Assembly: GCA_938010435.1 (NCBI GenBank) | Contig: CALLUS010000005.1 | Span: 372,001-436,000 of the forward strand | Reading direction: 5' to 3' | DNA length: 64,000 bases | Origin: an uncultured Rhizobiaceae group bacterium | GTDB taxonomy: Bacteria > Pseudomonadota > Alphaproteobacteria > Rhizobiales > Rhizobiaceae | In this document: in pieces, positions 1-64,000 of the stretch | How the letters are laid out: every line of letters starts with the position of its first letter | Position numbering within the stretch: position 1 is the stretch's first letter | Made by a program: the position numbers and the translations under genes | The notes under the pieces: generated by a model | Seen by the model: the letters and a program-made list of their open reading frames with translations, nothing else | Databases searched by the model: none | What the model was told of the DNA's origin: nothing

Positions 1-2
1 TA

Positions 3-344
3 GAGATTGAAGTTCCAGAAGGCGAAGTCGTCGTGTCGGACGCTGCTGCCAAGCGTGTCGCCAAAATCCTGTCGACAGAACCAGATATGAACGCGCTCCG
101 CGTTTCCGTTGAAGGTGGTGGTTGTTCAGGCTTTTCATACAAGTTTGATCTCACCGCAGACAGCCAAGATGATGATCTAGTGTTGGAATCCGAAGGCGCT
201 CGTGTACTCGTTGATCCCATTTCACTCATGTATATGGGCGGCTCGGTGATCGATTTTGTGGATGATTTGATCGGACAAAGCTTCCAAATCAGAAACCCCA
301 ACGCCACAGCAAGCTGCGGCTGCGGCACAAGTTTCTCAATGTAA
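3..344 (+). CDS. erpA: Iron-sulfur cluster insertion protein ErpA (A-type carrier), 5' end cut
   Basis: A-type carrier that receives Fe-S clusters and hands them to apoproteins in the cytoplasm. The three conserved cysteines are visible: one in GGGCSGFSYKF and two in the C-terminal ASCGCGTSFSM. This pattern and the SLMYMGGSVIDF segment match alphaproteobacterial ErpA/IscA proteins. The reading frame is open to the left edge of the window (residues EIEVPEGEVV precede a GTG at 33), so the true start may lie upstream; if the GTG at 33 is used the protein is 103 residues, close to the family norm of about 105-115. It is followed by a hairpin at 377-400. Family is confident; the choice of erpA rather than iscA/sufA is by similarity to rhizobial ErpA. 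Confidence 0.88.
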   Translation, partial: EIEVPEGEVVVSDAAAKRVAKILSTEPDMNALRVSVEGGGCSGFSYKFDLTADSQDDDLVLESEGARVLVDPISLMYMGGSVIDFVDDLIGQSFQIRNPNATASCGCGTSFSM

Positions 345-376
345 CCCAAAACGCAAACATCAAGTTGAAACAAAAA

Positions 377-400
377 AGGGGCACTTCGAAAAGCGCCCCT
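377..400 (-). terminator. Intrinsic terminator of the permease gene, weakly bidirectional
   Basis: The arms AGGGGC (377-382) and GCCCCT (395-400) form a hairpin. Read on the minus strand it is followed by a run of six T (371-376 are A-rich on plus), so it terminates the permease gene ending at 426. On the plus strand the tail is only CTTGTTG, so it is a weaker stop for erpA. Confidence 0.7.
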
Positions 401-425
401 CTTGTTGAGATAATTTCTTACGAAA

Positions 426-2513
426 TTACATTTTCTTCATTGCACGTTCCCATGCAGCACGGTCAGACTTTGCCTGAGGTGCTTTACCGCCGAGAATGTC
501 AGTGGCCTGCTTCTTCCACTTTTCACTTTCAGGGCGACCGCCTGTGCCGGCTTTTTGAGCTGCTTTTTCAAGGTTAGCATCTGACATTTTGATCAAACCT
601 GACAGGTTTTTCACGCCTGCCCCTTGCAAAGACTTAGCTGTCTTTGGACCAATGCCATCTACAAATTCCAGATCATCAATCGCTGATCCGGCAAGCTTAC
701 CTTTAGCAGCAGAAGCTTTCTTCGCTGCAGGAGCCTTTTTGGCTGCAGCTTTCTTAGCCACAGCCTTTTTTGCGGGTGCCTTGGCAGCTGTCTTTTTGGG
801 CGCTGCTTTCTTCACTGTTGTCGAAGCGGATTTCGTCGCAGTCTTAGCTTTTGCCTTGACCGTTTTCGCAGCACTTCCAGCAGATGATGCCGCACTGCTT
901 CCAGCACCAGCAACAGCCGCTACTCCACCAGCAACGGCTACACCACCGCCAGAGATCAATGCTGCCGCTGAAGTGGACTGTCCAGCATGTGAAGCTGCAC
1001 TATCAACTGCATGAGCAATGCCACGTGTACCAGCGCCAGCTTGTGAACCTGCACCACCGTGTGAGTGGTCAGATGTTGAATCAAGACCAGCCATCGCAGT
1101 CGTATGATCATCATCAGATTCATCTTCTGGCAAAAGCAGGTTCAACACGATTGCAATGAACGCAGCTGGAAGCAGACCAGAAGTCAACAGAATTTTCCAA
1201 GTGCCATTCATGTGCACGAGTGCATTCGGAACCAGTTGCAGACCCAAACCAATGGAAATTGCTGTCGCAAAAATAAGCATGTTACGACGGTTCCAGTTCA
1301 CATCAGACAACATGTTAATGCCAGCTGCCGCAACCATACCGAACATCACAATCACGCCACCGCCCAAAACTTCAATTGGAACAGTTGAAATAATCGCGCC
1401 AACTTTTGGGATGAGACCACAGATAATCAGGAAAATTGCACCGATGGTGACAACACCACGGCTCATAATTCCAGTCATTGAGATCAAACCAACGTTTTGC
1501 GAAAACGAAGTGTTTGGCAAAGAACCGAAAATGCCAGCAATCGCTGTTCCCAAACCATCAGCATAAGTAGCGCCTGTGATTTCAGTATCAGTTGCTTCAC
1601 GGCCAGCACCACCTTTTGTAATACCAGATGTATCACCTACAGTTTCAATCGCTGATATAAACGCCATCAAACACATACCGATGATGATTGCCCAATCCCA
1701 TGCAAAACCAAATTTGAAAGGTGAAGGCGCAGCAAACCAAGCTGCATTGCCAACATTGCCGAATGCACGCGCAAAGTGAGCATCACCAAAGATATAGGCG
1801 TAGATGTAACCAGCAACGAGACCGATCAATATTGCTGCAACGGAGAGAAACCCCTTCGAGAAGAATTTAATCGCAAGCGTCACAATAATCACAACCAACG
1901 CAATGCTCCAGTTCCAAAGGGAACCGAATTCCATACCGGAAATGTCACCCTTAGCAGCCACGGCCTTATCAAGTGCGCCCATCGCAGGAACACCACCAGC
2001 AGCATACTGAATGCCGACCTTCACCAGTGCGAGACCAATCATCAAAACGATAAGGCCTGTCACAAGCGGTGGCAGAGCAAAGCGGATACGGCCAATGAAG
2101 AGGCCGAGAACCATGTGGAACAGACCGCCAACCAGCACACCAGTCATCAAACCAGCCATGCCAGCAACGCCAGCCCCCAGAACGGCTGGGATCATAATTG
2201 GTAGAAAGGCGAACGATGTCCCTTGAACGATCGGCAAACGAGCGCCAATCGGACCCATACCAATTGTTTGGATCAATGTAGCAACACCTGCAAACAGCAT
2301 CGCCATTTGGATCATGTAGATCATATTGCCAAAATCTGGAGAGTTTGATCCAAAACCAAACCCGGCGGCACCAGCGACAATAATCGCGGGTGTAACGTTA
2401 CTGGCAAACATCGCCAGCACATGCTGGATGCCCAGAGGAATCGCCTGTCCCAATGGTGGTGTATAATTCGGGTCGCGCAATTGTTGCGGCGTGCCCAGAG
2501 AAGAATTCGACAT
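426..2513 (-). CDS. NCS2 xanthine/uracil-type permease with C-terminal Lys/Ala linker and helix-hairpin-helix domain
   Basis: Proton-coupled nucleobase uptake in the inner membrane is the role expected of the first ~465 residues, a polytopic transporter with the NCS2 signature QNVGLISMTG; the MTG ending resembles xanthine/urate carriers more than UraA. The ATG at 2513 is chosen because AAGGGAG lies 6 bases upstream. The C-terminus is odd: after an acidic LLLPEDESDDD stretch there is a Gly/Ala-rich segment (residues 517-546), a Lys/Ala-rich histone-H1-like linker (547-612) and a helix-hairpin-helix domain (613-695, with VDGIGPKTAKSLQGAG). NCS2 proteins normally stop near 450-480 residues. The tail should be cytoplasmic; its function is unknown. 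Nothing suggests a frameshift, as the reading frame is continuous. Substrate is inferred. Confidence 0.88.
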   Translation of the reverse strand: MSNSSLGTPQQLRDPNYTPPLGQAIPLGIQHVLAMFASNVTPAIIVAGAAGFGFGSNSPDFGNMIYMIQMAMLFAGVATLIQTIGMGPIGARLPIVQGTSFAFLPIMIPAVLGAGVAGMAGLMTGVLVGGLFHMVLGLFIGRIRFALPPLVTGLIVLMIGLALVKVGIQYAAGGVPAMGALDKAVAAKGDISGMEFGSLWNWSIALVVIIVTLAIKFFSKGFLSVAAILIGLVAGYIYAYIFGDAHFARAFGNVGNAAWFAAPSPFKFGFAWDWAIIIGMCLMAFISAIETVGDTSGITKGGAGREATDTEITGATYADGLGTAIAGIFGSLPNTSFSQNVGLISMTGIMSRGVVTIGAIFLIICGLIPKVGAIISTVPIEVLGGGVIVMFGMVAAAGINMLSDVNWNRRNMLIFATAISIGLGLQLVPNALVHMNGTWKILLTSGLLPAAFIAIVLNLLLPEDESDDDHTTAMAGLDSTSDHSHGGAGSQAGAGTRGIAHAVDSAASHAGQSTSAAALISGGGVAVAGGVAAVAGAGSSAASSAGSAAKTVKAKAKTATKSASTTVKKAAPKKTAAKAPAKKAVAKKAAAKKAPAAKKASAAKGKLAGSAIDDLEFVDGIGPKTAKSLQGAGVKNLSGLIKMSDANLEKAAQKAGTGGRPESEKWKKQATDILGGKAPQAKSDRAAWERAMKKM

Positions 2514-2712
2514 GATAGCTCCCTTGCATGTCTCCAAAGAAAGCCGAAATCATTTCCAGCCTTATAAACGCTGTGCTTATGCAACAAAAAACGTCCAGAC
2601 ACAAAGCCGCCACAATTCTATTCGCTCAGCATGTGGACAACCTTTCTTTCGCTCGTGGCATTGTCGTTCAGGTCAGATAGTTTAGTTCCATGCGTAAATC
2701 GGATGTCTCGTC

Positions 2713-3498
2713 GTGAAAATTGCAAGCTGGAACATAAATGGCATCAAAGCCCGTCACGACGTGCTAATCGAATGGTTGAAACAATCGTCCCCTGACATTG
2801 CGTGCCTGCAAGAAATTAAATCCGTCGACGAAGCTTTTCCCGCCAGCGAGATTGAAGCGCTCGGCTATAATGTGGAAACCCACGGCCAAAAGGGATTCAA
2901 CGGCGTTGCTATTCTTTCCCGCCTCCCCTTTGATGAAGTCAACCGACGTCTTCCTGGTGATAATGAAGATGAAATGGCCCGTTTCATTGAAGGCGTATTC
3001 ACGGTTGGCGAAAAAGCGCTACGTGTTGTTTCCTTGTATCTCCCAAACGGCAATCCGGTCGATGACCCGCGTAAGTTTGATTACAAATTAAAATGGATGG
3101 ATCGCTTGCACAAATGGTCCAGCGAACGACTTCTATTGGAAGAACCTCTCATTCTGGCGGGTGACTACAATGTGATTCCCCAACCAGAAGACTGCTGGAA
3201 CCCGAAAATTTGGGAAGGTGACGCACTGTTTCGCGAAGAAACCCGTTCCCGGTTTGAAGCCTTGAAAAACCTTGGCTTCACGGAAGCATTGCGCTCTTCC
3301 AACAAGAACGCAGGCATTTACACATTCTGGGACTATCAAGCTGGCGCTTGGCCAAAAAACCACGGCATTCGCATCGATCACCTTCTTCTATCAGCAGAAG
3401 CCGCTGACATGATGGTGGGTTGCGAAGTGGATAAATACGTGCGCGATTGGGAAAAGCCATCCGACCATGTTCCGATTTGGACAGAAATCTCAGTATAG
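2713..3498 (+). CDS. xthA: Exodeoxyribonuclease III
   Basis: Apurinic/apyrimidinic endonuclease and 3'-5' exonuclease of base excision repair. The exonuclease-endonuclease-phosphatase fold is clear: N-terminal KIASWNINGIKAR, LQEIK with the metal-binding Glu, ILAGDYNVIPQPED, and the C-terminal SDHVP with the catalytic His. At 261 residues it has normal ExoIII length. The start is a GTG giving the usual MKIASWN N-terminus. It is read divergently from the permease gene, with about 200 bases between the two start codons. Confidence 0.95.
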   Translation: MKIASWNINGIKARHDVLIEWLKQSSPDIACLQEIKSVDEAFPASEIEALGYNVETHGQKGFNGVAILSRLPFDEVNRRLPGDNEDEMARFIEGVFTVGEKALRVVSLYLPNGNPVDDPRKFDYKLKWMDRLHKWSSERLLLEEPLILAGDYNVIPQPEDCWNPKIWEGDALFREETRSRFEALKNLGFTEALRSSNKNAGIYTFWDYQAGAWPKNHGIRIDHLLLSAEAADMMVGCEVDKYVRDWEKPSDHVPIWTEISV

Positions 3499-3716
3499 TT
3501 TCCCACCTAACGATAGGTCACATGGCCTGATTGAAGTGACTAAATTGCGGTCGCCCCCTCCGAATTGTGGCGCTACAGAAAAATACAGCTCAATTAACAA
3601 TTCACTGCGTAATTATGTTTGAGCGGGTCGAACAAATTCTGTCCACCTCCTCCTGAAATAGTCTTCGGCGAACCGACACATCCTTGTCGCGTCCTTGAAA
3701 TGCAGGAGAAATTCTA

Positions 3717-4442
3717 ATGCTCAAGAGAACCACGCTATTTGCAGGCACATGCGCCTTATTTATCGGCGCATCATTCTACCCTGCTGGTGCGGCAGATGCC
3801 GTCATCGAAGAAGATCCAGCCCCGCCTGAACCCGTCGTTGAAGCACCGGTTTCAGACCAAAACTGGTATATTGCGGCCCGCATCGGAGCTGCTTTTGCAG
3901 AAGACACAGAGTTCAGCACTTTGGGCACCAGCGTCGACACCGAATTCGACCCGGGTTACAATCTGGCGCTCGCTGTTGGTTACACATTTAAAACAGACTC
4001 GCCAATTTCGTTCCGTACTGAAGCAGAGCTTGGCTACATGGTTTTAGATGCGGATCAACATCAGGTTGCAGGTCTGGGTACGTTTTCAGGCGGAGCTGCT
4101 GATGGTGAAGCGTCCGCAGTTGTTGGCCTTGCCAATGCTTATGTAGATTACGAACTTGGCACATTCACTCCTTTTGTCAGTGCCGGTATCGGTTACGCCA
4201 ATCTTGAACTCGATAATTTTGGCACCACACCAACAGGACAAGTTCTGGACACTGATGGCGATGGCGTTGCTTGGCAGATTGGTGTGGGTACAGCCTATGC
4301 GGTTTCTGACACACTCAACATAGATCTCAACTACCGTTATTCAGGGATAGAAGATGTCGGTGTCACCGCCAATGACGGCACTTCATCCGATCTCGACTTC
4401 CGCAATCACCAAGTCACAATCGGAATTCGAAAAGCATTCTAA
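3717..4442 (+). CDS. Outer membrane beta-barrel protein (Omp25/opacity-like)
   Basis: Predicted outer membrane barrel of 241 residues. It has a signal peptide (hydrophobic core at residues 7-22, likely cleavage after AGA) and a short Pro/Glu-rich spacer, then alternating beta strands such as NWYIAARIGAAF and TPFVSAGIGYANLEL, ending in the terminal strand HQVTIGIRKAF with the C-terminal Phe typical of outer membrane proteins. This layout is that of small 8-stranded porin-like proteins common in rhizobia and Brucella. AGGAGA precedes the ATG at good spacing. Single gene with its own bidirectional terminator. Exact function unknown. Confidence 0.82.
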   Translation: MLKRTTLFAGTCALFIGASFYPAGAADAVIEEDPAPPEPVVEAPVSDQNWYIAARIGAAFAEDTEFSTLGTSVDTEFDPGYNLALAVGYTFKTDSPISFRTEAELGYMVLDADQHQVAGLGTFSGGAADGEASAVVGLANAYVDYELGTFTPFVSAGIGYANLELDNFGTTPTGQVLDTDGDGVAWQIGVGTAYAVSDTLNIDLNYRYSGIEDVGVTANDGTSSDLDFRNHQVTIGIRKAF

Positions 4443-4465
4443 AACGGGAGTTCCGTACAAAAAAT

Positions 4466-4501
4466 AAAAGAGGGCGAACCAATATGGTTTGCCCTCTTTT
4501 T
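4466..4501. terminator. Bidirectional intrinsic terminator
   Basis: A 15-bp stem (4466-4480 with 4486-4500, one G-T pair) closes a five-base AATAT loop, with A-rich and T-rich flanks on the two sides. It sits between two convergent genes, the outer membrane protein and exoR, and can stop transcription from both. Confidence 0.88.
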
Positions 4502-4523
4502 GTCGTCTCATCAAATTATCAAA

Positions 4524-5408
4524 CTATTCTGAAACTTGAACAGCTTCAGAATTAAGTTGTTGAGGTCCAAAACCAAATGCGCGTGTTGGAGACTTCAACC
4601 GCTTTGCCAGCCGGTTGAACAACTTTTCAGCAGCATTGCGTTCTTCATTTGTGGCTTCAGAAAATGCTTCTTTGCGAGCTTTTAGAATCCGACTTTCATC
4701 ACCAGTCAATGCAGATCCGGCTGCGGCGCGGGTGAGATAAACCAAACCGCGTACGGGTTTGCGACGAATACCCTCGCCATAGAACAACATCTCACCCAGT
4801 TCGGCTTGGGCATCAGGATGACCTTTTTTCGCAGCCAACCCCAACCACCGCGCAGCGCTGCGCGGTTGCTTCACGCCCAATTTTCCGTGACGATACAAAT
4901 GGCCGAGTTGATATTGCGCAACGGGATCGTGATACAGTGCGGCAGCGCGATAGAAATGGTCTTCAGCACGACGCGGGTTAGCTTTGACTGGCGTACCCTT
5001 GATACCCTTCAAAGAATACAAACCGAGCGACACCACAGCATGAGACACAAGTCCGCGTTGGCCACGTCGTGGCGCATGGTCCATAAACTGAGCAGCTATT
5101 TTAGAATACAATTTGTAAGCGGCATAATGATTGCGCTCAACGCCTCTACCAGTTTGCAGCATGTGCGCCAACTTCCACTGAGATGCCAAGTCGTTCATTT
5201 CGGCGCCATAGCGAAATGCTCCAAGCGCATCTTCCATATTGCCTTGCTTCCAAGCCCTAAACCCGAAACGAAAAACGCTCCGCGGTTTTTCGTCAGGCTT
5301 AAACACTTTTTCCGGATCAAAAGCATGCGACACCGTTCCAGCACCAAGCAATGTGCTCAGCGCCAGCGCGGCAATCACAAGTTTTGAAGTCCGGTTAAGT
5401 ATCGGCAT
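4524..5408 (-). CDS. exoR: ExoR-like periplasmic Sel1-repeat regulator
   Basis: Secreted Sel1-repeat protein of 294 residues. The signal peptide spans about residues 1-29 (ends near SHA), and Sel1/TPR-like repeats follow ([51 protein letters not shown]). Length, the [11 protein letters not shown] start of the mature part and repeat order resemble rhizobial ExoR, which in Sinorhizobium binds the sensor ChvG/ExoS in the periplasm and represses exopolysaccharide and promotes motility. Its start overlaps the 3' end of ilvD by 14 bases, with GGAAAG lying inside ilvD. The ExoR assignment is by recalled similarity; a general Sel1 protein remains possible. Confidence 0.75.
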
Positions 5409-7119
5409 AAACGTGTTTTTCTTTCCAGCCGCCCGGGTGGGTCACGGCGCCATCACGCGCATTGCCAACCGTTTGTGCAAATTTCCAGATCACGCCGGAC
5501 GCATAATCCGTTTCGCGTGGTTTCCATTCCTTGCGGCGTGATTCTAACTCATCATCAGTCAGTTTCACGTTCATTGTTCCATCGACTGCATCGAGCTCAA
5601 TGATATCGCCGTCTTGCAGCAATCCAATTGGTCCGCCAACAGCAGCTTCCGGCCCAACGTGACCGATACAGAATCCGCGTGTCGCACCGGAGAAACGACC
5701 ATCAGTAATCAGTGCTACTTTGTCGCCCATGCCCTGCCCGTAAAGAGCTGCCGTTGTGGCCAACATTTCACGCATTCCAGGGCCGCCTTTTGGACCTTCA
5801 TAACGAATGACGAGGACTTCGCCTTCCTTGTATTCTTTATTGCTCACCGCTTCGAACGCGAGTTCCTCACTGTCAAAGCAACGCGCAGGTCCGGTAAATG
5901 TCTGCGTTTCCATCCCAGCGACTTTCACAATCGCGCCTTCAGGAGCCAAGTTGCCTTTCAAGCCAACAACACCACCTGTTTTCGTGATCGGGTTCGATAC
6001 GGGATAAACAACATCCTGATCATCGTTCCATTTCACATAGTCCATGTTTTCGGCAATTGTACGGCCAGTTACCGTCATGCATTCACCATGCAAGAAACCA
6101 CCATCCAACAATGTTTTCATTAAGAGCGGAATACCGCCTACTTCAAACATGTCCTTGGCAACATATTTCCCGCCGGGCTTCAAATCGGCTATATAAGGTG
6201 TGCGTTTGAAAATCTCGGCTACATCGAACAAATCGAACTTGATACCAATCTCGTTCGCGATTGCAGGCAGATGAAGTGCGGCATTGGTTGAACCGCCGGA
6301 AGCCGCAACAACTGTCGCCGCATTTTCCAGAGCTTTCAAAGTCACGATGTCCCGTGGACGAATATTTTTTTCAATAAGCTCCATCACCTTTTCACCAGCT
6401 GTGTAGCAAAAGCGATCACGAATTTCATAAGGTGCGGGTGCGCCAGCTGAATATGGTAGAGCCAAACCGATTGCCTCGGACACAGTTGCCATTGTGTTAG
6501 CTGTGAATTGAGCACCACATGCACCAGCTGATGGACAAGCCACCTGCTCCAACTCGTGCAATTCATCGTCAGACATATTGCCAACCGAATGCTGGCCAAC
6601 AGCTTCGAACACGTCTTGAACAGTAACAGGGCGACCGCGATGATTGCCTGGAAGAATAGACCCACCATAGATAAAGACAGATGGTACGTTCAAACGCACC
6701 ATAGACATCATCATCCCTGGAAGAGATTTATCACAACCGGCAAGGCCAACGAGTGCATCATAACAATGACCGCGCATGGTCAGCTCTACGGTGTCCGCAA
6801 TCACATCGCGAGACACCAATGAAGCTTTCATGCCTTGGTGGCCCATGGCGATACCGTCAGTCACAGTGATCGTGGTGAATTCACGCGGCGTCCCTTTTGC
6901 AGCAGAAACACCTTTTTTAACGCTCTGCGCTTGGCGCATGAGCGAAATATTACACGGAGCAGCTTCGTTCCAGCAAGTTGCAACACCAACCAACGGTTGG
7001 TTGATCTGCTCTTCCGTCAAACCCATCGCATACAAATACGATCTATGCGGAGCGCGTTGCGGCCCTTTCGTCACATGACGGCTGGGCAAATTGCTCTTGT
7101 CTGAAATTTTGTCGCTCAT
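5395..7119 (-). CDS. ilvD: Dihydroxy-acid dehydratase
   Basis: Fe-S dehydratase that converts dihydroxy acids to 2-keto acids in isoleucine, valine and pantothenate synthesis. Cluster cysteines are visible in [20 protein letters not shown] and [16 protein letters not shown]; the C-terminal [19 protein letters not shown] is the usual substrate-site motif. With 574 residues it belongs to the shorter IlvD group. The ATG at 7119 is used because AAGGAT sits about 9 bases upstream; upstream residues do not belong to the family. It is the first gene of a two-gene run with exoR. Confidence 0.95.
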
Positions 7120-7492
7120 GCGTAGAATATCCTTACTCGGTCTGTTGTTTGCGAAAGCAGACCGCAATCAAACCAACCAAACCCGCTCTGCGCGTGATTT
7201 GTGGTTGAAAAACGGCAATTCTGCCCTGAATTTGTATAGACGATTAGTTCTTAAACGTATGTTGCAGAATAGACACAAAACGTGACTTTAAAGGCGGTCT
7301 CGACAGTTCAATGCTCTTAAAAGATACCGAAAACCGAATTTCACCAACTACGAGTTCGGGAAACGACGATGCCCAATCGATCATAAGACAGTTTTCGTAT
7401 CAACGATCTCGTGATCAAGATGTGAAAACCCTTTGTGCAAAACTAACGTATCTTTGGTGTCAAATAACGACACACCTTCAAAGGATGTAATC
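7120..7492. other. Gene-free divergent spacer
   Basis: 373 bases between ilvD (minus) and a small secreted protein gene (plus). No convincing gene, RNA or terminator seen; it should hold the promoters of both transcripts, but no clear -35/-10 pair or attenuator leader could be singled out. Confidence 0.5.
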
Positions 7493-7762
7493 ATGATAAG
7501 TAAAGTCCTCATCACAACAGTTGCAATCACAGTAGCGGCAACGATACCTAGTTTCGCCGACAACGCTCGGGGCGAACGAGAACTCAGAAAAGTCTTGAAA
7601 ACTCATAACTTTACGGGCGCACGTATAAGCCCGCGAATTCGTGAAGCTGCTGGAGATCGTTCAATGGCTGTTTTCGACAATCGTGTTGGCATTTGGGAAC
7701 CTGCCCAATGTTCGTTCATCACCTATCGTGGCAAAAAAGCGATGGTGTGTGATTCACTCTAA
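7493..7762 (+). CDS. Small secreted protein, tandem paralogue 1
   Basis: 89-residue exported protein of unknown function. A signal peptide covers residues 1-22 (MISKVLITTVAITVAATIPS then FA). The mature part has a basic stretch, then ISPRIREAAG, AVFDNRVG and the C-terminal block QCSFITYRGKKAMVCDSL with two cysteines that could form a disulfide. The ATG at 7493 is chosen for AAAGGAT upstream and the clean signal peptide. The next gene downstream is a paralogue sharing the same three blocks, so a local duplication is likely. No family name recognised. Confidence 0.75.
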   Translation: MISKVLITTVAITVAATIPSFADNARGERELRKVLKTHNFTGARISPRIREAAGDRSMAVFDNRVGIWEPAQCSFITYRGKKAMVCDSL

Positions 7763-7939
7763 TAGCGAACTCATTTTTTGGATCGCAAATTTTCATAAAT
7801 AGCAGCCCTTATACAAAACTCTCAGAAAGTGTGCGTTTTATCACCACGACAGTTTCACGAACACGAGAGAACACAAGCAATTCGAATTTATGCTCCCATA
7901 TCAACCTAGTCAGGCAAACACTTCTTAAAGGAAAATAAG

Positions 7940-8224
7940 ATGACATCGAAATTATTGATCGCTACATCGGCTCTTGCAATCGCACTGTCTTCATCGAGCG
8001 TGACGGTGGCCTCAGCAGAAAAACGTCATGACCGCAGCTCTTCAACCTATGCACAAAAAGAGCTGAAACGTATCCAAAAACCACATTTTAAATTGGGCAA
8101 ACCTATTTCGCCTGGAGTACGTCGTGCTGCTGGGGCCAAGGCAGTGTTCGACCACCGTTCGGGCGGCGTGAACCGCTGTTCTTACATCACCTATCGCGGA
8201 GAGCGCGCAATCGTCTGCGACTAG
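7940..8224 (+). CDS. Small secreted protein, tandem paralogue 2
   Basis: 94-residue exported protein, a paralogue of the gene ending at 7762. The signal peptide ends near VASA. Shared blocks are ISPGVRRAAG, AVFDHRSG and RCSYITYRGERAIVCD, again with two cysteines spaced identically. The mature protein is strongly basic. AAAGGAAAA lies just upstream of the ATG. The two genes are separated by 177 bases, and a strong hairpin follows this one. Function unknown; a periplasmic location is inferred from the signal peptide. Confidence 0.78.
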   Translation: MTSKLLIATSALAIALSSSSVTVASAEKRHDRSSSTYAQKELKRIQKPHFKLGKPISPGVRRAAGAKAVFDHRSGGVNRCSYITYRGERAIVCD

Positions 8225-8249
8225 CCCTTCTAATCTAAACTCCAACAAA

Positions 8250-8279
8250 AAAGGGCTGCGGAATTCACCGCAGCCCTTT
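8250..8279. terminator. Bidirectional intrinsic terminator
   Basis: A 12-bp perfect stem AAAGGGCTGCGG / CCGCAGCCCTTT (8250-8261 with 8268-8279) closes a six-base loop between the convergent secreted protein gene and tig. T-rich on both outward sides. Confidence 0.9.
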
Positions 8280-8307
8280 CTTATTTTTAGGTTCAAAACC
8301 AACCAGT

Positions 8308-9654
8308 TTAGACTGGAAGCTCATCCTCTTTCATGAGTTCTTCTTTAGTCACGACTTTGTCTTTAACAGTTGCCTTCTCAAGAATATGGTCAACCACTTT
8401 CTCTTCAAACAACGGAGCACGCAGTCCACCAATTGCATCGGGGTTCTTACGGAAGAAATCATAAACTTCCTGCTCTTGACCCGGATACTGACGCACTTGT
8501 TCCATCAAAGCAGTTTGCAGTTCGCTCTCGCTCACTTCCACTTTCGCGTCTTCACCGATTTCAGCCAAAACCAGACCCAAACGAACGCGGCGCTTGGCCA
8601 ATTTCATGTAGTCTTCTTTGGCTTTGTCTTCAGTTGTGTCTTCGTCTTCAAAAGATTTACCAGCTTGCTCTAGATCACCAGTGATTTGCGTCCAGATGTT
8701 GTTGAACTCCTGTTCAACCATGCCTTCCGGCAAATCGAATTGATGTTGCTCGTCTAACTGATCAAGCAATTGACGTTTTACTTTTTGGCGTGTGTGGGAA
8801 CCGTATTGGCTTTCCACCTGACCTTTAACAACCTCTTTCAATTTGTCGAGGTTCTCGAGACCAAGGCCTTCAGCCAGTTTGTCATCAATCGCAACTTTCC
8901 CTGGCTTACCAACTTCATGAACAGTCACTTCGAACACAGCGTCTTTGCCAGCAAGGTGCTCAGCACTGTATTCTTCAGGGAACTTCACTTTAACTTCTAA
9001 TTCATCGCCAGCTTTTTGACCGATCAACTGTTCTTCAAATCCTGGAATGAATGTGTTTGAGCCAAGAACAAGCTTAGCGCCTTGGTCTGCACCACCATCA
9101 AATGGCTCGCCATCAATCTTGCCAAGATAATCCATCGTGATCTGATCTTTGTCGGCAGCTTTGCCTTTTTTGGTCTCGTATGTGTTGTTGCTCTCAGCAA
9201 TGCGTTCGATTTGCTCGTTAATTTCATCATCAGAGACATCAACGATCGGACGTTCAATTTTAAGCTTCTTGAAATCTGCAACTTCAAACGGCGGGATTAC
9301 TTCGTAAGAAATCTTGAACTCGAAGTCCTGCTGACCATCGATAATTTTTTCAGCTTCAGCTTCGTCTTCCGTCATAGAAATACTTGGCTGTTGAGCCGCT
9401 TTTTCTTTGCGCTCTGCCAAAACAGCTTTTGTGTGTTCGTCGATCAATTCATTGACCAACTCACCCATGACAGATTTGCCATACATTTTCGACACGTGAG
9501 ACATCGGCACTTTACCGGGGCGGAAGCCGTTAATCTTCACTTTGTCTTTCAAATCGACAAGACGCTCATCACGTTTTGCTGTCATATCAGCGCTTGGAAT
9601 CGTTACTGTAATTTCGCGCTTCAAGCCTTCGTTAAGCGTCTCGGTTACCTTCAT
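8308..9654 (-). CDS. tig: Trigger factor
   Basis: Ribosome-bound chaperone and peptidyl-prolyl isomerase acting on nascent chains. The N-terminal ribosome-binding loop GFRPGKVP is present at about residues 44-51; the FKBP-type isomerase domain follows ([19 protein letters not shown] through [20 protein letters not shown]), then the helical C-terminal chaperone arms. At 448 residues it is of normal length, slightly longer acidic tail than E. coli. Single gene; convergent partner is the small secreted gene pair. No clp genes follow within the window. Confidence 0.96.
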
Positions 9655-9976
9655 AGGTCAGTCCTCGTATTAGTCGAACGCGGCTTGTTCCGGTGTGCAC
9701 CGAACCCAAGGCCGCAGAGTTGTCGCAATGGTGCGGAATGGAAGCGTCAAGGTTGATATGACAAACGGGCACACGCCCACCGCCAGTAAACCCGACAACG
9801 TTGGCGCGTCATTAGCAAATCAATGTGTTGGGGGCAATGGGGAAAGCGCGTGTTTGACAATCACATTGTGCCAGAAAAGCCAGCTGCAGATCCAAGTGCC
9901 TGCCCATTGATAAGTGTTCCCCCGAAAGCACGACAAGAAGCTTCACTCAATATAGTCCAAACCTGTTGATTTAACC
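9655..9976. other. Gene-free divergent spacer
   Basis: 322 bases between tig (minus) and the 2OG-Fe(II)-type gene (plus). No convincing coding frame. The short dyad CGGTGTGCACCG near 9691 is the only symmetric element noticed; its meaning is unknown. Presumably promoters for both flanking genes. Confidence 0.45.
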
Positions 9977-10651
9977 ATGAGTACAGAACTCCCGCCTCGC
10001 CCTACGCTTCAAGTTGGTTTACGAGAACCAATGTCAAAAATTAAATCTCTCTTCGTCACCCGTCTTTACCATGCTGCCCTTTCTGAACTAGGTAAAGTGC
10101 CTGACGCTGCAGAACTGGAGGCCAATTGCCTATCGATTGCCGAAGATGATGAGGCCGGACAGAACTGGTGCGAAGAAAACGAGTTCCCTGGTTATACCAG
10201 CTATTCTTCTTTGAATGATCTAGAGTGGCGTTTTCCGACCTTCAAAGATTTGGTGAAATCTCTCGACAAACACGTTGCAGTATTTGCCAAAGATTTGGAA
10301 TTCAATCTCGATGGCAAGAAACTGAAGATGGATTCCATCTGGATCAACATCTTGCCGGAAGGCGGCATCCATACCTCTCATCTACACCCTCACAGCGTGA
10401 TCAGCGGAACAACGTATGTGGCGATGCCAACAGGCACGAGCGCTATAAAATTTGAAGATCCACGCTTACCCATGATGATGGCAGCGCCCGCACGCAACGC
10501 CGGTGCACGAGATGAATTGCGCAATTTCATCTACGTCGCCCCTGAAATCGGCGACGTCCTCCTATGGGAAAGTTGGCTGCGCCACGAAGTTCCCATGAAC
10601 ATGGCCGAAGAAGACCGTATCAGCGTGAGTTTCAATTATAGATGGGAATAG
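9977..10651 (+). CDS. Putative 2-oxoglutarate/Fe(II)-dependent dioxygenase (TIGR02466-like)
   Basis: 224-residue cytosolic protein with the double-stranded beta-helix pattern of 2OG-Fe(II) oxygenases. Candidate metal ligands are in SHLHPHSVISG and in the later LLWESWLRHEVPMN, with the Arg of RISVSFNYRW as the likely 2-oxoglutarate ligand. The motif series GDVLLWESWLRHEVPMN is typical of the TIGR02466 group, whose substrate is not known to me. The ATG at 9977 has no strong ribosome site; an ATG at 10031 (MSKIKSLF) is possible and fits the family start better. It stands alone ahead of the ugp operon. Confidence 0.75.
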   Translation: MSTELPPRPTLQVGLREPMSKIKSLFVTRLYHAALSELGKVPDAAELEANCLSIAEDDEAGQNWCEENEFPGYTSYSSLNDLEWRFPTFKDLVKSLDKHVAVFAKDLEFNLDGKKLKMDSIWINILPEGGIHTSHLHPHSVISGTTYVAMPTGTSAIKFEDPRLPMMMAAPARNAGARDELRNFIYVAPEIGDVLLWESWLRHEVPMNMAEEDRISVSFNYRWE

Positions 10652-10776
10652 CAAGAATAAGCTATTAATTGATATACCTGTTTCGCCCAATTAGATGCCG
10701 TCAAACTGGGCCTACAATGCGGTAGCTGGATAAAGCCAACATTCCTAAATCTTGAAAACGATTGTCCAAACTAAAT

Positions 10777-10794
10777 TTGACATAAATCTGTAAC
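10777..10794 (+). promoter_or_regulatory. Candidate Pho box upstream of ugpB
   Basis: Two direct 7-base half-sites with 11-base periodicity, TTGACAT then AAAT then CTGTAAC. The second is a perfect rhizobial PhoB half-site; the first matches CTGTCAT at five of seven positions. It lies 72 bases before the ugpB start. Regulation of ugp by PhoB under phosphate limitation is known in other bacteria; here it is inferred. Confidence 0.45.
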
Positions 10795-10865
10795 TCACTG
10801 ACACTATCTCTGTGAATGTTCATATAAACACGCTGCACAAATGCTGAATCTGGGAGGATTTCACT

Positions 10866-12179
10866 ATGAAACTCAAAAATCTATTTCTATCCGCTGCAAT
10901 AGCAACAACCTCAATTTGGAGCAGCGCGGCATCAGCTGCCGACATTCAGTTTTGGCATGCGTTCACGGGACGTTTGGGAGATCTTGTTGCTGAACAAGTT
11001 GAAACCTTCAACAAAAGCCAAGACAAACATAAAGTTGTTGCGTCACACAAAGGCAATTACTCTGAAACATTGAATGCAGGTATCGCTGCATTTCGCGCCA
11101 AAGAACAACCACATATTTTGATGGTATTTGAGGTTGGCACCGCAACCATGATGTCCGCTAAGGGCGCAACGAAACCGGTGTATGAAGTGATGGCTGATTC
11201 TGGCGCTACTTTTGATCCAAGCGCCTACATCGGTTCAGTCAAAGGGTATTACACATCTACAGATGGTAAGATGTTGTCTCTACCATTCAATTCATCCACA
11301 CCTGTATTGTGGGTCAACAAAGACAAGCTGAAAGAGGCTGGCATTGATCCAAATACGGATCTGTCCACATGGCAAAAGGTCGATGGAGTTCTCGGCAAGC
11401 TAAAAGAAGCTGGTGTTGGCTGCCCACTGACGACGGCATGGCAGAGCTGGATTCACCTCGAAAACTTATCCGCTTATCACAACACCCCGTTTGCAACGAA
11501 AGACAATGGTTTTGCTGGTACTGACACTGAACTCGCTTTGAATGGCCCTGTTCAGGTGAAACACATTCAAACCATGGGTGATTGGGCCAAAGACGGTAAA
11601 TTCATCTATGCAGGTCGTCGCAATGAAGGTGGTGCAAATTTCCGTGCCGGTGAATGCGCTTTGTTTACGGAAAGTTCCGCCGGGTATGCAGGCATAAAAG
11701 CTGAAGCCAAATTTGATTTTAGTGTTCAACCGCTGCCTTATTGGGAAGGTGTAGAAGGCGCTCCACAAAACACAATTATCGGTGGCGCATCTCTTTGGGT
11801 CATGGAAGGTCATGAAGCTGAAGAATACAAAGCCGCAGCAGATTTCTTGAACTTCCTGTCCTCAATAGACATTCAAGCGAAGTGGCACCAAAACACTGGA
11901 TATTTGCCAATTACAGCAGCAGCTGGCGATAAAACAAAAGCTGATGGCTTTTACGGCAAGAACCCTGGTACTGACATCGCTGTTATCCAAATGACTGCGA
12001 AAGAACCAACAGCCAATTCTAAAGGATTGCGCCTCGGTTCATTTGACCAAATTCGTGGCATTATCGACGAAGAGTTGGAAGCTGTATGGTCTGGCGACAA
12101 AACGGCTCAGGCAGCATTGGACAGTGCTAAAGAGCGTGGCGACAGACTTCTACGTCGCTTCGAACAAGCAAACAAGTAG
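10866..12179 (+). CDS. ugpB: sn-Glycerol-3-phosphate ABC transporter, substrate-binding protein
   Basis: Periplasmic receptor for glycerol-3-phosphate and glycerophosphodiesters. The signal peptide ends at SAASA/AD, and the mature protein starts ADIQFWHAFTGRLGDLV, the usual UgpB opening. GGASLWVMEGH and the C-terminal ERGDRLLRRFEQANK are also characteristic. 437 residues match the family. GGGAGG lies upstream of the ATG. First gene of ugpBAEC; a hairpin after it probably sets the excess of receptor over membrane subunits. A general family 1 sugar-binding protein is the alternative, but the whole-length resemblance favours UgpB. Confidence 0.92.
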   Translation: MKLKNLFLSAAIATTSIWSSAASAADIQFWHAFTGRLGDLVAEQVETFNKSQDKHKVVASHKGNYSETLNAGIAAFRAKEQPHILMVFEVGTATMMSAKGATKPVYEVMADSGATFDPSAYIGSVKGYYTSTDGKMLSLPFNSSTPVLWVNKDKLKEAGIDPNTDLSTWQKVDGVLGKLKEAGVGCPLTTAWQSWIHLENLSAYHNTPFATKDNGFAGTDTELALNGPVQVKHIQTMGDWAKDGKFIYAGRRNEGGANFRAGECALFTESSAGYAGIKAEAKFDFSVQPLPYWEGVEGAPQNTIIGGASLWVMEGHEAEEYKAAADFLNFLSSIDIQAKWHQNTGYLPITAAAGDKTKADGFYGKNPGTDIAVIQMTAKEPTANSKGLRLGSFDQIRGIIDEELEAVWSGDKTAQAALDSAKERGDRLLRRFEQANK

Positions 12180-12199
12180 CAGTTTCTCTGCTGAATCAT

Positions 12200-12228
12200 C
12201 CGGGGACGATATGTCGTCTCCGGGTTTT
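12200..12228 (+). terminator. Intra-operon attenuator between ugpB and ugpA
   Basis: A 10-bp stem with one G-T pair (12200-12209 with 12214-12223), loop TATG, then GTTTTT. It lies in the 77-base gap between the receptor and the first permease gene and should let only part of the transcripts through. Confidence 0.75.
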
Positions 12229-12256
12229 TGCATTGTGAGATTGCGAAAGTTGTAAG

Positions 12257-13138
12257 ATGGTAAAACGCGTTACATTCAATGGCTGGTTGTTACCCCTTGC
12301 GCTTGTCTTTCCACAAATTTTGATCTCGGCCGTATTCTTTTTTTATCCAGCCGGACAGGCCATCTGGCAGTCTCTTTTCATTCCCGACCCGTTCGGCTTG
12401 TCGACCCAGTTTGTTGGTTTAGGGAATTTTGAATTTCTCCTCACCGATAAATATTATCGCACATCATTCCTCACAACTGCAATTTTCTCAGGGTTGGTCA
12501 CTGTCGTTTCCATGGTCCCTGCTCTTTTTTTGGCAGTGCTTGCCGACCGTTTAATAAAGGGCGCAGGAACCTACCGGACACTCTTAATCTGGCCTTACGC
12601 TGTCGCACCGGCAATTGCGGGTGTGTTGTGGTTGTTTATGTTCAACACACGGGTTGGTGTTGTTTCATGGTATCTTGGCCAGCTCGGCTACGACTGGAAT
12701 CATGTGCTCAATGAAACAGAAGCGATGGGGCTTGTTGTGGTTGCATCATCCTGGGGCCGCATCAGCTACAATTTTCTATTTTTCTTCGCAGCACTGCAAG
12801 CCGTTCCTCGCTCTGTTATTGAAGCAGCCGCAATTGATGGTGCCCATTTTTGGAAACGGTTTTTCACAATCGTATTACCATTGCTTTCACCAACGACTTT
12901 TTTCCTTTTGGTCGTCAATATTGTCTATGCTTTCTTTGAAACATTTGGCGTCATCCACACGATCACATCCGGCGGCCCGCAACAGGCGACAACAATTCTG
13001 GTTTATAAGGTCTTCTCCGACGGTTTCGTTGGACAAGACCTTGGGTCCTCCGCTGCACAATCGGTCATATTACTCATAGTGGTTGGTACATTGACTGTGC
13101 TTCAGTTCAAATTTGTTGAAAAGCGGGTGCATTACTGA
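12257..13138 (+). CDS. ugpA: sn-Glycerol-3-phosphate ABC transporter, permease UgpA
   Basis: Inner membrane subunit, 293 residues with six predicted membrane helices (first at [19 protein letters not shown]). The EAA loop that docks the ATPase is visible as [22 protein letters not shown]. Neighbours UgpB, UgpE and UgpC identify it. Its TGA overlaps the ATG of ugpE by one base, so the two permeases are translationally coupled. Confidence 0.94.
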
Positions 13139-14022
13139 TGGCCACATCTGCAAACATCACGAACAATACAGTTCCGCCGTCAGGAATGGTCGAAAAGCGG
13201 GGTGGTGCAATATGGGTCACCCATGCACTCATGATTTTCGGCATATTGGTGGTGTTCTTTCCAATCTGGTTAGCGTTCGTGGCTTCGACAGTCACACAAT
13301 CAGAAATTGTCAGCCCGCCAATGCCCCTATGGCCGGGTGGGCACTTCTTTGAAAACTATAGTCGAGCGCTGTTCAATGGCGTGAACATCCCCGTTTCAAC
13401 AATGCTGTTCAACTCTCTTGTAATGGCTCTTGGAATTGCGATTGGTAAAATAGTGATCTCACTGTTGTCTGCATTTGCGATCGTTTACTTCCGCTTTCCG
13501 GGCAGAACCGTATTTTTTTGGATGATCTTCATCACCCTCATGCTGCCGGTCGAAGTGCGCATTGTGCCCACTTACGAAGTGGTGGCTGGATTTGGAATGT
13601 TGAACTCCTATTCTGGATTGATCTTTCCATTGATAGCATCCGCCACCGCAACGTTTCTATTTCGCCAATTTTTTATGACGATTCCAGACGAACTCGCCGA
13701 AGCCGCCCGCGTTGATGGGGCCAGTCCAATGCGCTTCTTCATCGATATCGTAATCCCCATGAGCCGAACAAATATCGCTGCACTGTTTGTCATCCTGTTC
13801 ATTTATGGATGGAACCAATATTTGTGGCCATTGCTTATCACCACCGAGCCGGAAATGAACACCGTTGTTATGGGTATCAAGCAGATGTTCCCGAGTGGTG
13901 ATGATACAGCCGATTGGCCTGTCATTATGGCCACTTCAATTCTCGCGATGATCCCACCAATACTTGTGGTGGTGTCGATGCAAAAACTCTTCGTTCGCGG
14001 CCTTGTGGACAGTGAAAAATAG
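13138..14022 (+). CDS. ugpE: sn-Glycerol-3-phosphate ABC transporter, permease UgpE
   Basis: Second inner membrane subunit, 294 residues. The EAA motif is [23 protein letters not shown], and the [11 protein letters not shown] segment is typical of UgpE/MalG-type permeases. It has a slightly long hydrophilic N-terminus (about 25 residues) before the first helix. Starts in the TGATG overlap with ugpA and is followed 11 bases later by ugpC. Confidence 0.94.
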
Positions 14023-14033
14023 GCGATAAATTC

Positions 14034-15089
14034 ATGGCAACCGTTGAACTCAAAGACGTCAAAAAGAGCTTCGGCAAAACCGAAGTCATTCATGGTGTTA
14101 ATGTGGAAATCCAAGATGGTGAGTTCATTGTCATTGTTGGCCCATCCGGCTGTGGAAAGTCCACGCTTCTAAGAATGGTGGCTGGCTTGGAAAGTGTGAC
14201 CAATGGCGAAGTGCAAATCGGCGGCAAACGCGTCAATGAAATGGAACCGATGGAACGAGACATCGCAATGGTGTTTCAAAATTACGCGCTCTATCCCCAC
14301 ATGTCTGTGCGTCAGAACATGGCCTACGGCCTCAAAATTGCAAAACTGCCGAAGGCGGAAATTGAAACCAAAGTTGCTGAAGCAGCCCGACTTTTACAAT
14401 TAGAACCCTACCTTGATCGCAAGCCTAAAGAACTTTCAGGAGGTCAACGTCAGCGGGTGGCAATGGGGCGCGCGATCGTCCGAGAACCAGCTGTGTTTTT
14501 GTTTGATGAGCCTCTATCAAACCTTGACGCAAAACTTCGTGTTCAGATGCGGATGGAAATCAAAGAACTACAAGCCAAATTGGACGTCACGGCCCTATAC
14601 GTGACCCATGATCAGGTGGAAGCGATGACAATGGCTGATCGGATGATCGTCATGAATGATGGGATCGCCGAACAAATCGGGACGCCACTTGATGTTTATG
14701 AACGTCCTCAAACTTTGTTTGCTGCACAGTTCATTGGCAGTCCAGCCATGAATATCATTGAGGGTGAAGTTTCTGGCAAAAAGCTCACACTGGCCAATGG
14801 TGCGATTATCCCATGTAAAACCACTCAGCAAGGAATAGTGCTTGTTGGAATGAGACCAGAACATATTGTGTCAGATGCTAAGGGGTCTATTGAACTCGAA
14901 GTCAGCTTCAGCGAACCGTTGGGGGCGAACACATTGTTGCATGGGCGATTGAAAGATGATGCGGGTGTATTTACCGCAAGCTTGCCGGGAGTTCACCTGG
15001 AATATTCAGACAAGAAGTCAATCCGGCTATCGGTGCTGCCTGAGAATCTACATTTTTTCGATAAGAACACAGGCCAGCGAGTGGAATAA
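14034..15089 (+). CDS. ugpC: sn-Glycerol-3-phosphate ABC transporter, ATP-binding protein UgpC
   Basis: Cytoplasmic ATPase of the Ugp system, 351 residues. Walker [11 protein letters not shown]-loop [11 protein letters not shown], signature [10 protein letters not shown], Walker [17 protein letters not shown] and the H-loop [10 protein letters not shown] are intact. The C-terminal ~120 residues form the MalK-like regulatory (TOBE/OB) domain ([10 protein letters not shown]). UgpC and MalK are close relatives; operon context decides. Last gene of the operon; no clear hairpin follows it. Confidence 0.94.
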
Positions 15090-15196
15090 TATAGAGTAAA
15101 CACTCTCATCGTTTTGCTTGTAAACGGCTACCGTTGTCTAACATTTGGAGGTAGAACACGTCATTTGCACCGCAATTGACGGGTACGATTTTACGT

Positions 15197-15281
15197 TGGT
15201 GCGGCTGAAGGGACTCGAACCCCCACATCTCTCGATACCAGAACCTAAATCTGGCGCGTCTACCAGTTCCGCCACAGCCGC
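15197..15281 (-). tRNA. tRNA-Leu (anticodon UAG)
   Basis: Complete cloverleaf on the minus strand: acceptor GCGGCTG / CAGCCGC, anticodon stem CCAGA / TCTGG with loop TTTAGGT (anticodon TAG at 15247-15245), a long variable arm typical of class II tRNAs, T-arm GGGGGTTCGAGTCCC, and CCA encoded. Lies in the gap after ugpC. Confidence 0.96.
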
Positions 15282-15381
15282 TAACCTGTAAGCTGCGCGC
15301 TCATAACAACTCGCCCTGCCCTGCGCAACACCTATAAAGCTGTGATACGATAAAAATTCTGATCAATAGGGAAATCTGTCC

Positions 15382-15810
15382 ATGTTTCGAATTTTCTTGT
15401 CGCTTTTCATTGTTGCTGCATCACACATCGTCAACGTTGAATCGGTTCAAGCCCAAACGTCAAAGGGCATCGCGATTGTTCAAGCGCCAGAACAAGGCGG
15501 CGGGGTCTGTTTGGCGGAAACACCAGAAAACGGGTTTGCCTGCGCCATGAAAAAATGTGCCGTGAATGGTGTACGAGCCGAAGATTGCATCAAAACTCAG
15601 TGGTGCCACAATGCGGGTTGGACTGTAGATGTGTTTCTACAGCACAATGAAGGTGTCCACTGGCATGAAGCCAGTTGCGGTTGGGCATCAAAAACGGCCG
15701 CCGAAAAGGCAACCGCTGTGATATGCGATCAAAAAGAACGCCAATATGTGGTAGGTTGCATTCTTATTCAGATTTACGATCCAAACGGACAACCGCAGAT
15801 TAAAAACTGA
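15382..15810 (+). CDS. Secreted cysteine-rich protein of unknown function
   Basis: 142-residue exported protein; signal peptide 1-24 ending VQAQ. The mature part holds eight cysteines (for example GGVCLAETPENGFACAMKKC, KTQWCHNAGW, SCGWASKTAAEKATAVICDQ and VVGCIL), suggesting disulfides in the periplasm. The block ASKTAAEKATAVIC followed by a Cys resembles the alternating Ala/Cys pattern of DUF4189-like secreted proteins, but that link is weak. No obvious operon; convergent with the DUF2336 gene, 13 bases apart. Confidence 0.7.
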   Translation: MFRIFLSLFIVAASHIVNVESVQAQTSKGIAIVQAPEQGGGVCLAETPENGFACAMKKCAVNGVRAEDCIKTQWCHNAGWTVDVFLQHNEGVHWHEASCGWASKTAAEKATAVICDQKERQYVVGCILIQIYDPNGQPQIKN

Positions 15811-15823
15811 AAAGACTATTGCT

Positions 15824-16936
15824 TTACGCAGCTTCCAGCAGCAATTGACGTTCATATCCAACAGCCTCTTTGCGGCTCATCTCTGCAGACATACGTCCAA
15901 GAAGAGCAAGCAAAGCACCATCAATTTCAGGGTGTTGCTCTGCGCGTTCGATAATCTCTGCTAGAACATTATCGCCTTCTTGAGCACTGTGCCAAACGGA
16001 GATTGCAGACACAAAAGCCCCGTAAGCCGTATTCGGCAAGCCAGTGCGCTTGTACAGCGAACGGAATGCTGAAATCCGGCCATAAGCCACGATTGCTCGA
16101 ACACGTTTGACAGATGCACCCGAAAGTTCAGAAATAGCGGCTTCAAACAATGGAATATTGCCGGAGCAAATAGCCCGGACCAACAGGGCTGGTGTCAATT
16201 GATGAGTATCACGCAAGTGCAACACATATTCCGCCATAGAATCATCAGCCGCTTCAGCAGCGATATCCAACGTCACACGATTGCAGGCATCGTTAGCCGC
16301 ATGTGCCATTTGAGCGCTTTCTCCCCATTCGCGGTCGTCAGACAAGCTGAGCAAAGCACCGGTCAAGCGACGCAACAACATTTGGCGTGTGGCTGGTTTC
16401 AAATCATCATGATCAAGCAACAGTGCACGCACGTCCGGGTCATCGCCCAATCGGCTTGCAATATCGTGTTTTAAGCCAGGGCCAAGCACAACAGTTGTAT
16501 TTTCAAGTAACGTACAAACAGCGGCCGCATCAGCCCCCATCGCGATAGCACGTACAGTTGCAGCATCAATATCATCACGATTTGCAACGGCACACTGCAC
16601 AGGAACGGCCCCTGCTTCCACGGCGTGCAACAAATCCAACCCACGAAAATGTGGAGAATGTTCATAAACTTCAGCAGCAATATCAGGAAGGTCTTGAGTC
16701 AGTCCCCAAACAAGGGTTTTGGGTGTCATCACCGATGGAGCAAGGAGCGCGGCCATTGCATGACGCACCATTGGGCTCGGATCATCGAGGTAAAGAGTAA
16801 AAACCAATTCTGTGGAAGAAATTTCATCGGGATCAATCTGATCATCGATGTAATGACGAGCCAGCTCTACAATCGCTTCTGCCCGTTCTTGTGCGCTGGC
16901 CCCGACGGACCACGCCATATAACGCTCTACAAACAT
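15824..16936 (-). CDS. DUF2336 family protein (HEAT-like repeats)
   Basis: Alphaproteobacterial DUF2336 protein of about 370 residues, almost wholly alpha-helical, with paired repeats such as SPMVRHAMAALLAPS, DPDVRALLLDHDDLKPATRQMLLRRL and LTPALLVRAICSGN. Function of the family is not established; the HEAT-like repeats suggest protein binding. The ATG at 16936 is preferred over a GTG at 16948 because GGAG sits 6 bases before it. Single gene. Confidence 0.8.
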   Translation of the reverse strand: MFVERYMAWSVGASAQERAEAIVELARHYIDDQIDPDEISSTELVFTLYLDDPSPMVRHAMAALLAPSVMTPKTLVWGLTQDLPDIAAEVYEHSPHFRGLDLLHAVEAGAVPVQCAVANRDDIDAATVRAIAMGADAAAVCTLLENTTVVLGPGLKHDIASRLGDDPDVRALLLDHDDLKPATRQMLLRRLTGALLSLSDDREWGESAQMAHAANDACNRVTLDIAAEAADDSMAEYVLHLRDTHQLTPALLVRAICSGNIPLFEAAISELSGASVKRVRAIVAYGRISAFRSLYKRTGLPNTAYGAFVSAISVWHSAQEGDNVLAEIIERAEQHPEIDGALLALLGRMSAEMSRKEAVGYERQLLLEAA

Positions 16937-17132
16937 ACCCAACTCCACTCAACTCACGCAACTAATACACACCCGGAACACTTCGGGTTGTTGTCAACGT
17001 AACTCACAATCCTTAATCCTTCGTTCACTATGAAATTTATGTCTTCGCTAACCATAAAACCCATGTGGTTTGCCTTGTACCAAAACTCCACTCGCCCTAG
17101 CCTAAGGCTGTGAGTTGTAAGGAGATTATGCT

Positions 17133-17585
17133 TTGGCTGGATTGTATCTGGATGAGTTTGTCGTGGGACAAGTTTTTGAACATGAACTAACAAAAACCAT
17201 CACCGAGAGCGAAAATATGGCGTTTTCAACCATGACGATGAACCCACAACCGCTGCATATTGACCGGCATTTTTCTGCAAAAACAGAATGGGGCCAACCT
17301 TTGGTAAATTCATTGCTGACCCTCGGCACTGTGATTGGTATTTCCGTGGGCGATACAACGCTAGGCACCACAATTGGCAATCTCGGCATGAGTGAAACCA
17401 ACTTCCCTCACCCCATGTTTCATGGCGATAGTTTGCGCGTGACTACAGAAGTGGCCGCAGTCCGCGCCTCAAAATCAAAGCCCGACCGTGGCATCGTTGA
17501 TTTTATTCACCGTGGCTACAATCAAGACGATGCTTTGGTGTGCTTTTGCCGCCGCCAAGCCATGATGCACAGGAAACCAGCCTAA
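17133..17585 (+). CDS. MaoC-like (R)-specific enoyl-CoA hydratase
   Basis: 150-residue single hotdog-fold protein. The hydratase motif is seen as NPQPLHIDRHFSAKTEWGQPLVNSLLTLG. There is no in-frame ATG; a TTG at 17133 has AAGGAG 8 bases upstream and is taken as start. The stop overlaps the ATG of the CitE-like lyase by one base (TAATG), so the two enzymes are coupled. The pairing suggests hydration of a mesaconyl-CoA-like or similar branched enoyl-CoA followed by aldol cleavage, as in citramalyl-CoA or methylmalyl-CoA metabolism; the true substrate is inferred only. Confidence 0.82.
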   Translation: MAGLYLDEFVVGQVFEHELTKTITESENMAFSTMTMNPQPLHIDRHFSAKTEWGQPLVNSLLTLGTVIGISVGDTTLGTTIGNLGMSETNFPHPMFHGDSLRVTTEVAAVRASKSKPDRGIVDFIHRGYNQDDALVCFCRRQAMMHRKPA

Positions 17586-18457
17586 TGCGCTCCGCTCTTT
17601 TTGTTCCAGGGGACAGCGAAAAAAAACTCGCCAAAGGGCTGGAATCTGGTGCTGATGCCCTTTTTATTGATTTGGAAGATTCCGTCGCACTGGACAATAA
17701 AGAAGCAGCGAGAACGATCACCGCCCAATTTCTAAAAGACACTGAACCTCTCAAAGGTCGCCCAGAGCTGTTTGTGCGTATCAACGCATTCGATACAGGA
17801 TTTGTTGAGAAAGACCTCGCGGCAGTGATTCCGTTTGCTCCAGAAGGCATCGTTTTACCAAAATCTGAACACGGCAAAGATGTGACCCGATTGGACGCAC
17901 TATTACGCGTTGACGAAGTGCGGGCAGACATTGAGGACAGCTCGATAAAAATCATCGCAATAATCACCGAAACGGCAATTGGAACGCTCAATGCAGGAAC
18001 CTACAATCGCTCGAGCAAACGGTTGAATGCGGTCTCATGGGGGGCAGAAGATTTATCGGCAGATATTGGCGCCATACGCAGACGAAACGACGATGGCAGC
18101 TACCGCGATATTTTCCGCTTCGCACGCGTTCAAACCCTTTTGGGTGCTATCGCCGCTGGCGTTGAACCACTCGACACGGTTTATCCCGATTTCAAAGACG
18201 AGAGCGGCTTTCAACATGAATGTATGGAAGCCATGTATGATGGCTTTACAGGAAAAATGGCTATTCACCCGGCGCAGGTGCCCATCATCAACGAGATATT
18301 CACTCCCTCAGATGAAGAAATTGAACGCGCCCAATCCATTGTTGATACGTTTGAAGCAGCTGGTAATCCCGGCGTGTTGGCCGTCAATGGCGAAATGCTG
18401 GACCGCCCTCATCTGCGCAAGGCCGAAAAACTTCTTGCAAGGGCGTTTCGCGTTTAA
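17585..18457 (+). CDS. HpcH/HpaI aldolase, CitE-like CoA-ester lyase
   Basis: 290-residue TIM-barrel lyase of the CitE/malyl-CoA family. Family motifs: LFVPGDSEKKLAKGLESGAD, IDLEDSVA with the metal-binding acidic residues, LFVRINAFDT with the catalytic Arg, ITETAIGTLN, and WGAEDLSADIG with the Mg-binding Asp. The C-terminal KMAIHPAQVPIINEIFTPS is also typical. Likely cleaves a 3-hydroxy-3-methyl- or 2-hydroxyacyl-CoA to acetyl- or propionyl-CoA plus a keto acid. Coupled with the MaoC-like gene upstream. Confidence 0.88.
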   Translation: MRSALFVPGDSEKKLAKGLESGADALFIDLEDSVALDNKEAARTITAQFLKDTEPLKGRPELFVRINAFDTGFVEKDLAAVIPFAPEGIVLPKSEHGKDVTRLDALLRVDEVRADIEDSSIKIIAIITETAIGTLNAGTYNRSSKRLNAVSWGAEDLSADIGAIRRRNDDGSYRDIFRFARVQTLLGAIAAGVEPLDTVYPDFKDESGFQHECMEAMYDGFTGKMAIHPAQVPIINEIFTPSDEEIERAQSIVDTFEAAGNPGVLAVNGEMLDRPHLRKAEKLLARAFRV

Positions 18458-18549
18458 TGCGATTCAACAAACGCCACAAAATGTACGACCTTGGCGCAAT
18501 TCATAACTCCAGTTAGATGCAAAAAGCTGTAAGTCAGAAGACATAAAAA

Positions 18550-18577
18550 AACCGCCGCTCCAAAGGGAACGACGGTT
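18550..18577 (-). terminator. Intrinsic terminator of the cold shock gene
   Basis: 12-bp imperfect stem (18550-18561 with 18566-18577) with an AAAG loop on plus; on the minus strand it is followed by seven T (A-run at 18544-18550). It lies 23 bases beyond the cold shock gene stop. Confidence 0.85.
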
Positions 18578-18600
18578 CTTAAAAGCTAAAGCAGTGCGAA

Positions 18601-18810
18601 TTAAGCAGCTGCGATGTTGCTTACAGCAGGCTTGCCGCTGCGTGCATCAACGTCTGTTTCGAAAGTCACTTTTTGACCTTCTGAAAGAGTTGAAAGGCCA
18701 CAACGCTCAAGAGCTGTAGCGTGTACAAATACATCTGCACCACCAGTTTCAGGCTCAATGAAGCCGAAGCCTTTGGTTTCGTTGTAGAATTTAACTGTTC
18801 CTGGAGTCAT
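18601..18810 (-). CDS. Cold shock domain protein (CspA family)
   Basis: 69-residue single cold shock domain binding single-stranded RNA/DNA. RNP1 is KGFGFIEPE and RNP2 is [15 protein letters not shown] precedes the ATG. About 250 bases lie between this gene and the next upstream gene, enough for the long 5' leader many csp mRNAs have, but no cold box could be identified by eye. Has its own terminator. Confidence 0.95.
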
Positions 18811-19063
18811 ATTGGCGTTCCTTCAATAGTCTACGCGTGGACAATGGCCGACATTGGCACTCTGTCCGGTTATTCGATCTTTGAGTAAGATTTGGTGCGA
18901 GACCATCAAAAGATGGGAGGCAATCAATTCATTCGTCTAATATCGAATTCCCCGTATGGGCTTATATTGTGACAAGAACAAGACAAAAAATGAGACTATG
19001 TCATTTTGCTGCGGTTAAGTTTGTTGGGATTAAGTCGTAGGAAGACACATTTTTAAAGTTATG

Positions 19064-19660
19064 TCACCCGGGACGAACGAGTTCGAACACGTCGTCTAAC
19101 GTTACATAGTCATGATAGCCCGACCGTAAAATCGGTTGAGATTTCTTCAGATCAAAACGACCATCGGTGATCATCTCATCATTGATATAGATACCTGTCA
19201 CCTGCCCCAGCACCATAATATAAGGCGATTTAGCACCATCCAGCACAGTGGGTTGTACCAAGTCGATGACTTTGCATTCCATGGCTGCAGGAACACCTTT
19301 CACGCGAGGGCATGCCACAGTTTCACCTGCCACCATCTCAAGGCCCGCTTGATCGAATTCATTTTCGCCCCGTGCAAAACTGCCAGATGACACATTCATC
19401 TCGTTTTGCATGGTTTTGCTTACATAGTTAAATGTAAATTCTCCCGTATCAGCAGCATGTTGGGCGCTGTCTTTCATACCTCCTGACGAGAACATTAAAA
19501 TCATCGGTGCATCGCAAATTCCATTGAAAAAAGAATATGGCGCAAGATTCGCAACACCATTTTTATCCAAAGTGGAAATCCATCCGATCGGGCGCGGTGC
19601 TACTATCGCTTTATATGGGTTATGGGCCAAACCGTGTGGTTCGTCAGCTTTATAAAACAT
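19064..19660 (-). CDS. Flavin reductase-like FMN-binding protein
   Basis: 198-residue split-barrel flavoprotein of the DIM6/NTAB type. The FMN-site signature IVAPRPIGWISTLDKNGVANLAPYSFF (start of the protein) is clear, as is FNYVSKTMQNEMNVSS. Probably reduces or binds FMN for a partner oxygenase. It follows the nitroreductase gene by 8 bases on the same strand, so the two flavoproteins form an operon. Substrate unknown. Confidence 0.88.
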   Translation of the reverse strand: MFYKADEPHGLAHNPYKAIVAPRPIGWISTLDKNGVANLAPYSFFNGICDAPMILMFSSGGMKDSAQHAADTGEFTFNYVSKTMQNEMNVSSGSFARGENEFDQAGLEMVAGETVACPRVKGVPAAMECKVIDLVQPTVLDGAKSPYIMVLGQVTGIYINDEMITDGRFDLKKSQPILRSGYHDYVTLDDVFELVRPG

Positions 19661-19668
19661 ACGATTTC

Positions 19669-20238
19669 CTAAGACTCTCGAATAGAATAGATATCACCGA
19701 GCTCTGGACGCGGCCGCTCTTTTTTAGGTGTTGAACACGATCCTATATGAATGATCCCAGCAACAGCTTCACCTTGTTCCAATTGCAATATTGAACTGGC
19801 GTCTTTGTCATAAATATACCATGCGGTTAGCCATTGGGCCTCAAATCCATGGGCATTGGCCGCCATCAACATGTTTTGGCACACGGCGCCTGCAGACAAT
19901 ATCTGCTCCCATTGAGGAATTTTAGGATGATTGCTCGATTTACTGATCACAGCGACAACACACGGCCCATGCAACAACTTGTTTGTACCCTGCTGTTTCT
20001 TACCCGCTTCTGGCATATCCGGTTTGGCCACTAATAACTTAGTCAAATCTTGATGCATGGTTTTGCGGGCATCTGGTGTCCACAAAACAAATCGCCAGGG
20101 CGCGAGCTTGCCATGGTCCGGCACACGGCTGGCGATGGTCAACATGTCTTTCAATTGAGCTTCATCTGGCCCCGGCGCTTCCAAGCTCATTGAGAGCGAA
20201 GAGCGTCTTGTTTTCAAATAGTCCGCGAGTTCAATCAT
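19669..20238 (-). CDS. Nitroreductase family protein
   Basis: 189-residue FMN-dependent NAD(P)H oxidoreductase, closest in pattern to YdjA-type short nitroreductases. FMN-binding features: LKTRRS near the N-terminus, RVPDHGKLAPWRFVLW, GAVCQNMLMAANAHGFEAQWLT and the C-terminal GSCSTPKKERPRPEL. The ATG at 20238 (MIELADYLKTRRS) is taken; a GTG five codons upstream is possible. First gene of the pair with the flavin reductase-like protein. Confidence 0.9.
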   Translation of the reverse strand: MIELADYLKTRRSSLSMSLEAPGPDEAQLKDMLTIASRVPDHGKLAPWRFVLWTPDARKTMHQDLTKLLVAKPDMPEAGKKQQGTNKLLHGPCVVAVISKSSNHPKIPQWEQILSAGAVCQNMLMAANAHGFEAQWLTAWYIYDKDASSILQLEQGEAVAGIIHIGSCSTPKKERPRPELGDIYSIRES

Positions 20239-20325
20239 AAAATCGACATCCACAAATTGCTGACATGTTCTTATGACAACAAATCACACTTGAAAATGCC
20301 TCCAGACTGGTTGATTGAATAACTC

Positions 20326-21198
20326 ATGATTATGCGTGTTCTACTGGTATTGCTGTTTTGGCCCTTGGCATTGGGCGCGTGGGCTCAAGACACGTCCACA
20401 TCCTATGCTCCAGCGGACCCCAACGCCGCCCCCAATCGCACGGGCTACGAAATGATTCTCGATGCGAAGTTGACGGATAAAGGCGATTCCATCGAACGTG
20501 GCATGGTGTGGCGCATTTTCCGCGAACGCCAAGACGCTGACGGAAAACTCCCCCTTATTGCTACAGCCAAAGGCGGTACGGCATCATTTTCACTACCTGC
20601 AGGAACCTATTTGGTTCACGCTGCATTTGGCCGTGCAGGAGCCACCAAACGCGTTGTGCTCAGCAGTTCAGGGGCAAAAGAAATCTTCGTATTGCAAGCC
20701 GGTGGTTTGAAACTAACTGCTGAAAGCGAAGGTCAGGCGATCCCCACCAAAGATTTGCGATTTTCGATCTACGAGCTGGAGCAAGATGAAGATGGCGAGC
20801 GCAAACTCATCGCCCTCAATGTTGCTGCTGATCGGGTCATCCGGCTCAATACGGGCACTTATCATGTTCTATCACGCTTCGGCACAATCAACGCCACCGT
20901 GCGTGCCGACCTAGAAGTCAAAGCGGGAGAAGTGACAGATGCTGTTCTCCAGCATCGCGGCGCTAACATTTCCATGCGCCTCGTGTCCCGCACTGGTGGA
21001 GACCCAGTGGCCAACACCTCATGGGCTGTTTTGACCGAAGACGGCGAAGAGGTTTTCAAAAGCAACAGCGTCGCGCCAAGCCTCATTCTAGCCGAAGGCA
21101 CATACGAAGCCTCCGTGCGCAACGGCGACCGAAACTTCCGCAAGAGCTTTGAAGTCAAACCTGGAAAAAACATCCGCGTTGAAGTTTTGTTGAATTAA
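20326..21198 (+). CDS. Secreted protein with three beta-sandwich-like repeats
   Basis: 290-residue exported protein of unknown function; signal peptide about residues 1-20 (ends GAWAQ). Three internal repeats of a carboxypeptidase-regulatory-like fold are suggested by the recurring pattern of Pro/Leu-rich strand then GTY: AGTYLVHAAFGRAGATKRVVL, TGTYHVLSRFGTINATVRADL and EGTYEASVRNGDRNFRKSFEV. It ends in the basic strand KNIRVEVLLN. Divergent from the nitroreductase gene (87 bases). No catalytic motif seen; a structural or adhesion role in the envelope is a guess. Confidence 0.7.
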   Translation: MIMRVLLVLLFWPLALGAWAQDTSTSYAPADPNAAPNRTGYEMILDAKLTDKGDSIERGMVWRIFRERQDADGKLPLIATAKGGTASFSLPAGTYLVHAAFGRAGATKRVVLSSSGAKEIFVLQAGGLKLTAESEGQAIPTKDLRFSIYELEQDEDGERKLIALNVAADRVIRLNTGTYHVLSRFGTINATVRADLEVKAGEVTDAVLQHRGANISMRLVSRTGGDPVANTSWAVLTEDGEEVFKSNSVAPSLILAEGTYEASVRNGDRNFRKSFEVKPGKNIRVEVLLN

Positions 21199-21227
21199 GA
21201 CAGACGACGATACGAATCCATCTTCTC

Positions 21228-22226
21228 TCAAGAAACCTTTTCAGCGATAATTTCTGAAAGCCGTGCCAATGCTTCGCGAGAGGATTTTTGGGTGGTGTCG
21301 TAGGCTTGAAAAACGTGAGGCATATCTGGCCAAAGATCGATTTCAACTTCAGCCCCATTGGCTTTTTGCTGTTCAGCAAAATCGACGATCATATCGCGCA
21401 AGACCTCTCTTCCCCCTGCCTGCAAATATATCGGCCCAAGCCCTGCATAATCATACGAAATTGGTGAGAGTTGTTCGCGCCCAAATTTGCTTTCAGGGTC
21501 CAACCATTCTCCAAACTGTAGAGCCATCCAACCTTGCACCAAATCAGTAGCATCGTTCTCGAAAAGACTTCTACCTCGATCCCCAATATCCGTCCATGGA
21601 CACAGCCCCACACACAAAGCAGGGTAAGCAAGAGATTTTTCGCGAAGCGTTTGCAACAACATCAAAGACATATGACCACCTGCACTGTCTCCGATAACAA
21701 CAATTTGTTCTGCCGGAATGTCGTGCAAAATATATTCCCATGCCGCCAGAGCATCCTCAGCCTGCGCAGGGTGAGGATGCTCTGGCGTCAATCTGTAATC
21801 AGCCGCGAAAACACGCGCGCCAATACGATGGGCAAGCATGGCAGCAAAACGTTTGCTGACGGCACCATGGAACGTATAACCGCCGCCATGAAAATAAAGC
21901 AGCGTCGCATTGCTCTTTTTGTTTTTTGGCATGTACCAAGTGCCACGAGGCATTTCGCAATGTTCTACAATCACCTCATAAACATCAGCAGTCTCCAGTT
22001 GCACCCTATCGAACAGCTGACGCCCCAACGCGATGTCACTGTGCTGCATAGCAACGGTAAATTGATGCCGGATGAAGCGAATACCAATCTCTGTGTTGGC
22101 GTCCCAATCAGGAGCCAACTTTTGATCGATTGCACGGCGCGCATAGGTTCCAATTGCAATTCTGTTCAACATCCAAAACGATTTGTATCTGTCTTTGAAC
22201 GAGCCTGAAAACTTTATCTGTGACAT
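21228..22226 (-). CDS. Alpha/beta hydrolase, hormone-sensitive-lipase-like esterase
   Basis: 332-residue carboxylesterase. The HSL-family oxyanion motif YFHGGGYTFHG and the nucleophile elbow VIGDSAGGHMS are present, with DLWPDMPHVFQ supplying the catalytic His region. No signal peptide, so cytoplasmic. Divergently paired (92-base gap) with an AraC-type regulator gene, which suggests the regulator controls it; that regulator is frameshifted here. Confidence 0.9.
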   Translation of the reverse strand: MSQIKFSGSFKDRYKSFWMLNRIAIGTYARRAIDQKLAPDWDANTEIGIRFIRHQFTVAMQHSDIALGRQLFDRVQLETADVYEVIVEHCEMPRGTWYMPKNKKSNATLLYFHGGGYTFHGAVSKRFAAMLAHRIGARVFAADYRLTPEHPHPAQAEDALAAWEYILHDIPAEQIVVIGDSAGGHMSLMLLQTLREKSLAYPALCVGLCPWTDIGDRGRSLFENDATDLVQGWMALQFGEWLDPESKFGREQLSPISYDYAGLGPIYLQAGGREVLRDMIVDFAEQQKANGAEVEIDLWPDMPHVFQAYDTTQKSSREALARLSEIIAEKVS

Positions 22227-22318
22227 GAATTTATCTTATATTTATTGTCTCTTCTTGTTGTTTGCACCTTCTGTTTTGAATTCTATAGAATGAAAACGAC
22301 ACATTCAGGATACTTTCC

Positions 22319-23144
22319 ATGCTGCCCAAATCCACATTGCTTTTGCCACCGCGAAATCTAGCAAGCTGCATTTTGGTCGGCATCCATCGCGACACACGGG
22401 GCACAAAATTGCCTGACCGTGATAGGGTCAATCATTTTCCTGCTTCTCCAATTGTTGCTGTAACCAGAGTGTTGCATGGAGATCTGTTTCTGCTCCCCAC
22501 GCTGTCTGACGCCCCCCCTGCAGACAAACCTTCAACCGCTCTCCAAATTATTTGTTATGGGCCCACAAGACGCACCCGTTTCCAGTTGGTCGCTCTCCAC
22601 CGTCACCGCATTTACAGTCAGCTTTTATTATGACTCGTGGCTGCGCCTTGGTGGAGACCCTGAATTCCAAACCATTCCTCAACCTGTTGTAGAGGCGTTT
22701 GAGCAAATTAACATCGACACTCCCGAACTGCTGGCTTGGGATCGCTTTAGTGCAAAAATATCTGACGTTTGGAAGTCAAATTCCACACAATCAAAGACAC
22801 CGTTTGGCGGAATATCAGACTGGGCGCGATCGGTGAGTACCCAAGCAGCTCTTTCCACGGCAGGACGAAGCATGCGGTCTTTGGAACGATTTGTGAAACG
22901 CAACAGTGGTCAAACACTGCGCACGCTGGAATTCTTCAGCCGACTTGAGGGTGTATATCGCAATCAACGCCAAAACCGACAAACCCCACTGGCAGAATTT
23001 GCCATTGATTCAGGTTTCTCAGATCAGTCGCATTTAGGTCGAGCTGTTCGCAGGCTGACAGGATTTTCACCAGCCAAGCTGAACAAAGTCATTGAAACGG
23101 AAGAACCCTTTTGGTGCTATCGTTTGCTGGGTGAACGTTTCTAA
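22319..23144 (+). pseudogene. AraC-type transcriptional regulator, frameshifted at a C7 run
   Basis: Two overlapping frames together make one regulator. The first (from the ATG at 22319, opening LPKSTLLLPPRNLASCIL) carries the N-terminal sensor part through FPASPIVAVTRVLHGDLFLL; the second, running to 23144, carries LSKLFVMGPQDAP and the C-terminal AraC helix-turn-helix (PLAEFAIDSGFSDQSHLGRAVRRLTGFSPAKL). They join if one base is removed from the run of seven C at 22512-22518, giving SDAPLQTNLQPLSKLF across the joint. This may be an assembly error, a phase-variable tract or a true pseudogene. If only the second frame is translated (for example from 22476) the HTH half would be made without the sensor start. 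Confidence 0.75.
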
Positions 23145-23163
23145 AAATCACTCCAAAACATGC

Positions 23164-23203
23164 ATTCAAACGCGCCCTGAAACTGGAGCGCGGTTGAATT
23201 TTT
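23164..23203 (+). terminator. Intrinsic terminator after the AraC-type gene
   Basis: Stem ATTCAA-A-CGCGC paired with GCGCG-G-TTGAAT (23164-23175 with 23188-23199, one A-G mismatch), followed by TTTTT on the plus strand. It sits between the convergent regulator and thrS genes. Confidence 0.75.
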
Positions 23204-23209
23204 AAATGC

Positions 23210-25177
23210 CTAACTTGCATCCCGTTTGCGTTTTAAATCAGGGGCAATCGCTTCTTCAGTGAGGCTTGCAACAGCTTCTTCCAATGTCATATTGGTTTGA
23301 TGTTTTGAACCGAGACGACGAATACTCACCGTGCCCTCTTCAGCTTCACGTGCACCAATGGCGATGATTACAGGTACTTTGGCCAGCGAATGTTCACGCA
23401 CCTTGTAGTTGATCTTCTCGTTTCGAAAATCAGATTCAACACGCATGCCCGCTGCTTTCAAAGTATCGACGACTTTCTGTCCATACTCTTCAGCCTCAGT
23501 TGTGATGGTTGCGACCACAGCTTGAACAGGTGCCAACCAAAGCGGGAAATGACCTGCGAAATGCTCAATTAAAATACCGATAAAGCGTTCCATAGATCCA
23601 CAGATCGCACGGTGCACCATAACTGGTTCCACCTTGTTGGAGTTCTCATCAATATAAAATGCGCCAAACCGTTCGGGCAATGCAAAGTCCACTTGTGTGG
23701 TACCGCATTGCCAATCGCGGCCAATGGCATCGCGCAGAACATATTCGAACTTCGGCCCGTAAAACGCGCCCTCGCCCGGATTCATTTCGGTGCGAATGCG
23801 ACCATCGGAATCCGCTTCAATTTTATCGAGCACTTTTTGCATTATGCTCTCAGCGCGATCCCACCCCTCTTCGGAGCCCACGCGCTTCTCGGGGCGTGTG
23901 GACAATTTCACGACAATATCACCAAAGCCGAAATCAGAATATGTGGTGAGGATCAGATCATTGATGCGAAGGCATTCTGCCTCAAGCTGTTCCGACGTAC
24001 AGAACACGTGTGCATCGTCTTGTGTGAAGCCACGCACACGCATGAGACCATGCAGCGCGCCTGAAGGCTCGTAACGGTGGACATTGCCGAACTCGGCCAT
24101 TTTGATTGGCAATTCTCGATAAGAGCGCAAACCATTTTTGAATATCTGGACGTGACCCGGGCAATTCATGGGTTTGATTGCGAATTGACGATCATCTTCT
24201 GTCACGGTCGTGAACATGTTTTCACGATACCAGTCCCAATGACCAGAAGTTTGCCACAAAGCCTTGTCCAGAATTTGCGGTGCATTCACTTCGTCATAAC
24301 CGTGCTCGTCCAAACGACGACGCATATAGTTGGTCAGACCCTGGAAGACTTTCCAGCCCTTGGCGTGCCAAAACACAACACCAGGTCCCTCTTCCTGAAA
24401 ATGGAACAAATCCATCTCACGACCCAGTTTACGGTGATCACGCTTTTGCGCCTCTTCCAACATGAAGAGATAGTTTTTCAATTGCTTTTCGTCCGCCCAA
24501 GCTGTGCCATAAATACGGCTGAGCATTTGATTGTCGCTGTCGCCACGCCAATAGGCGCCCGCAACGCTCATCAATTTGAAAGCGCTGCCCACATTGCCTG
24601 TCGATGGCCCATGGGGACCAAGGCAAAGGTCATGCCATTCACCTTGGTGATAGATGTTCAAATTCTGGTCGGCATCAATCGCATCGATCAGCTCAACCTT
24701 GTAGCTCTCACCCATTTTTTCAAAGTGTGCTTTAGCATCGTCCCTGCTCCACACTTGTTTGGTGAAAGGATCGTTGCGCGCAATGATCTGACGCATCTTC
24801 TTTTCGATGGTTTCCAAATCTTCCGGCGTGAAGGGTTCAGCACGATCAAAATCGTAGTAGAAACCATTCTCGATCACGGGACCGATTGTCACTTTCGTAT
24901 CAGGCCAAATTGCCTGCACAGCTTCCGCCAGCACATGGGCGCAATCGTGACGAATGAGTTCCACCGCACGGTCATCAGTACGGGTGATAATTTCAATTTT
25001 ACCGGAAGAAGCGATCGGTTCAGCCAAATCCATCAATTCACCATTCAGGGCAATTGCGACAGATTTTTTGGCCAGAGATTTTGAAATGCTTCCGGCCACA
25101 TCTTTGCCGGTGGTGCCAGCATCAAACTCGCGAATAGTGCCATCAGGAAATTCTAGGGAAAGGGCGGATTGCGCCAT
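23210..25177 (-). CDS. thrS: Threonyl-tRNA synthetase
   Basis: Class II synthetase charging tRNA-Thr, 655 residues. Domain order is TGS (residues ~1-62), editing domain with [12 protein letters not shown] and HGPSTG, catalytic core (motif 2 region [25 protein letters not shown], Zn ligands CPGH...), and anticodon-binding domain ([17 protein letters not shown]). The ATG at 25177 ([10 protein letters not shown]) is preferred: GAAGGAGC lies upstream and it gives family length; an upstream in-frame start adds 29 unrelated residues. A long open frame on the opposite strand here is a shadow. Confidence 0.97.
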
Positions 25178-25294
25178 GGACAAGCTCCTTCTATCCAGTC
25201 CCGCACACGAAGCGGGTGGTTGATTTATGAGCAAGCGTTTAGGCGATGAAGCCAGTCGCGTCAATTCAAACGACTACCGAAACGCTTTGCAAAA

Positions 25295-25690
25295 TTAAAG
25301 CATGTCGTTCTCTTCCAGAACCTTCCGCGCCACTCTAAAACATTCCAGCGATTGGGGGACGCCGCAATAGATCCCGACAACATGGATGATGGCGCGTATT
25401 TCATCAGCTGAAACACCATTGGTAATTGCACCACGGCAGTGGATTTCCCATTCGTGCATTTTTCCCAAAGCGCCCAGCATAGATAAGTTCATCATGGATC
25501 GCGTCTTCGCATCAATTACACCATCACCCCAGCCAAAGCCCCAACACCAAGCCGTCATGGCTTCTTGAAACGGGCGGGTGAAATCGTCCGCTGAGGCCAA
25601 GTTTTTCTCCACATATTCAGCGCCCAATGTCGCTTTGCGTTGTTCTAACCCTTTTAGGAACAGATCTTCATCAAATGTGTTCTGGCTCAT
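25295..25690 (-). CDS. Carboxymuconolactone decarboxylase family protein
   Basis: 131-residue all-helical AhpD/CMD-fold protein. Recognisable are TAWCWGFGWGDGVIDAKTRSMMNLSMLGALGKMHEWEIHCRGAITNGVSADEIRAIIHVVGIYCGVP, of which the central EWEIHCRGAI holds the active-site His region. Close to PcaC (4-carboxymuconolactone decarboxylase) in length and pattern, but the rest of a protocatechuate pathway is absent from the window, so the substrate is not assigned. Lies just upstream of thrS on the same strand, separated by 117 bases. Confidence 0.85.
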   Translation of the reverse strand: MSQNTFDEDLFLKGLEQRKATLGAEYVEKNLASADDFTRPFQEAMTAWCWGFGWGDGVIDAKTRSMMNLSMLGALGKMHEWEIHCRGAITNGVSADEIRAIIHVVGIYCGVPQSLECFRVARKVLEENDML

Positions 25691-25880
25691 ATCGTTTATC
25701 TTTCTGATGTTGGTTCAAGATCGTGGGATCGCAGATCCTTTTAAACAACCATTGTCAGCAGGTTTTCAGATCCTTGAAAAGCCCGACACAGATAAGCAAG
25801 TCGATTTGAGTAATTATTTAAACGAAACGGTAGTGTTTGTTATTTATACACAACCTATTAGTGCATTTTGAGACTCCACA

Positions 25881-26726
25881 ATGTTGCTCCAAAACTTCCT
25901 ATCTGACTTTGAAGAGAGCCGTGCTCAGCAAGCCGTTTCAGACTATCTACGTGAGGAAACGGATGGCCCTGCCCGCGCTGAATTCATGGGTCATTTTCTA
26001 AACAGCGTATTCCAACCTGTCTTTGAGTTAAGTTCCAATCAATTGCAAACCGTTGGCTTTGAAGCCTATCTTCGGCCTGTTGCTGGTGACACTCAAATTG
26101 CGCCAGCGCATTACTTCAAAAATCTAAAAGCATCAGATCAAAGTTTCACAGACAAACTGTGCCGCGAACTCCACGTAACCAATTTTTTAAAACAATCGAA
26201 ATCAAAAGAATTTTTGTCGGTAAACCTCACACGGCAAACATTGGTTGAACATCAGCACAGCACGGAACATCTGGTGAATGAAATTGCGCAACTTTACTCC
26301 CTCAACCCAAATATGCCCCTTCAACCCAAACAACTTAATGCGGAGATCAACCTCGCACCGGATTTGGACGCAGGTTTGATCTTTTCATTTGCCAATCAAC
26401 TGCGCCGCTCAAACATTGCTCTTACGTTGGAAGGGTTCGACGCTGATTGTGCCAGTTTCAGTCGCATAGTTCAGAACAAACCTGATGTGGTGAAGTTCAA
26501 CCGAACTTGGCTGGATGCAGACATTTTTGATGAAAACTATGTGGGACTTGTGGCAAGCACAGTCTCTGCAGTTCAAGCTGTTGGAGCCAAGGCACATCTG
26601 GAGCAAATTGAGACGGAACACGAACTCACATTCGCCATAGCCTGTGGTTTTGATCGCTTTCAAGGCTATCACCTTGGCAGTTCCTATGCCGTGCTACAAC
26701 GAGACAACATTGCCCTCAAATTCTGA
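25881..26726 (+). CDS. Degenerate EAL-domain protein
   Basis: 281-residue stand-alone EAL-fold protein. The fold is recognisable from GFEAYLRPV (in place of EAL), the retained Asn of LSVNLTRQTL, VKFNRTWLD (Lys retained), HLEQIETEHEL (Glu retained) and GFDRFQGYHLG. The catalytic DDFG segment is replaced by GFDADCASF, and EAL itself reads EAY. c-di-GMP hydrolysis is therefore unlikely; a binding or protein-interaction role is inferred. No GGDEF, sensor or membrane segment. No operon partner. Confidence 0.75.
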   Translation: MLLQNFLSDFEESRAQQAVSDYLREETDGPARAEFMGHFLNSVFQPVFELSSNQLQTVGFEAYLRPVAGDTQIAPAHYFKNLKASDQSFTDKLCRELHVTNFLKQSKSKEFLSVNLTRQTLVEHQHSTEHLVNEIAQLYSLNPNMPLQPKQLNAEINLAPDLDAGLIFSFANQLRRSNIALTLEGFDADCASFSRIVQNKPDVVKFNRTWLDADIFDENYVGLVASTVSAVQAVGAKAHLEQIETEHELTFAIACGFDRFQGYHLGSSYAVLQRDNIALKF

Positions 26727-26748
26727 ATGGCTATCAATAAACGTAAGC

Positions 26749-27861
26749 CTATTTCAAGAGATCGCGCGAACGCAGATAGGCGTAAGTCATAAACATTGAA
26801 CGGGAACCACCGAACCAACCGCGCGAGAACAGTTTGGGATGGTTTTCAACCATAGCCATAACTGCTTTTTCCACTTTAGGCCGCTTGAGCATGGCAAATG
26901 GTACGAACAAACCCGGTAAACTGCTGCCATCGAGTTTATCACGTTCGGATAAATCAATGACAACATCAGTGCCAATGAACTGAGGAATTCCGCCCTTTTT
27001 TACCACCGGATGATTCAAAAACGTTTGTTCCATCTGATCAATAATCTTGGTGTCTTTCATGATGCCCGTCTCGATCAAGGCGATTGGTAATTCCACTGTG
27101 ACACCCGCTTTCCAAACAGCTTCAGACTTTTCATCCAAAGGGGAATCAGGCGCAGGTTTATAAGGCCAAGAATATCCGTCACCGTCCTTACGAATGAAGT
27201 GCTCCCAATATTTATGGATGCCCATCGCTACTTCAGGGAATAATTTCGGCGCATACGGTAGCAAAGAACAATGAGCCAATGCCGCCCCATAAACGTGGGT
27301 GTGATTGAGCGGTTCCACAATGTCTTGCGTATAGTGATGGAAATAATATCCGCCAAAAGCAGGTTGGCGTTCATCCAAGAACGCGGAGAGTGATTTGATC
27401 GCTGCACGCCCAATCACTTCATCACCACGAATGCGCGCATATTGGCACATAGGAAGCGTGATCAAGCCGGCGGATGTCACTTCATTGGCACGGATACCAT
27501 TTTTATATTGTGTCCCCCAATTTGGTAGAATGCGTTTGCGTTCATCGTCCACCAAACCCAATTTGTCGTCGCGCACCTCAATCAAACGCAGGGATATATC
27601 TCGTACAAGGTCGAGAAAGCGCTCATCTTTGGTGCTCTCGTACATCATCAAAGATGCGCGTCCCAGATACCCCCAATACCAGGCAAACAATCGTCCCCGA
27701 CCACCTTTACTCAACCCATGGTCGGTGCGGGTGATCATGTAATCCAGTTTTTTAGACAGCGACTTGAAGATTTGCTCGTCGGTCAGCCGTGTCGTGTTCG
27801 TTTGAGCTTGTGCCGAAGCAACCGTGAGCACCGCTACAAAAAGAAAAGTAATAAATTTCAT
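26749..27861 (-). CDS. Exported protein of unknown function, helical-barrel-like
   Basis: 370-residue secreted protein; signal peptide MKFITFLFVAVLTVASAQAQ. The ATG at 27861 is chosen because it begins this signal peptide; further starts upstream add a non-hydrophobic leader. Aromatic-rich helices such as GRLFAWYWGYLGRASLMMYES, FGGYYFHHYTQDIVEPLNHTHVYGAALAHC and HKYWEHFIRKDGDGYSWPYKP suggest an alpha/alpha-barrel as in polysaccharide lyases, epimerases or glycosidases, but no family is recognised with confidence. Convergent with the EAL gene. Confidence 0.65.
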   Translation of the reverse strand: MKFITFLFVAVLTVASAQAQTNTTRLTDEQIFKSLSKKLDYMITRTDHGLSKGGRGRLFAWYWGYLGRASLMMYESTKDERFLDLVRDISLRLIEVRDDKLGLVDDERKRILPNWGTQYKNGIRANEVTSAGLITLPMCQYARIRGDEVIGRAAIKSLSAFLDERQPAFGGYYFHHYTQDIVEPLNHTHVYGAALAHCSLLPYAPKLFPEVAMGIHKYWEHFIRKDGDGYSWPYKPAPDSPLDEKSEAVWKAGVTVELPIALIETGIMKDTKIIDQMEQTFLNHPVVKKGGIPQFIGTDVVIDLSERDKLDGSSLPGLFVPFAMLKRPKVEKAVMAMVENHPKLFSRGWFGGSRSMFMTYAYLRSRDLLK

Positions 27862-27998
27862 TGATCCGTTCCCGCCATTGGACATCTGCGCGGTTTCCAA
27901 ACCCTTTTAGGAAATCGTGCTGTTCATCATCCCCTTATCACCAATATCGACAAAGACTCCTTAATAAACTTATTTCAGTGCTACGGGTCTAAACCCAA

Positions 27999-28026
27999 AA
28001 AGGCCCGCAGTTTCCTGCGGGCCTTT
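27999..28026. terminator. Intrinsic terminator after hppA
   Basis: 12-bp perfect stem AAAGGCCCGCAG / CTGCGGGCCTTT with TTTC loop. On the minus strand it ends the hppA transcript (T-run from the A-run at 27997-28001). Confidence 0.9.
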
Positions 28027-28051
28027 CTAATTTGTAATGTAAACAGAAGGT

Positions 28052-30028
28052 TTACAGAAGTGGTGCGATCACCAGTGAAACAATCGCCATCACATTGATG
28101 AGGATGTTCATCGCAGGACCAGATGTGTCCTTGAATGGATCGCCAACAGTGTCACCAACAACCACAGCAGCGTGTGTATCAGTGCCCTTGCCGCCAAGGT
28201 TGCCCTTTTCGACATACTTTTTTGCGTTGTCCCAAGCACCACCAGCGTTTGCCATCATGAGCGCCATAAGCACACAACCAAGCAACGCACCGCCGAGCAT
28301 TCCGCCCAGTGCTTGCGCACCAATGAGGAAGCCAACAGCCGGAGGCGCACAAACTGCGATCACGCCGGGAAGGATCATCTTTTTCAGCGCAGCAGTGGTC
28401 GCGATATCAACACACTTTGCTGAGTCCGGATCAGCAGTGCCTTCCATCAAACCCGGGATTTCTTTGAACTGACGGCGGATTTCGTTGATCATTGCAAAAG
28501 CAGCATCACCAACAGCAGTCATTGTCAAAGCAGACACCAAGAATGGGATCGTGCCACCGATAAACAGACCAACAATCACGAGAGGCTCAGAAAGCTCCAA
28601 TGAGAAATCAGGTTTGTTCGAAGCGACTGTTTGAACGAACGCAGCGATAATCGCCAGCGCAGCCAGCGCCGCAGCACCAATCGCAAAACCTTTGCCGATC
28701 GCAGCAGTTGTGTTGCCGAGTTCGTCAAGGCTGTCCGTGATTTCACGAACGTCTTCGCCCATGCCACCCATTTCAGCGATACCGCCAGCGTTATCCGCAA
28801 CAGGGCCGTAAGCATCGATTGCCATTGTGATACCCACAGTGGCCAACATGCCAACAGCAGCAATACCCACGCCGTAAAGACCGGCAAGAGATGTTGAAAC
28901 CCAAACGATAGCTGCAATGGTCAACAATGGCAGAACCACTGATTCCATTCCGACAGCCAAACCGGTGATCATCACAGTCGCAGGGCCGGTTTCACCGGAA
29001 TTTGCAATCCGCTTCACCGGAGCGCCCGCGGTATAATATTCAGTGATCAAACCAATCGCCACACCGCCGGCAGCACCAGCAACAACAGCCCACCAAACGT
29101 TCGTATCAATGCCCATAGCTTGAACCACGAAATACGCAGCAGCGAGGAACAAGATAGGAGCGCCAAGTGTACCTGTGCGAAGCGCAGAAGCTGGCTCAGC
29201 AGAAGAACGAGCTTTCACAACGAAGATCATGATGATCGAAGCCACAAGACCGATGGAAGCCAAAGCCAATGGCAAAGCCATCATTGAGCTTTTCAGTTCT
29301 GGAGCAATCGCCATAGTTGAAGCAATCGCGATAGAAGCGATCATCGCACCACAGTAAGATTCAAAAATATCAGAACCCATGCCAGCAACGTCGCCCACGT
29401 TGTCACCAACGTTATCGGCAATCACGCCGGGGTTACGTGGATCATCTTCAGGAATACCTGCTTCGATTTTACCAACAAGGTCAGCACCAACATCGGCCGC
29501 TTTGGTGAAGATACCACCACCGATACGGCTGAACAGAGCAACAGTTGAAGCACCCATGCCGAAACCTTCAAGGGAATGAGCGTTGCCGCCAAGGTACCAA
29601 TAAAGACCGCCAAGACCGATGAGACCGAGGGCAGCCACGGAAAGACCCATAATGGAGCCACCGAAGAAAGCCACAGTCAGCGCGCTGGAGGCACCGTCTT
29701 TTTGAGCAGCTGTTGCTGTACGTACGTTCGCTTTGGTCGCAGAGTACATGCCTACCCAACCGGCGATTGAAGATGACACGGCACCCACAAGCACGGCCAG
29801 AGCAACATTGGTGCCGAGGGCTAAGAACGTCACAATAATCTGAATGATCAGAAAGATAACAAGAATTTTGTATTCGCGTTTCATAAAGACCATTGCGCCT
29901 TCATGAATTTGATCACCGATCTTTTTGATCGCGTCGGTGCCTTCGTCATATTTCATAACCATCCCGTAAAGGATGAAGGCGACGACCAAACCGATGACGC
30001 CCATAAGTGGTGGAAGATAATCGAGCAT
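28052..30028 (-). CDS. hppA: Membrane-bound ion-translocating pyrophosphatase, K+-dependent type
   Basis: Inner membrane pump of 658 residues with about 16 helices that couples pyrophosphate hydrolysis to H+ (or Na+) export. Substrate-site motifs [31 protein letters not shown] and the C-terminal [18 protein letters not shown] are intact. The segment [14 protein letters not shown] has Ala and Gly at the two positions that are Lys and Thr in K+-independent enzymes, so by the known family rule it is the K+-dependent type. Start: ATG at 30028 after AAGAGGGG. Own terminator; single gene. Ion specificity is not decided by what can be seen. Confidence 0.95.
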
Positions 30029-30286
30029 AATTTCCCCTCTTCGTAAGGTGCACGCAAACCGCAGCTGCGTGAGGCACATTCGCTCTAATTAGATGCGCCC
30101 AAGAGTTAACGTTTAACCTCTACCAAGAGAGGGTTCCCGCGCATAAAACTTAATTTTGCCTGCAAGTCCAGTTTTTAGTGCCGAAGTAAGCCCACTGCCC
30201 CCAGATTGGTTAATTTCTGCGTGGAGATTTACGACTAAGGGATAATTCCACAATCAAAGCGCAGACATCAAATGTCTATTGAGTGT

Positions 30287-33200
30287 TTACTCCCAGTCAG
30301 AACGGTCCAGCGCGCCCATGGCTTCGGTTATAGAAACCGTCTCCACGCTCACACGGGTTACGCGGGCCAGCAGGTCGATCACTTTCTCTTTGTAATCTGC
30401 AAACCTGTAGGTGTTGAATTTCTCACGAATTGTCGGGTCACGCGGTTTCTTTTCCTTGTGCTGGTCCAGCACCCAGTCAATCGCAGTGCGATTGCCCAGT
30501 CTGTAGCGCCAGGCGGCCTCCGGCACCCCTGTCAGCTGGGTGTCGGCATCCAGACGGATGGTGCCATTTTCATGGTCAGAGCGCAGCATAGCTTTTGGTT
30601 CACTGCCCTCGGCACGCTTTCCGGCTTCATCCAGCCGCTCAAGCTTATACGGTTCCACATCTTCATAATTGATGTGCAAATCCATCAACGCTTCGCCCCA
30701 GGCCACCCATTGCGCAAAATCGGGATAGAACGGAATGCGCGGAAATTCCCGCTTTAGGTTGATGGCATAGGTCTCGCGGTAAACGGGGTCGTGCAACACA
30801 GCATAGCAGTAATGGAAAATGGCATCCTTGGTCACGCCATCTTTCCTGGCCTTGCCATACCGCGCCTGAAACTTGTTCAGCGCCCAGTCTGTGATGTTGT
30901 CGACTTTCTCGCCGGATTCAGAGTAGCGGTGGTGAGGAAGGCATTGAGCCGCATCTAAAGAATAAATTGCATAATTTGGAACAAACTTGCCAGCCAATGC
31001 CGCATACTCAAGGCGTCCACCTTGGACAAAACTTATGTAGGGCGTCAGTCGTTTCTGCCCTGCAAATCTGTGCGTTTGGTATACCATTTCATTTAGATCG
31101 GAATTGAAGTACATTTCCTTTCTAACAAAAGGGCGATAGTCAGTACGTGCAACACTACCACTGTTTATTTTAAGAGGCTTCCTTGAATGCCATCTGCTTT
31201 TAAGTGCTCGGGTCCATTTAAGTGAGCTTTTCCCTATTGCATGATTGACTTCTCTATCCCACGGATGGCCGTCTTGATTTAATTCATCTTGATACTCTGA
31301 TTCAAAAAATTCTAATTTCGTAGTCAAAGCAGTTTCAGAAAAGTCGCAAACCCAATCGTCACGTGCAGTCACAACCCCTAGCGAAAACAGCTTAAAAACC
31401 GCTCGATCCTGCCCCCGCCCCTTGGTGGTTTTTGTTTTCTTGTCGGCGATCGGCAGCAAGTCGTCCCACTCGTTCTCCACCTGGTTGATCCAGTTGCCGC
31501 GCTTTGACGGCGTGATGCTCTCAAGCTCCAGTGTTTCCAGACTGCTTGCCGCCAGAAATGCCAGTTTGTCGTCAGCGACTTCCATTTCGGGTCGGCGGAT
31601 ATATTTGATTTTCGCGGGCTGCTTGTCTTTCTTGCCGTGCTTCTTTTTCACCATGAAGCAAATGGCAACACCTGTCTGGATGCCGAACACATTGTGCTTA
31701 GTGCCCGACAGTTTGGGGTTGGCCCGCACATCACCGCCTAGATCGACCACATAAATTTCATCAAACACCCGAACGACTTCGCTGCGAAAGCCATCGAACG
31801 TGCGCGAGTCGATAAACGAACGGTTGGTGATATAGGCGATAATGCCATCATCCCCCAGCCTGTCCGTCGCCCATCGGAAAAACCGCGAATACATATCGTA
31901 AACCTTGGTTTTCTGTGCGGTGGATTTCGCCACATAAGTTGTCTTGATGCTTTCATCAATGCGTTTGTAGGTTCGGTTTTTGTTGTTGTCGTTCTCGTTT
32001 TGCTGGTTGGCATTGTATGGTGGGTTGCCGATGACCACCGAAATCGTTTTCTGATTTTGCCGTTTCACACGCTCGATGTTTTCGTCCGACACACCGCCAA
32101 ACATATCGTGCTGGTGGCCCGAACGGATGCCAAGCGCAGCCACATTGTCCAGCGTGTCGACAAAACATAGATTCGGATATTCCGCATATTGCCCAGTGAT
32201 TGCGGCGTAGGTGGCTTCGATGTTCAGATTGGCCACATAGTATGGCAAAATGGCAAGTTCGTTGGCATGAAGTTCGTTCTTGTATTTATGCGCCAGTTTT
32301 TTACGGTCGCCACGAAACGTTTCCAGCAACTCGCAGATATAGGTTCCGGTTCCCGTACACGGGTCCAGAATGTCCACTTTCGGATCAATCAGCCCACGGT
32401 CAAAATGGGTGCGGCACAACCAGTCGGCACCGTCAATCATAAAGCGCACAATTTCGTTGGGCGTATAGACGACCCCCAATCGGTCAGCTGCTTTGGGATT
32501 ATAAACTTTATAGAAATTCTCGTAGATAACTTTGAGAAACTTCTGCTTTTCCAGATGCGCGGTAATGGAAGCAGCTGCCGTGCGAATGGCTGCATAGTAA
32601 GGCTCTAAAGACTTCAGCGTGTCCCGCTTGATTGCACCACGGAAAAACTTGCGTTCAAGCTCGTACAATTGTTGCGCCACGTTGTTCTCGCGGTGAAAAT
32701 CACCCTCGTTGAAAACGTGGTTGAAAATCTCTTCCGTCAAAATGTGCTGTATCAACATCTCGCGAACATCGGCATCACCAATGGTCGGGTTAATTGTATC
32801 TTTTGCATGAGCAAGAAAACGTTCTGCGTCTTTGCGAAAATCTTCATTGTCAGAATAGGCAGCATCAATTTGTCCCCGCAACGCTTCCAGCACGGCAGGC
32901 AAATCGGTCTTGAACTGTTCCACCGCGCGACGAAAATCTGCAATCTCGGGTCTCTCATACGCGAAAAAGAGCGACAGCAGTTTTGACAGATCATCCACAT
33001 CCGTCATAGCACATCGCTGAACCTCATGCCCGTTCTGCAAAAGCACTGCTGTTTCTGAATTTTCGTAAATGATGTTTGTTGTCGGGTATCCCTTTGCTGT
33101 TTTCTTTTCGATTTCAGCATTAAGGTCGTCTTGAGTGTCCTTTGCCTCCCAATACCCGAGCGGAACGCGCAGACTGTGCACAATAGTCCCGTCAGGATAG

Positions 33201-33382
33201 ACCTTCGTTTTGAGTTTGGTTTCGAACTCCTGTTCCTCGATCAAAAACAAGTCACTCGCCTTTGACCAATCTCGCAACATATCGCGAAAGGCAGGCCGAA
33301 TGTTCTGTTCGTTCAATGAACCCGACATTTGTTTGATGCGGTCCAACTCAGCCAAAAATCGCAGTACCAGTGATGAACTCAA
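30287..33382 (-). CDS. Single-chain restriction-modification enzyme (type ISP/IIG-like)
   Basis: 1031-residue DNA methyltransferase fused to a nuclease-like domain. The N-terminus (residues ~50-120) has LRVPLGYWEAKDTQDDLNAEIEKK, a PD-(D/E)xK-like E-A-K site; the middle has adenine N6-methyltransferase motif I ILDPCTGTGTYICELL and motif IV VVIGNPPYNA; the C-terminal half matches the type ISP specificity region (LSLGVVTARDDWV-like FKLFSLGVVTARDDW, AIFHYCYAVLHDPVYRETY). The RecA-type helicase of full type ISP enzymes is absent. The start is TTG with GAGGGG upstream. It lies alone between hppA and the lrp/ald pair, with no separate methylase or specificity gene. Likely anti-phage role. Confidence 0.85.
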   Translation of the reverse strand: MSSSLVLRFLAELDRIKQMSGSLNEQNIRPAFRDMLRDWSKASDLFLIEEQEFETKLKTKVYPDGTIVHSLRVPLGYWEAKDTQDDLNAEIEKKTAKGYPTTNIIYENSETAVLLQNGHEVQRCAMTDVDDLSKLLSLFFAYERPEIADFRRAVEQFKTDLPAVLEALRGQIDAAYSDNEDFRKDAERFLAHAKDTINPTIGDADVREMLIQHILTEEIFNHVFNEGDFHRENNVAQQLYELERKFFRGAIKRDTLKSLEPYYAAIRTAAASITAHLEKQKFLKVIYENFYKVYNPKAADRLGVVYTPNEIVRFMIDGADWLCRTHFDRGLIDPKVDILDPCTGTGTYICELLETFRGDRKKLAHKYKNELHANELAILPYYVANLNIEATYAAITGQYAEYPNLCFVDTLDNVAALGIRSGHQHDMFGGVSDENIERVKRQNQKTISVVIGNPPYNANQQNENDNNKNRTYKRIDESIKTTYVAKSTAQKTKVYDMYSRFFRWATDRLGDDGIIAYITNRSFIDSRTFDGFRSEVVRVFDEIYVVDLGGDVRANPKLSGTKHNVFGIQTGVAICFMVKKKHGKKDKQPAKIKYIRRPEMEVADDKLAFLAASSLETLELESITPSKRGNWINQVENEWDDLLPIADKKTKTTKGRGQDRAVFKLFSLGVVTARDDWVCDFSETALTTKLEFFESEYQDELNQDGHPWDREVNHAIGKSSLKWTRALKSRWHSRKPLKINSGSVARTDYRPFVRKEMYFNSDLNEMVYQTHRFAGQKRLTPYISFVQGGRLEYAALAGKFVPNYAIYSLDAAQCLPHHRYSESGEKVDNITDWALNKFQARYGKARKDGVTKDAIFHYCYAVLHDPVYRETYAINLKREFPRIPFYPDFAQWVAWGEALMDLHINYEDVEPYKLERLDEAGKRAEGSEPKAMLRSDHENGTIRLDADTQLTGVPEAAWRYRLGNRTAIDWVLDQHKEKKPRDPTIREKFNTYRFADYKEKVIDLLARVTRVSVETVSITEAMGALDRSDWE

Positions 33383-33473
33383 AATCTTATTCCCCTCAAT
33401 TTAGAGAGTAAGGAATAACACAGCAATTTTAGTTTGCTAGAGAATAAGAGAATTGAGCACCCCGCCCCCAAAC

Positions 33474-33959
33474 TCACCGCCCGCGCTTGTCATTAATCCG
33501 CATATCGACACTTGGTCGGTTGATCACTTCTCTTAGTGCAAAGCTCGACGTCATGCGGGCTACCCCGGGCATGGCTGATAGCCACTCTTTGTGAATGCGC
33601 TCATAATCCGCCAGATCCCGTGCAGCGATGCGCAAGAGATAGTCACTGGTGCCGGACATAAGATAGCACACAAGGACATTGGGGCATTTGGCGACTGCCT
33701 CTTCGAAAGCGGAAAGATGACCGACAGACTGCCCTTCCAATGTGATGTAAACGATCACCACTATGGGATGCCCCAATGCGCGCGATGAAAGCCGTGCATG
33801 ATAGCCCCGCACCACGCCGCTCTTTTCCAACGCATCCACCCGCCGCGAACACGCCGATGGTGACAGGCCGACAAGGTCTGCCAAAACCACATTGGGCATC
33901 CGCGCATCGCCCTGCAATTCACTCAATATGGCATGATCAATGGAATCCAGTTCAACCAT
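33474..33959 (-). CDS. Lrp/AsnC family regulator, probable regulator of ald
   Basis: 161-residue Lrp-type protein: N-terminal helix-turn-helix (LDSIDHAILSELQGDARMPNVVLADLVGLSPSACSRRVDALEKSGVVRG) and C-terminal RAM ligand-binding domain (VIVYITLEGQSVGHLSAFEEAV, CYLMSGTSDYLLRIAARDLADYERIH). The ATG at 33959 (MVELDSIDHAI) is the natural start; longer frames add a non-family leader. Divergent from alanine dehydrogenase with 136 bases between and palindromes in that gap, which matches the AldR/ald arrangement known in other bacteria: activation of ald by alanine is inferred. Confidence 0.92.
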   Translation of the reverse strand: MVELDSIDHAILSELQGDARMPNVVLADLVGLSPSACSRRVDALEKSGVVRGYHARLSSRALGHPIVVIVYITLEGQSVGHLSAFEEAVAKCPNVLVCYLMSGTSDYLLRIAARDLADYERIHKEWLSAMPGVARMTSSFALREVINRPSVDMRINDKRGR

Positions 33960-33988
33960 CACAACAATTCCTCTCACCTTTAACTTCT

Positions 33989-34034
33989 GGCGCAACAATT
34001 GTTGAGATTGTGCGCCATGAATGCGCAAATTTGC
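33989..34034. promoter_or_regulatory. Palindromic operator cluster in the lrp-ald intergenic region
   Basis: Three dyads lie within 46 bases: the outer repeat TGGCGCA (33989-33995) with TGCGCCA (34011-34017), the inner perfect palindrome CAACAATTGTTG (33993-34004), and GCAAATTTGC (34025-34034). A-T-rich palindromes of this size and spacing are typical of Lrp-family binding sites. Binding by the adjacent regulator is inferred. Confidence 0.6.
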
Positions 34035-34095
34035 AAGGACTTTCAGCGATCAAAGGCGTATTTCAAGCGCAAATCATTGGTTGGGAGATCATATC

Positions 34096-35211
34096 ATGCG
34101 CATAGGCGTTCCAAAAGAAATCAAAAACCACGAATACCGTGTTGGCCTCACCCCGGGTTCTGTACGCGAATATATCGCCCACGGCCACGATGTCGTGGTG
34201 GAAACCAATTGCGGCGCAGGCATTGGCGCTGGCGATGATGTCTATAAGGCCGCTGGCGCAAACGTGGTGGACACAGCCGCAGAAGTTTTCGCCACAGCCG
34301 ATATGATTGTGAAAGTGAAAGAGCCTCAACCCGCAGAATGGGCGCAATTGCGCGAAGGCCAATTGCTCTATACATATTTGCACTTGGCCCCGGACCCGGC
34401 GCAAACCAAAGGCTTGTTGGAATCCGGTTGCACAGCCATCGCCTATGAAACGGTAACAGATAGAAATGGTGGTTTACCGCTTCTGGCTCCTATGTCCGAA
34501 GTGGCTGGTCGTTTGTCCATTCAAGCTTCCGCAACAGCATTGCAAAAAGCCAATGGCGGACGCGGTGTATTGCTCGGCGGTGTGCCCGGTGTTGCCCCCG
34601 GTAAAGTCGTGATCATCGGTGGTGGTGTAGTTGGAACAAACGCTGCCATGATGGCCGTTGGCATGGGCGCGCAAGTGACTATTCTGGACCGCTCCATCCC
34701 GCGCCTTCGTCAATTGGACGAACAATTTAACAGCCGATTGACCACACGGTATTCCACGGTCGACGCATTGGAAGAAGAAGTCTTCTCAGCAGACGCCGTG
34801 GTTGGCGCTGTGCTCATTCCAGGAGCCGCCGCGCCAAAACTGGTCACCCGCAAAATGCTGTCAGGCATGAAACCGGGCGCAGTGTTGTGTGACGTGGCGA
34901 TTGACCAAGGCGGCTGCTTTGAAACATCAAAGGCAACCACCCACGCAGACCCAACTTATGATATCGATGGCATCGTTCATTATTGCGTCGCCAACATGCC
35001 CGGCGCAGTGCCCCTCACCTCATCCCATGCGCTGAACAACGCCACACTGCCGTTTGGTTTGGCACTGGCAAACAAAGGGACCGGGGCACTGCTAAACGAT
35101 GCAAACCTGTTAAACGGTCTCAATGTTCACAAAGGTAAAATCACCAACGCCCCAGTTGCCGAGGCTTTGGGGCTGGAGATGGTTGATCCAACCGTTGCGT
35201 TGAATTCGTAA
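34096..35211 (+). CDS. ald: Alanine dehydrogenase
   Basis: 371-residue NAD-dependent enzyme interconverting L-alanine and pyruvate plus ammonium. Start [20 protein letters not shown] is the family N-terminus (GGGAG upstream of the ATG at 34096). KVKEPQP and HLAP contain the catalytic Lys and His; the Rossmann loop [28 protein letters not shown] binds [23 protein letters not shown] is a further signature. Divergent from the Lrp-type regulator. Confidence 0.96.
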
Positions 35212-35222
35212 AATTCAAAACT

Positions 35223-35540
35223 CTAGTCCGGAACAGGGTCGTGCCCGTGGTCGCCGCCTAGGCGTTTCCACGGGTTACACCGCGCAATGCGTTTTGCGCC
35301 CAACCATGAACCGCGCAGCAGGCCGTGGCGGGCAATAGCCTCGTACGTATATTCCGAGCAGGTTGGCAAATAACGGCACGTGTTTCCCACAAAACCTGAA
35401 AGCGTGAGCTGGTAAAACCGCACGGAAGCAGTGCCGAAAACACGTGCGGGCGTGCGTGGCCAAGGGCCGGAGTAATTCCGCGTGTAGGTTTTCTGATCAG
35501 GCAACAGATTTCTCTGCCTCAATCGCTTTTTCAAACGCAT
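35223..35540 (-). CDS. yidD: Membrane protein insertion efficiency factor YidD
   Basis: Small membrane-associated protein that helps YidC insert inner membrane proteins. The core is plain: [32 protein letters not shown] with the conserved cysteines, then [15 protein letters not shown]. The start is uncertain because the frame runs back into the IscU-like gene; the ATG at 35540 is taken (about 105 residues) and a TTG at 35504 would also give a normal YidD. It overlaps or abuts the upstream gene on the same strand. Confidence 0.9.
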
Positions 35541-35943
35541 CCACCACCGCATCAAACGGCAACATTGTTGAGGCATGGCGCGCGCGATAGTCCCGTACAG
35601 GTTCTAAAAACTTCAACTCTTCAAATTTTCCTGTTGGCGTTGGTCCATCTTCTTTTAACATTTTGAGCATTTCGGATTTCACAAGCTGCAGTTCTTCAAG
35701 CGAACAACCAACAACATTCTGCGCTAATATTCCGGCGGAAGCCTGCCCCAAAGCACACGCTTTCACGTCTTGTGCATAGTCGCTGACCACCCCATCATCA
35801 ATTTTTATATCAACACTGACGGTAGAGCCGCACAGCTTGGAATGTGCTTTTGCCTGTCCATCTGGCGTATCCAGATGCCCAATTCGGCCAATATTCCCGG
35901 CAAAATCCAAAATTTTAGCGTTGTAGACAGAATCTATAGTCAT
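35497..35943 (-). CDS. IscU/NifU-like iron-sulfur cluster scaffold
   Basis: 148-residue IscU-fold protein. Two of the three cluster cysteines are present ([14 protein letters not shown] and [14 protein letters not shown]), but the third, usually in a C-terminal HRxxCxxLP motif, is replaced in [19 protein letters not shown]. The same form is common among alphaproteobacterial homologues, where a scaffold or U-type accessory role with SUF is assumed. The ATG at 35943 has GAGGA 9 bases upstream; an ATG three codons earlier overlaps that site. Downstream yidD overlaps its end. Confidence 0.85.
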
Positions 35944-36219
35944 TTTGTTCATTCCTCAAAGACACCGCAACAGGTCATGAGACGGCCTGCGTCATTTAAT
36001 GCCGAGATTTTCTCTTGGCAGTGACGCCTTGGTACCTATAATATAACTTGTCGGCAGGATTACAAACGCACAAACAGCGCACCTGTAGACAAAACTGGTC
36101 ACCGTGCCGAAAGGCCCCGGAACCGCTTTCAAGCCCATGAGAGACTGATGCTAGATATCAGCCGGCTTGCTTGGTTCATCGGTTTTAGAAACCTGACTAA
36201 CCTGAACTGGAATGCCCTC

Positions 36220-36849
36220 ATGGATCAAATTGTTGACCAAAACAACGTTGAGTCAGACGTAAATCCAAAGAAAAAAGCAGCGCAACGTCCGTCTCAAAAA
36301 CAAGTTGAGGACGCAGTGCGTACTCTTTTGCTTTGGACTGGCGACGATGAAAATCGCGAAGGTTTGGTTGATACCCCTTCTCGCGTTGCAAAAGCATATC
36401 GTGAAATGTTTAGCGGCTATGATGCCGACCCCGCTGAAGTTCTAGGTCGCACTTTTGAAGAAGTCTCCGGCTATGACGATATGGTCGTTGTGCGCGATAT
36501 TCAGTTTTTCTCCCATTGCGAACACCACATGGTTCCCATTATCGGCAAAGCCCATGTGGGTTATTTACCAGACGGCAAAGTGCTGGGCCTGTCAAAAATC
36601 GCGCGGGTGGTTGATATATTTGCGCACCGCTTGCAGACACAAGAAAGCATGACGTCACAGATTGCACACGCGATACAAGATTCCCTTGAGCCACGCGGCG
36701 TTTCTGTGCTGATCGAAGCGGAGCACATGTGCATGGCTATGCGCGGCATCCGCAAACAAGGTTCAACAACGTTGACCACCACGTTTACCGGTGCATATAA
36801 AGATGATCCTCAAGAACAAATGCACTTCATGTCACTTGTTAAAAACTAG
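36220..36849 (+). CDS. folE: GTP cyclohydrolase I
   Basis: Converts GTP to 7,8-dihydroneopterin triphosphate, first step of folate synthesis. Zn and active-site motifs: [58 protein letters not shown]. About 210 residues from the ATG at 36220; a start at 36148 would add 24 residues of no family resemblance. First of folE-hisI (11-base gap), an adjacency also found in other Hyphomicrobiales. Confidence 0.95.
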
Positions 36850-36860
36850 CTGTAACCACT

Positions 36861-37295
36861 GTGTCTGAATCAACAATTCTTAGTTCTAAACATGAAACAA
36901 GCTCTGTCTTCGCGCCCCGTTTCGATGATAACGGGTTGATCACGGCTGTTGTAACCGAAGCTGGCACGGGTTTACCTCTCATGGTCGCTCACATGAACGC
37001 GCAAGCAATCAAACTATCGATTGAAACAGGCGAAGCGCATTTTTGGAGTCGTTCACGAAAAGAGATTTGGCACAAGGGTGGGACGTCGGGTAACGTCCTT
37101 CAAATCGTAGATATCCACACAGATTGTGACCAAGACTGTCTTTGGATTTCCGTTGAAGCCAAAGGTCATGGCGCAGCCTGTCACACAGGCCGAAAATCCT
37201 GCTTCTACCGTAAACTCATTGCCCAAGACGGTGAAGTAAGCTTGCATATGACACAAGATGAGCCTTTGTTCGATCCAAAGGACGTTTATAAATAG
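36861..37295 (+). CDS. hisI: Phosphoribosyl-AMP cyclohydrolase
   Basis: Third step of histidine synthesis, opening the adenine ring of PR-AMP. 144 residues, cyclohydrolase only (no HisE fusion). Motifs: [39 protein letters not shown] and the metal cluster DTDCDQDCL-like [10 protein letters not shown] with [13 protein letters not shown] holding the Zn cysteines. GTG start 11 bases after folE. Confidence 0.95.
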
Positions 37296-37362
37296 CACCC
37301 ACAGTTCATAAGCTGGTTACAGTTTTGATTTAAGCTCAAGGCAAATGTGGACGGATTTTATC

Positions 37363-38328
37363 ATGACACGGGACAATGAAACTCCCAATTCCCCTCCTCT
37401 GGCACCTGGCCATGAGATGACGGAACCCAATCGGGGTATTGCCTTAGCGTTGGGTGGTGGTGTGGCGCGTGGATGGGCACATATCGGCGTTTTGCGTGCC
37501 ATTGATGAAGCCGGAATAGAAATCAAAATGATCGCCGGCACATCCATTGGCGCATTGGTTGGCGGCTGCTATCTGGCCGGAAAACTTGATGAATTACAAG
37601 ATTTTGCCCTGAGTCTAACCCCAAGGCGTATGATAGGTTTCTTGGACATCAGCTTAGGTGGTTCAGGTCTTATTTCTGGTGGCAAACTGGCCGAGCGTAT
37701 GGCTGAACATCTTGGCGACACGCGTATTGAGGACCTTCCAAAACCATTGGTTTGCGTCGCCACAGAAATCAACACTGGTCATGAAATCTGGCTGACAAAG
37801 GGTCCAATGATTGATGCCATCCGTGCATCCTATGCATTGCCGGGAATATTCGAACCGGTGAGAATCGGAAAGCGCGTTCTTGTTGATGGTGCACTCGTAA
37901 ACCCGGTACCCGTACCAGTCTGCAGAGCTTTTGAGGCCGATGCAGTTGTAGCCGTCAACTTGTCATCAGATGTGTTTGGTCGCGGAACGGTTGTCCGTGA
38001 CGCTGGTGTCGAACCCGATGAACTAATGGATGAAGAACCCGTAGTCAAAACCAACTCTCGCGGCTTTGGAGATTCCGCCCTTCTGCGGTTGGGTAAAGCG
38101 CTTGGCGTTACCGGCATCATGGTTGAATCCTTCAACATCATTCAAGATCGTATCGCGCGTTCGAGACTTGCGGGCGATCCACCCGATATGTCAATCAGCC
38201 CGAAAGTTGGAGACATTGGACTTGCTGAATTTCATCGTGCTGACGAAGCCATAGAACTCGGCTACAAAGCGGCAAAATTGGAAATTCATCGTTTGGAACA
38301 ATTGGCGCAGCCAGCAATCAGAGCATAA
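37363..38328 (+). CDS. Patatin-like phospholipase family protein (RssA-like)
   Basis: About 321 residues; a serine acyl hydrolase with the patatin dyad. Oxyanion loop ALGGGVARGWAHIGVLRAI, nucleophile GTSIGALVGG, and the Asp motif VDGALVNPVPV are intact. The pattern resembles RssA/NTE-type proteins. ATG at 37363 (MTRDNETP) taken; an ATG six codons upstream with AAGGCAA is equally possible. Same strand as folE-hisI with a 67-base gap. No signal peptide; cytoplasmic. Substrate unknown. Confidence 0.88.
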   Translation: MTRDNETPNSPPLAPGHEMTEPNRGIALALGGGVARGWAHIGVLRAIDEAGIEIKMIAGTSIGALVGGCYLAGKLDELQDFALSLTPRRMIGFLDISLGGSGLISGGKLAERMAEHLGDTRIEDLPKPLVCVATEINTGHEIWLTKGPMIDAIRASYALPGIFEPVRIGKRVLVDGALVNPVPVPVCRAFEADAVVAVNLSSDVFGRGTVVRDAGVEPDELMDEEPVVKTNSRGFGDSALLRLGKALGVTGIMVESFNIIQDRIARSRLAGDPPDMSISPKVGDIGLAEFHRADEAIELGYKAAKLEIHRLEQLAQPAIRA

Positions 38329-38410
38329 TGCGTTTAAATGTAATCAAAGGTTGAACCATCACATACGCAATCTTGGCGCAATTGATGGTGCGCGTTAAAC
38401 GCGCTTTACC

Positions 38411-39118
38411 CTAGCTAAACCTTTGTTTGACCGGATCAAACAATCCAAACGCCAACCAACCAAACAAAAAACCACCCATGTGAGCTTCCCACGCAATCGA
38501 TACATCTGCGCCCATAATCGGCAACACACCTGATCCAAACAGCCAATTGAATGCGAACCATACACCAACAAACATAAGCACTTGGCGGTTTGAAAGCGAC
38601 TGAACCAGTGTCAAAGCAGGCGTTGAACTAACAGAACTCATTGATCGACCGGGTACAAACGCAAAACGAATGGCTGCTCCCATACAAGCAGAGACTGCTC
38701 CTGAAGCACCGATAACAGGAACAATGCTCTGGGAATGAAATATGTAATGAGCAAGCGCACCAGCCACTGCCGCAAAACCAAAAAACAACAAAAATCTGAA
38801 CGGTGGAAAACGACGCGCGACAGCAGAACCAAAGGCTGCAAGCCAAACACAATTGATCGCTAGATGCGTCCAATCACCGTGTAAAAAACTGTGCGTCAAA
38901 GGGCTCCAGAATCGGGCATTTGGAACGGGCAACCTGGACACATCAACAGAATAGGCCAATGGAATAAAAGAAAACATTTCATAGATAGAAATCAAATTCT
39001 CTTCACCAATAACCCACACAACAATCGCATGAATTCCCACCATCACTGCAATCAATAAGACGATAATTGTCGGCATGTTGAAAATAGGAGGTGTCGGTTC
39101 CGGTTCGACCTCATTCAT
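38411..39118 (-). CDS. Rhomboid family intramembrane serine protease
   Basis: About 235 residues with six or seven predicted membrane helices. The catalytic pair is visible as GASGAVSACMGAAIRF (Ser of GASG) and AWEAHMGGFLFGWLAFG (His), plus the HSFLHGDWTHLAINCVWLAAFG loop. The ATG at 39118 (MNEVEPEPTPPIF) is used; a TTG at 39208 would add 30 residues and begin just after the terminator at 39225-39249. Substrate unknown. Confidence 0.9.
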   Translation of the reverse strand: MNEVEPEPTPPIFNMPTIIVLLIAVMVGIHAIVVWVIGEENLISIYEMFSFIPLAYSVDVSRLPVPNARFWSPLTHSFLHGDWTHLAINCVWLAAFGSAVARRFPPFRFLLFFGFAAVAGALAHYIFHSQSIVPVIGASGAVSACMGAAIRFAFVPGRSMSSVSSTPALTLVQSLSNRQVLMFVGVWFAFNWLFGSGVLPIMGADVSIAWEAHMGGFLFGWLAFGLFDPVKQRFS

Positions 39119-39217
39119 AAATTGATCAGATGACACGCGATAGCTCTCTGGAATGGATTGAGCATTCACTACACTACAGCAATTGGAGTGGCGAGATGCA
39201 CAGGGCAATTTCTGCTC

Positions 39218-39400
39218 AAAAAAAAGCCCGATGCTAGAAGCACCGGGCTATCTGGTCGGCCCCACTTCCCCATCCCCTGATGGTTATTGAAGCGCCAAGT
39301 ATAAGTTTTGCAGATCAGCTATGCTGTTAGCAACCTGCAGGTTCGCTGGAGTTTCGGGACTAATCGAACCTCCGTGGAGTTCCCCCGTTAAATGACAGAA
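39218..39400 (-). ncRNA. Candidate structured non-coding RNA (RNA A) upstream of rhomboid
   Basis: A strong intrinsic terminator (39225-39249 plus eight T) points leftward, but no coding gene lies upstream on that strand: the next gene is on plus. On the minus strand the preceding ~150 bases fold into several short hairpins, for example GGAG-UUCG with CGAA-CUCC near 39376-39355, AACC-GGUU near 39347 and CCAUC with GAUGG near 39283-39270. A possible -35 TTGACG lies at about 39448. The 5' end is a guess. It contains GGGGATGGGGAAGTGGGG, complementary to RNA B at 41974-42001. Could instead be an attenuated leader of rhomboid. 6S RNA was considered but not shown. Confidence 0.5.
39225..39249 (-). 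terminator. Intrinsic terminator of RNA A
   Basis: Arms AGCCCGATGC (39225-39234) and GCACCGGGCT (39240-39249) pair with one mismatch around the loop TAGAA; eight A at 39218-39225 give a T8 tail on the minus strand. Confidence 0.85.
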
Positions 39401-39616
39401 TTGCATTTGCCCTGCAATCCTAAGCTCTTGTTAAGGTTAATTTCCGTCAACCTTTTACAAAGTTGTCATTTGCTGTGGTTGAAATTTTTCACTGATAGCC
39501 CCCACCCCATGGAACTGGCACGTTGTCTGCAGTGCTACGGGCAAGAGAAACAATAAGACTCAAAATGTGTCTCAAAATGGGATACGCGAACGGGTCTGGG
39601 CACGGCAGGCAGGAAA

Positions 39617-40318
39617 ATGCGTCAAAACAAAACGAAACAGATGCTTTCATATTGGTTGGAGCTTTTTCACGCGGAGCAAGAGAAAAGCTCTTGTTGCGGA
39701 GAAATTATGTGGCCAGACCGCAGCGATGTACACCCTGCAAGATGTCGCGACATTCTTGGCGACATGTTCATTCTTGAAAGCAAAAAAAATGAACTTGTCT
39801 ACCGGTTGGCGGGAACGAAACTTTGCGGCATGTTCGGCGAAGAACTGAAACAAAAACCATTCAGCACGCCCTACTCTGGCGCAGATCGCCGTTCAGCCGA
39901 TGATTGGGTCAATCGATTGGGTGAAGAAGACTATGTGGTTGTGATCAGTTCATTTGGCCTGACAGACAAAGGTGAGCGCATTAATCTGGAGACCCTGCTT
40001 TTGCCATTGTCCCACAATGGAATTCGCGGAAGCCGCATTCTGGGCATTACAAGCCCGGGCGAATCCCCCTATTGGCTTGGAACAGATCCATTGACCGAAC
40101 AAGTGATCCGCAGCGTGCGCGTTTTGCGCCCTTGGGAAGACGACACTTATCTATCGAACTGGCCGTTCAAAAAACCGAGTTTATCTAGCGACATTGAACG
40201 ACGAATTAATTTGGAAGCCCCTGCTCTTTACGCAAAATCAAACGCAAAAATAACCGAACGACCGGATGCGCGTCGAGTGGCTCACCTGACCGTTTTACAA
40301 GGTGGACGTGAGAACTAA
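39617..40318 (+). CDS. PAS-domain protein (PAS_5/DUF1457-like)
   Basis: 233-residue cytoplasmic protein resembling the rhizobial PAS_5 group: LSYWLELFHAEQ and WPDRSDVHPARCRDILGDMFILESKKNELVYRLAGTKLCGMFGEELK form the sensor core, and LLLPLSHNGIRGSRILGITSP the later strands. No output domain. It stands just before a PilZ gene on the same strand (127-base gap), an arrangement seen in related genomes. The start at 39617 could be 39641 (MLSYWLELFH). Ligand and partner unknown. Confidence 0.78.
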   Translation: MRQNKTKQMLSYWLELFHAEQEKSSCCGEIMWPDRSDVHPARCRDILGDMFILESKKNELVYRLAGTKLCGMFGEELKQKPFSTPYSGADRRSADDWVNRLGEEDYVVVISSFGLTDKGERINLETLLLPLSHNGIRGSRILGITSPGESPYWLGTDPLTEQVIRSVRVLRPWEDDTYLSNWPFKKPSLSSDIERRINLEAPALYAKSNAKITERPDARRVAHLTVLQGGREN

Positions 40319-40445
40319 GGGCCCGACACCACTGCTGCGACGAAATATACAGTTCGCAAAAGTAAATACTGACACTTCATTAACCATAGTCATCCTATAG
40401 TTTGCTATCGAGGACATTTTTTCCGCCCACAAAACGCAAGTAGAT

Positions 40446-41051
40446 TTGACTTTGGATACCATTCATCAACCATCATCAGGCCCGGAAAGACGTGCTTACG
40501 AACGCGCTGCGGTTTCTGTGTTCGGTAGATGCTTGTTGCCAAACAAACTAGAAATCCCCTGCCAAGCCATCAATATGTCTCCTGGTGATGTTGGTTTGGT
40601 TGCCGCACACCTGCCATTGGTTAAAGACCATGTGATCGTCTATTTAGACCACATAGGTCGCGTAGAAGGCAAAGTGATACGTCTCTATGACGGCGGGTTT
40701 GCAATGACAATTGAGTGCACTCCACGCAAACGCGAGAAGCTCGCAGCCAGTATTGAATGGGTAAAAGTGCACAGCGAATTTGGCGATCAAGAACACCGAC
40801 GTCACGAGCGCATAGAACCCGCAAATAAGAATACGGAAATCAAACTCGACGACGGGCGCTGTTACCCTGTTGAAATCATTGATATTTCCATTTCCGGCGC
40901 AGCACTTGAAACCGATGTTAAACCAGCGCTTGGTTCAACCGTAACTTTCTCCGGCTTACATGGTAAGGTCGTTCGTCACTTTGCAGAAGGCATTGCAGTC
41001 GAATTCGATATCTTGGCTGAACACGGATTAATCAAAGGACGGTTCGGCTAA
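40446..41051 (+). CDS. Tandem PilZ-domain protein
   Basis: 201 residues with two PilZ domains. The first (RRAYERAAV, then NMSPGD where D/N-x-S-x-x-G is expected) is degenerate at the second motif. The second is intact: RRHERIEP gives R-x-x-x-R and DISISGAA gives D-x-S-x-x-G, so c-di-GMP binding is likely there. Starts at a TTG (no in-frame ATG nearby). Probably a diguanylate-responsive adaptor acting with the PAS gene upstream; target unknown. Confidence 0.85.
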   Translation: MTLDTIHQPSSGPERRAYERAAVSVFGRCLLPNKLEIPCQAINMSPGDVGLVAAHLPLVKDHVIVYLDHIGRVEGKVIRLYDGGFAMTIECTPRKREKLAASIEWVKVHSEFGDQEHRRHERIEPANKNTEIKLDDGRCYPVEIIDISISGAALETDVKPALGSTVTFSGLHGKVVRHFAEGIAVEFDILAEHGLIKGRFG

Positions 41052-41336
41052 CACCTGCACAACATTATGTGACTACTTTCGCCGTCTCTTTCCTGCCATC
41101 TGAATGGCATTGAACCCGTACGTTTTTCGTGCCGTCTGCCTCTTCTCACTTGTTAAAGTCTAATCGCCTGTTTGAGCTAGACCTCACATGCTCCAGACAT
41201 GATGGTTAATCAGGTGCGACCAATCGATAAAATTTGAATCAAAATTTGCAAAAATGCATTTAAAAACTGAACGTTAAATCCAACTGCCTGTAAAATCGTG
41301 TCTGGCAATTTGGCTCCCATGGACGGGAGACCAAAA

Positions 41337-41936
41337 ATGAAACTAATCAAAAACACGATCATGGCAGCGACCATGATACTAACTGGGGCGCTATCAGCAT
41401 CAAACGCTTATGCAACCACAAACCACATGAAGACCACAGGCTTGACATCACAGCCTATCGGTCATGCAATGTTTTGTGAACAATATGCGCAAGAATGCAA
41501 AATTCGCAACAAATCACAGAAGGCTCCAAAGCTGACTCGCAAGGGTTGGCAAGATCTTCTGGACATCAATCATTTCGCCAACACCAATGTAGCGCCGGTC
41601 ACAGACCAAGATGCGTATGGTGTTGAAGAGCATTGGACATACCCAAAGAGCTACGGCGATTGCGAAGACTATGTATTGCTGAAACGCTATATGTTGCTGC
41701 AACGCGGTTGGCCTGCGTCCAGCCTGTTGATCACAGTTGTGAAACAGCCAAATGGCGAAGGTCATGCAGTTCTAACTGTGCGCACCGATCGTGCGGATTA
41801 CGTGCTCGACAATCTTCAACCACTCGTCAAACAGTGGGATGAAACACCCTATCAATATCTCAAGCGCCAATCGACTGCTCATACTGGCCGCTGGAGCAAA
41901 ATCAAAGACGGTCGCGCAATGGTGGCCAACTACTAA
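41337..41936 (+). CDS. Bacterial transglutaminase-like cysteine proteinase (BTLCP)
   Basis: 199-residue exported protein, signal peptide ending near SNAYA. The Cys-His-Asp triad of the BTLCP/DUF920 family is visible: YGDCEDYVLLKRYMLLQRGW (Cys), GEGHAVLTVRTD (His) and YVLDNLQP (Asp). LapG-type relatives cleave adhesins under c-di-GMP control, but no LapD or adhesin gene is in the window. ATG at 41337 with GGGAG 8 bases upstream. RNA B follows its stop codon directly. Confidence 0.88.
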   Translation: MKLIKNTIMAATMILTGALSASNAYATTNHMKTTGLTSQPIGHAMFCEQYAQECKIRNKSQKAPKLTRKGWQDLLDINHFANTNVAPVTDQDAYGVEEHWTYPKSYGDCEDYVLLKRYMLLQRGWPASSLLITVVKQPNGEGHAVLTVRTDRADYVLDNLQPLVKQWDETPYQYLKRQSTAHTGRWSKIKDGRAMVANY

Positions 41937-41940
41937 GAAT

Positions 41941-42055
41941 TCGACGGATACCTTCCGACGTATCAGAATTGACCTGGTCGCGTCCCCACTTCCCCGTCCC
42001 CAACGGCCAGGTCATAGGGGTCAGTTTGCTTCCGCAAGCTGACCCCGTTTTTTTT
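41941..42055 (+). ncRNA. Candidate small RNA (RNA B) with C-rich loop, 3' of the BTLCP gene
   Basis: Three hairpins follow the BTLCP stop: GATAC/GTATC (41947-41951 with 41960-41964), an 11-bp stem (41970-41980 with 42004-42014) presenting a 23-base loop that contains CCCCACTTCCCCGTCCCC, and a 13-bp terminator stem followed by eight T. An exposed C-rich loop plus U-tailed terminator is the layout of Hfq-type small RNAs that pair with G-rich ribosome sites. It could be a 3'UTR-derived RNA or have its own promoter; none was identified. No family recognised. Confidence 0.6.
42017..42055 (+). terminator. Intrinsic terminator of RNA B / BTLCP gene
   Basis: 13-bp stem with one G-T pair (42017-42029 with 42034-42046), TTCC loop, then G and eight T. 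Only the plus direction has the T-run. The last T bases overlap the stop codon of the convergent carbonic anhydrase gene. Confidence 0.93.
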
Positions 42056-42593
42056 AAAGTTCGACCATACCGTCACGATGGCGCTTTGCATTGGCAACAT
42101 AGTGCAATGCAGAACCTTGTAGCATTTTCACAGCGGCTTCATCCAATTGTCGGATAACTTTACCGGGCGCACCAACCACCAAAGAATTATCAGGAATTTC
42201 GCGTCCTTCAGGTATAAGAGTATTCGCACCAATCAGGCAGTTTTTACCGATGACAGCACCGTTCAACACGGTTGCGCCCATGCCCACCAGAGAATTATCC
42301 TCAATCGTGCAACCATGCAAAATCGCTTTATGGCCAATCGTACACCCCTCGCCAACGGTGAGTGGGTAGCCGATATCCGTGTGCATCATGGTCATTTCCT
42401 GCACATTTGAATTTTTTCCGATAGTGATGCGTTCATTGTCGCCCCGCAAAACCGCCCCAAACCAAACATTGGCATCTTCCATCAAAACAGCATCGCCAAT
42501 AATGATCGCTGTCGGTGCAATCCAGCAATTGTTGGACGGTTTGGAACTGCCCGCCAGGTCAGGTTTCACGCCATCAAGTTGATAAACAGGCAT
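42054..42593 (-). CDS. Gamma carbonic anhydrase-like hexapeptide protein
   Basis: 179-residue left-handed beta-helix protein of the YrdA/gamma-CA type. Zn-ligand histidines are visible in [10 protein letters not shown] and [12 protein letters not shown], and [18 protein letters not shown] is the family signature. ATG at 42593 with GGAG upstream. Reversible CO2 hydration or an acyl-transferase-like role are both possible for this group. Divergent from a membrane-anchored protein gene. Confidence 0.9.
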
Positions 42594-42683
42594 GTTGGTC
42601 TCCAATGTGTTTTTTTCTTTCGATCAGGTAAAACGTTGCAAGAGTGTTTGACAAGAACGCTAGATTCGCAAGGCCAATTAAAA

Positions 42684-43385
42684 GTGCAACATCGGTCGAC
42701 AAAGCCAGTGACAGCAAAAAACAACAATCGCATTTGGATTGCGTTTTGTGTGCTTTTGATTGCAGCCATAGCAATTTTTTTCGCCGTAAATGCTTGGCTC
42801 AGTCATCAAATGAACCGGACAGAATTCACAACAGGCGCTCAGCAACTGGAAATTGTGATCGGCAATGATGTGGTACGGGTTCCTGCCAACTATGTGCGTT
42901 TCGAGTACCAGCGCAATTCTGCGACCGCTGATCAGCTTGACCTCGTTTATCTATTCCCCGAATTGGTCGGATATTCAGAAAACCAAAAACCTCTGTTCAA
43001 CGCCACGGGAAACGACAGTAAGCTCGTTCATATCTCACTTCGAAAGCGCAAACTATCTTTAGACATGAGCAACCGACTGCAACCCATTTACAACCAACTC
43101 TTTGAAGGTCAACCTAGCAAAGGGCCAGAAAGTCTAATCCTGCAGCCACTACGTTCAGGCTCTGGCTATGACGGTGAAGTCTTGGCCATTGGGCAGGTAA
43201 ACCAGCAAAACTGGGTGGCGCGCTGCCAAACACCCCAAAGCAATATGCGCCCCGTTTGCATTCGCGATGTCTTCGTTGGTCGCGAGTTATCCGCGCTTTA
43301 CAGCTTTCCGCTTCACATGTTGAAAAACTGGCGCGGAATCAATCAAGCGACCGAGAAATTTTTAAAAGACATTGTTTATGAGTGA
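42684..43385 (+). CDS. Membrane-anchored periplasmic protein of unknown function
   Basis: About 233 residues. One N-terminal membrane helix (IWIAFCVLLIAAIAIFFAVNAW) follows a short basic cytoplasmic segment; the rest, from SHQMNRTEFTTG, should be periplasmic, with EIVIGNDVVRVPANYVRFEYQR and a late pair of cysteines (VARCQ, VCIRD). The start is unclear: GTG at 42684 with AAGG upstream is chosen. No family recognised; tail-to-tail with the DUF3126 gene. Confidence 0.65.
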   Translation: MQHRSTKPVTAKNNNRIWIAFCVLLIAAIAIFFAVNAWLSHQMNRTEFTTGAQQLEIVIGNDVVRVPANYVRFEYQRNSATADQLDLVYLFPELVGYSENQKPLFNATGNDSKLVHISLRKRKLSLDMSNRLQPIYNQLFEGQPSKGPESLILQPLRSGSGYDGEVLAIGQVNQQNWVARCQTPQSNMRPVCIRDVFVGRELSALYSFPLHMLKNWRGINQATEKFLKDIVYE

Positions 43386-43405
43386 GTTACACGAGCAACC
43401 GGACT

Positions 43406-43819
43406 CTATTCCTCATCATCCATTTCAAGATCGATGTCTAAAATTGCCATGTTGAAAATCTGGAAACCTTCAGCATTCTCGTCATCATCATACAAAACAC
43501 CGAGAAATTCTTCACCTTTGTAAATCTCAGCAGAGTCTTTCTTGTTCGGACGCTTGCGCACTTCAACAGCAGGCGAATTAAATATCTTTTTCACATACTC
43601 ATTCATCTCATCATGCGGTTGGTCCGGCAGTTCTTTAGAGAAGTTGTAGGACAGCTCACCCTCATCTTCATCGCGCAAGATGCGAGCGAAGAACTCTTGG
43701 CCAATAACCACCAGCGCTTCATCACCATTTTCAGGGTGTTGCAAAACAGCAAGTTCTGGTGTGGTAAAGAGTTTAGCCAAATAGGTCGTCAGGTCGTCAA
43801 TTTCAGATTGCTGCAACAT
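43406..43819 (-). CDS. DUF3126 protein with internal duplication
   Basis: 137-residue acidic cytoplasmic protein. DUF3126 members are about 70 residues; here two copies are fused. Copy one: EIDDLTTYLAKLFTTPELAV, QEFFARILRDEDEGELSYNF. Copy two: DEMNEYVKKIFNSPAVEVRKRPNKKDSAEIYKGEEFLGVLYDDDENAEGFQIFNMAILDIDL, which keeps the canonical tail. It follows cysE by 32 bases on the same strand, the usual place for DUF3126 in this order. Function unknown. Confidence 0.82.
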   Translation of the reverse strand: MLQQSEIDDLTTYLAKLFTTPELAVLQHPENGDEALVVIGQEFFARILRDEDEGELSYNFSKELPDQPHDEMNEYVKKIFNSPAVEVRKRPNKKDSAEIYKGEEFLGVLYDDDENAEGFQIFNMAILDIDLEMDDEE

Positions 43820-43851
43820 TCAGCCGCTCCAAGTCAAAATTTGTAAATCAA

Positions 43852-44676
43852 TTAGTGAATTTCGCTGGTTTCAGCGAGAATTTGGTCCATTGAACGCGAC
43901 GGTTGTGAACACCCGGCAACCCCTACAACGCGCGCGGGCACGCCCGCAACAGTGGTTTTTTCAGGAACAGCTTTCACAACCAACGCCCCAGAGGCAACAC
44001 GTGAACACTGACCAACTTCGATATTGCCGAGCACTTTTGCACCGGCACCAATCAACACGCCATTCATCACTTTGGGGTGACGGTCGCCGCCTTCTTTGCC
44101 TGTGCCGCCAAGGGTCACACCTTGCATGATGGAGACATCATCGCCAATCACAGCAGTCGCGCCAATCACCACACCCGTTGCATGGTCGATAAAGATACCT
44201 TGACCGAATTCCGCTTGCGGGTTGATATCTGTTTGGAAAGCGTGGCTGGTAATGCTCTGCAAATAAAGCGCGAAATCCTTACGCCCATTCTTCCAAGCCC
44301 AATTGGCAAGACGGTGGGTTTGAATGGCGTGAAAGCCTTTGAAATATAGGATTGGCTCTACAAAACGTGTGCATGCCGGATCGCGATCATAAACAGCAGC
44401 AATATCCACACGAACAATCTTGGACCATTCAGGCCAGCTTTGCTGCATCTCGCGGAACACACCGCGGATCATATCAGAAGAAAATTCAGGGCGGTGCAAA
44501 CGTTCACAAATGCGGTGAACAATGGCTTCTTCCAAAGACTTGTGGTTCAAAATATTGCCGAACACAAATCCGGACATGGCTGGATCAGAATCAATAATCG
44601 CCTGTGCTTCTTTGCGCACAGCCTGCCAAACAGGATCTAGTTTAACGATATCGTCTTGCGGTTTTGTCGAGCCCAT
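43852..44676 (-). CDS. cysE: Serine O-acetyltransferase
   Basis: Makes O-acetylserine for cysteine synthesis. 274 residues: helical N-terminal domain, then hexapeptide repeats with the catalytic His/Asp region FGQGIFIDHATGVVIGATAVIGDDVSIMQGVTLGGTGKEGGDRHP, and a C-terminal tail with PARVVGVAG. ATG at 44676 after GGAGG. In operon with the DUF3126 gene. Confidence 0.95.
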   Translation of the reverse strand: MGSTKPQDDIVKLDPVWQAVRKEAQAIIDSDPAMSGFVFGNILNHKSLEEAIVHRICERLHRPEFSSDMIRGVFREMQQSWPEWSKIVRVDIAAVYDRDPACTRFVEPILYFKGFHAIQTHRLANWAWKNGRKDFALYLQSITSHAFQTDINPQAEFGQGIFIDHATGVVIGATAVIGDDVSIMQGVTLGGTGKEGGDRHPKVMNGVLIGAGAKVLGNIEVGQCSRVASGALVVKAVPEKTTVAGVPARVVGVAGCSQPSRSMDQILAETSEIH

Positions 44677-44816
44677 TTTGGCCTCCAAATATGTGCATCA
44701 AAGCTTTGAGTTCATGCCTGAACTCTATACATAGTGCATGGAGCCCAAGGCTTAAACCGTAAAAACAATCAAATTTGCGGGAACTAAAGTTTTAAATCGA
44801 AAGCGATACCCCGGAT

Positions 44817-45596
44817 ATGACACGCAAAGCAGAGGTAAAGGCCGAAATGAACGACGATGTGGGATCGCTGGTTGTGAAGAACCAAGACAAACACAACGCG
44901 CTAGATCAGCAGGCATGGCATGATATCCCAAAGGCAGTAGATCAATTATTAAAAGCCGGTGCGCGGGTCATTGTTGTTTCGGGCTATGGCGAAAGCTTTT
45001 GCGCGGGAGCAGACATTTCAGAGTTCGACACCGTTCGAAAAGATGAATCCACTGCCCGCATATACGAAAAAGCCAATGCAGACGCTTTCGCGGCCATCAG
45101 AAACACTCCAGTTCCAACCATCGCAAAAATCAGAGGCTTTTGTCTCGGCGGCGGTTTCGGCTTGGCCGCAGCCTGCGACATCAGACTGGCTGCAGATGAT
45201 GCCAGATTTGCCGTCCCCGCCGCCAAGCTCGGCCTCGCCTACCCCGTTGATGCCATGGCCGATATTGTTCATGCTATAGGCGCACAAAACGCCAAGCGCT
45301 TATTGTTCACAGCCAAACAGATTTCAGCAGCAGACATGTTGAACTACGGTTTTTTAAACGAAATTTTACCCGCCGAGCAATTGGATGAACACGTAACTGC
45401 AATCGCAAACGACATAGCAACACTCGCCCCACTAACTCACCGCGCCACAAAAGCAGCAATTGATACCGCCCTAAATGGCAACGTCACACGGAACAAGGCG
45501 GCACAAATAGGCGATCAAACATTCGCAAGCGCAGATTATGCCGAGGGGCGCAAAGCGTTTAAGGAAAAACGAAAAGCCAAGTTTACGGGCCGATAA
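44817..45596 (+). CDS. Enoyl-CoA hydratase/isomerase family protein lacking the usual catalytic glutamates
   Basis: 259-residue crotonase-fold protein. CoA and oxyanion-hole segments are conserved (GESFCAGADISEFD, GFCLGGGFGLAAACDIRLAADDARFAVPAAKLGLAYP). The two catalytic Glu of typical hydratases (in GGxxELA and PExxLG) are Gly and Ala here, so simple hydratase activity is doubtful; an isomerase, decarboxylase or thioesterase-like role is possible. Divergent from cysE. ATG at 44817; MNDDVGSL at 44847 is an alternative. Confidence 0.85.
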   Translation: MTRKAEVKAEMNDDVGSLVVKNQDKHNALDQQAWHDIPKAVDQLLKAGARVIVVSGYGESFCAGADISEFDTVRKDESTARIYEKANADAFAAIRNTPVPTIAKIRGFCLGGGFGLAAACDIRLAADDARFAVPAAKLGLAYPVDAMADIVHAIGAQNAKRLLFTAKQISAADMLNYGFLNEILPAEQLDEHVTAIANDIATLAPLTHRATKAAIDTALNGNVTRNKAAQIGDQTFASADYAEGRKAFKEKRKAKFTGR

Positions 45597-45756
45597 GCTT
45601 GCTCTGACTTATAAATAGTCAAAAATTCCAACCAAAGTCAACACCATAATCAAATGGCAACGATTCCCGTACCTTCAAAACATTCAAAGACTGCAATGAG
45701 CCGATATTAACGAATGTTGTACACCGCTCAAATGTCAGCTTTCAACTTGTCGCAGC

Positions 45757-46428
45757 TCAATCGGAGCGATGCTGCGATGTTGCAAGGGCACCTCCCAGTG
45801 TAATCAGAATGCCGCCGCCTACTGCTTCGATCCATTCGATGACGCGCTCTTTCATTAGGCGTGCGGAAAGTGCGGACGCAAAGCCGTAGAAGACAAGGAT
45901 TGGAAGCTCCAAAAGAACTGAGACAATACCAAGAATGATGAGTTGAGCAGCTATGTTCCCATCCGGTGAAATAAATTGCGGGAGGATCGCAACGAAGAAC
46001 AAAATGTTCTTGGGGTTTGACGCTTGAAGAGTGCCCCCCTGCCAAAAGGACTTAATCGCAGTCTGTTTGACTTTTGGCGCAGCAGCTCTCGCGTCCGAGA
46101 GGTCTAGACCATCACCACCGGATCGTTTCTGCCAGTAGTGTTTTATCAGTGGTGCCAGCATTCCAACGCCCAGATATACAAGATAGGCCGCTCCTACCCA
46201 TTTGATAATTGTGAAGAGCGTGGCGCTGGCAACGATCAAAGCGCCAATTCCAAGTGCAGACAGGGTGAAAAATATGGCGTTTGTAGACAGAATTCCTAGT
46301 GTCGCCACGAACCCGATGTGAAATCCCTGCCGCATAGATAAGCCGATCACGAGCAACACTGCTGGACCCGGCGTGAGCGAAAGTAGGAATTCTGTCAGCG
46401 CAAATAGAGCAAGTGTGCTGATATCCAT
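45757..46428 (-). CDS. LysE/RhtB family amino acid exporter
   Basis: 223-residue inner membrane exporter with about six helices. Family motif FLLSLTPGPAVLLVIGLSMRQG is near the N-terminus, and GGTLQASNPKNILFFVAILPQF is the second signature. ATG at 46428 with GGAG seven bases upstream. Likely exports an amino acid or related compound. Single gene; substrate not assigned. Confidence 0.9.
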   Translation of the reverse strand: MDISTLALFALTEFLLSLTPGPAVLLVIGLSMRQGFHIGFVATLGILSTNAIFFTLSALGIGALIVASATLFTIIKWVGAAYLVYLGVGMLAPLIKHYWQKRSGGDGLDLSDARAAAPKVKQTAIKSFWQGGTLQASNPKNILFFVAILPQFISPDGNIAAQLIILGIVSVLLELPILVFYGFASALSARLMKERVIEWIEAVGGGILITLGGALATSQHRSD

Positions 46429-46781
46429 TAGAGTCTCCAGTCGGAATTTTGAGGCACTTTCTTCCAATTTTGGAGAACTGACCAGATTAAAAATTTTGAA
46501 GTTGATGTTTTCAACAGCCGACATTCACATAAGCAATACTGACGGTAGCTTTGTCCAGATGCTGTATGAAAACTCTGACTGAGGGTTTTCCGGGAGAAGC
46601 TGATTTTAATAAGCCGCCTCAGAAAAATACTGTTCTCCGGAACGTGCCGAACCCACTTATTCATAGAAAACCATTCTAATGGAACGACTAAATTTCGTGT
46701 TTTCGCACAGCCCTACCACACACCGGACCTCGCCTTTCAAATCAATTGCACCTTGATACAGCCTGTGACAACTTTACCCAA

Positions 46782-47996
46782 ATGATCCGCACATCCAGCC
46801 GTAACATCACATTATATCCGTGGTTCCGTTTTGTTCACGGACTGGTCTTCTGGCAGTCCGTTTGGTTTCTATACATTCAGGCCAATCTCTCCGCAGCTGA
46901 AGCTATCCTTCTTTATGCGATCTACGACATCACCACCACAATCGTTGAAGTGCCGTCTGGTTATATGTCCGACCGGATTGGGCGGCGCAGAACTTTAATT
47001 ATCGCAGCTGTAGCCGGCGTCCTAGCCGCATCATTTCAGGCTTACGGTGGTAGTTTTGCCATCTTTGTCGCGGGCAACATTTGCCTTGGTGTCTCTGCAG
47101 CCTTCCTTTCCGGCACTGATAGTTCTCTGCTTTACGAAAGCTTAGCTGAAACGGGTCGTGAAGCGGAGGTGGAACGGGCTGAACTTGTCTCATGGCGCTT
47201 TAGTTTTGTAGCACTTGCTTTATCGGCCGTTATGGGTGGTTGGCTTTGGCGGTTCGATCCCACACTGCCCTACATAACCACGGCACTGGCTTTTGTTGCG
47301 GGGTTGATCATTGCGCTGACGTTCACTGAGCCGAAAGTCGAACGAAGAGTTACGAATCCCGACATTCCTAAATTTCAATCACTGTGTCAGGCATTTTCAA
47401 AACCGGTACTCATCTGGCTCTTGGCGCTTAGTATGTTGATGTACTTGTTCAGTCACGTCCCATTTGTGTTTGGTCAACCTTTCATTTTGGAAGCCTTGGC
47501 GCGGAATGGGCTTGCAGGCGATGCGCCTCTGATTAGCGGAATTATCACAGCTTTGATGATGATGTTGTCTGTACTTGTCTCGCTCTTAGCGCTGCAGTTG
47601 CGTCAGCGAATTGGGCTGGCCGCAATTCTGCTCTTAGCATTTGGCATTCAAATCGGATTGATCGGAGTTTTGACTTTATCCAACGCCACAGCCGTCATCG
47701 CGCTTTTGGTGTTTCGCATGGTTCCAAACTCCCTTTCTCAACCGTTTATACTAGCGCGCATACAGCCGCTTTTAGCCAGCGACAGTCGCGCGACTTACCT
47801 ATCGATACAAAGTCTCGGGGGCCGCCTTGTCTTCGCCACCACACTGTGGATTTCTGCCAACGCCACGACAAATGTGGCGCAAATGCCATACACGGATATT
47901 CAAACAATTCTTGGGTGGTATTCGACAGCCGGGTTTCTATGTCTCTCGGCTTTAGCCATTTTCGCACGCAGATCGAAGGTCAATTATACGGAGTAA
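46782..47996 (+). CDS. MFS transporter
   Basis: 404-residue, ~12-helix major facilitator. The loop 2-3 motif is PSGYMSDRIGRRRTLI (G-x-x-x-D-x-x-G-R-R/K), typical of drug/metabolite antiporters; SGTDSSLLYESLAETGREAEVERA is typical of a group of uncharacterised efflux proteins. ATG at 46782 (MIRTSSRN) is used; a TTG upstream adds 12 residues. Divergent from the LysE gene by some 350 bases. Substrate unknown. Confidence 0.9.
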   Translation: MIRTSSRNITLYPWFRFVHGLVFWQSVWFLYIQANLSAAEAILLYAIYDITTTIVEVPSGYMSDRIGRRRTLIIAAVAGVLAASFQAYGGSFAIFVAGNICLGVSAAFLSGTDSSLLYESLAETGREAEVERAELVSWRFSFVALALSAVMGGWLWRFDPTLPYITTALAFVAGLIIALTFTEPKVERRVTNPDIPKFQSLCQAFSKPVLIWLLALSMLMYLFSHVPFVFGQPFILEALARNGLAGDAPLISGIITALMMMLSVLVSLLALQLRQRIGLAAILLLAFGIQIGLIGVLTLSNATAVIALLVFRMVPNSLSQPFILARIQPLLASDSRATYLSIQSLGGRLVFATTLWISANATTNVAQMPYTDIQTILGWYSTAGFLCLSALAIFARRSKVNYTE

Positions 47997-48088
47997 GACG
48001 AATGAGTGAATGTATGGACCATTATCCGGCAGCGCCGCTATGCAGGTAGCTAATTCGTCCCCATTACAGCTCTTAACGCTTTTCCAAC

Positions 48089-49012
48089 CTACCCACCCAA
48101 TACATCATCCAAAAATGAGATCGCAGCTTGAGCAAATACGTCATTTTTGTCACCTGCCACCATGTGGCCTGCTTCGTTGATATCTTGAAATTTGGCGTGG
48201 GGCACCATTTCTAAGAATTCGTCCACGGCCTCTTTGCTGACGAGTTCTGACTTTGCCCCGCGCACAAGCAATGTGGGGACATTGATTTTACGCACGGCAT
48301 CCATCAACTCTTCCACACGGTCTTTGCGGCCTGAACTAATGTTGTTTTCCCCATCAATAAACCGCGGGTCCCAGTGCCAATACCAGCGGCCATCTTCACG
48401 CTGGCGCAGATTTTTACTCAAACCGTTCAACGATTTTGGACGGCTTCGGTTTGGTAAATACATAGCGATTACGTCAGCTGCAGCTTCCACGCTTTCAAAC
48501 CCGTCACGCATATTAGCGGCCATGAAACCGAGTATTTTATCCACACCGCTTGAAGTCATACGCGGCGTGATGTCTACAAACACCAAAGCTGAAAACAATG
48601 GAAAGCCCCAGCCGTAAACATCGCCTTGCTCCTGTGCCAACATGCCGGATATTCCGCCCATGGATGCGCCAATAAGTGCCGGACCTTGCTTGCCATTGCC
48701 CCAAAGTTCCACTGTTTGATCGCATAAATGAACCAAATCCGCACGGTAGTGTTCAAATGAATAATTCCCGCTCTCCATCCATTCGCTTTCCCCATGTCCA
48801 CGCGCATCAACGGCGACGGCCACCCTGCCCCGTTCCGCAATTTGTTTTGCCGTTGCGGCCCACGAATAACGGGTTTGCCCTCCGCCATGCATAAGCAAAA
48901 CAGGTGTTTGACCAATGTTGTTCTCTTTTGGCACATAGGCCGTTGCGGCAAGACGATTACCCTCCGCACCCACAAAGTTCATATCGGTTTCGTTGATCAA
49001 AGAAGCGTTCAA
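48089..49012 (-). CDS. Alpha/beta hydrolase
   Basis: 307-residue hydrolase. LLMHGGGQTRYSW oxyanion region, nucleophile ALIGASMGGISG, and NEAGHMVAGDKND with the catalytic His are present. The start is a TTG at 49012 with AAGGAAA upstream inside the end of the preceding gene; ATG at 48982 is the alternative. Three bases separate it from the upstream hydrolase gene, so the two are one operon. Substrate unknown. Confidence 0.87.
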   Translation of the reverse strand: MNASLINETDMNFVGAEGNRLAATAYVPKENNIGQTPVLLMHGGGQTRYSWAATAKQIAERGRVAVAVDARGHGESEWMESGNYSFEHYRADLVHLCDQTVELWGNGKQGPALIGASMGGISGMLAQEQGDVYGWGFPLFSALVFVDITPRMTSSGVDKILGFMAANMRDGFESVEAAADVIAMYLPNRSRPKSLNGLSKNLRQREDGRWYWHWDPRFIDGENNISSGRKDRVEELMDAVRKINVPTLLVRGAKSELVSKEAVDEFLEMVPHAKFQDINEAGHMVAGDKNDVFAQAAISFLDDVLGG

Positions 49013-49015
49013 AAT

Positions 49016-49786
49016 CTATTTCCTTAAAAATTCCAAAACCCGCGCTTTAAACACAGGGGCACCAGTGGCTTTCATGTGATCGAGACCCGGCATGGCAAAA
49101 GCTTCTGCATTAGGTATCATAGCAGCCAACTTTTCAGCCGAGCCGCCCACATCATCATCGGTTCCAACGGCCACAAGAACCGGCGTGTGAATAGCTGCCA
49201 CGATTTCAGGTGTGATTTTGTGCTGCGAAGGCCTGATGCAAGCGGCAAGCGCCAAACGGTCGCTCTTCGTCATATCGGCGAACTTGCGGAAACTGGCAGC
49301 GCCCCTATCGGTAATGGTCGACGGATCATCCACCTCCAATCCTTCCGCAATGGTCTCATATCCGCCACGGCCTCCAAAAATGTGTTCACCCATGCCACCG
49401 AACACGGCACGACGAACACGCTCAGGGTTTTGCCAAGCCAACCAAGCTGTAATACGCGCACCCATGGAATACCCTAAAACATCCACTTGTTTGAGACCCA
49501 AATAATCCAACAGCTGCAACGCATCTGCGACAAAGATATCAGGCCCATAATCATCAGGGCTGTAAAACTTCGAACTCTCGCCATGTCCGCGGTTGTCCAA
49601 GGCCACAACACGGTAACCATCGTCCATCAAAACCTTTGCCCAACCCGTCATCATCCAATTCACACGCGCTGTGGACGCAAACCCATGAATGAGTAGAATG
49701 GTTTTTTTCGTTGGCACTTCGGGACGAAGATCGAAAAAGGCGATGCGTGCGTTATTAAGATCGGCAAATTGTTGTGTGTCGGACAT
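49016..49786 (-). CDS. Alpha/beta hydrolase
   Basis: 256-residue hydrolase: ILLIHGFASTARVNW, GHGESSK, nucleophile DVLGYSMGARITAW, and the C-terminal MPGLDHMKATG with the catalytic His. First gene of a two-hydrolase operon; the two proteins share fold but not close sequence, so they are not a recent duplication. Substrate unknown. Confidence 0.88.
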   Translation of the reverse strand: MSDTQQFADLNNARIAFFDLRPEVPTKKTILLIHGFASTARVNWMMTGWAKVLMDDGYRVVALDNRGHGESSKFYSPDDYGPDIFVADALQLLDYLGLKQVDVLGYSMGARITAWLAWQNPERVRRAVFGGMGEHIFGGRGGYETIAEGLEVDDPSTITDRGAASFRKFADMTKSDRLALAACIRPSQHKITPEIVAAIHTPVLVAVGTDDDVGGSAEKLAAMIPNAEAFAMPGLDHMKATGAPVFKARVLEFLRK

Positions 49787-49945
49787 AGAAGCTGTTGTTC
49801 GTTTCGATCACCCTTTTGTTCATGGAAAAAGCGCCCGGCACAAGCGAAATATGAACCATCGTTTCACAAAGAGCAGCTTGCAAATTTTGAACAAGACGCT
49901 ACACCCGAACACAGAAATTAGGCGCACTTCTCAAGGTTTCAGACC

Positions 49946-50191
49946 ATGGCAAAAGCAATCGTTCCACATTTTCACAACGACAACGGTGTGACGCAAATCG
50001 CCATTGGTGTAAAAGAGTTTATGTGCATCGGTGCAAATGTCCCTCAAGATCACCCGCATGTCTATTTGGACATGGGTGAAGACAACGAAATAGTCTGTCC
50101 TTATTGCTCAACATTGTTTTCATACGATAGCAAACTTGGTGCCGCACAAACGGTTCCCGAAGATTGCCTCGTCGTCAGCGAAGCCAACTAA
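49946..50191 (+). CDS. Zinc-finger protein (zf-CHCC, NDUFS6-like)
   Basis: 81-residue protein with the C-H-C-C Zn site of the complex I NDUFS6 family: FMCIGAN, DHPHVYLDMG, and CPYCSTLFSYD. In alphaproteobacteria it is thought to be an accessory subunit or assembly factor of complex I. A second such accessory subunit (NDUFS4-like) lies at 57773-58078. Convergent with a DUF2459 gene. Confidence 0.88.
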   Translation: MAKAIVPHFHNDNGVTQIAIGVKEFMCIGANVPQDHPHVYLDMGEDNEIVCPYCSTLFSYDSKLGAAQTVPEDCLVVSEAN

Positions 50192-50204
50192 AGCGCATCG
50201 CGCT

Positions 50205-50918
50205 CTAGTTCAGTTTTACGGACTTGAAATACTCCAGTGAGTGACGCAAGGAATGTGTTGTGGGTGTCCATTGACCGACTTCAATACCGATTTTTCGCAA
50301 TCCAGAATTCACCCACTGATTGCATGGGTGAAAGATATTGAAATTCCCAACGCCCTCATAAAATACATCATTTTGGCCAATACTTGCTTGAGGTAAATAT
50401 TGTGGCTTACCGCTCGAGCTTTGATCGAAGCTGCCATGTAAGAACTGAAGCAAGGCGGCCAATTGCTCTTTTGAAACCGCCAAACTGATGACATCCGGTG
50501 CGGCAGTATCAATGTCTCCAAACGCAACCACACGCATCACCGATTGATCACCCGTTACAGCTTTTAGAACAGCACTCACCGTAATGTCGCTGTAACTGCC
50601 CGCTGTTGTATAAAATGCTTTAGAGCCCCACCCGAATGCCACGTTACGAAGATTGGGATGGTTCAGCGGCAGTTTTGTCTCGTTGAGAAAACCGAATTGC
50701 GCTTTGTCGACCAAAGTGGCTGGGATCACAAAATCCGCATGCAGCGTGCCCGTGATTAGATAGATTGTCTCTGTTTTTTCCGTGTTCGCGAGATCGACCC
50801 ATTCAGAGTGGATTAAAGAACTCATCCGCGCCGTCACAAAAGACGTACCTATATACCCCGTTACAACCAGAATCAAAAAGGCAACCAAGAGCGCTAAACC
50901 CTTGATTGCCTTCTTCAT
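50205..50918 (-). CDS. DUF2459 family protein
   Basis: 237 residues, one N-terminal membrane helix (LALLVAFLILVVTGYIG), rest probably periplasmic. Family motifs: GTLHADFVIPAT, VAFGWGSKAFYTTAGS and FHPCNQWVNSGLRKIG, with conserved His and Cys that suggest an NlpC-like or permuted papain fold. Activity not established. It lies directly downstream of the aap operon on the same strand, 21 bases after aapP. Confidence 0.82.
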   Translation of the reverse strand: MKKAIKGLALLVAFLILVVTGYIGTSFVTARMSSLIHSEWVDLANTEKTETIYLITGTLHADFVIPATLVDKAQFGFLNETKLPLNHPNLRNVAFGWGSKAFYTTAGSYSDITVSAVLKAVTGDQSVMRVVAFGDIDTAAPDVISLAVSKEQLAALLQFLHGSFDQSSSGKPQYLPQASIGQNDVFYEGVGNFNIFHPCNQWVNSGLRKIGIEVGQWTPTTHSLRHSLEYFKSVKLN

Positions 50919-50939
50919 AACTTATTCCAAACCCGCAAT

Positions 50940-52286
50940 TTAGTGCATAATCTGGCTCAAGAATTCTTTGGTACGTTCGTGCTGCGGATTATCGAAGAAT
51001 GCAACTGGTTCGTTTTCTTCAACAATCTGCCCGGCATCCATAAAGACAACGCGGTTCGCCACCTGGCGTGCAAATCCCATTTCGTGCGTTACGCAAATCA
51101 TGGTCATGCCCTCTTCGGCGAGAGAAACCATTGTATCCAGAACTTCCTTGATCATTTCAGGGTCAAGTGCAGAAGTTGGCTCATCAAACAACATGATGCG
51201 TGGGTTCATGCAGAGCGAACGGGCGATAGCCACGCGCTGTTGCTGGCCACCAGAAAGTTGCCCTGGAAATTTCAACGCCTGTTCAGGAATCTTCACACGC
51301 TCAAGATAGTGCATGGCGATTTCTTCGGCTTCTTTTTGAGGCATTTTGCGCACCCAGATTGGAGCCAATGTGCAGTTTTCCAAAATGGTCAGATGCGGAA
51401 ACAAGTTGAAATGCTGGAACACCATACCAACTTCGCGGCGTACTTCGTCGATCTTTTTGATGTCGCCTGTCAATTCGATGCCATCAACAACGATCTGTCC
51501 ACGCTGATGTTCTTCCAAACGGTTGATACACCGGATCATAGTCGATTTACCTGAACCAGAAGGACCAGCCACAACGATACGCTCACCTTCCATCACTTTC
51601 AGGTTGATATCGCGCAAAACATGAAAGTCGCCATACCACTTGTTCATATTGTTGATTTCGATTGCCACTTTGGAATCGGAAACAGACATGCCTGAAGGCT
51701 TGCTCTCGGCTTGAGCAGGAACAGACGTTGTTGCAGCAACTGCTGCAACGCCCCCTGCTCCACCAGCCATCAAACCAGCGCTTGTCGCTGTCGAAGCAGA
51801 AGGTTTTTTCGCTTGGCTTGTCGAACGCTTTGCAGAAGGAACGGAGGTCTTAGCTGCAACTCTTGGCTTTGCCGCAGCCTTTGCAGTGCTTGCCTTCAGC
51901 TTGGCCGCTACTTTGGTTTTAGATGCCGCAGTTGCTGTCGTCTTAGTTCCAGCTTTCTTCGCTGTTGCCTTCTTGGCAGCAGGTTTAGAGGCCCTCGCCT
52001 TAACTGAACCATTGGGTGATGTTTTCGCCAATCGTTTGGCCTGTTTCACCCATTCGTCGCGTTCAATACGACCAGAAAAATTCAGGTGTTGATTGACGTG
52101 ATCAATCTCTGCCTTTTTCCAATCTGCAATCTGAGCGTATGTCCATACGCCCATTTTGTTGACCTTCTTTTCGAGTGCCGGCCCCACACCAGAAATGAAT
52201 TTCAAATCATCCGGTTTAGAAGGTTTTGCCACCTTAGACGGGGCTTTGCCAGGTACGGTTTTAATTACTTTAGGTTTCGTTGCCAT
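50940..52286 (-). CDS. aapP: General L-amino acid ABC transporter ATPase AapP with N-terminal helix-hairpin-helix/histone-like extension
   Basis: The ABC domain (residues ~207-448) is a normal AapP: Walker [10 protein letters not shown] at 241, Q-loop [11 protein letters not shown], signature [11 protein letters not shown] at 344, Walker [13 protein letters not shown]. Before it lie about 200 extra residues: helix-hairpin-helix [21 protein letters not shown] (26-88), a Lys/Ala-rich H1-like linker (98-165) and a Gly/Ala-rich stretch with GGVAAVA (169-193). Ordinary AapP is about 250-260 residues. The internal Met-200 has no clear ribosome site, whereas aapM ends 6 bases before the ATG at 52286, so the extension is part of the gene. 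Role of the extension unknown. Confidence 0.92.
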
Positions 52287-52292
52287 TGGGGA

Positions 52293-53597
52293 TTAGCTCC
52301 TGTGGCCAGTGTCGAGCTTACGCTCGAAATACATGGAATAGCGGGACATGGTGAAGCAGAATATGAAGAACACGAGACCGATGAAAATCGGAAGTTCCCA
52401 AATAATGCCGTTCCACTCCGAAGTTGAACGAATAGGCTGCATAATGCCAACGGGGTCAAGAATACCCACGATGGAAACCAGAACGGTGTCTTTAAACAAC
52501 CCAATAAAGGTGTTCACAATACCCGGGATGGATATCTTCAACGCCTGCGGCAAGATGATAAGACGCGTTGCCTGCCAATAGTTCAGGCCCAAAGCATCAG
52601 CTGCTTCGTACTGCCCTCTTGGTAAAGCGGCCAAACCACCGCGTACCACCTCTGCCATATAAGCAGCGGCAAACAGCGTCACCATGATGATAACGCGCAG
52701 GATCAGGTCGAACGTCGTTCCTGGTGGCAAGAAGTAGTTCAACAGTGTCGAGGCCACGAACAACAGGGTGATCAATGGAACGCCACGAATGAATTCGATG
52801 AACCCGACGCAGAGCATTTTAACCACTGGCATGTTGTCGGATTTACGCCCTAAGGCTAGAACGATGCCCAATGGCAATGAAGCCACAATGCCTGTGACCC
52901 CGATCACAAAAGTGATCAGGAAACCACCAAACTTGGCAGATTCCACAAACTCAAGACCAATCGGCATGGCAGATGCCAACGCGCCTGAAATGCTGTCATG
53001 GAGAAAAATGTAGTACATCAAGCAAAAGGCAATAGCAGCAAGAAGGCCAAGTGTTGAGTTCAGTGGTTTGCTCACCAACGAGAACACAAAAACAGCTGCA
53101 GTAACCATCGCCAAAATAAGCAATGGCCCCCAAATAGCCCCTCCCCAAAGCAGGAAGTAAGCAAGAAGCGGGAACACACCAGTGAACCAAAGCAATTTAC
53201 GCGGCAGGTTGTCATGAAGCAATGGAGCGAACGCCACGAACATCAAGAGGAATGCGAGGATTGGTCGCCAATAAAGTTCCGGCGGGTAAAACCCGAATAT
53301 CAGTTGATTAAACCGCGAGGTCACCACAGCAAAGCATGCGCCAGTATCAATCTCACGACAATTGCGAATGCTGTCCGCAAAGAATACAGCGTCGGTCAGC
53401 ATCCAAGGAATGAGTTTGTATAGAATTGCAATCACCAAAATGGCGAACAGGACAGTCAAAACTGTATCGCGAACACTCGCAAACAAATTTTGGCGCATCC
53501 AAGCAACCGGCCCGGTTGTGTTAACCGGTGCCGGTAATTCTGGAAGGTCCTTGGTGGAAACATACAGTAGCGAGTTTTTGGATTGTGTATCAGACAT
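52293..53597 (-). CDS. aapM: General L-amino acid ABC transporter permease AapM
   Basis: 434-residue inner membrane subunit. The hydrophobic N-terminal half has several helices before the typical permease core KFGGFLITFVIGVTGIVASLPLGIVLALGR and EFIRGVPLITLLFVAS; the EAA loop is QYEAADALGLNYWQATRLIILPQALK. Ends 6 bases before aapP and starts 3 bases after aapQ. Transports a broad range of L-amino acids with AapQ, AapP and AapJ. Confidence 0.94.
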   Translation of the reverse strand: MSDTQSKNSLLYVSTKDLPELPAPVNTTGPVAWMRQNLFASVRDTVLTVLFAILVIAILYKLIPWMLTDAVFFADSIRNCREIDTGACFAVVTSRFNQLIFGFYPPELYWRPILAFLLMFVAFAPLLHDNLPRKLLWFTGVFPLLAYFLLWGGAIWGPLLILAMVTAAVFVFSLVSKPLNSTLGLLAAIAFCLMYYIFLHDSISGALASAMPIGLEFVESAKFGGFLITFVIGVTGIVASLPLGIVLALGRKSDNMPVVKMLCVGFIEFIRGVPLITLLFVASTLLNYFLPPGTTFDLILRVIIMVTLFAAAYMAEVVRGGLAALPRGQYEAADALGLNYWQATRLIILPQALKISIPGIVNTFIGLFKDTVLVSIVGILDPVGIMQPIRSTSEWNGIIWELPIFIGLVFFIFCFTMSRYSMYFERKLDTGHRS

Positions 53598-53600
53598 CGA

Positions 53601-54803
53601 TCAACGCTCCTTAATCGCAACAGAGTTGTTGTAAACATTCATCACACCCGAAATCAGCAATGAAACGATCAGATAAAAACCCATAACAAGCAGAAGACTT
53701 TCCATCTCACGGCCTGTCTGGTTCAGCGTGATACCGCCCAACGTGCCTGTGATGTCCATGTAACCAACCGCAATCGCCAAAGACGAGTTTTTGGTGAGAT
53801 TGAGGTATTGAGAAATCAAAGGCGGAATAATGATGCGCAATGCTTGCGGTAAAATCACAAGGTTCATCGTACGGTTCGGTGGCAAACCAAGCGAGTAAGC
53901 GGCTTCAGTTTGCCCTTTACTGATCGCTTGAATACCAGAACGCACATTCTCAGCAATAAATGCTGCTGTGTAGAGTGACAGAGCAATCCACAAAGCCATG
54001 AAACTGTTACGAACAAACCCACCACCTTGGAAGTTGAAACCCTTCAATTCCGGCAACGACAATCCGATTGGACGACCGAGAATGAAATAGAAAAATAAAA
54101 CCGGCAATATGATAATTGCCAAACGGATCCAAAAGACTGGAAGAATCTCGCCAGTAGCAGCCTGTTTCGCACGTGCCCAACGGCCAAAGAACCAAGCCCC
54201 AACAAGTGAAAGTAAGAAGATAATTGCCAATACACCACTACCGCTTTCCCAAATAGGCGCAGGAACATAAAAGCCACGGTTTGTTGGTACGAAACCACCG
54301 CCGAGCAAAACAGGCGCTTGCCTTGGGGCAGGAAGCATTGCAGAGAACGCCGTGCTCGCCAACAAGATCCAAAGAAGAACCGGCACATTGCGAAACCCTT
54401 CAATGTAAATCGTCATTAAACGGGAGACGAGCCAGTTTTTGGAAAGGCGCATAACGCCAATCGCAACACCAAGAATAGTGGCCGCGATACAGCCTAAAAA
54501 CGCAAGAACCAGTGTATTGAGAATACCGACAACAGCTGCTTTCCAGTGAGGAGAACGTGATGTGTACTCAATCAAACGCTGATTGATATCATAGGACGCA
54601 GGTTCCCAAAGGAACGCAAAGGAAAACTCTTTTCCAAGGTCTCTAAAATTCTGAACCACGTTGCTGACGAGCCAGCCAACAGCTAACATGAACAACGCAA
54701 TGGTGATAATTTGAAGTGTGTAAGAACGATAGCGTTTATCGTAGATCAGCATGCTCAGCCGGAACGGCTCCACATCGTCTGAAAAATCGCTTGCAACGGT
54801 CAT
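53601..54803 (-). CDS. aapQ: General L-amino acid ABC transporter permease AapQ
   Basis: 400-residue inner membrane subunit of the Aap system. The core motifs are GFRNVPVLLWILLASTAFSAMLP and the EAA loop QTEAAYSLGLPPNRTMNLVILPQALRIIIPPLISQYLNL. The large insert between the two permease halves is typical of AapQ. First membrane gene after the aapJ terminator; 3-base gap to aapM. Confidence 0.94.
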   Translation of the reverse strand: MTVASDFSDDVEPFRLSMLIYDKRYRSYTLQIITIALFMLAVGWLVSNVVQNFRDLGKEFSFAFLWEPASYDINQRLIEYTSRSPHWKAAVVGILNTLVLAFLGCIAATILGVAIGVMRLSKNWLVSRLMTIYIEGFRNVPVLLWILLASTAFSAMLPAPRQAPVLLGGGFVPTNRGFYVPAPIWESGSGVLAIIFLLSLVGAWFFGRWARAKQAATGEILPVFWIRLAIIILPVLFFYFILGRPIGLSLPELKGFNFQGGGFVRNSFMALWIALSLYTAAFIAENVRSGIQAISKGQTEAAYSLGLPPNRTMNLVILPQALRIIIPPLISQYLNLTKNSSLAIAVGYMDITGTLGGITLNQTGREMESLLLVMGFYLIVSLLISGVMNVYNNSVAIKER

Positions 54804-54919
54804 GTGAGGCCCATCTGGTGGAATGCTCTAAAATACGTTCAGGCCAGCCGTGGATACAATATTAAAAATCCACTGTTCCCCGCCTTGCCCATCCTGATTT
54901 TCATCAGGTCGTGAATAGA

Positions 54920-54952
54920 AAAAGGCGGCACCTGTATCAGATGCCGCCTTTT
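54920..54952 (-). terminator. Intra-operon attenuator between aapJ and aapQ
   Basis: 11-bp perfect stem AAAAGGCGGCA / TGCCGCCTTTT (54920-54930 with 54942-54952) nine bases after the aapJ stop. On the minus strand it is followed by a short T-run. It should keep permease levels below receptor levels. Confidence 0.82.
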
Positions 54953-54961
54953 CAATTCTAA

Positions 54962-55984
54962 CTAGCGAACAGGCGCAGCATAGAGAATGCCGCCTTTGCT
55001 CCACAACTGGTTCAAGCCACGCTCAAGACCAATAGCCGTCTTCGGACCAATGTACTTGTCGTAGATTTCACCATAGTTGCCGCCAGCTTTAATCGCGTTC
55101 AATGACCAATCATTGCCGAGACCAAGCTTAGTACCGAAATCGCCCTCAGCGCCTAAAAGGCGACGGATTGATGGCAATTTAGAGTTTGCAAGCATGTCGT
55201 CTGCATTTGCTGCAGTCACACCAAGCTCTTCAGCATTGATCAAAACGTTCAGAGTCCATTTCAGGATATCTGCCCACTGGTCATCGCCGTGGCGTGTCAA
55301 AGGAGCGAGTGGCTCTTTTGAAATGATTTCTGGAAGCAGCATGTGATCGCCTGGCTTTTCGAAAGCAGCACGTGTTGCAGCAAGACCAGATGCATCAGTT
55401 GTATAAACGTCACAAGCGTTCGCAAGGTATTTTTCCTGTGCTTCAGCGTTTGTTTCGATTGGAACCGGCTCATAAGTCATGTTGTTTGCGCGGAAGTAGT
55501 CAGCAAGGTTCAACTCTGTTGTTGTACCAGTCTGAATGCAGATTGTTGCACCAGAAAGATTTTTCGCAGAAGTCACACCCAAAGACTTACGTACCATAAA
55601 GCCTTGACCGTCATAGTAGTTCACTGGTGCGAATGTGAATTTCAGGTCAACATCGCGGCTGAAAGTTTCAGTCGTGTTACGTGCCAAAACATCAACTTCA
55701 CCAGAAGCCAACGCTGTGAAGCGTGTTTTACCAGTTGTTGGTGTGAATTTTACAGCTTTTGCATCGCCGAAAATTGCTGCAGCCATTGCACGGCAAAGAG
55801 CCGGGTCAAAACCCTGCCAATCACCAGCATCGTCTGTGAAAGCAAATCCTGGTACACCAGTAGAAACACCACACTGCAAAAAGCCTTTAGCTTTTACATC
55901 GTCCAGTGTTGCAGCAGATGCGCTAGTGGAAACTGTTGCGATTGCAGCAGCACCAAGCGCGAGGGTAAGAAGTTTGGTTTTCAT
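54962..55984 (-). CDS. aapJ: General L-amino acid ABC transporter, periplasmic binding protein AapJ
   Basis: 340-residue receptor; signal peptide ending STSASA. The mature start ATLDDVKAKGFLQCGVSTG and VDVLARNTTETFSRDVDLKFTFAPVNYYDGQGFMV are characteristic. VYTTDASGLAATRAAF and GEIYDKYIGPKTAIGLERGLNQLW complete the match. First gene of aapJQMP, preceded by a 411-base spacer and followed by an attenuator hairpin. Confidence 0.95.
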   Translation of the reverse strand: MKTKLLTLALGAAAIATVSTSASAATLDDVKAKGFLQCGVSTGVPGFAFTDDAGDWQGFDPALCRAMAAAIFGDAKAVKFTPTTGKTRFTALASGEVDVLARNTTETFSRDVDLKFTFAPVNYYDGQGFMVRKSLGVTSAKNLSGATICIQTGTTTELNLADYFRANNMTYEPVPIETNAEAQEKYLANACDVYTTDASGLAATRAAFEKPGDHMLLPEIISKEPLAPLTRHGDDQWADILKWTLNVLINAEELGVTAANADDMLANSKLPSIRRLLGAEGDFGTKLGLGNDWSLNAIKAGGNYGEIYDKYIGPKTAIGLERGLNQLWSKGGILYAAPVR

Positions 55985-56395
55985 GGGTAAGCAGCCTTTC
56001 CTGTTCCATGATAAGAATAGTATAGTCTCATCAAAAAGGCGGGACGCGTAAACGCTGCATAGTCACGAGCTACTGGTTGGACGACAAATCGACCAGCCCC
56101 TCGCCCCCTCCCTGAAACGTCAAGCCTGTTTGTTCAATTTTGAACGCGACCTTAATGGTCTTTAACAAGCTAAGGCCGCGAAGCCTTTTGACTTGGCGCG
56201 ATAACAAGTCATTCTTACCCTCACGTCAAGAGGAGTTAAGCGAGATTAACCTATTTAGACGTAAGAATGCTTCAAAAGGTTAACATGAGAAAGGAAACAC
56301 CTCCATTTTGGACGTTTTAATGCTCAAAATGTGAATTTCCTCGCCAAAATCGATTTTATTGGAACGAGCGATCGGAAGCTTCGCAATGAACAATA
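55985..56395. other. Long spacer upstream of aapJ
   Basis: 411 bases holding the aapJ promoter. No coding frame of note. A small dyad AAGGC/GCCTT (56172-56187) and AT-rich tracts are the only structures seen. Amino acid uptake operons are often nitrogen-controlled, but no convincing NtrC or sigma-54 site was found by eye. Confidence 0.5.
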
Positions 56396-57193
56396 CTATC
56401 GATTCTTTCTTAAAGGAAACACTCGCTCACTCGCAACAAACATAACACCGCGTTTCGCCAGCCAGCGGGCGCACATGAATGTTGCAACGGCACCAAAGGC
56501 AAGCCCCGCCGCCACATCTGAAGGGTAATGTGCACCAACCATAATGCGGCTGCCTCCACCAACAACAGCAACGAAAAGCCATAGAGGCCAGAGCCTTCGC
56601 GGCAGCAATAAAAACAACACCATGCACAGCGCGCCAAAAGTGGTTGAGTGTCCCGAAGGAAAACTCGCAAAACTTGGTTCAAACCTTGCAAAGTCAAATT
56701 CAAGATGACCAAGCGTTTCCAAGTGTACTGGTCGGGCTCTGCCAATCATATGTTTAAGAAAGCTGGCGAGAATTCCGGTGACACCAACGGTGAAGAAGGT
56801 AAAATTGAAATCGCCATGGAGGTTGACCCAAAACCAGCGTTTCGCCCGGGGCATGGTATCTATATTCAAAACAGATATTGTGACACCCAAGATAGCGGCA
56901 GATAGGAGCACCCATCCGCTTGAACCAATATTAGTGACGACGCGAAAGAAATAAAATACAGGTGTTCTGTCAGTCTCATGCCCAAGAGCATAGTGGGCTA
57001 TATCATCGTCAAACCAAATAAAGGCAGCAAACACTAAGACAAACAACGCCACAACAAAAAGGATAGTTCGTTCGTTTAAAGGCACGATAGAATACGATTT
57101 AAAAGCGGGGCGCGGAGTGCGCAGCGCTCGACGAAAAACCGTTTTCAATGCATGCCAACTGCGTCCGAATGCATATGAATGTTCAGAGGTCAT
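56396..57193 (-). CDS. PAP2-family phosphatase
   Basis: 265-residue membrane phosphatase with about five or six helices. The three catalytic motifs are complete: KHMIGRARP, SFPSGHSTT and SRIMVGAHYPSD. Likely removes phosphate from a lipid such as phosphatidate, lipid A-related or undecaprenyl pyrophosphate; which one cannot be told. Long hydrophilic N-terminus (about 40 residues). Downstream of the tRNA-Arg pair on the same strand. Confidence 0.92.
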   Translation of the reverse strand: MTSEHSYAFGRSWHALKTVFRRALRTPRPAFKSYSIVPLNERTILFVVALFVLVFAAFIWFDDDIAHYALGHETDRTPVFYFFRVVTNIGSSGWVLLSAAILGVTISVLNIDTMPRAKRWFWVNLHGDFNFTFFTVGVTGILASFLKHMIGRARPVHLETLGHLEFDFARFEPSFASFPSGHSTTFGALCMVLFLLLPRRLWPLWLFVAVVGGGSRIMVGAHYPSDVAAGLAFGAVATFMCARWLAKRGVMFVASERVFPLRKNR

Positions 57194-57264
57194 AGCAGAT
57201 GCTGGTTTCCTGAGCCAAAATTAAAACAGACGCGACCCGCCAACCAGCAGAGCACCTGATTATG

Positions 57265-57341
57265 TGGTGATCCCTAATGGATTCGAACCATTGACCTACT
57301 GCTTAGAAGGCAGTTGCTCTATCCAGCTGAGCTAAGGGACC
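57265..57341 (-). tRNA. tRNA-Arg (anticodon UCU)
   Basis: Cloverleaf on minus: acceptor GGTCCCT with AGGGATC (one G-T pair), anticodon stem ACTGC/GCAGT with loop CTTCTAA giving TCT, T-arm ATGGTTCGAATCCAT, and CCA encoded. 68 bases downstream of a second tRNA-Arg. Confidence 0.96.
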
Positions 57342-57409
57342 ACTGAGTCTGTCCATAGCGAGTCCAAATCAGTTTGAAAATCGCTTATTCCATTGATGCG
57401 GGATTTTTT

Positions 57410-57486
57410 TGGTGACCCCGAGTGGATTCGAACCACCGACCTACAGATTAGGAATCTGTTGCTCTATCCTGCTGAGCTACGGGGCC
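57410..57486 (-). tRNA. tRNA-Arg (anticodon CCU)
   Basis: Cloverleaf on minus: acceptor GGCCCCG with CGGGGTC (one G-T pair), anticodon stem ACAGA/TCTGT with loop TTCCTAA giving CCT, T-arm GTGGTTCGAATCCAC, CCA encoded. Reads the rare AGG codon and forms a pair with tRNA-Arg(UCU). Confidence 0.96.
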
Positions 57487-57772
57487 AACTTGGTTTGAAT
57501 AACCAATATTAAGGGGCGATGAAATAGAGTTCCAAGTTTAAGTTGCATTTCGTTTACGTAGGCAGTCAAAATTTGCATGAAAGTTGACATCCTATGCCTC
57601 AGTTCAGGAAATCCCAGCGCCCATTTTAAACAAACCAAAAGGGGACGTTGTGCCTGCATACCAAGTTCCAAAAAAATATCACCGCAAATCAAAATTTAGA
57701 GCGAAATTCCCGTCTACCAATCTAAAGAACTAATTTAGATTGAACACCAACAGTTTGATCAATTCGCGACGA

Positions 57773-58078
57773 TTAATGCGTCCAGGGAACCTTACGGTCG
57801 AAATTAAAATTTTCTGAATAGGTCATCGGACGGCGTTTGGGTGCTTTTGGTTCTCTCACGCGATATTGAATATCGTTTCGTTCAGCGTATTCAACAGCTT
57901 CTTCTCTTGTTTTAAACTCAAGTCTTATCTGTGAAAGCATGTCCGAAGAAGACGTATAGCCCATCAAAGGTTCAATCGATTTTGCTGATTGAGGTTCATG
58001 TTCCAGCACCCACAACTGTGTCCGACCTTTACCAGACTGCATTGCAGTTTTAGCAGGTTGGTAGATGCGTGCGACCAT
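57773..58078 (-). CDS. NDUFS4-like accessory subunit of respiratory complex I
   Basis: 101-residue ETC complex I subunit family protein, as found in alphaproteobacteria and mitochondria. MVARIYQPAKTAMQSGKGRTQLWVLEHEP at the start and the C-terminal KRRPMTYSENFNFDRKVPWTH are hallmark blocks. The ATG at 58078 is chosen for this start; longer frames run into the tRNA. Sits directly after tRNA-Pro on the same strand. Confidence 0.93.
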   Translation of the reverse strand: MVARIYQPAKTAMQSGKGRTQLWVLEHEPQSAKSIEPLMGYTSSSDMLSQIRLEFKTREEAVEYAERNDIQYRVREPKAPKRRPMTYSENFNFDRKVPWTH

Positions 58079-58146
58079 GTTGAGATCCTGTGCCTTTATG
58101 AAGTGTCTGCTCACCTTATGCAGATACCGCATTTTCAATCAAGACG

Positions 58147-58223
58147 TGGTCGGAGCGAGAGGATTCGAACCTCCGACCCCCTGGTCCCAAACCAGGTGCG
58201 CTACCAGGCTGCGCCACGCTCCG
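58147..58223 (-). tRNA. tRNA-Pro (anticodon UGG)
   Basis: Cloverleaf on minus: acceptor CGGAGCG/CGCTCCG, anticodon stem CCTGG/CCAGG with loop TTTGGGA giving TGG, T-arm GGAGGTTCGAATCCTC, CCA encoded. Between the DUF192 and NDUFS4-like genes. Confidence 0.97.
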
Positions 58224-58379
58224 AAACGTCTTGAGCGAGACGGCTATAAACCACTCTTCAACTGTTTCGCAAGGCACAATCTCTTCATTTGCGACTTTTA
58301 TTTTTCAATCATCCATACTGATGAACGAATAGCGCCAAAGCGCTGCGGCTCTATTGGACTTCAACCAGTGCATGTCACC

Positions 58380-58829
58380 CTATTTTGCAGGTTGAAACCA
58401 CGGGTGTTGAAATTGATGACCAACCTCCAAATTATACTTCTTGGCCTCACCGGAATTGATTTCCAAAACAAACCGCGCAGGCCCATTTGAAGAAATAATA
58501 TCAAGCGAGTGTGGCACAGCGCCCGTATGAATATGGGTGACAGCTCCCCGCTCATCCATGAACACCATATCCAAGGGTATAAATGTGTTCTTCATCCACA
58601 TAGACACAGAACGCACCGCCGCAAAACGAAACAACATGCCATGATGCGGGGCCATTTCTTTGCGGAACATAAGCCCTTTTGTGCGTGATGCATCATCAGA
58701 GGCTAACTCAACGGTCCATTCGACCTTCTGTGCACCCTGCTTCGTAGAGACTACATTCAACGCCCCCTGAGCGACTGCAACAGTTTTAAGTGCGAATACA
58801 AATGCCGTTGCCCAAAACAGTGTTTTCAA
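58380..58829 (-). CDS. DUF192 family exported protein
   Basis: 149-residue protein with signal peptide (ends VAVAQ). DUF192 motifs: ASRTKGLMFRKEMAPHHGMLFRF, VSMWMKNTFIPLDMVFMDERG and the C-terminal FVLEINSGEAKKYNLEVG. Function of the family is unknown. TTG start with AAGGGG about 8 bases upstream. Follows the double cold-shock gene on the same strand. Confidence 0.88.
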   Translation of the reverse strand: MKTLFWATAFVFALKTVAVAQGALNVVSTKQGAQKVEWTVELASDDASRTKGLMFRKEMAPHHGMLFRFAAVRSVSMWMKNTFIPLDMVFMDERGAVTHIHTGAVPHSLDIISSNGPARFVLEINSGEAKKYNLEVGHQFQHPWFQPAK

Positions 58830-58968
58830 GACATCACCCCTTAAAAATCAGAGTTGTACGATTTGACATTAAATTGTGTTTTGAAAAAGTTCGTCACTCA
58901 CTCACTCATTGCATTGAAACAATGGGAATTCAGAGATCAAAAGAGGCCAACGACAAGCCAAACACACC

Positions 58969-59613
58969 TTAGTGACTTTGCGGCAGACTTGTTCCGGCAA
59001 TTGGGTGCACCTCGGCAGCCATAAGACCTTTATCACCATCACCAAAACGCACCATGACAAATTGGCCCGGGCGGAGTTCGGTTAAACCATAACGACGCAA
59101 GGTTTCCATGTGAATGAAAATATCTTCCGAACCATGTCCGCGGGTCAAAAAGCCAAAGCCTTTGGTTCGATTGAACCATTTAACTTCAGCCTTCACCAAC
59201 TCACTTGTGGGCTTCACATCCACATGGGTTTTGGCAGGTGGCATTTGTGAAGGATGAATTGCAGTAGAATTGTCCATGGACAACACTCTGAACGCTTGTA
59301 AACCACGAGGTTTGGAAATCACCTCACACACAATCCGAGCGCCTTCATGAGCAGTCTGATAACCGTCATCACGCAAGCATGACACATGTAATAATATATC
59401 GGGCATATCGGAATCGGGAACGACGAAACCAAACCCTTTAGAGACATCAAACCATTTGATTGCACCGGCAACGACAGTCACTTCAACGGGCAAACCATCT
59501 TCATCGACAACAGATCGTGTTCCGGACTCCGGGATATCGGTTTCCACAGAAACGCCGAGTTCGTTGGTAATATCATTACCAGCCTCATATCCCCCTGAAA
59601 ACTTGGTACCCAT
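58969..59613 (-). CDS. Protein with two cold shock domains
   Basis: 214-residue nucleic-acid-binding protein. CSD1 (about residues 50-110) has [16 protein letters not shown] and [10 protein letters not shown]2 (about 140-205) has [16 protein letters not shown] and DIFIHMETL. An acidic N-terminus and a linker separate them. Two-domain CSD proteins of this sort are common in Hyphomicrobiales. GGGGAG precedes the ATG. Probably an RNA chaperone; upstream of DUF192. Confidence 0.92.
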
Positions 59614-59800
59614 TACATCTCCCCGTCGAAAGAATTATCTTTCAACCCTGTCTGGTCATAGCCACTTCAACAAAGCGGGTTTTAAACCAATTCCACATCG
59701 CAAACCGCATCACACAACACTGAGGAAGCTCGATTCGTCTTTCGACATTAACATACTGGTAAGGAGTCGTAGCAAGCAGTATTGAGTATTTTCCAAACTT

Positions 59801-60559
59801 TTACTGAGAAGAAGCGCTAACAGTTTGAACTTGCGTGAGAGTTTCTCCAATTGGATCGCGAATAATCAAGTCTGCTGCAGCATCCAAAAGTGTTGCTTCC
59901 CTATTTAGAATCACAAGCTTTGCGCCGTTCCGTTGAGCAATTAGAGGAATCGATGCAGCCGGCTGCACCACCAAAGAAGACCCGATAACCACAAACAAAT
60001 CGCTTCGCTCTGCCAATTCTTTCGCAGCCAAGACTTTATCCTGTGGCATCGGTTGGCCAAATGAAACAACAGCCGCTTTCACAAGCCCATCGCAACGTGC
60101 ACATTTTGGAGCAGTTCCTTCTCTTTCAATAAGTACCTGAGCTTGCGACAGCGCCATTGGGCTATGACATTCCAAACAAGCTGCTTTGGTTCCATTGCCG
60201 TGAATCTCGACGATACAATCGTCAGGCACACCTGCCCGTTGGTGCAACCCGTCTATATTTTGAGTGATGAGACCAATCCCCTTCCCGTATGACAGACAAT
60301 TGGTCACAAACTTATGTCCCGCATTTGGCTCAGCTTCATCGAACTGCTTTTGGAAATGAAACCGACGGCGCCAATCTTCCATACGGATGCTTTCATCGGC
60401 CAAAAAGTCTTTAAACTGAATGGGTTTAATCTGGGACCAAATGCCCCCAGGGCTTCGAAAGTCTGCAATTCCCGATTCCGTAGAGATACCGGCTCCAGTG
60501 AAGAAAACAGTTCGCTGCGACTCATTAAACAGTGTTGCCAGTTGTTCAATTAGCTCCAA
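59801..60559 (-). CDS. cobB: NAD-dependent protein deacylase (sirtuin)
   Basis: 252-residue Sir2-family enzyme removing acyl groups from lysines with NAD. Motifs [35 protein letters not shown] with the catalytic His region, and the Zn site CLECHS ... CARCDG are complete, as is [13 protein letters not shown]. Divergent from the glyoxalase gene. Confidence 0.95.
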
Positions 60560-60642
60560 TTTCGTATCACTCCCTCAACTGCATTGCATCCAACGGTGAT
60601 GTGATTCAATTCTCACAAACAACCTGTTTTTGGAGTATGACG

Positions 60643-61086
60643 ATGAAATATCTGCACACAATGGTCCGTATAAAAGACATCGAAGAATCACTCGATTTTT
60701 ATGTCCATAAAATGGGTATGGTAGAAACCAAACGCAAAGAATTCGAACAAGGCCGATTCACACTGATTTTTCTGGCCTCTACTGACAATGTGGATCAAGC
60801 CAAAGCCGAAAATGCGCCGGAATTGGAATTGACTTACAACTGGGACGGCGACGAAGATTATCAAAGCGGCAGAAATTTCGGCCACCTGGCCTATTCTGTT
60901 GATAACATTTACGAAACTTGCCAAAAACTGATGGATGCAGGTGTAACAATCAACCGCCCTCCGCGCGACGGCCGCATGGCGTTTGTGAAAAGCCCCGACA
61001 ACATCTCTTTCGAATTGCTTCAAAAAGACGACGCTTTGCAGCCTGCAGAACCATGGAAATCCATGGAAAATACTGGGGAATGGTAG
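60643..61086 (+). CDS. gloA: Lactoylglutathione lyase (glyoxalase I)
   Basis: 147-residue metalloenzyme converting the methylglyoxal-glutathione adduct to lactoylglutathione. Metal ligands are suggested in [30 protein letters not shown] and NISFELLQK. The ATG at 60643 is chosen because GGAG is seven bases upstream, too close to the ATG two codons earlier. Length is normal for bacterial GloA. Confidence 0.93.
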
Positions 61087-61297
61087 AAAGTGTTAACCAT
61101 TTGTACCGCAATGTCACATTGCTGCCCAAGTTCGCTTTTAGCGCCTTAGTATCGGGTTTCATAAATCTTATCAGCTGGTCAGAAGATTCAAAAAAGAGAC
61201 CTTTTATCCAGTTGTAAAGTCAATGTTTCTTTGAGACTGTGTAAAAATGAAATTATAACGGCTATAAACGTTAGCAAAACGCTCTTGGAGCATCGAT

Positions 61298-62338
61298 TTG
61301 AAACGTAACGGGGATATTTTGGGGCTCAATCTCATCCGTTGGCGAAAGCCTTACTTGACGGTAAAATCTGCCAGTGTAATGTCCATCGCATTGATGCTTT
61401 CAGCATGTGTTTCAACATCACCCTTACCCCCCACCAATCTTGCCTCCGTTTTGACGCCTGAACAGGCGGAAACAGTCGATAAAGTGCCGGAACCCGGTAA
61501 AGAACTTCAACTCTCTCCCGCTCCAAGTTCAGAGACACAGATCAAACAAAAAACGGCTGAACCAGCTGTACAAACGGCACTGGCCAAAACAGACAACACG
61601 ACAACGCCGGCTCAAAAGGCGGCGGAATCTGCAGCAAAAGCCAAACCCGTTGCGGAGAGCACAGAAGCAAAATTAACAAACGAAGCTGCCAAACAAAAAA
61701 TCGAAGCCGAGCAAGCCAAGAGAAAGACAGGATTGTTTGCAGCATTTGCAAAATCCAACCAAGCATCGTCAAGCCGCAAACGACCAAGCGTGAATGTTCC
61801 GACAAAAAGTAAAGCCAAAACCAAAAAGCCGACCGTCAAGGCGATTGCACGCAATGGTGGCACCAAACTGCCGGGTGTTCGTGGAAAGGCAATTTTTGGC
61901 ATAGAAAGTACCAACGAGAATGAAGAGCTAGATCAACCGATTAAGGTTGCGGCTGTGACCAATTTGGCAAAACGCGGCACCCACGGCCTGTTACTCCAGC
62001 GCAAAGGCGTGAAGGTTGGTTGCTTCCCACGTAAACTGGTCAGATTGTTGAAACAGGTCGAACGCAAATTTGGTCGCACACCAATTGTCACATCAGGTTA
62101 TCGCAGCCGCCGGTACAACCGCCTCATTCGCGGCGCCCGAAATTCCATGCATATTCAATGCAAAGCAGCCGATATTCAGGTCAAAGGCGTGTCCAAATGG
62201 CGGCTCGCAAGATATCTCCGCACCCTTCCCGGCCGCGGCGGTGTTGGAACCTATTGCCATACGGCTTCCGTGCACATTGATATCAGCACAAAGCGTGACT
62301 GGAATCGCCGGTGCTCGCGAAAGAGACGTCGTAAGTAG
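61298..62338 (+). CDS. Lipoprotein with C-terminal M15A-like (DUF882) peptidase domain
   Basis: 346 residues. A lipobox LSAC follows a hydrophobic segment, so it is probably a lipoprotein; a Thr/Ala/Lys-rich low-complexity linker (about residues 50-200) leads to the peptidase domain RTPIVTSGYRSRRYNRLIRGARNSMHIQCKAADIQV with the first Zn His/Asp, and SVHIDIS with the second His. Such domains act on peptidoglycan peptides. The TTG at 61298 with GGAG upstream is taken; ATG at 61379 (MSIALMLSAC) would give a more standard short signal peptide. Confidence 0.82.
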   Translation: MKRNGDILGLNLIRWRKPYLTVKSASVMSIALMLSACVSTSPLPPTNLASVLTPEQAETVDKVPEPGKELQLSPAPSSETQIKQKTAEPAVQTALAKTDNTTTPAQKAAESAAKAKPVAESTEAKLTNEAAKQKIEAEQAKRKTGLFAAFAKSNQASSSRKRPSVNVPTKSKAKTKKPTVKAIARNGGTKLPGVRGKAIFGIESTNENEELDQPIKVAAVTNLAKRGTHGLLLQRKGVKVGCFPRKLVRLLKQVERKFGRTPIVTSGYRSRRYNRLIRGARNSMHIQCKAADIQVKGVSKWRLARYLRTLPGRGGVGTYCHTASVHIDISTKRDWNRRCSRKRRRK

Positions 62339-62461
62339 AGTGAATTTGACCTGAAATCCGGTCACAATAGAACTCTTATTAACTGCACCGAAAATTATCG
62401 TATTTTTATAAAAAACAGGCTTGCAGCCCACAAAATTCCTGCCTATACACCACCCAACTGC

Positions 62462-62536
62462 GGTCCCTTCGTCTATCGGTTAGGACGCCAGGTTTTCAAC
62501 CTGGAAAGAGGGGTTCGATTCCCCTAGGGACTACCA
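62462..62536 (+). tRNA. tRNA-Glu (anticodon UUC)
   Basis: Cloverleaf on plus: acceptor GGTCCCT with AGGGACT, D-arm GTCTATCGGTTAGGAC, anticodon stem CCAGG/CCTGG with loop TTTTCAA giving TTC, T-arm AGGGGTTCGATTCCCCT, CCA encoded. Confidence 0.96.
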
Positions 62537-62543
62537 GTCTTCC

Positions 62544-62708
62544 TTAGAACCGCTTTGAATTCAGTTCGTTATCTGGATGACTATCCAACCTAATTGAGGG
62601 GGTGGACAAATGTATCTTCTGCATTTGGATATCTTCGGGCTCACAACAACTTACATTTTTGAGATATCTACAAGCTTCGTCGGGTGTAGAACAATCGAAA
62701 TAGCGCAT
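62544..62708 (-). CDS. Possible small protein, unknown function
   Basis: 54-codon frame on minus starting RYFDCSTPDEACRYLKN after the Met, with AAAGGAT directly upstream of the ATG. It contains four cysteines (two adjacent) and a hydrophilic C-terminus. No family recognised and no conservation evidence, so it may be chance; it is listed because the ribosome site and start are good and it lies in an otherwise gene-free stretch after tRNA-Glu. Confidence 0.25.
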   Translation of the reverse strand: MRYFDCSTPDEACRYLKNVSCCEPEDIQMQKIHLSTPSIRLDSHPDNELNSKRF

Positions 62709-63102
62709 TATCCTTTCTCTGTGATTTCATTTTCTGCTCGTTGAGTGGTCCTGCACTTTGACTTAGACCGCCGGTATTGCAGTGCCCAGTCCAGTTACTG
62801 TGCACTGACCAAAAAACCGATTCCAAGAGATTTCATCTTGTACGAACGCCCTTCCCTTTGAGCCGCATATCAAGCAGTGTTCGCGACACGAATTGTCGAA
62901 CAACCTGCTTCGCTAGCCCATAACAGCAACTCAGTAGACACAAGATCAATAAATATAGGTCTTTGTTTTGGCCGATATCCTAAGTCAGCGATTTCGAGAA
63001 CAGTTATCAATCGTCACTTTGATTAAGTTCTGGCACCCGTACTCTGTTTAGTTCTAGGCTGTCATAGCACACGTTCGAAACATTCAACCAAAGGGTAGCA
63101 AT
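62709..63102. other. Gene-free spacer before the cyclic phosphodiesterase gene
   Basis: 394 bases with no convincing gene. A 45-codon open stretch on minus around 62886-63020 reads protein-like (VLEIADLGYRPKQRPIFIDL) but has only a TTG start and no recognisable family; it may be a decayed fragment. No integrase, direct repeat of the tRNA-Glu end or terminator was seen. Confidence 0.4.
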
Positions 63103-64000
63103 ATGCTTAGACATTCAACCATTGATCGAAGATCCTTTCTTGCCGGCACCGCTGGTGCGGCACTTATTGCACTGCACCCATTTTCTGTAAAAGCCGCGTC
63201 CAATCAAGCCCATTTACGTCTCATGGAGACCACAGATCTCCACGTTCATGTGTTCCCTTATGATTATTATGGTGACCGGCCAACAGATACAGTTGGATTA
63301 GCTCGCACTGCATCAATCATTAATTCCATCCGTGCGGAATCAACCAATTCGATGTTGGTGGACAATGGTGACTTCCTGCAAGGAAATCCCATGGGTGATT
63401 ACATTGCTTACGAACGCGGTATGAAAGAAGGCGATTCACACCCGGTCATCACAGCGATGAATACGCTCGGTTACGAAGCATCCACCCTCGGCAACCACGA
63501 GTTCAACTATGGGTTGGATTTCTTGATGAAGTCCCTTGCCGGGGCTTCATTCCCCGTTGTTTCCGCCAACATCGCCAAAGAAATGGGTGACAACCCACGC
63601 GCAGATAAAACGCTGCTTAAGCCTTATGTTCTTCTTGATAAGAAGGTGAAAGATGGTAGCGGACAGGAACACGCGATCAAAGTCGGACTGATTGGCTTTG
63701 TTCCGCCCCAGATCATGAATTGGGACAGGCGTCATTTGGAAGGTAAGGTCAACACGCGTGATATTGTTGAAACTGCAAAAGCCTATATTCCCGAAATGAA
63801 AGAAGCCGGAGCCGATATTATTATCGCACTATCACATTCGGGCATTGGGGACGCAAAGCATTCAGAAGGTATGGAGAACGCCTCTGTTCCTTTAGCACAG
63901 ATCGATGGCATAGATGCGCTGATGACCGGGCACAGCCATTTGGTTTTCCCAAGTGAAAAATTCACCAGCAACGATGTTATTGATGCAACCAAAGGCACAG
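63103..64000 (+). CDS. cpdB: 2',3'-cyclic-nucleotide 2'-phosphodiesterase/3'-nucleotidase, 3' end cut by window
   Basis: Metallophosphoesterase of the 5'-nucleotidase family, about 299 residues in view. A Tat signal (DRRSFLAGTAGAALIAL) sends it to the periplasm. Metal-site motifs are clear: METTDLHVHVFPYDYY, VDNGDFLQGNPMGDY, LGNHEFNYGLDFL, LSHSGIGD and MTGHSHLVFP. The longer DLHVHV spacing and YDYYGD favour CpdB over UshA. AAGGGTAG precedes the ATG. The frame is open to the right edge; the C-terminal nucleotide-binding domain is outside the window. Likely scavenges nucleotides from RNA breakdown. Confidence 0.9.
   Translation, partial: MLRHSTIDRRSFLAGTAGAALIALHPFSVKAASNQAHLRLMETTDLHVHVFPYDYYGDRPTDTVGLARTASIINSIRAESTNSMLVDNGDFLQGNPMGDYIAYERGMKEGDSHPVITAMNTLGYEASTLGNHEFNYGLDFLMKSLAGASFPVVSANIAKEMGDNPRADKTLLKPYVLLDKKVKDGSGQEHAIKVGLIGFVPPQIMNWDRRHLEGKVNTRDIVETAKAYIPEMKEAGADIIIALSHSGIGDAKHSEGMENASVPLAQIDGIDALMTGHSHLVFPSEKFTSNDVIDATKGT

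Follow-up and report, generated by a model that had tools for sequence, protein, structure and literature searches.

Organization of the locus

The window, by which we mean the whole 64,000-nucleotide stretch analysed, carries in order a rhomboid protein gene (minus strand), a predicted transcript designated RNA A (minus), genes for a PAS_5 protein, a PilZ-domain protein, and a BTLCP peptidase (all plus), a second predicted transcript designated RNA B (plus), and a gene for a hexapeptide-repeat protein (minus), which we take to be gCA. The rhomboid gene (38411–39208; Pfam PF01694) shares its strand with RNA A and lies downstream of it, and the three plus-strand genes encode the PAS_5 protein (39617–40318; PF07310), the PilZ-domain protein (40446–41051; PF07238), and the BTLCP transglutaminase-like cysteine peptidase (41298–41936; PF06035) that precedes RNA B. 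We refer to the first and last of these three as mopJ-like and hvyA-like, names that go by domain and by the orthologue names in papers. In Sinorhizobium meliloti, the MopJ orthologue is reported to be SMc01000 (PMC4432633) and the HvyA orthologue SMc00998 (PMC4241560).

RNA A (39217–39400, minus strand) is predicted to be transcribed divergently from the mopJ-like gene and from the strand opposite to RNA B. Its 3' end is the T-run past a terminator hairpin (39225–39249), its 5' end is placed only tentatively at about 39400, and the RNA is kept together with its terminator in relatives. Directly preceding this terminator is a G-rich stretch (39252–39277, minus strand). Folding of the full-length RNA A with RNAalifold yielded the terminator and a few short pairs, with two-sided change in 3 of 22 pairs. 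Between RNA A and the mopJ-like gene lies a CtrA-box-like TTAA-N7-TTAG sequence (39420–39434, minus strand). Across the A/mopJ interval, a TTAA-N7-TTAA box with at most one mismatch was found in 24 of 37 genomes versus a shuffled mean of 2.8, and the exact box in 1/37, whereas N6 and N8 spacings gave 12 and 10 genomes and all other spacings 1–4. This CtrA-type box may serve mopJ, A, or both.

RNA B (41965–42055, plus strand) is a predicted transcript located about 33 bases past the hvyA-like gene, where its 3' UTR would be, and comprises a hairpin followed by a terminator. The hairpin folds with a z of −7.7 into an 11-pair stem (41970–41980/42004–42014) that closes a 23-base C-rich loop (41981–42003), and the terminator has 13 pairs (42017–42046, plus strand). 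In relatives, both sides of the RNA B stems are altered in 9 of 22 pairs, with 99.2% of alignment cells paired. As for the terminators, the scan returned 5 terminator-like sites against 4.1 in shuffles, which by itself is weak evidence; those of RNA A and RNA B are both conserved in relatives.

Complementarity between RNA A and RNA B

On the plus strand, positions 39252–39277 read CTGGTCGGCCCCACTTCCCCATCCCC and positions 41974–42001 read CTGGTCGCGTCCCCACTTCCCCGTCCCC, exactly where the initial annotation had located two stretches predicted to pair in trans as RNA. Aligned to each other, they share 24 identical bases with a 2-base gap (41981–41982), as had been counted there, and differ by two substitutions rather than the one recorded. 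The first of these, G39259/T41983, is a C–U mismatch between RNA A and RNA B, and the second, A39272/G41996, corresponds to a U–G pair, so that the A/G difference does convert to G–U pairing as anticipated. The matching sequence had also been assigned as a whole to the RNA B loop, which holds for its C-rich part, but its CTGGTCG portion belongs to the top of the 5' stem arm.

A search of the complete 3.57 Mb genome located two exact copies of the core 12-mer CCCCACTTCCCC, both at the RNA A and RNA B sites, and thereby extended to the genome what had been claimed for the window, namely that there are only these two copies. The many genomic copies that would mark a dispersed repeat were absent, and that possibility is rejected. 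With up to one mismatch, CCCCACTTCCCC has 11 genome matches, the same number as its reversed control pattern. The window duplex formed by the 3' domain of A and the B hairpin has a calculated energy of −68.5 kcal/mol, a value reached by 0/500 dinucleotide shuffles of A (shuffle mean −32.3). Moreover, when the own A–B duplex was set against shuffled A in nine genomes of the genus, eight gave 0/500 and one (G001) gave 3/500.

In the window, the rhomboid gene follows the A terminator in the same direction of transcription, and RNA A might be read as the 5' leader of that gene, its terminator acting as an attenuator whose read-through is tuned by B binding alongside. We regard this as quite improbable, because in the folds the paired stretch stops before the terminator stem, and pairing would leave the stem intact.

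Distribution in related genomes

Within the genus, 14 genomes (G000–G013) were searched by BLAST, and 10 of them had B-like DNA and 11 had A-like DNA, with further reading adding A in G011 and diverged forms of both RNAs in G003. In G004 and G009, A is close to a contig end and the B position falls outside the available sequence, and in G005 the hvyA-like gene has a plain terminator, with mopJ and pilZ not found within the 7.3 kb read. Beyond the genus, a model of RNA B (R1) matched 35 of 61 family genomes, each from a different genus (not found in the other 26), and 62 of 150 order genomes. At class level it matched 4 of 190 genomes, these being the window's own, one further order member, and two weak matches outside the order (2/188 when order members are set aside), and an origin clearly wider than the order was rejected on this count. 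The model of RNA A (R2), which was built on genus sequences plus one other, matched 9 of the 61 family genomes.

The gene order mopJ-pilZ-hvyA-B, with A divergent from mopJ, recurs in many other genera and in some other families of the order. An hvyA-like gene precedes B in 43 of 44 loci, the exception being G082. From the 62 order-level genomes, 35 loci were fetched, and in 33 of them this gene is no more than 300 bases upstream of B. A further set of named loci, mostly Rhizobiaceae in the wide sense, was found with a BTLCP alignment. In the Brucella loci (L149, L170, and L200), inspection by eye shows a terminator at the A position but no G stretch, and hvyA is not followed by a C-rich hairpin; a permissive script did score such a hairpin in L149. 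The same pattern is seen in Allorhizobium (L186) and Ensifer (L199), and in Agrobacterium (L145, L150, and L154) the A-position feature and the C-rich hairpin are both absent. These absences, few as they are, are consistent with joint loss. Elsewhere, the G motif is present with no B after hvyA in Bosea (L173) and Prosthecomicrobium (L184), and B is present with no G motif seen at the A position in Rhodobium (L194). A crude pattern test of the B hairpin against the G motif in 47 named loci (13, 11, 3, and 20; p 0.005) is given little weight, since clear cases, L133 and L134 among them, escape the pattern.

Matching changes in the two stretches

To avoid circularity, A was defined in relatives by position and not by match, as the stretch before the best-scoring minus-strand terminator upstream of the PAS gene, for which a match was available in 37 of 44 loci. 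At this position, other genera have a G-rich stretch, with the rest of the sequence differing. When the 5' shoulder of B is read against the end of the A stretch, the combinations are GGTCGAGTCCCC/GGGGGCTCGACC in several genera, GGTCGATCCCC/GGGGATCGACC in L134, GGTTGTGTCCCC/AGGGACATAACC in G069, GGTCGTGTCCCC/GGGGACATGACC in L179, GGTCGGGTCCCC/TGGGACCCGGCA in G088, GGTCGAGCCCCC/GGGGGCTCGATT in G090, and GGTCACGTCCCC/GGGGATGTGACC in G095, which is from another family. The base that follows GGTYG in B occurs as all four letters with a Watson–Crick partner in A, these being A (many), C (G018), G (G088), and T (G069 and L179); a C there also faces a mismatch (G081 and G083) or a gap (the window's genus). 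In Shinella, the match is in the loop centre, as in the window's genus, with A reading GGGGATTGGGG and B reading CCCCAATCCCC.

With G–U pairs allowed and the best placement taken, the shoulder pairing has at most one mismatch in 26 of 53 rows, and none in 13 of these. Of the 27 named loci that had both an R1 match and a PAS gene, 19 entered this comparison; L132 was omitted as the same genome as G015, and L146, L182, L185, L187, L188, L196, and L198 were left out after weak terminators or a poor B had been seen, whereupon L138 was lost from the 19 for having no terminator. In the stretch of up to 6 kb that precedes B, the A position is the best site on its own strand in 23 of 43 loci, the remaining 20 having a better-scoring site elsewhere in that stretch or an A position outside it. 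Little A–B match is found in G045, G075, and L193, and for the commonest type in the genus (GGTCGCGTCC) the own A ranks only 7th of 20.

Own and permuted partners were then compared with A defined only by the terminator. For 37 unfiltered genomes, duplex energies were −45.7 kcal/mol for own partners versus −41.4 for others (double-centred permutation, 0/20000), and cofolds of the same 37 gave −16.6 for own and −11.7 for swapped partners (0/20000). At the level of types, the family and named rows provided 18 types (1/20000 centred and 2/20000 raw), and with the filtered order loci added there were 20 types (0/20000, likewise 0/20000 without the window's genus), against 8139/20000 for a parallel control. 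This filtering dropped 21 of the 35 order loci for having no PAS gene, no terminator, or a terminator under the set score. Because rows had been dropped selectively, the test was repeated on all rows with a PAS gene and any terminator, and the result holds, with 24 B types giving 0/20000 versus 8945/20000 for the parallel-orientation control; excluded here were 22 loci without a PAS gene or terminator, 8 rows without GGT in B, and G100, which lacked a tree protein. Within the genus, own-versus-swapped energies carry little information, since B hardly varies there.

As permutation ignores relatedness, phylogenetically independent pairs were also drawn from a PilZ+BTLCP tree. The filtered rows gave 17 pairs, ten for, one against, and six ties (p 0.006), and the unfiltered rows gave 21, with 12 for, 6 ties, and the number against rising to 3 (sign p 0.018, Wilcoxon p 0.0015). 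The type test collapsed identical rows into one, which the tree test did not do, and some named loci may duplicate G-numbered genomes, L194 being equal in length to a G133 contig. Taken together, A tended to change where B had changed, and complementarity would appear to have been kept through matching changes. The initial annotation had left it to relatives to tell whether both copies co-occur and covary; there, the fixed order recurs and the complementary stretches tend to change jointly, and its predicted trans pairing of RNA A and RNA B gains support from conservation and matching changes alike.

The two copies are in the same orientation and 2.7 kb apart, and they could also be viewed as a direct repeat of DNA whose likeness is maintained by gene conversion or a single DNA-binding protein, with no RNA pairing at all; concerted evolution would likewise make own partners more alike. 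However, the differences between the copies are biased toward those that keep a G–U pair, which a DNA repeat would not give. In the 20 distinct pairs showing no more than two differences, the departures of A from the perfect complement of B comprise 17 that keep G–U, 2 pair-breaking transitions, and 10 transversions (p 3e-4), with some of the 17 being repeats of one shared change. Under looser limits, the G–U-keeping to pair-breaking ratio is 27:7 (19 transversions) and 32:9 (32 transversions), and whole local alignments, for which a share of 0.36 is expected, give 37:27 and 108 transversions (p 3e-4). Moreover, each copy sits beside its own terminator, on opposite strands. We thus reject a DNA repeat as the sole cause and find it scarcely credible that the stretches are only that. 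Trans pairing of RNA A and RNA B is, on these comparisons, well supported; binding between the two RNAs is probable, as is control of one by the other.

Comparison with known RNAs

Neither RNA reached the gathering score of an Rfam 15 family, be it in the window or in 13 named loci, and the low-score matches of the window included nothing convincing; RNA A and RNA B represent two RNA families that are unmatched in Rfam 15. The best Rfam resemblance of RNA B is to BjrC68 (RF02353; E 0.016, 17.9 bits versus a gathering score of 39), which likewise has a hairpin and a GC-rich terminator. However, the stretches read for the two BjrC68 members above the cut-off (L211 and L212) contain no hvyA-like gene, and in G108 and G185 the BjrC68 and R1 matches are at separate places. 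Membership of RNA B in BjrC68 was rejected on these grounds together with the sub-threshold score.

The closest analogue, being neither the same RNA nor at the same place, is found in Caulobacter crescentus, where CrfA and the alphaR8 sRNAs SisA–D have been described (PMC12559287). According to the excerpted text of that report, a G/A-rich stem-loop masks the anti-Shine-Dalgarno stretch of trans-encoded sRNAs in this alphaproteobacterium. As with the CrfA–SisA sponge pair, there is extended complementarity here between the putative sponge and the pairing loop of the small RNA, and it is maintained, with exceptions, through matching change. In the same excerpts (PMC12559287), alphaR8 sRNAs are characterized by a UUUCCUCCCU core and usually adjoin an FGase gene, with sisA downstream of it. 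In contrast, RNA A and RNA B flank mopJ-pilZ-hvyA, the UUUCCUCCCU core is absent from the window's RNA B, and B follows hvyA-like genes, so RNA B is not assigned to alphaR8. Furthermore, the CrfA–SisA interaction was shown in cells, whereas that of A and B is deduced from covariation.

PmaR of Agrobacterium tumefaciens, which binds several mRNAs, also combines a stem with an accessible C-rich loop, but its range is given as only Agrobacterium and a close Rhizobium strain (PMC6234868). The Agrobacterium loci L145, L150, and L154 carry no RNA B-type hairpin after the hvyA-like gene, PmaR having been compared by description only. Another likeness is offered by GspR and SmelC776 of Sinorhizobium, two rhizobial small RNAs able to pair and linked to the cell cycle, though by the excerpted accounts (PMC5928217; PMC3927594) they are encoded in cis, opposite each other at one place, and are known from Sinorhizobium/Ensifer. 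Other rhizobial RNAs, so far as the excerpts go, are at other places, among them EcpR1 (PMC4414408), GspR (PMC5928217), and those of PMC4842269 and PMC3927594. Neither RNA A nor RNA B was found in the open-access full-text literature, the scope of our search, and RNA-seq tables in subscription papers and supplements may list either. Small RNAs paired with a dedicated RNA antagonist are usually discovered experimentally in one species; an A–B match traceable by paired changes across many genera is strong evidence, computational in kind, for a trans RNA–RNA interaction.

Possible function

Our preferred reading, to which we would give a probability of roughly 60%, is that RNA A and RNA B are trans-pairing transcripts, with B acting as a riboregulator and A antagonizing it, in the manner of CrfA and SisA–D. 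Here, the 3' end of the hvyA-like transcript would give rise to B, and the C-rich loop of B, complementary to Shine-Dalgarno sequences, would act on several mRNAs. RNA A would be made divergently from the mopJ-like gene beside the CtrA-type box, and its G-rich stretch before the terminator would pair in trans with the loop and 5' shoulder of B, by which A could mask the B loop or trigger B decay. As to the direction of control, A would on this reading act on B. The loop is indeed able to pair with Shine-Dalgarno-like G-runs, and CCTCC is found in 25 of 69 RNA B rows. However, none of nine near copies of the complementary 12-mer lay within 60 bases of an ORF start, and for this reason mRNA targets of B are hypothetical. 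Within the genus, the B loop is more constant than the A stretch. This constancy, the occurrence of B without a G motif in Rhodobium (L194), and that of the A terminator without a G stretch fit B as a regulator with further partners, and they also fit A as an antagonist of B, perhaps among other tasks.

Alternatively, A could be the regulator and the B hairpin its target, with A pairing with the hvyA-like 3' UTR and setting mRNA stability or translation, and B being no free regulator. B directly follows the hvyA-like gene, and with only 7–223 bases between the start of the stop codon and the RNA B match, there is often too little room for a B promoter; A may then act on the hvyA-like mRNA via B, and B might exist mainly as an mRNA 3' end. 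A adjoins the CtrA-type box, and in Caulobacter an unidentified factor that CtrA and SciP control is reported to promote hvyA translation (PMC4241560). That factor may nonetheless be unrelated; R1 matches outside the order are scarce. Moreover, the B loop is more constant than a single partner would require, and the Rhodobium locus has B with no G motif at the A position. On balance, we hold this alternative to be possible but doubtful.

The A–B pair presents a testable layer of post-transcriptional control for a locus whose counterparts in Caulobacter, MopJ and HvyA, act in the cell cycle and capsulation. A more speculative extension, which we think unlikely, is that an old RNA switch brackets mopJ-pilZ-hvyA over much of the Hyphomicrobiales, in which a CtrA-dependent A and an hvyA-borne B would titrate each other and HvyA output or B activity would thereby be set by the phase of the cell cycle. 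Were this true, the switch would be a counterpart of the CtrA/SciP-controlled factor that promotes hvyA translation in Caulobacter.

Upstream part of RNA A and neighboring features

In several members of the genus, RNA A, the putative small RNA divergent from the mopJ-like gene, has in common ACTCCACGG and CTCCAGC, located 5' of its G-rich part (39330-39380, minus strand). Since the CUCC in this upstream part is complementary to the Shine-Dalgarno sequence, RNA A may, judging by base complementarity, have a second function. Between the mopJ-like gene and RNA A lies a CtrA-box-like TTAA-N7-TTAG (39420-39434, minus strand), and such a motif is enriched in this interval among relatives. Across the whole window, the only gathering-level Rfam matches are the five tRNA genes (15200-15281, 57268-58223, and 62462-62533).

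Occurrence in other genomes

At the RNA A place, Bosea (L173) and Prosthecomicrobium (L184) hold a G-rich stretch with GGGCGTGAC, and no C-rich hairpin is found downstream of the hvyA-like gene in either locus. Within the genus, a 0.9 Mb genome (G014), listed as 98% complete (relatives, 2.4-4.8 Mb), gave no matches to RNA A, RNA B (the putative C-rich-loop hairpin and terminator), or the hvyA-like protein. Two RNA-B-like hairpins stand in tandem at locus L272 of a genome from another family (G039).
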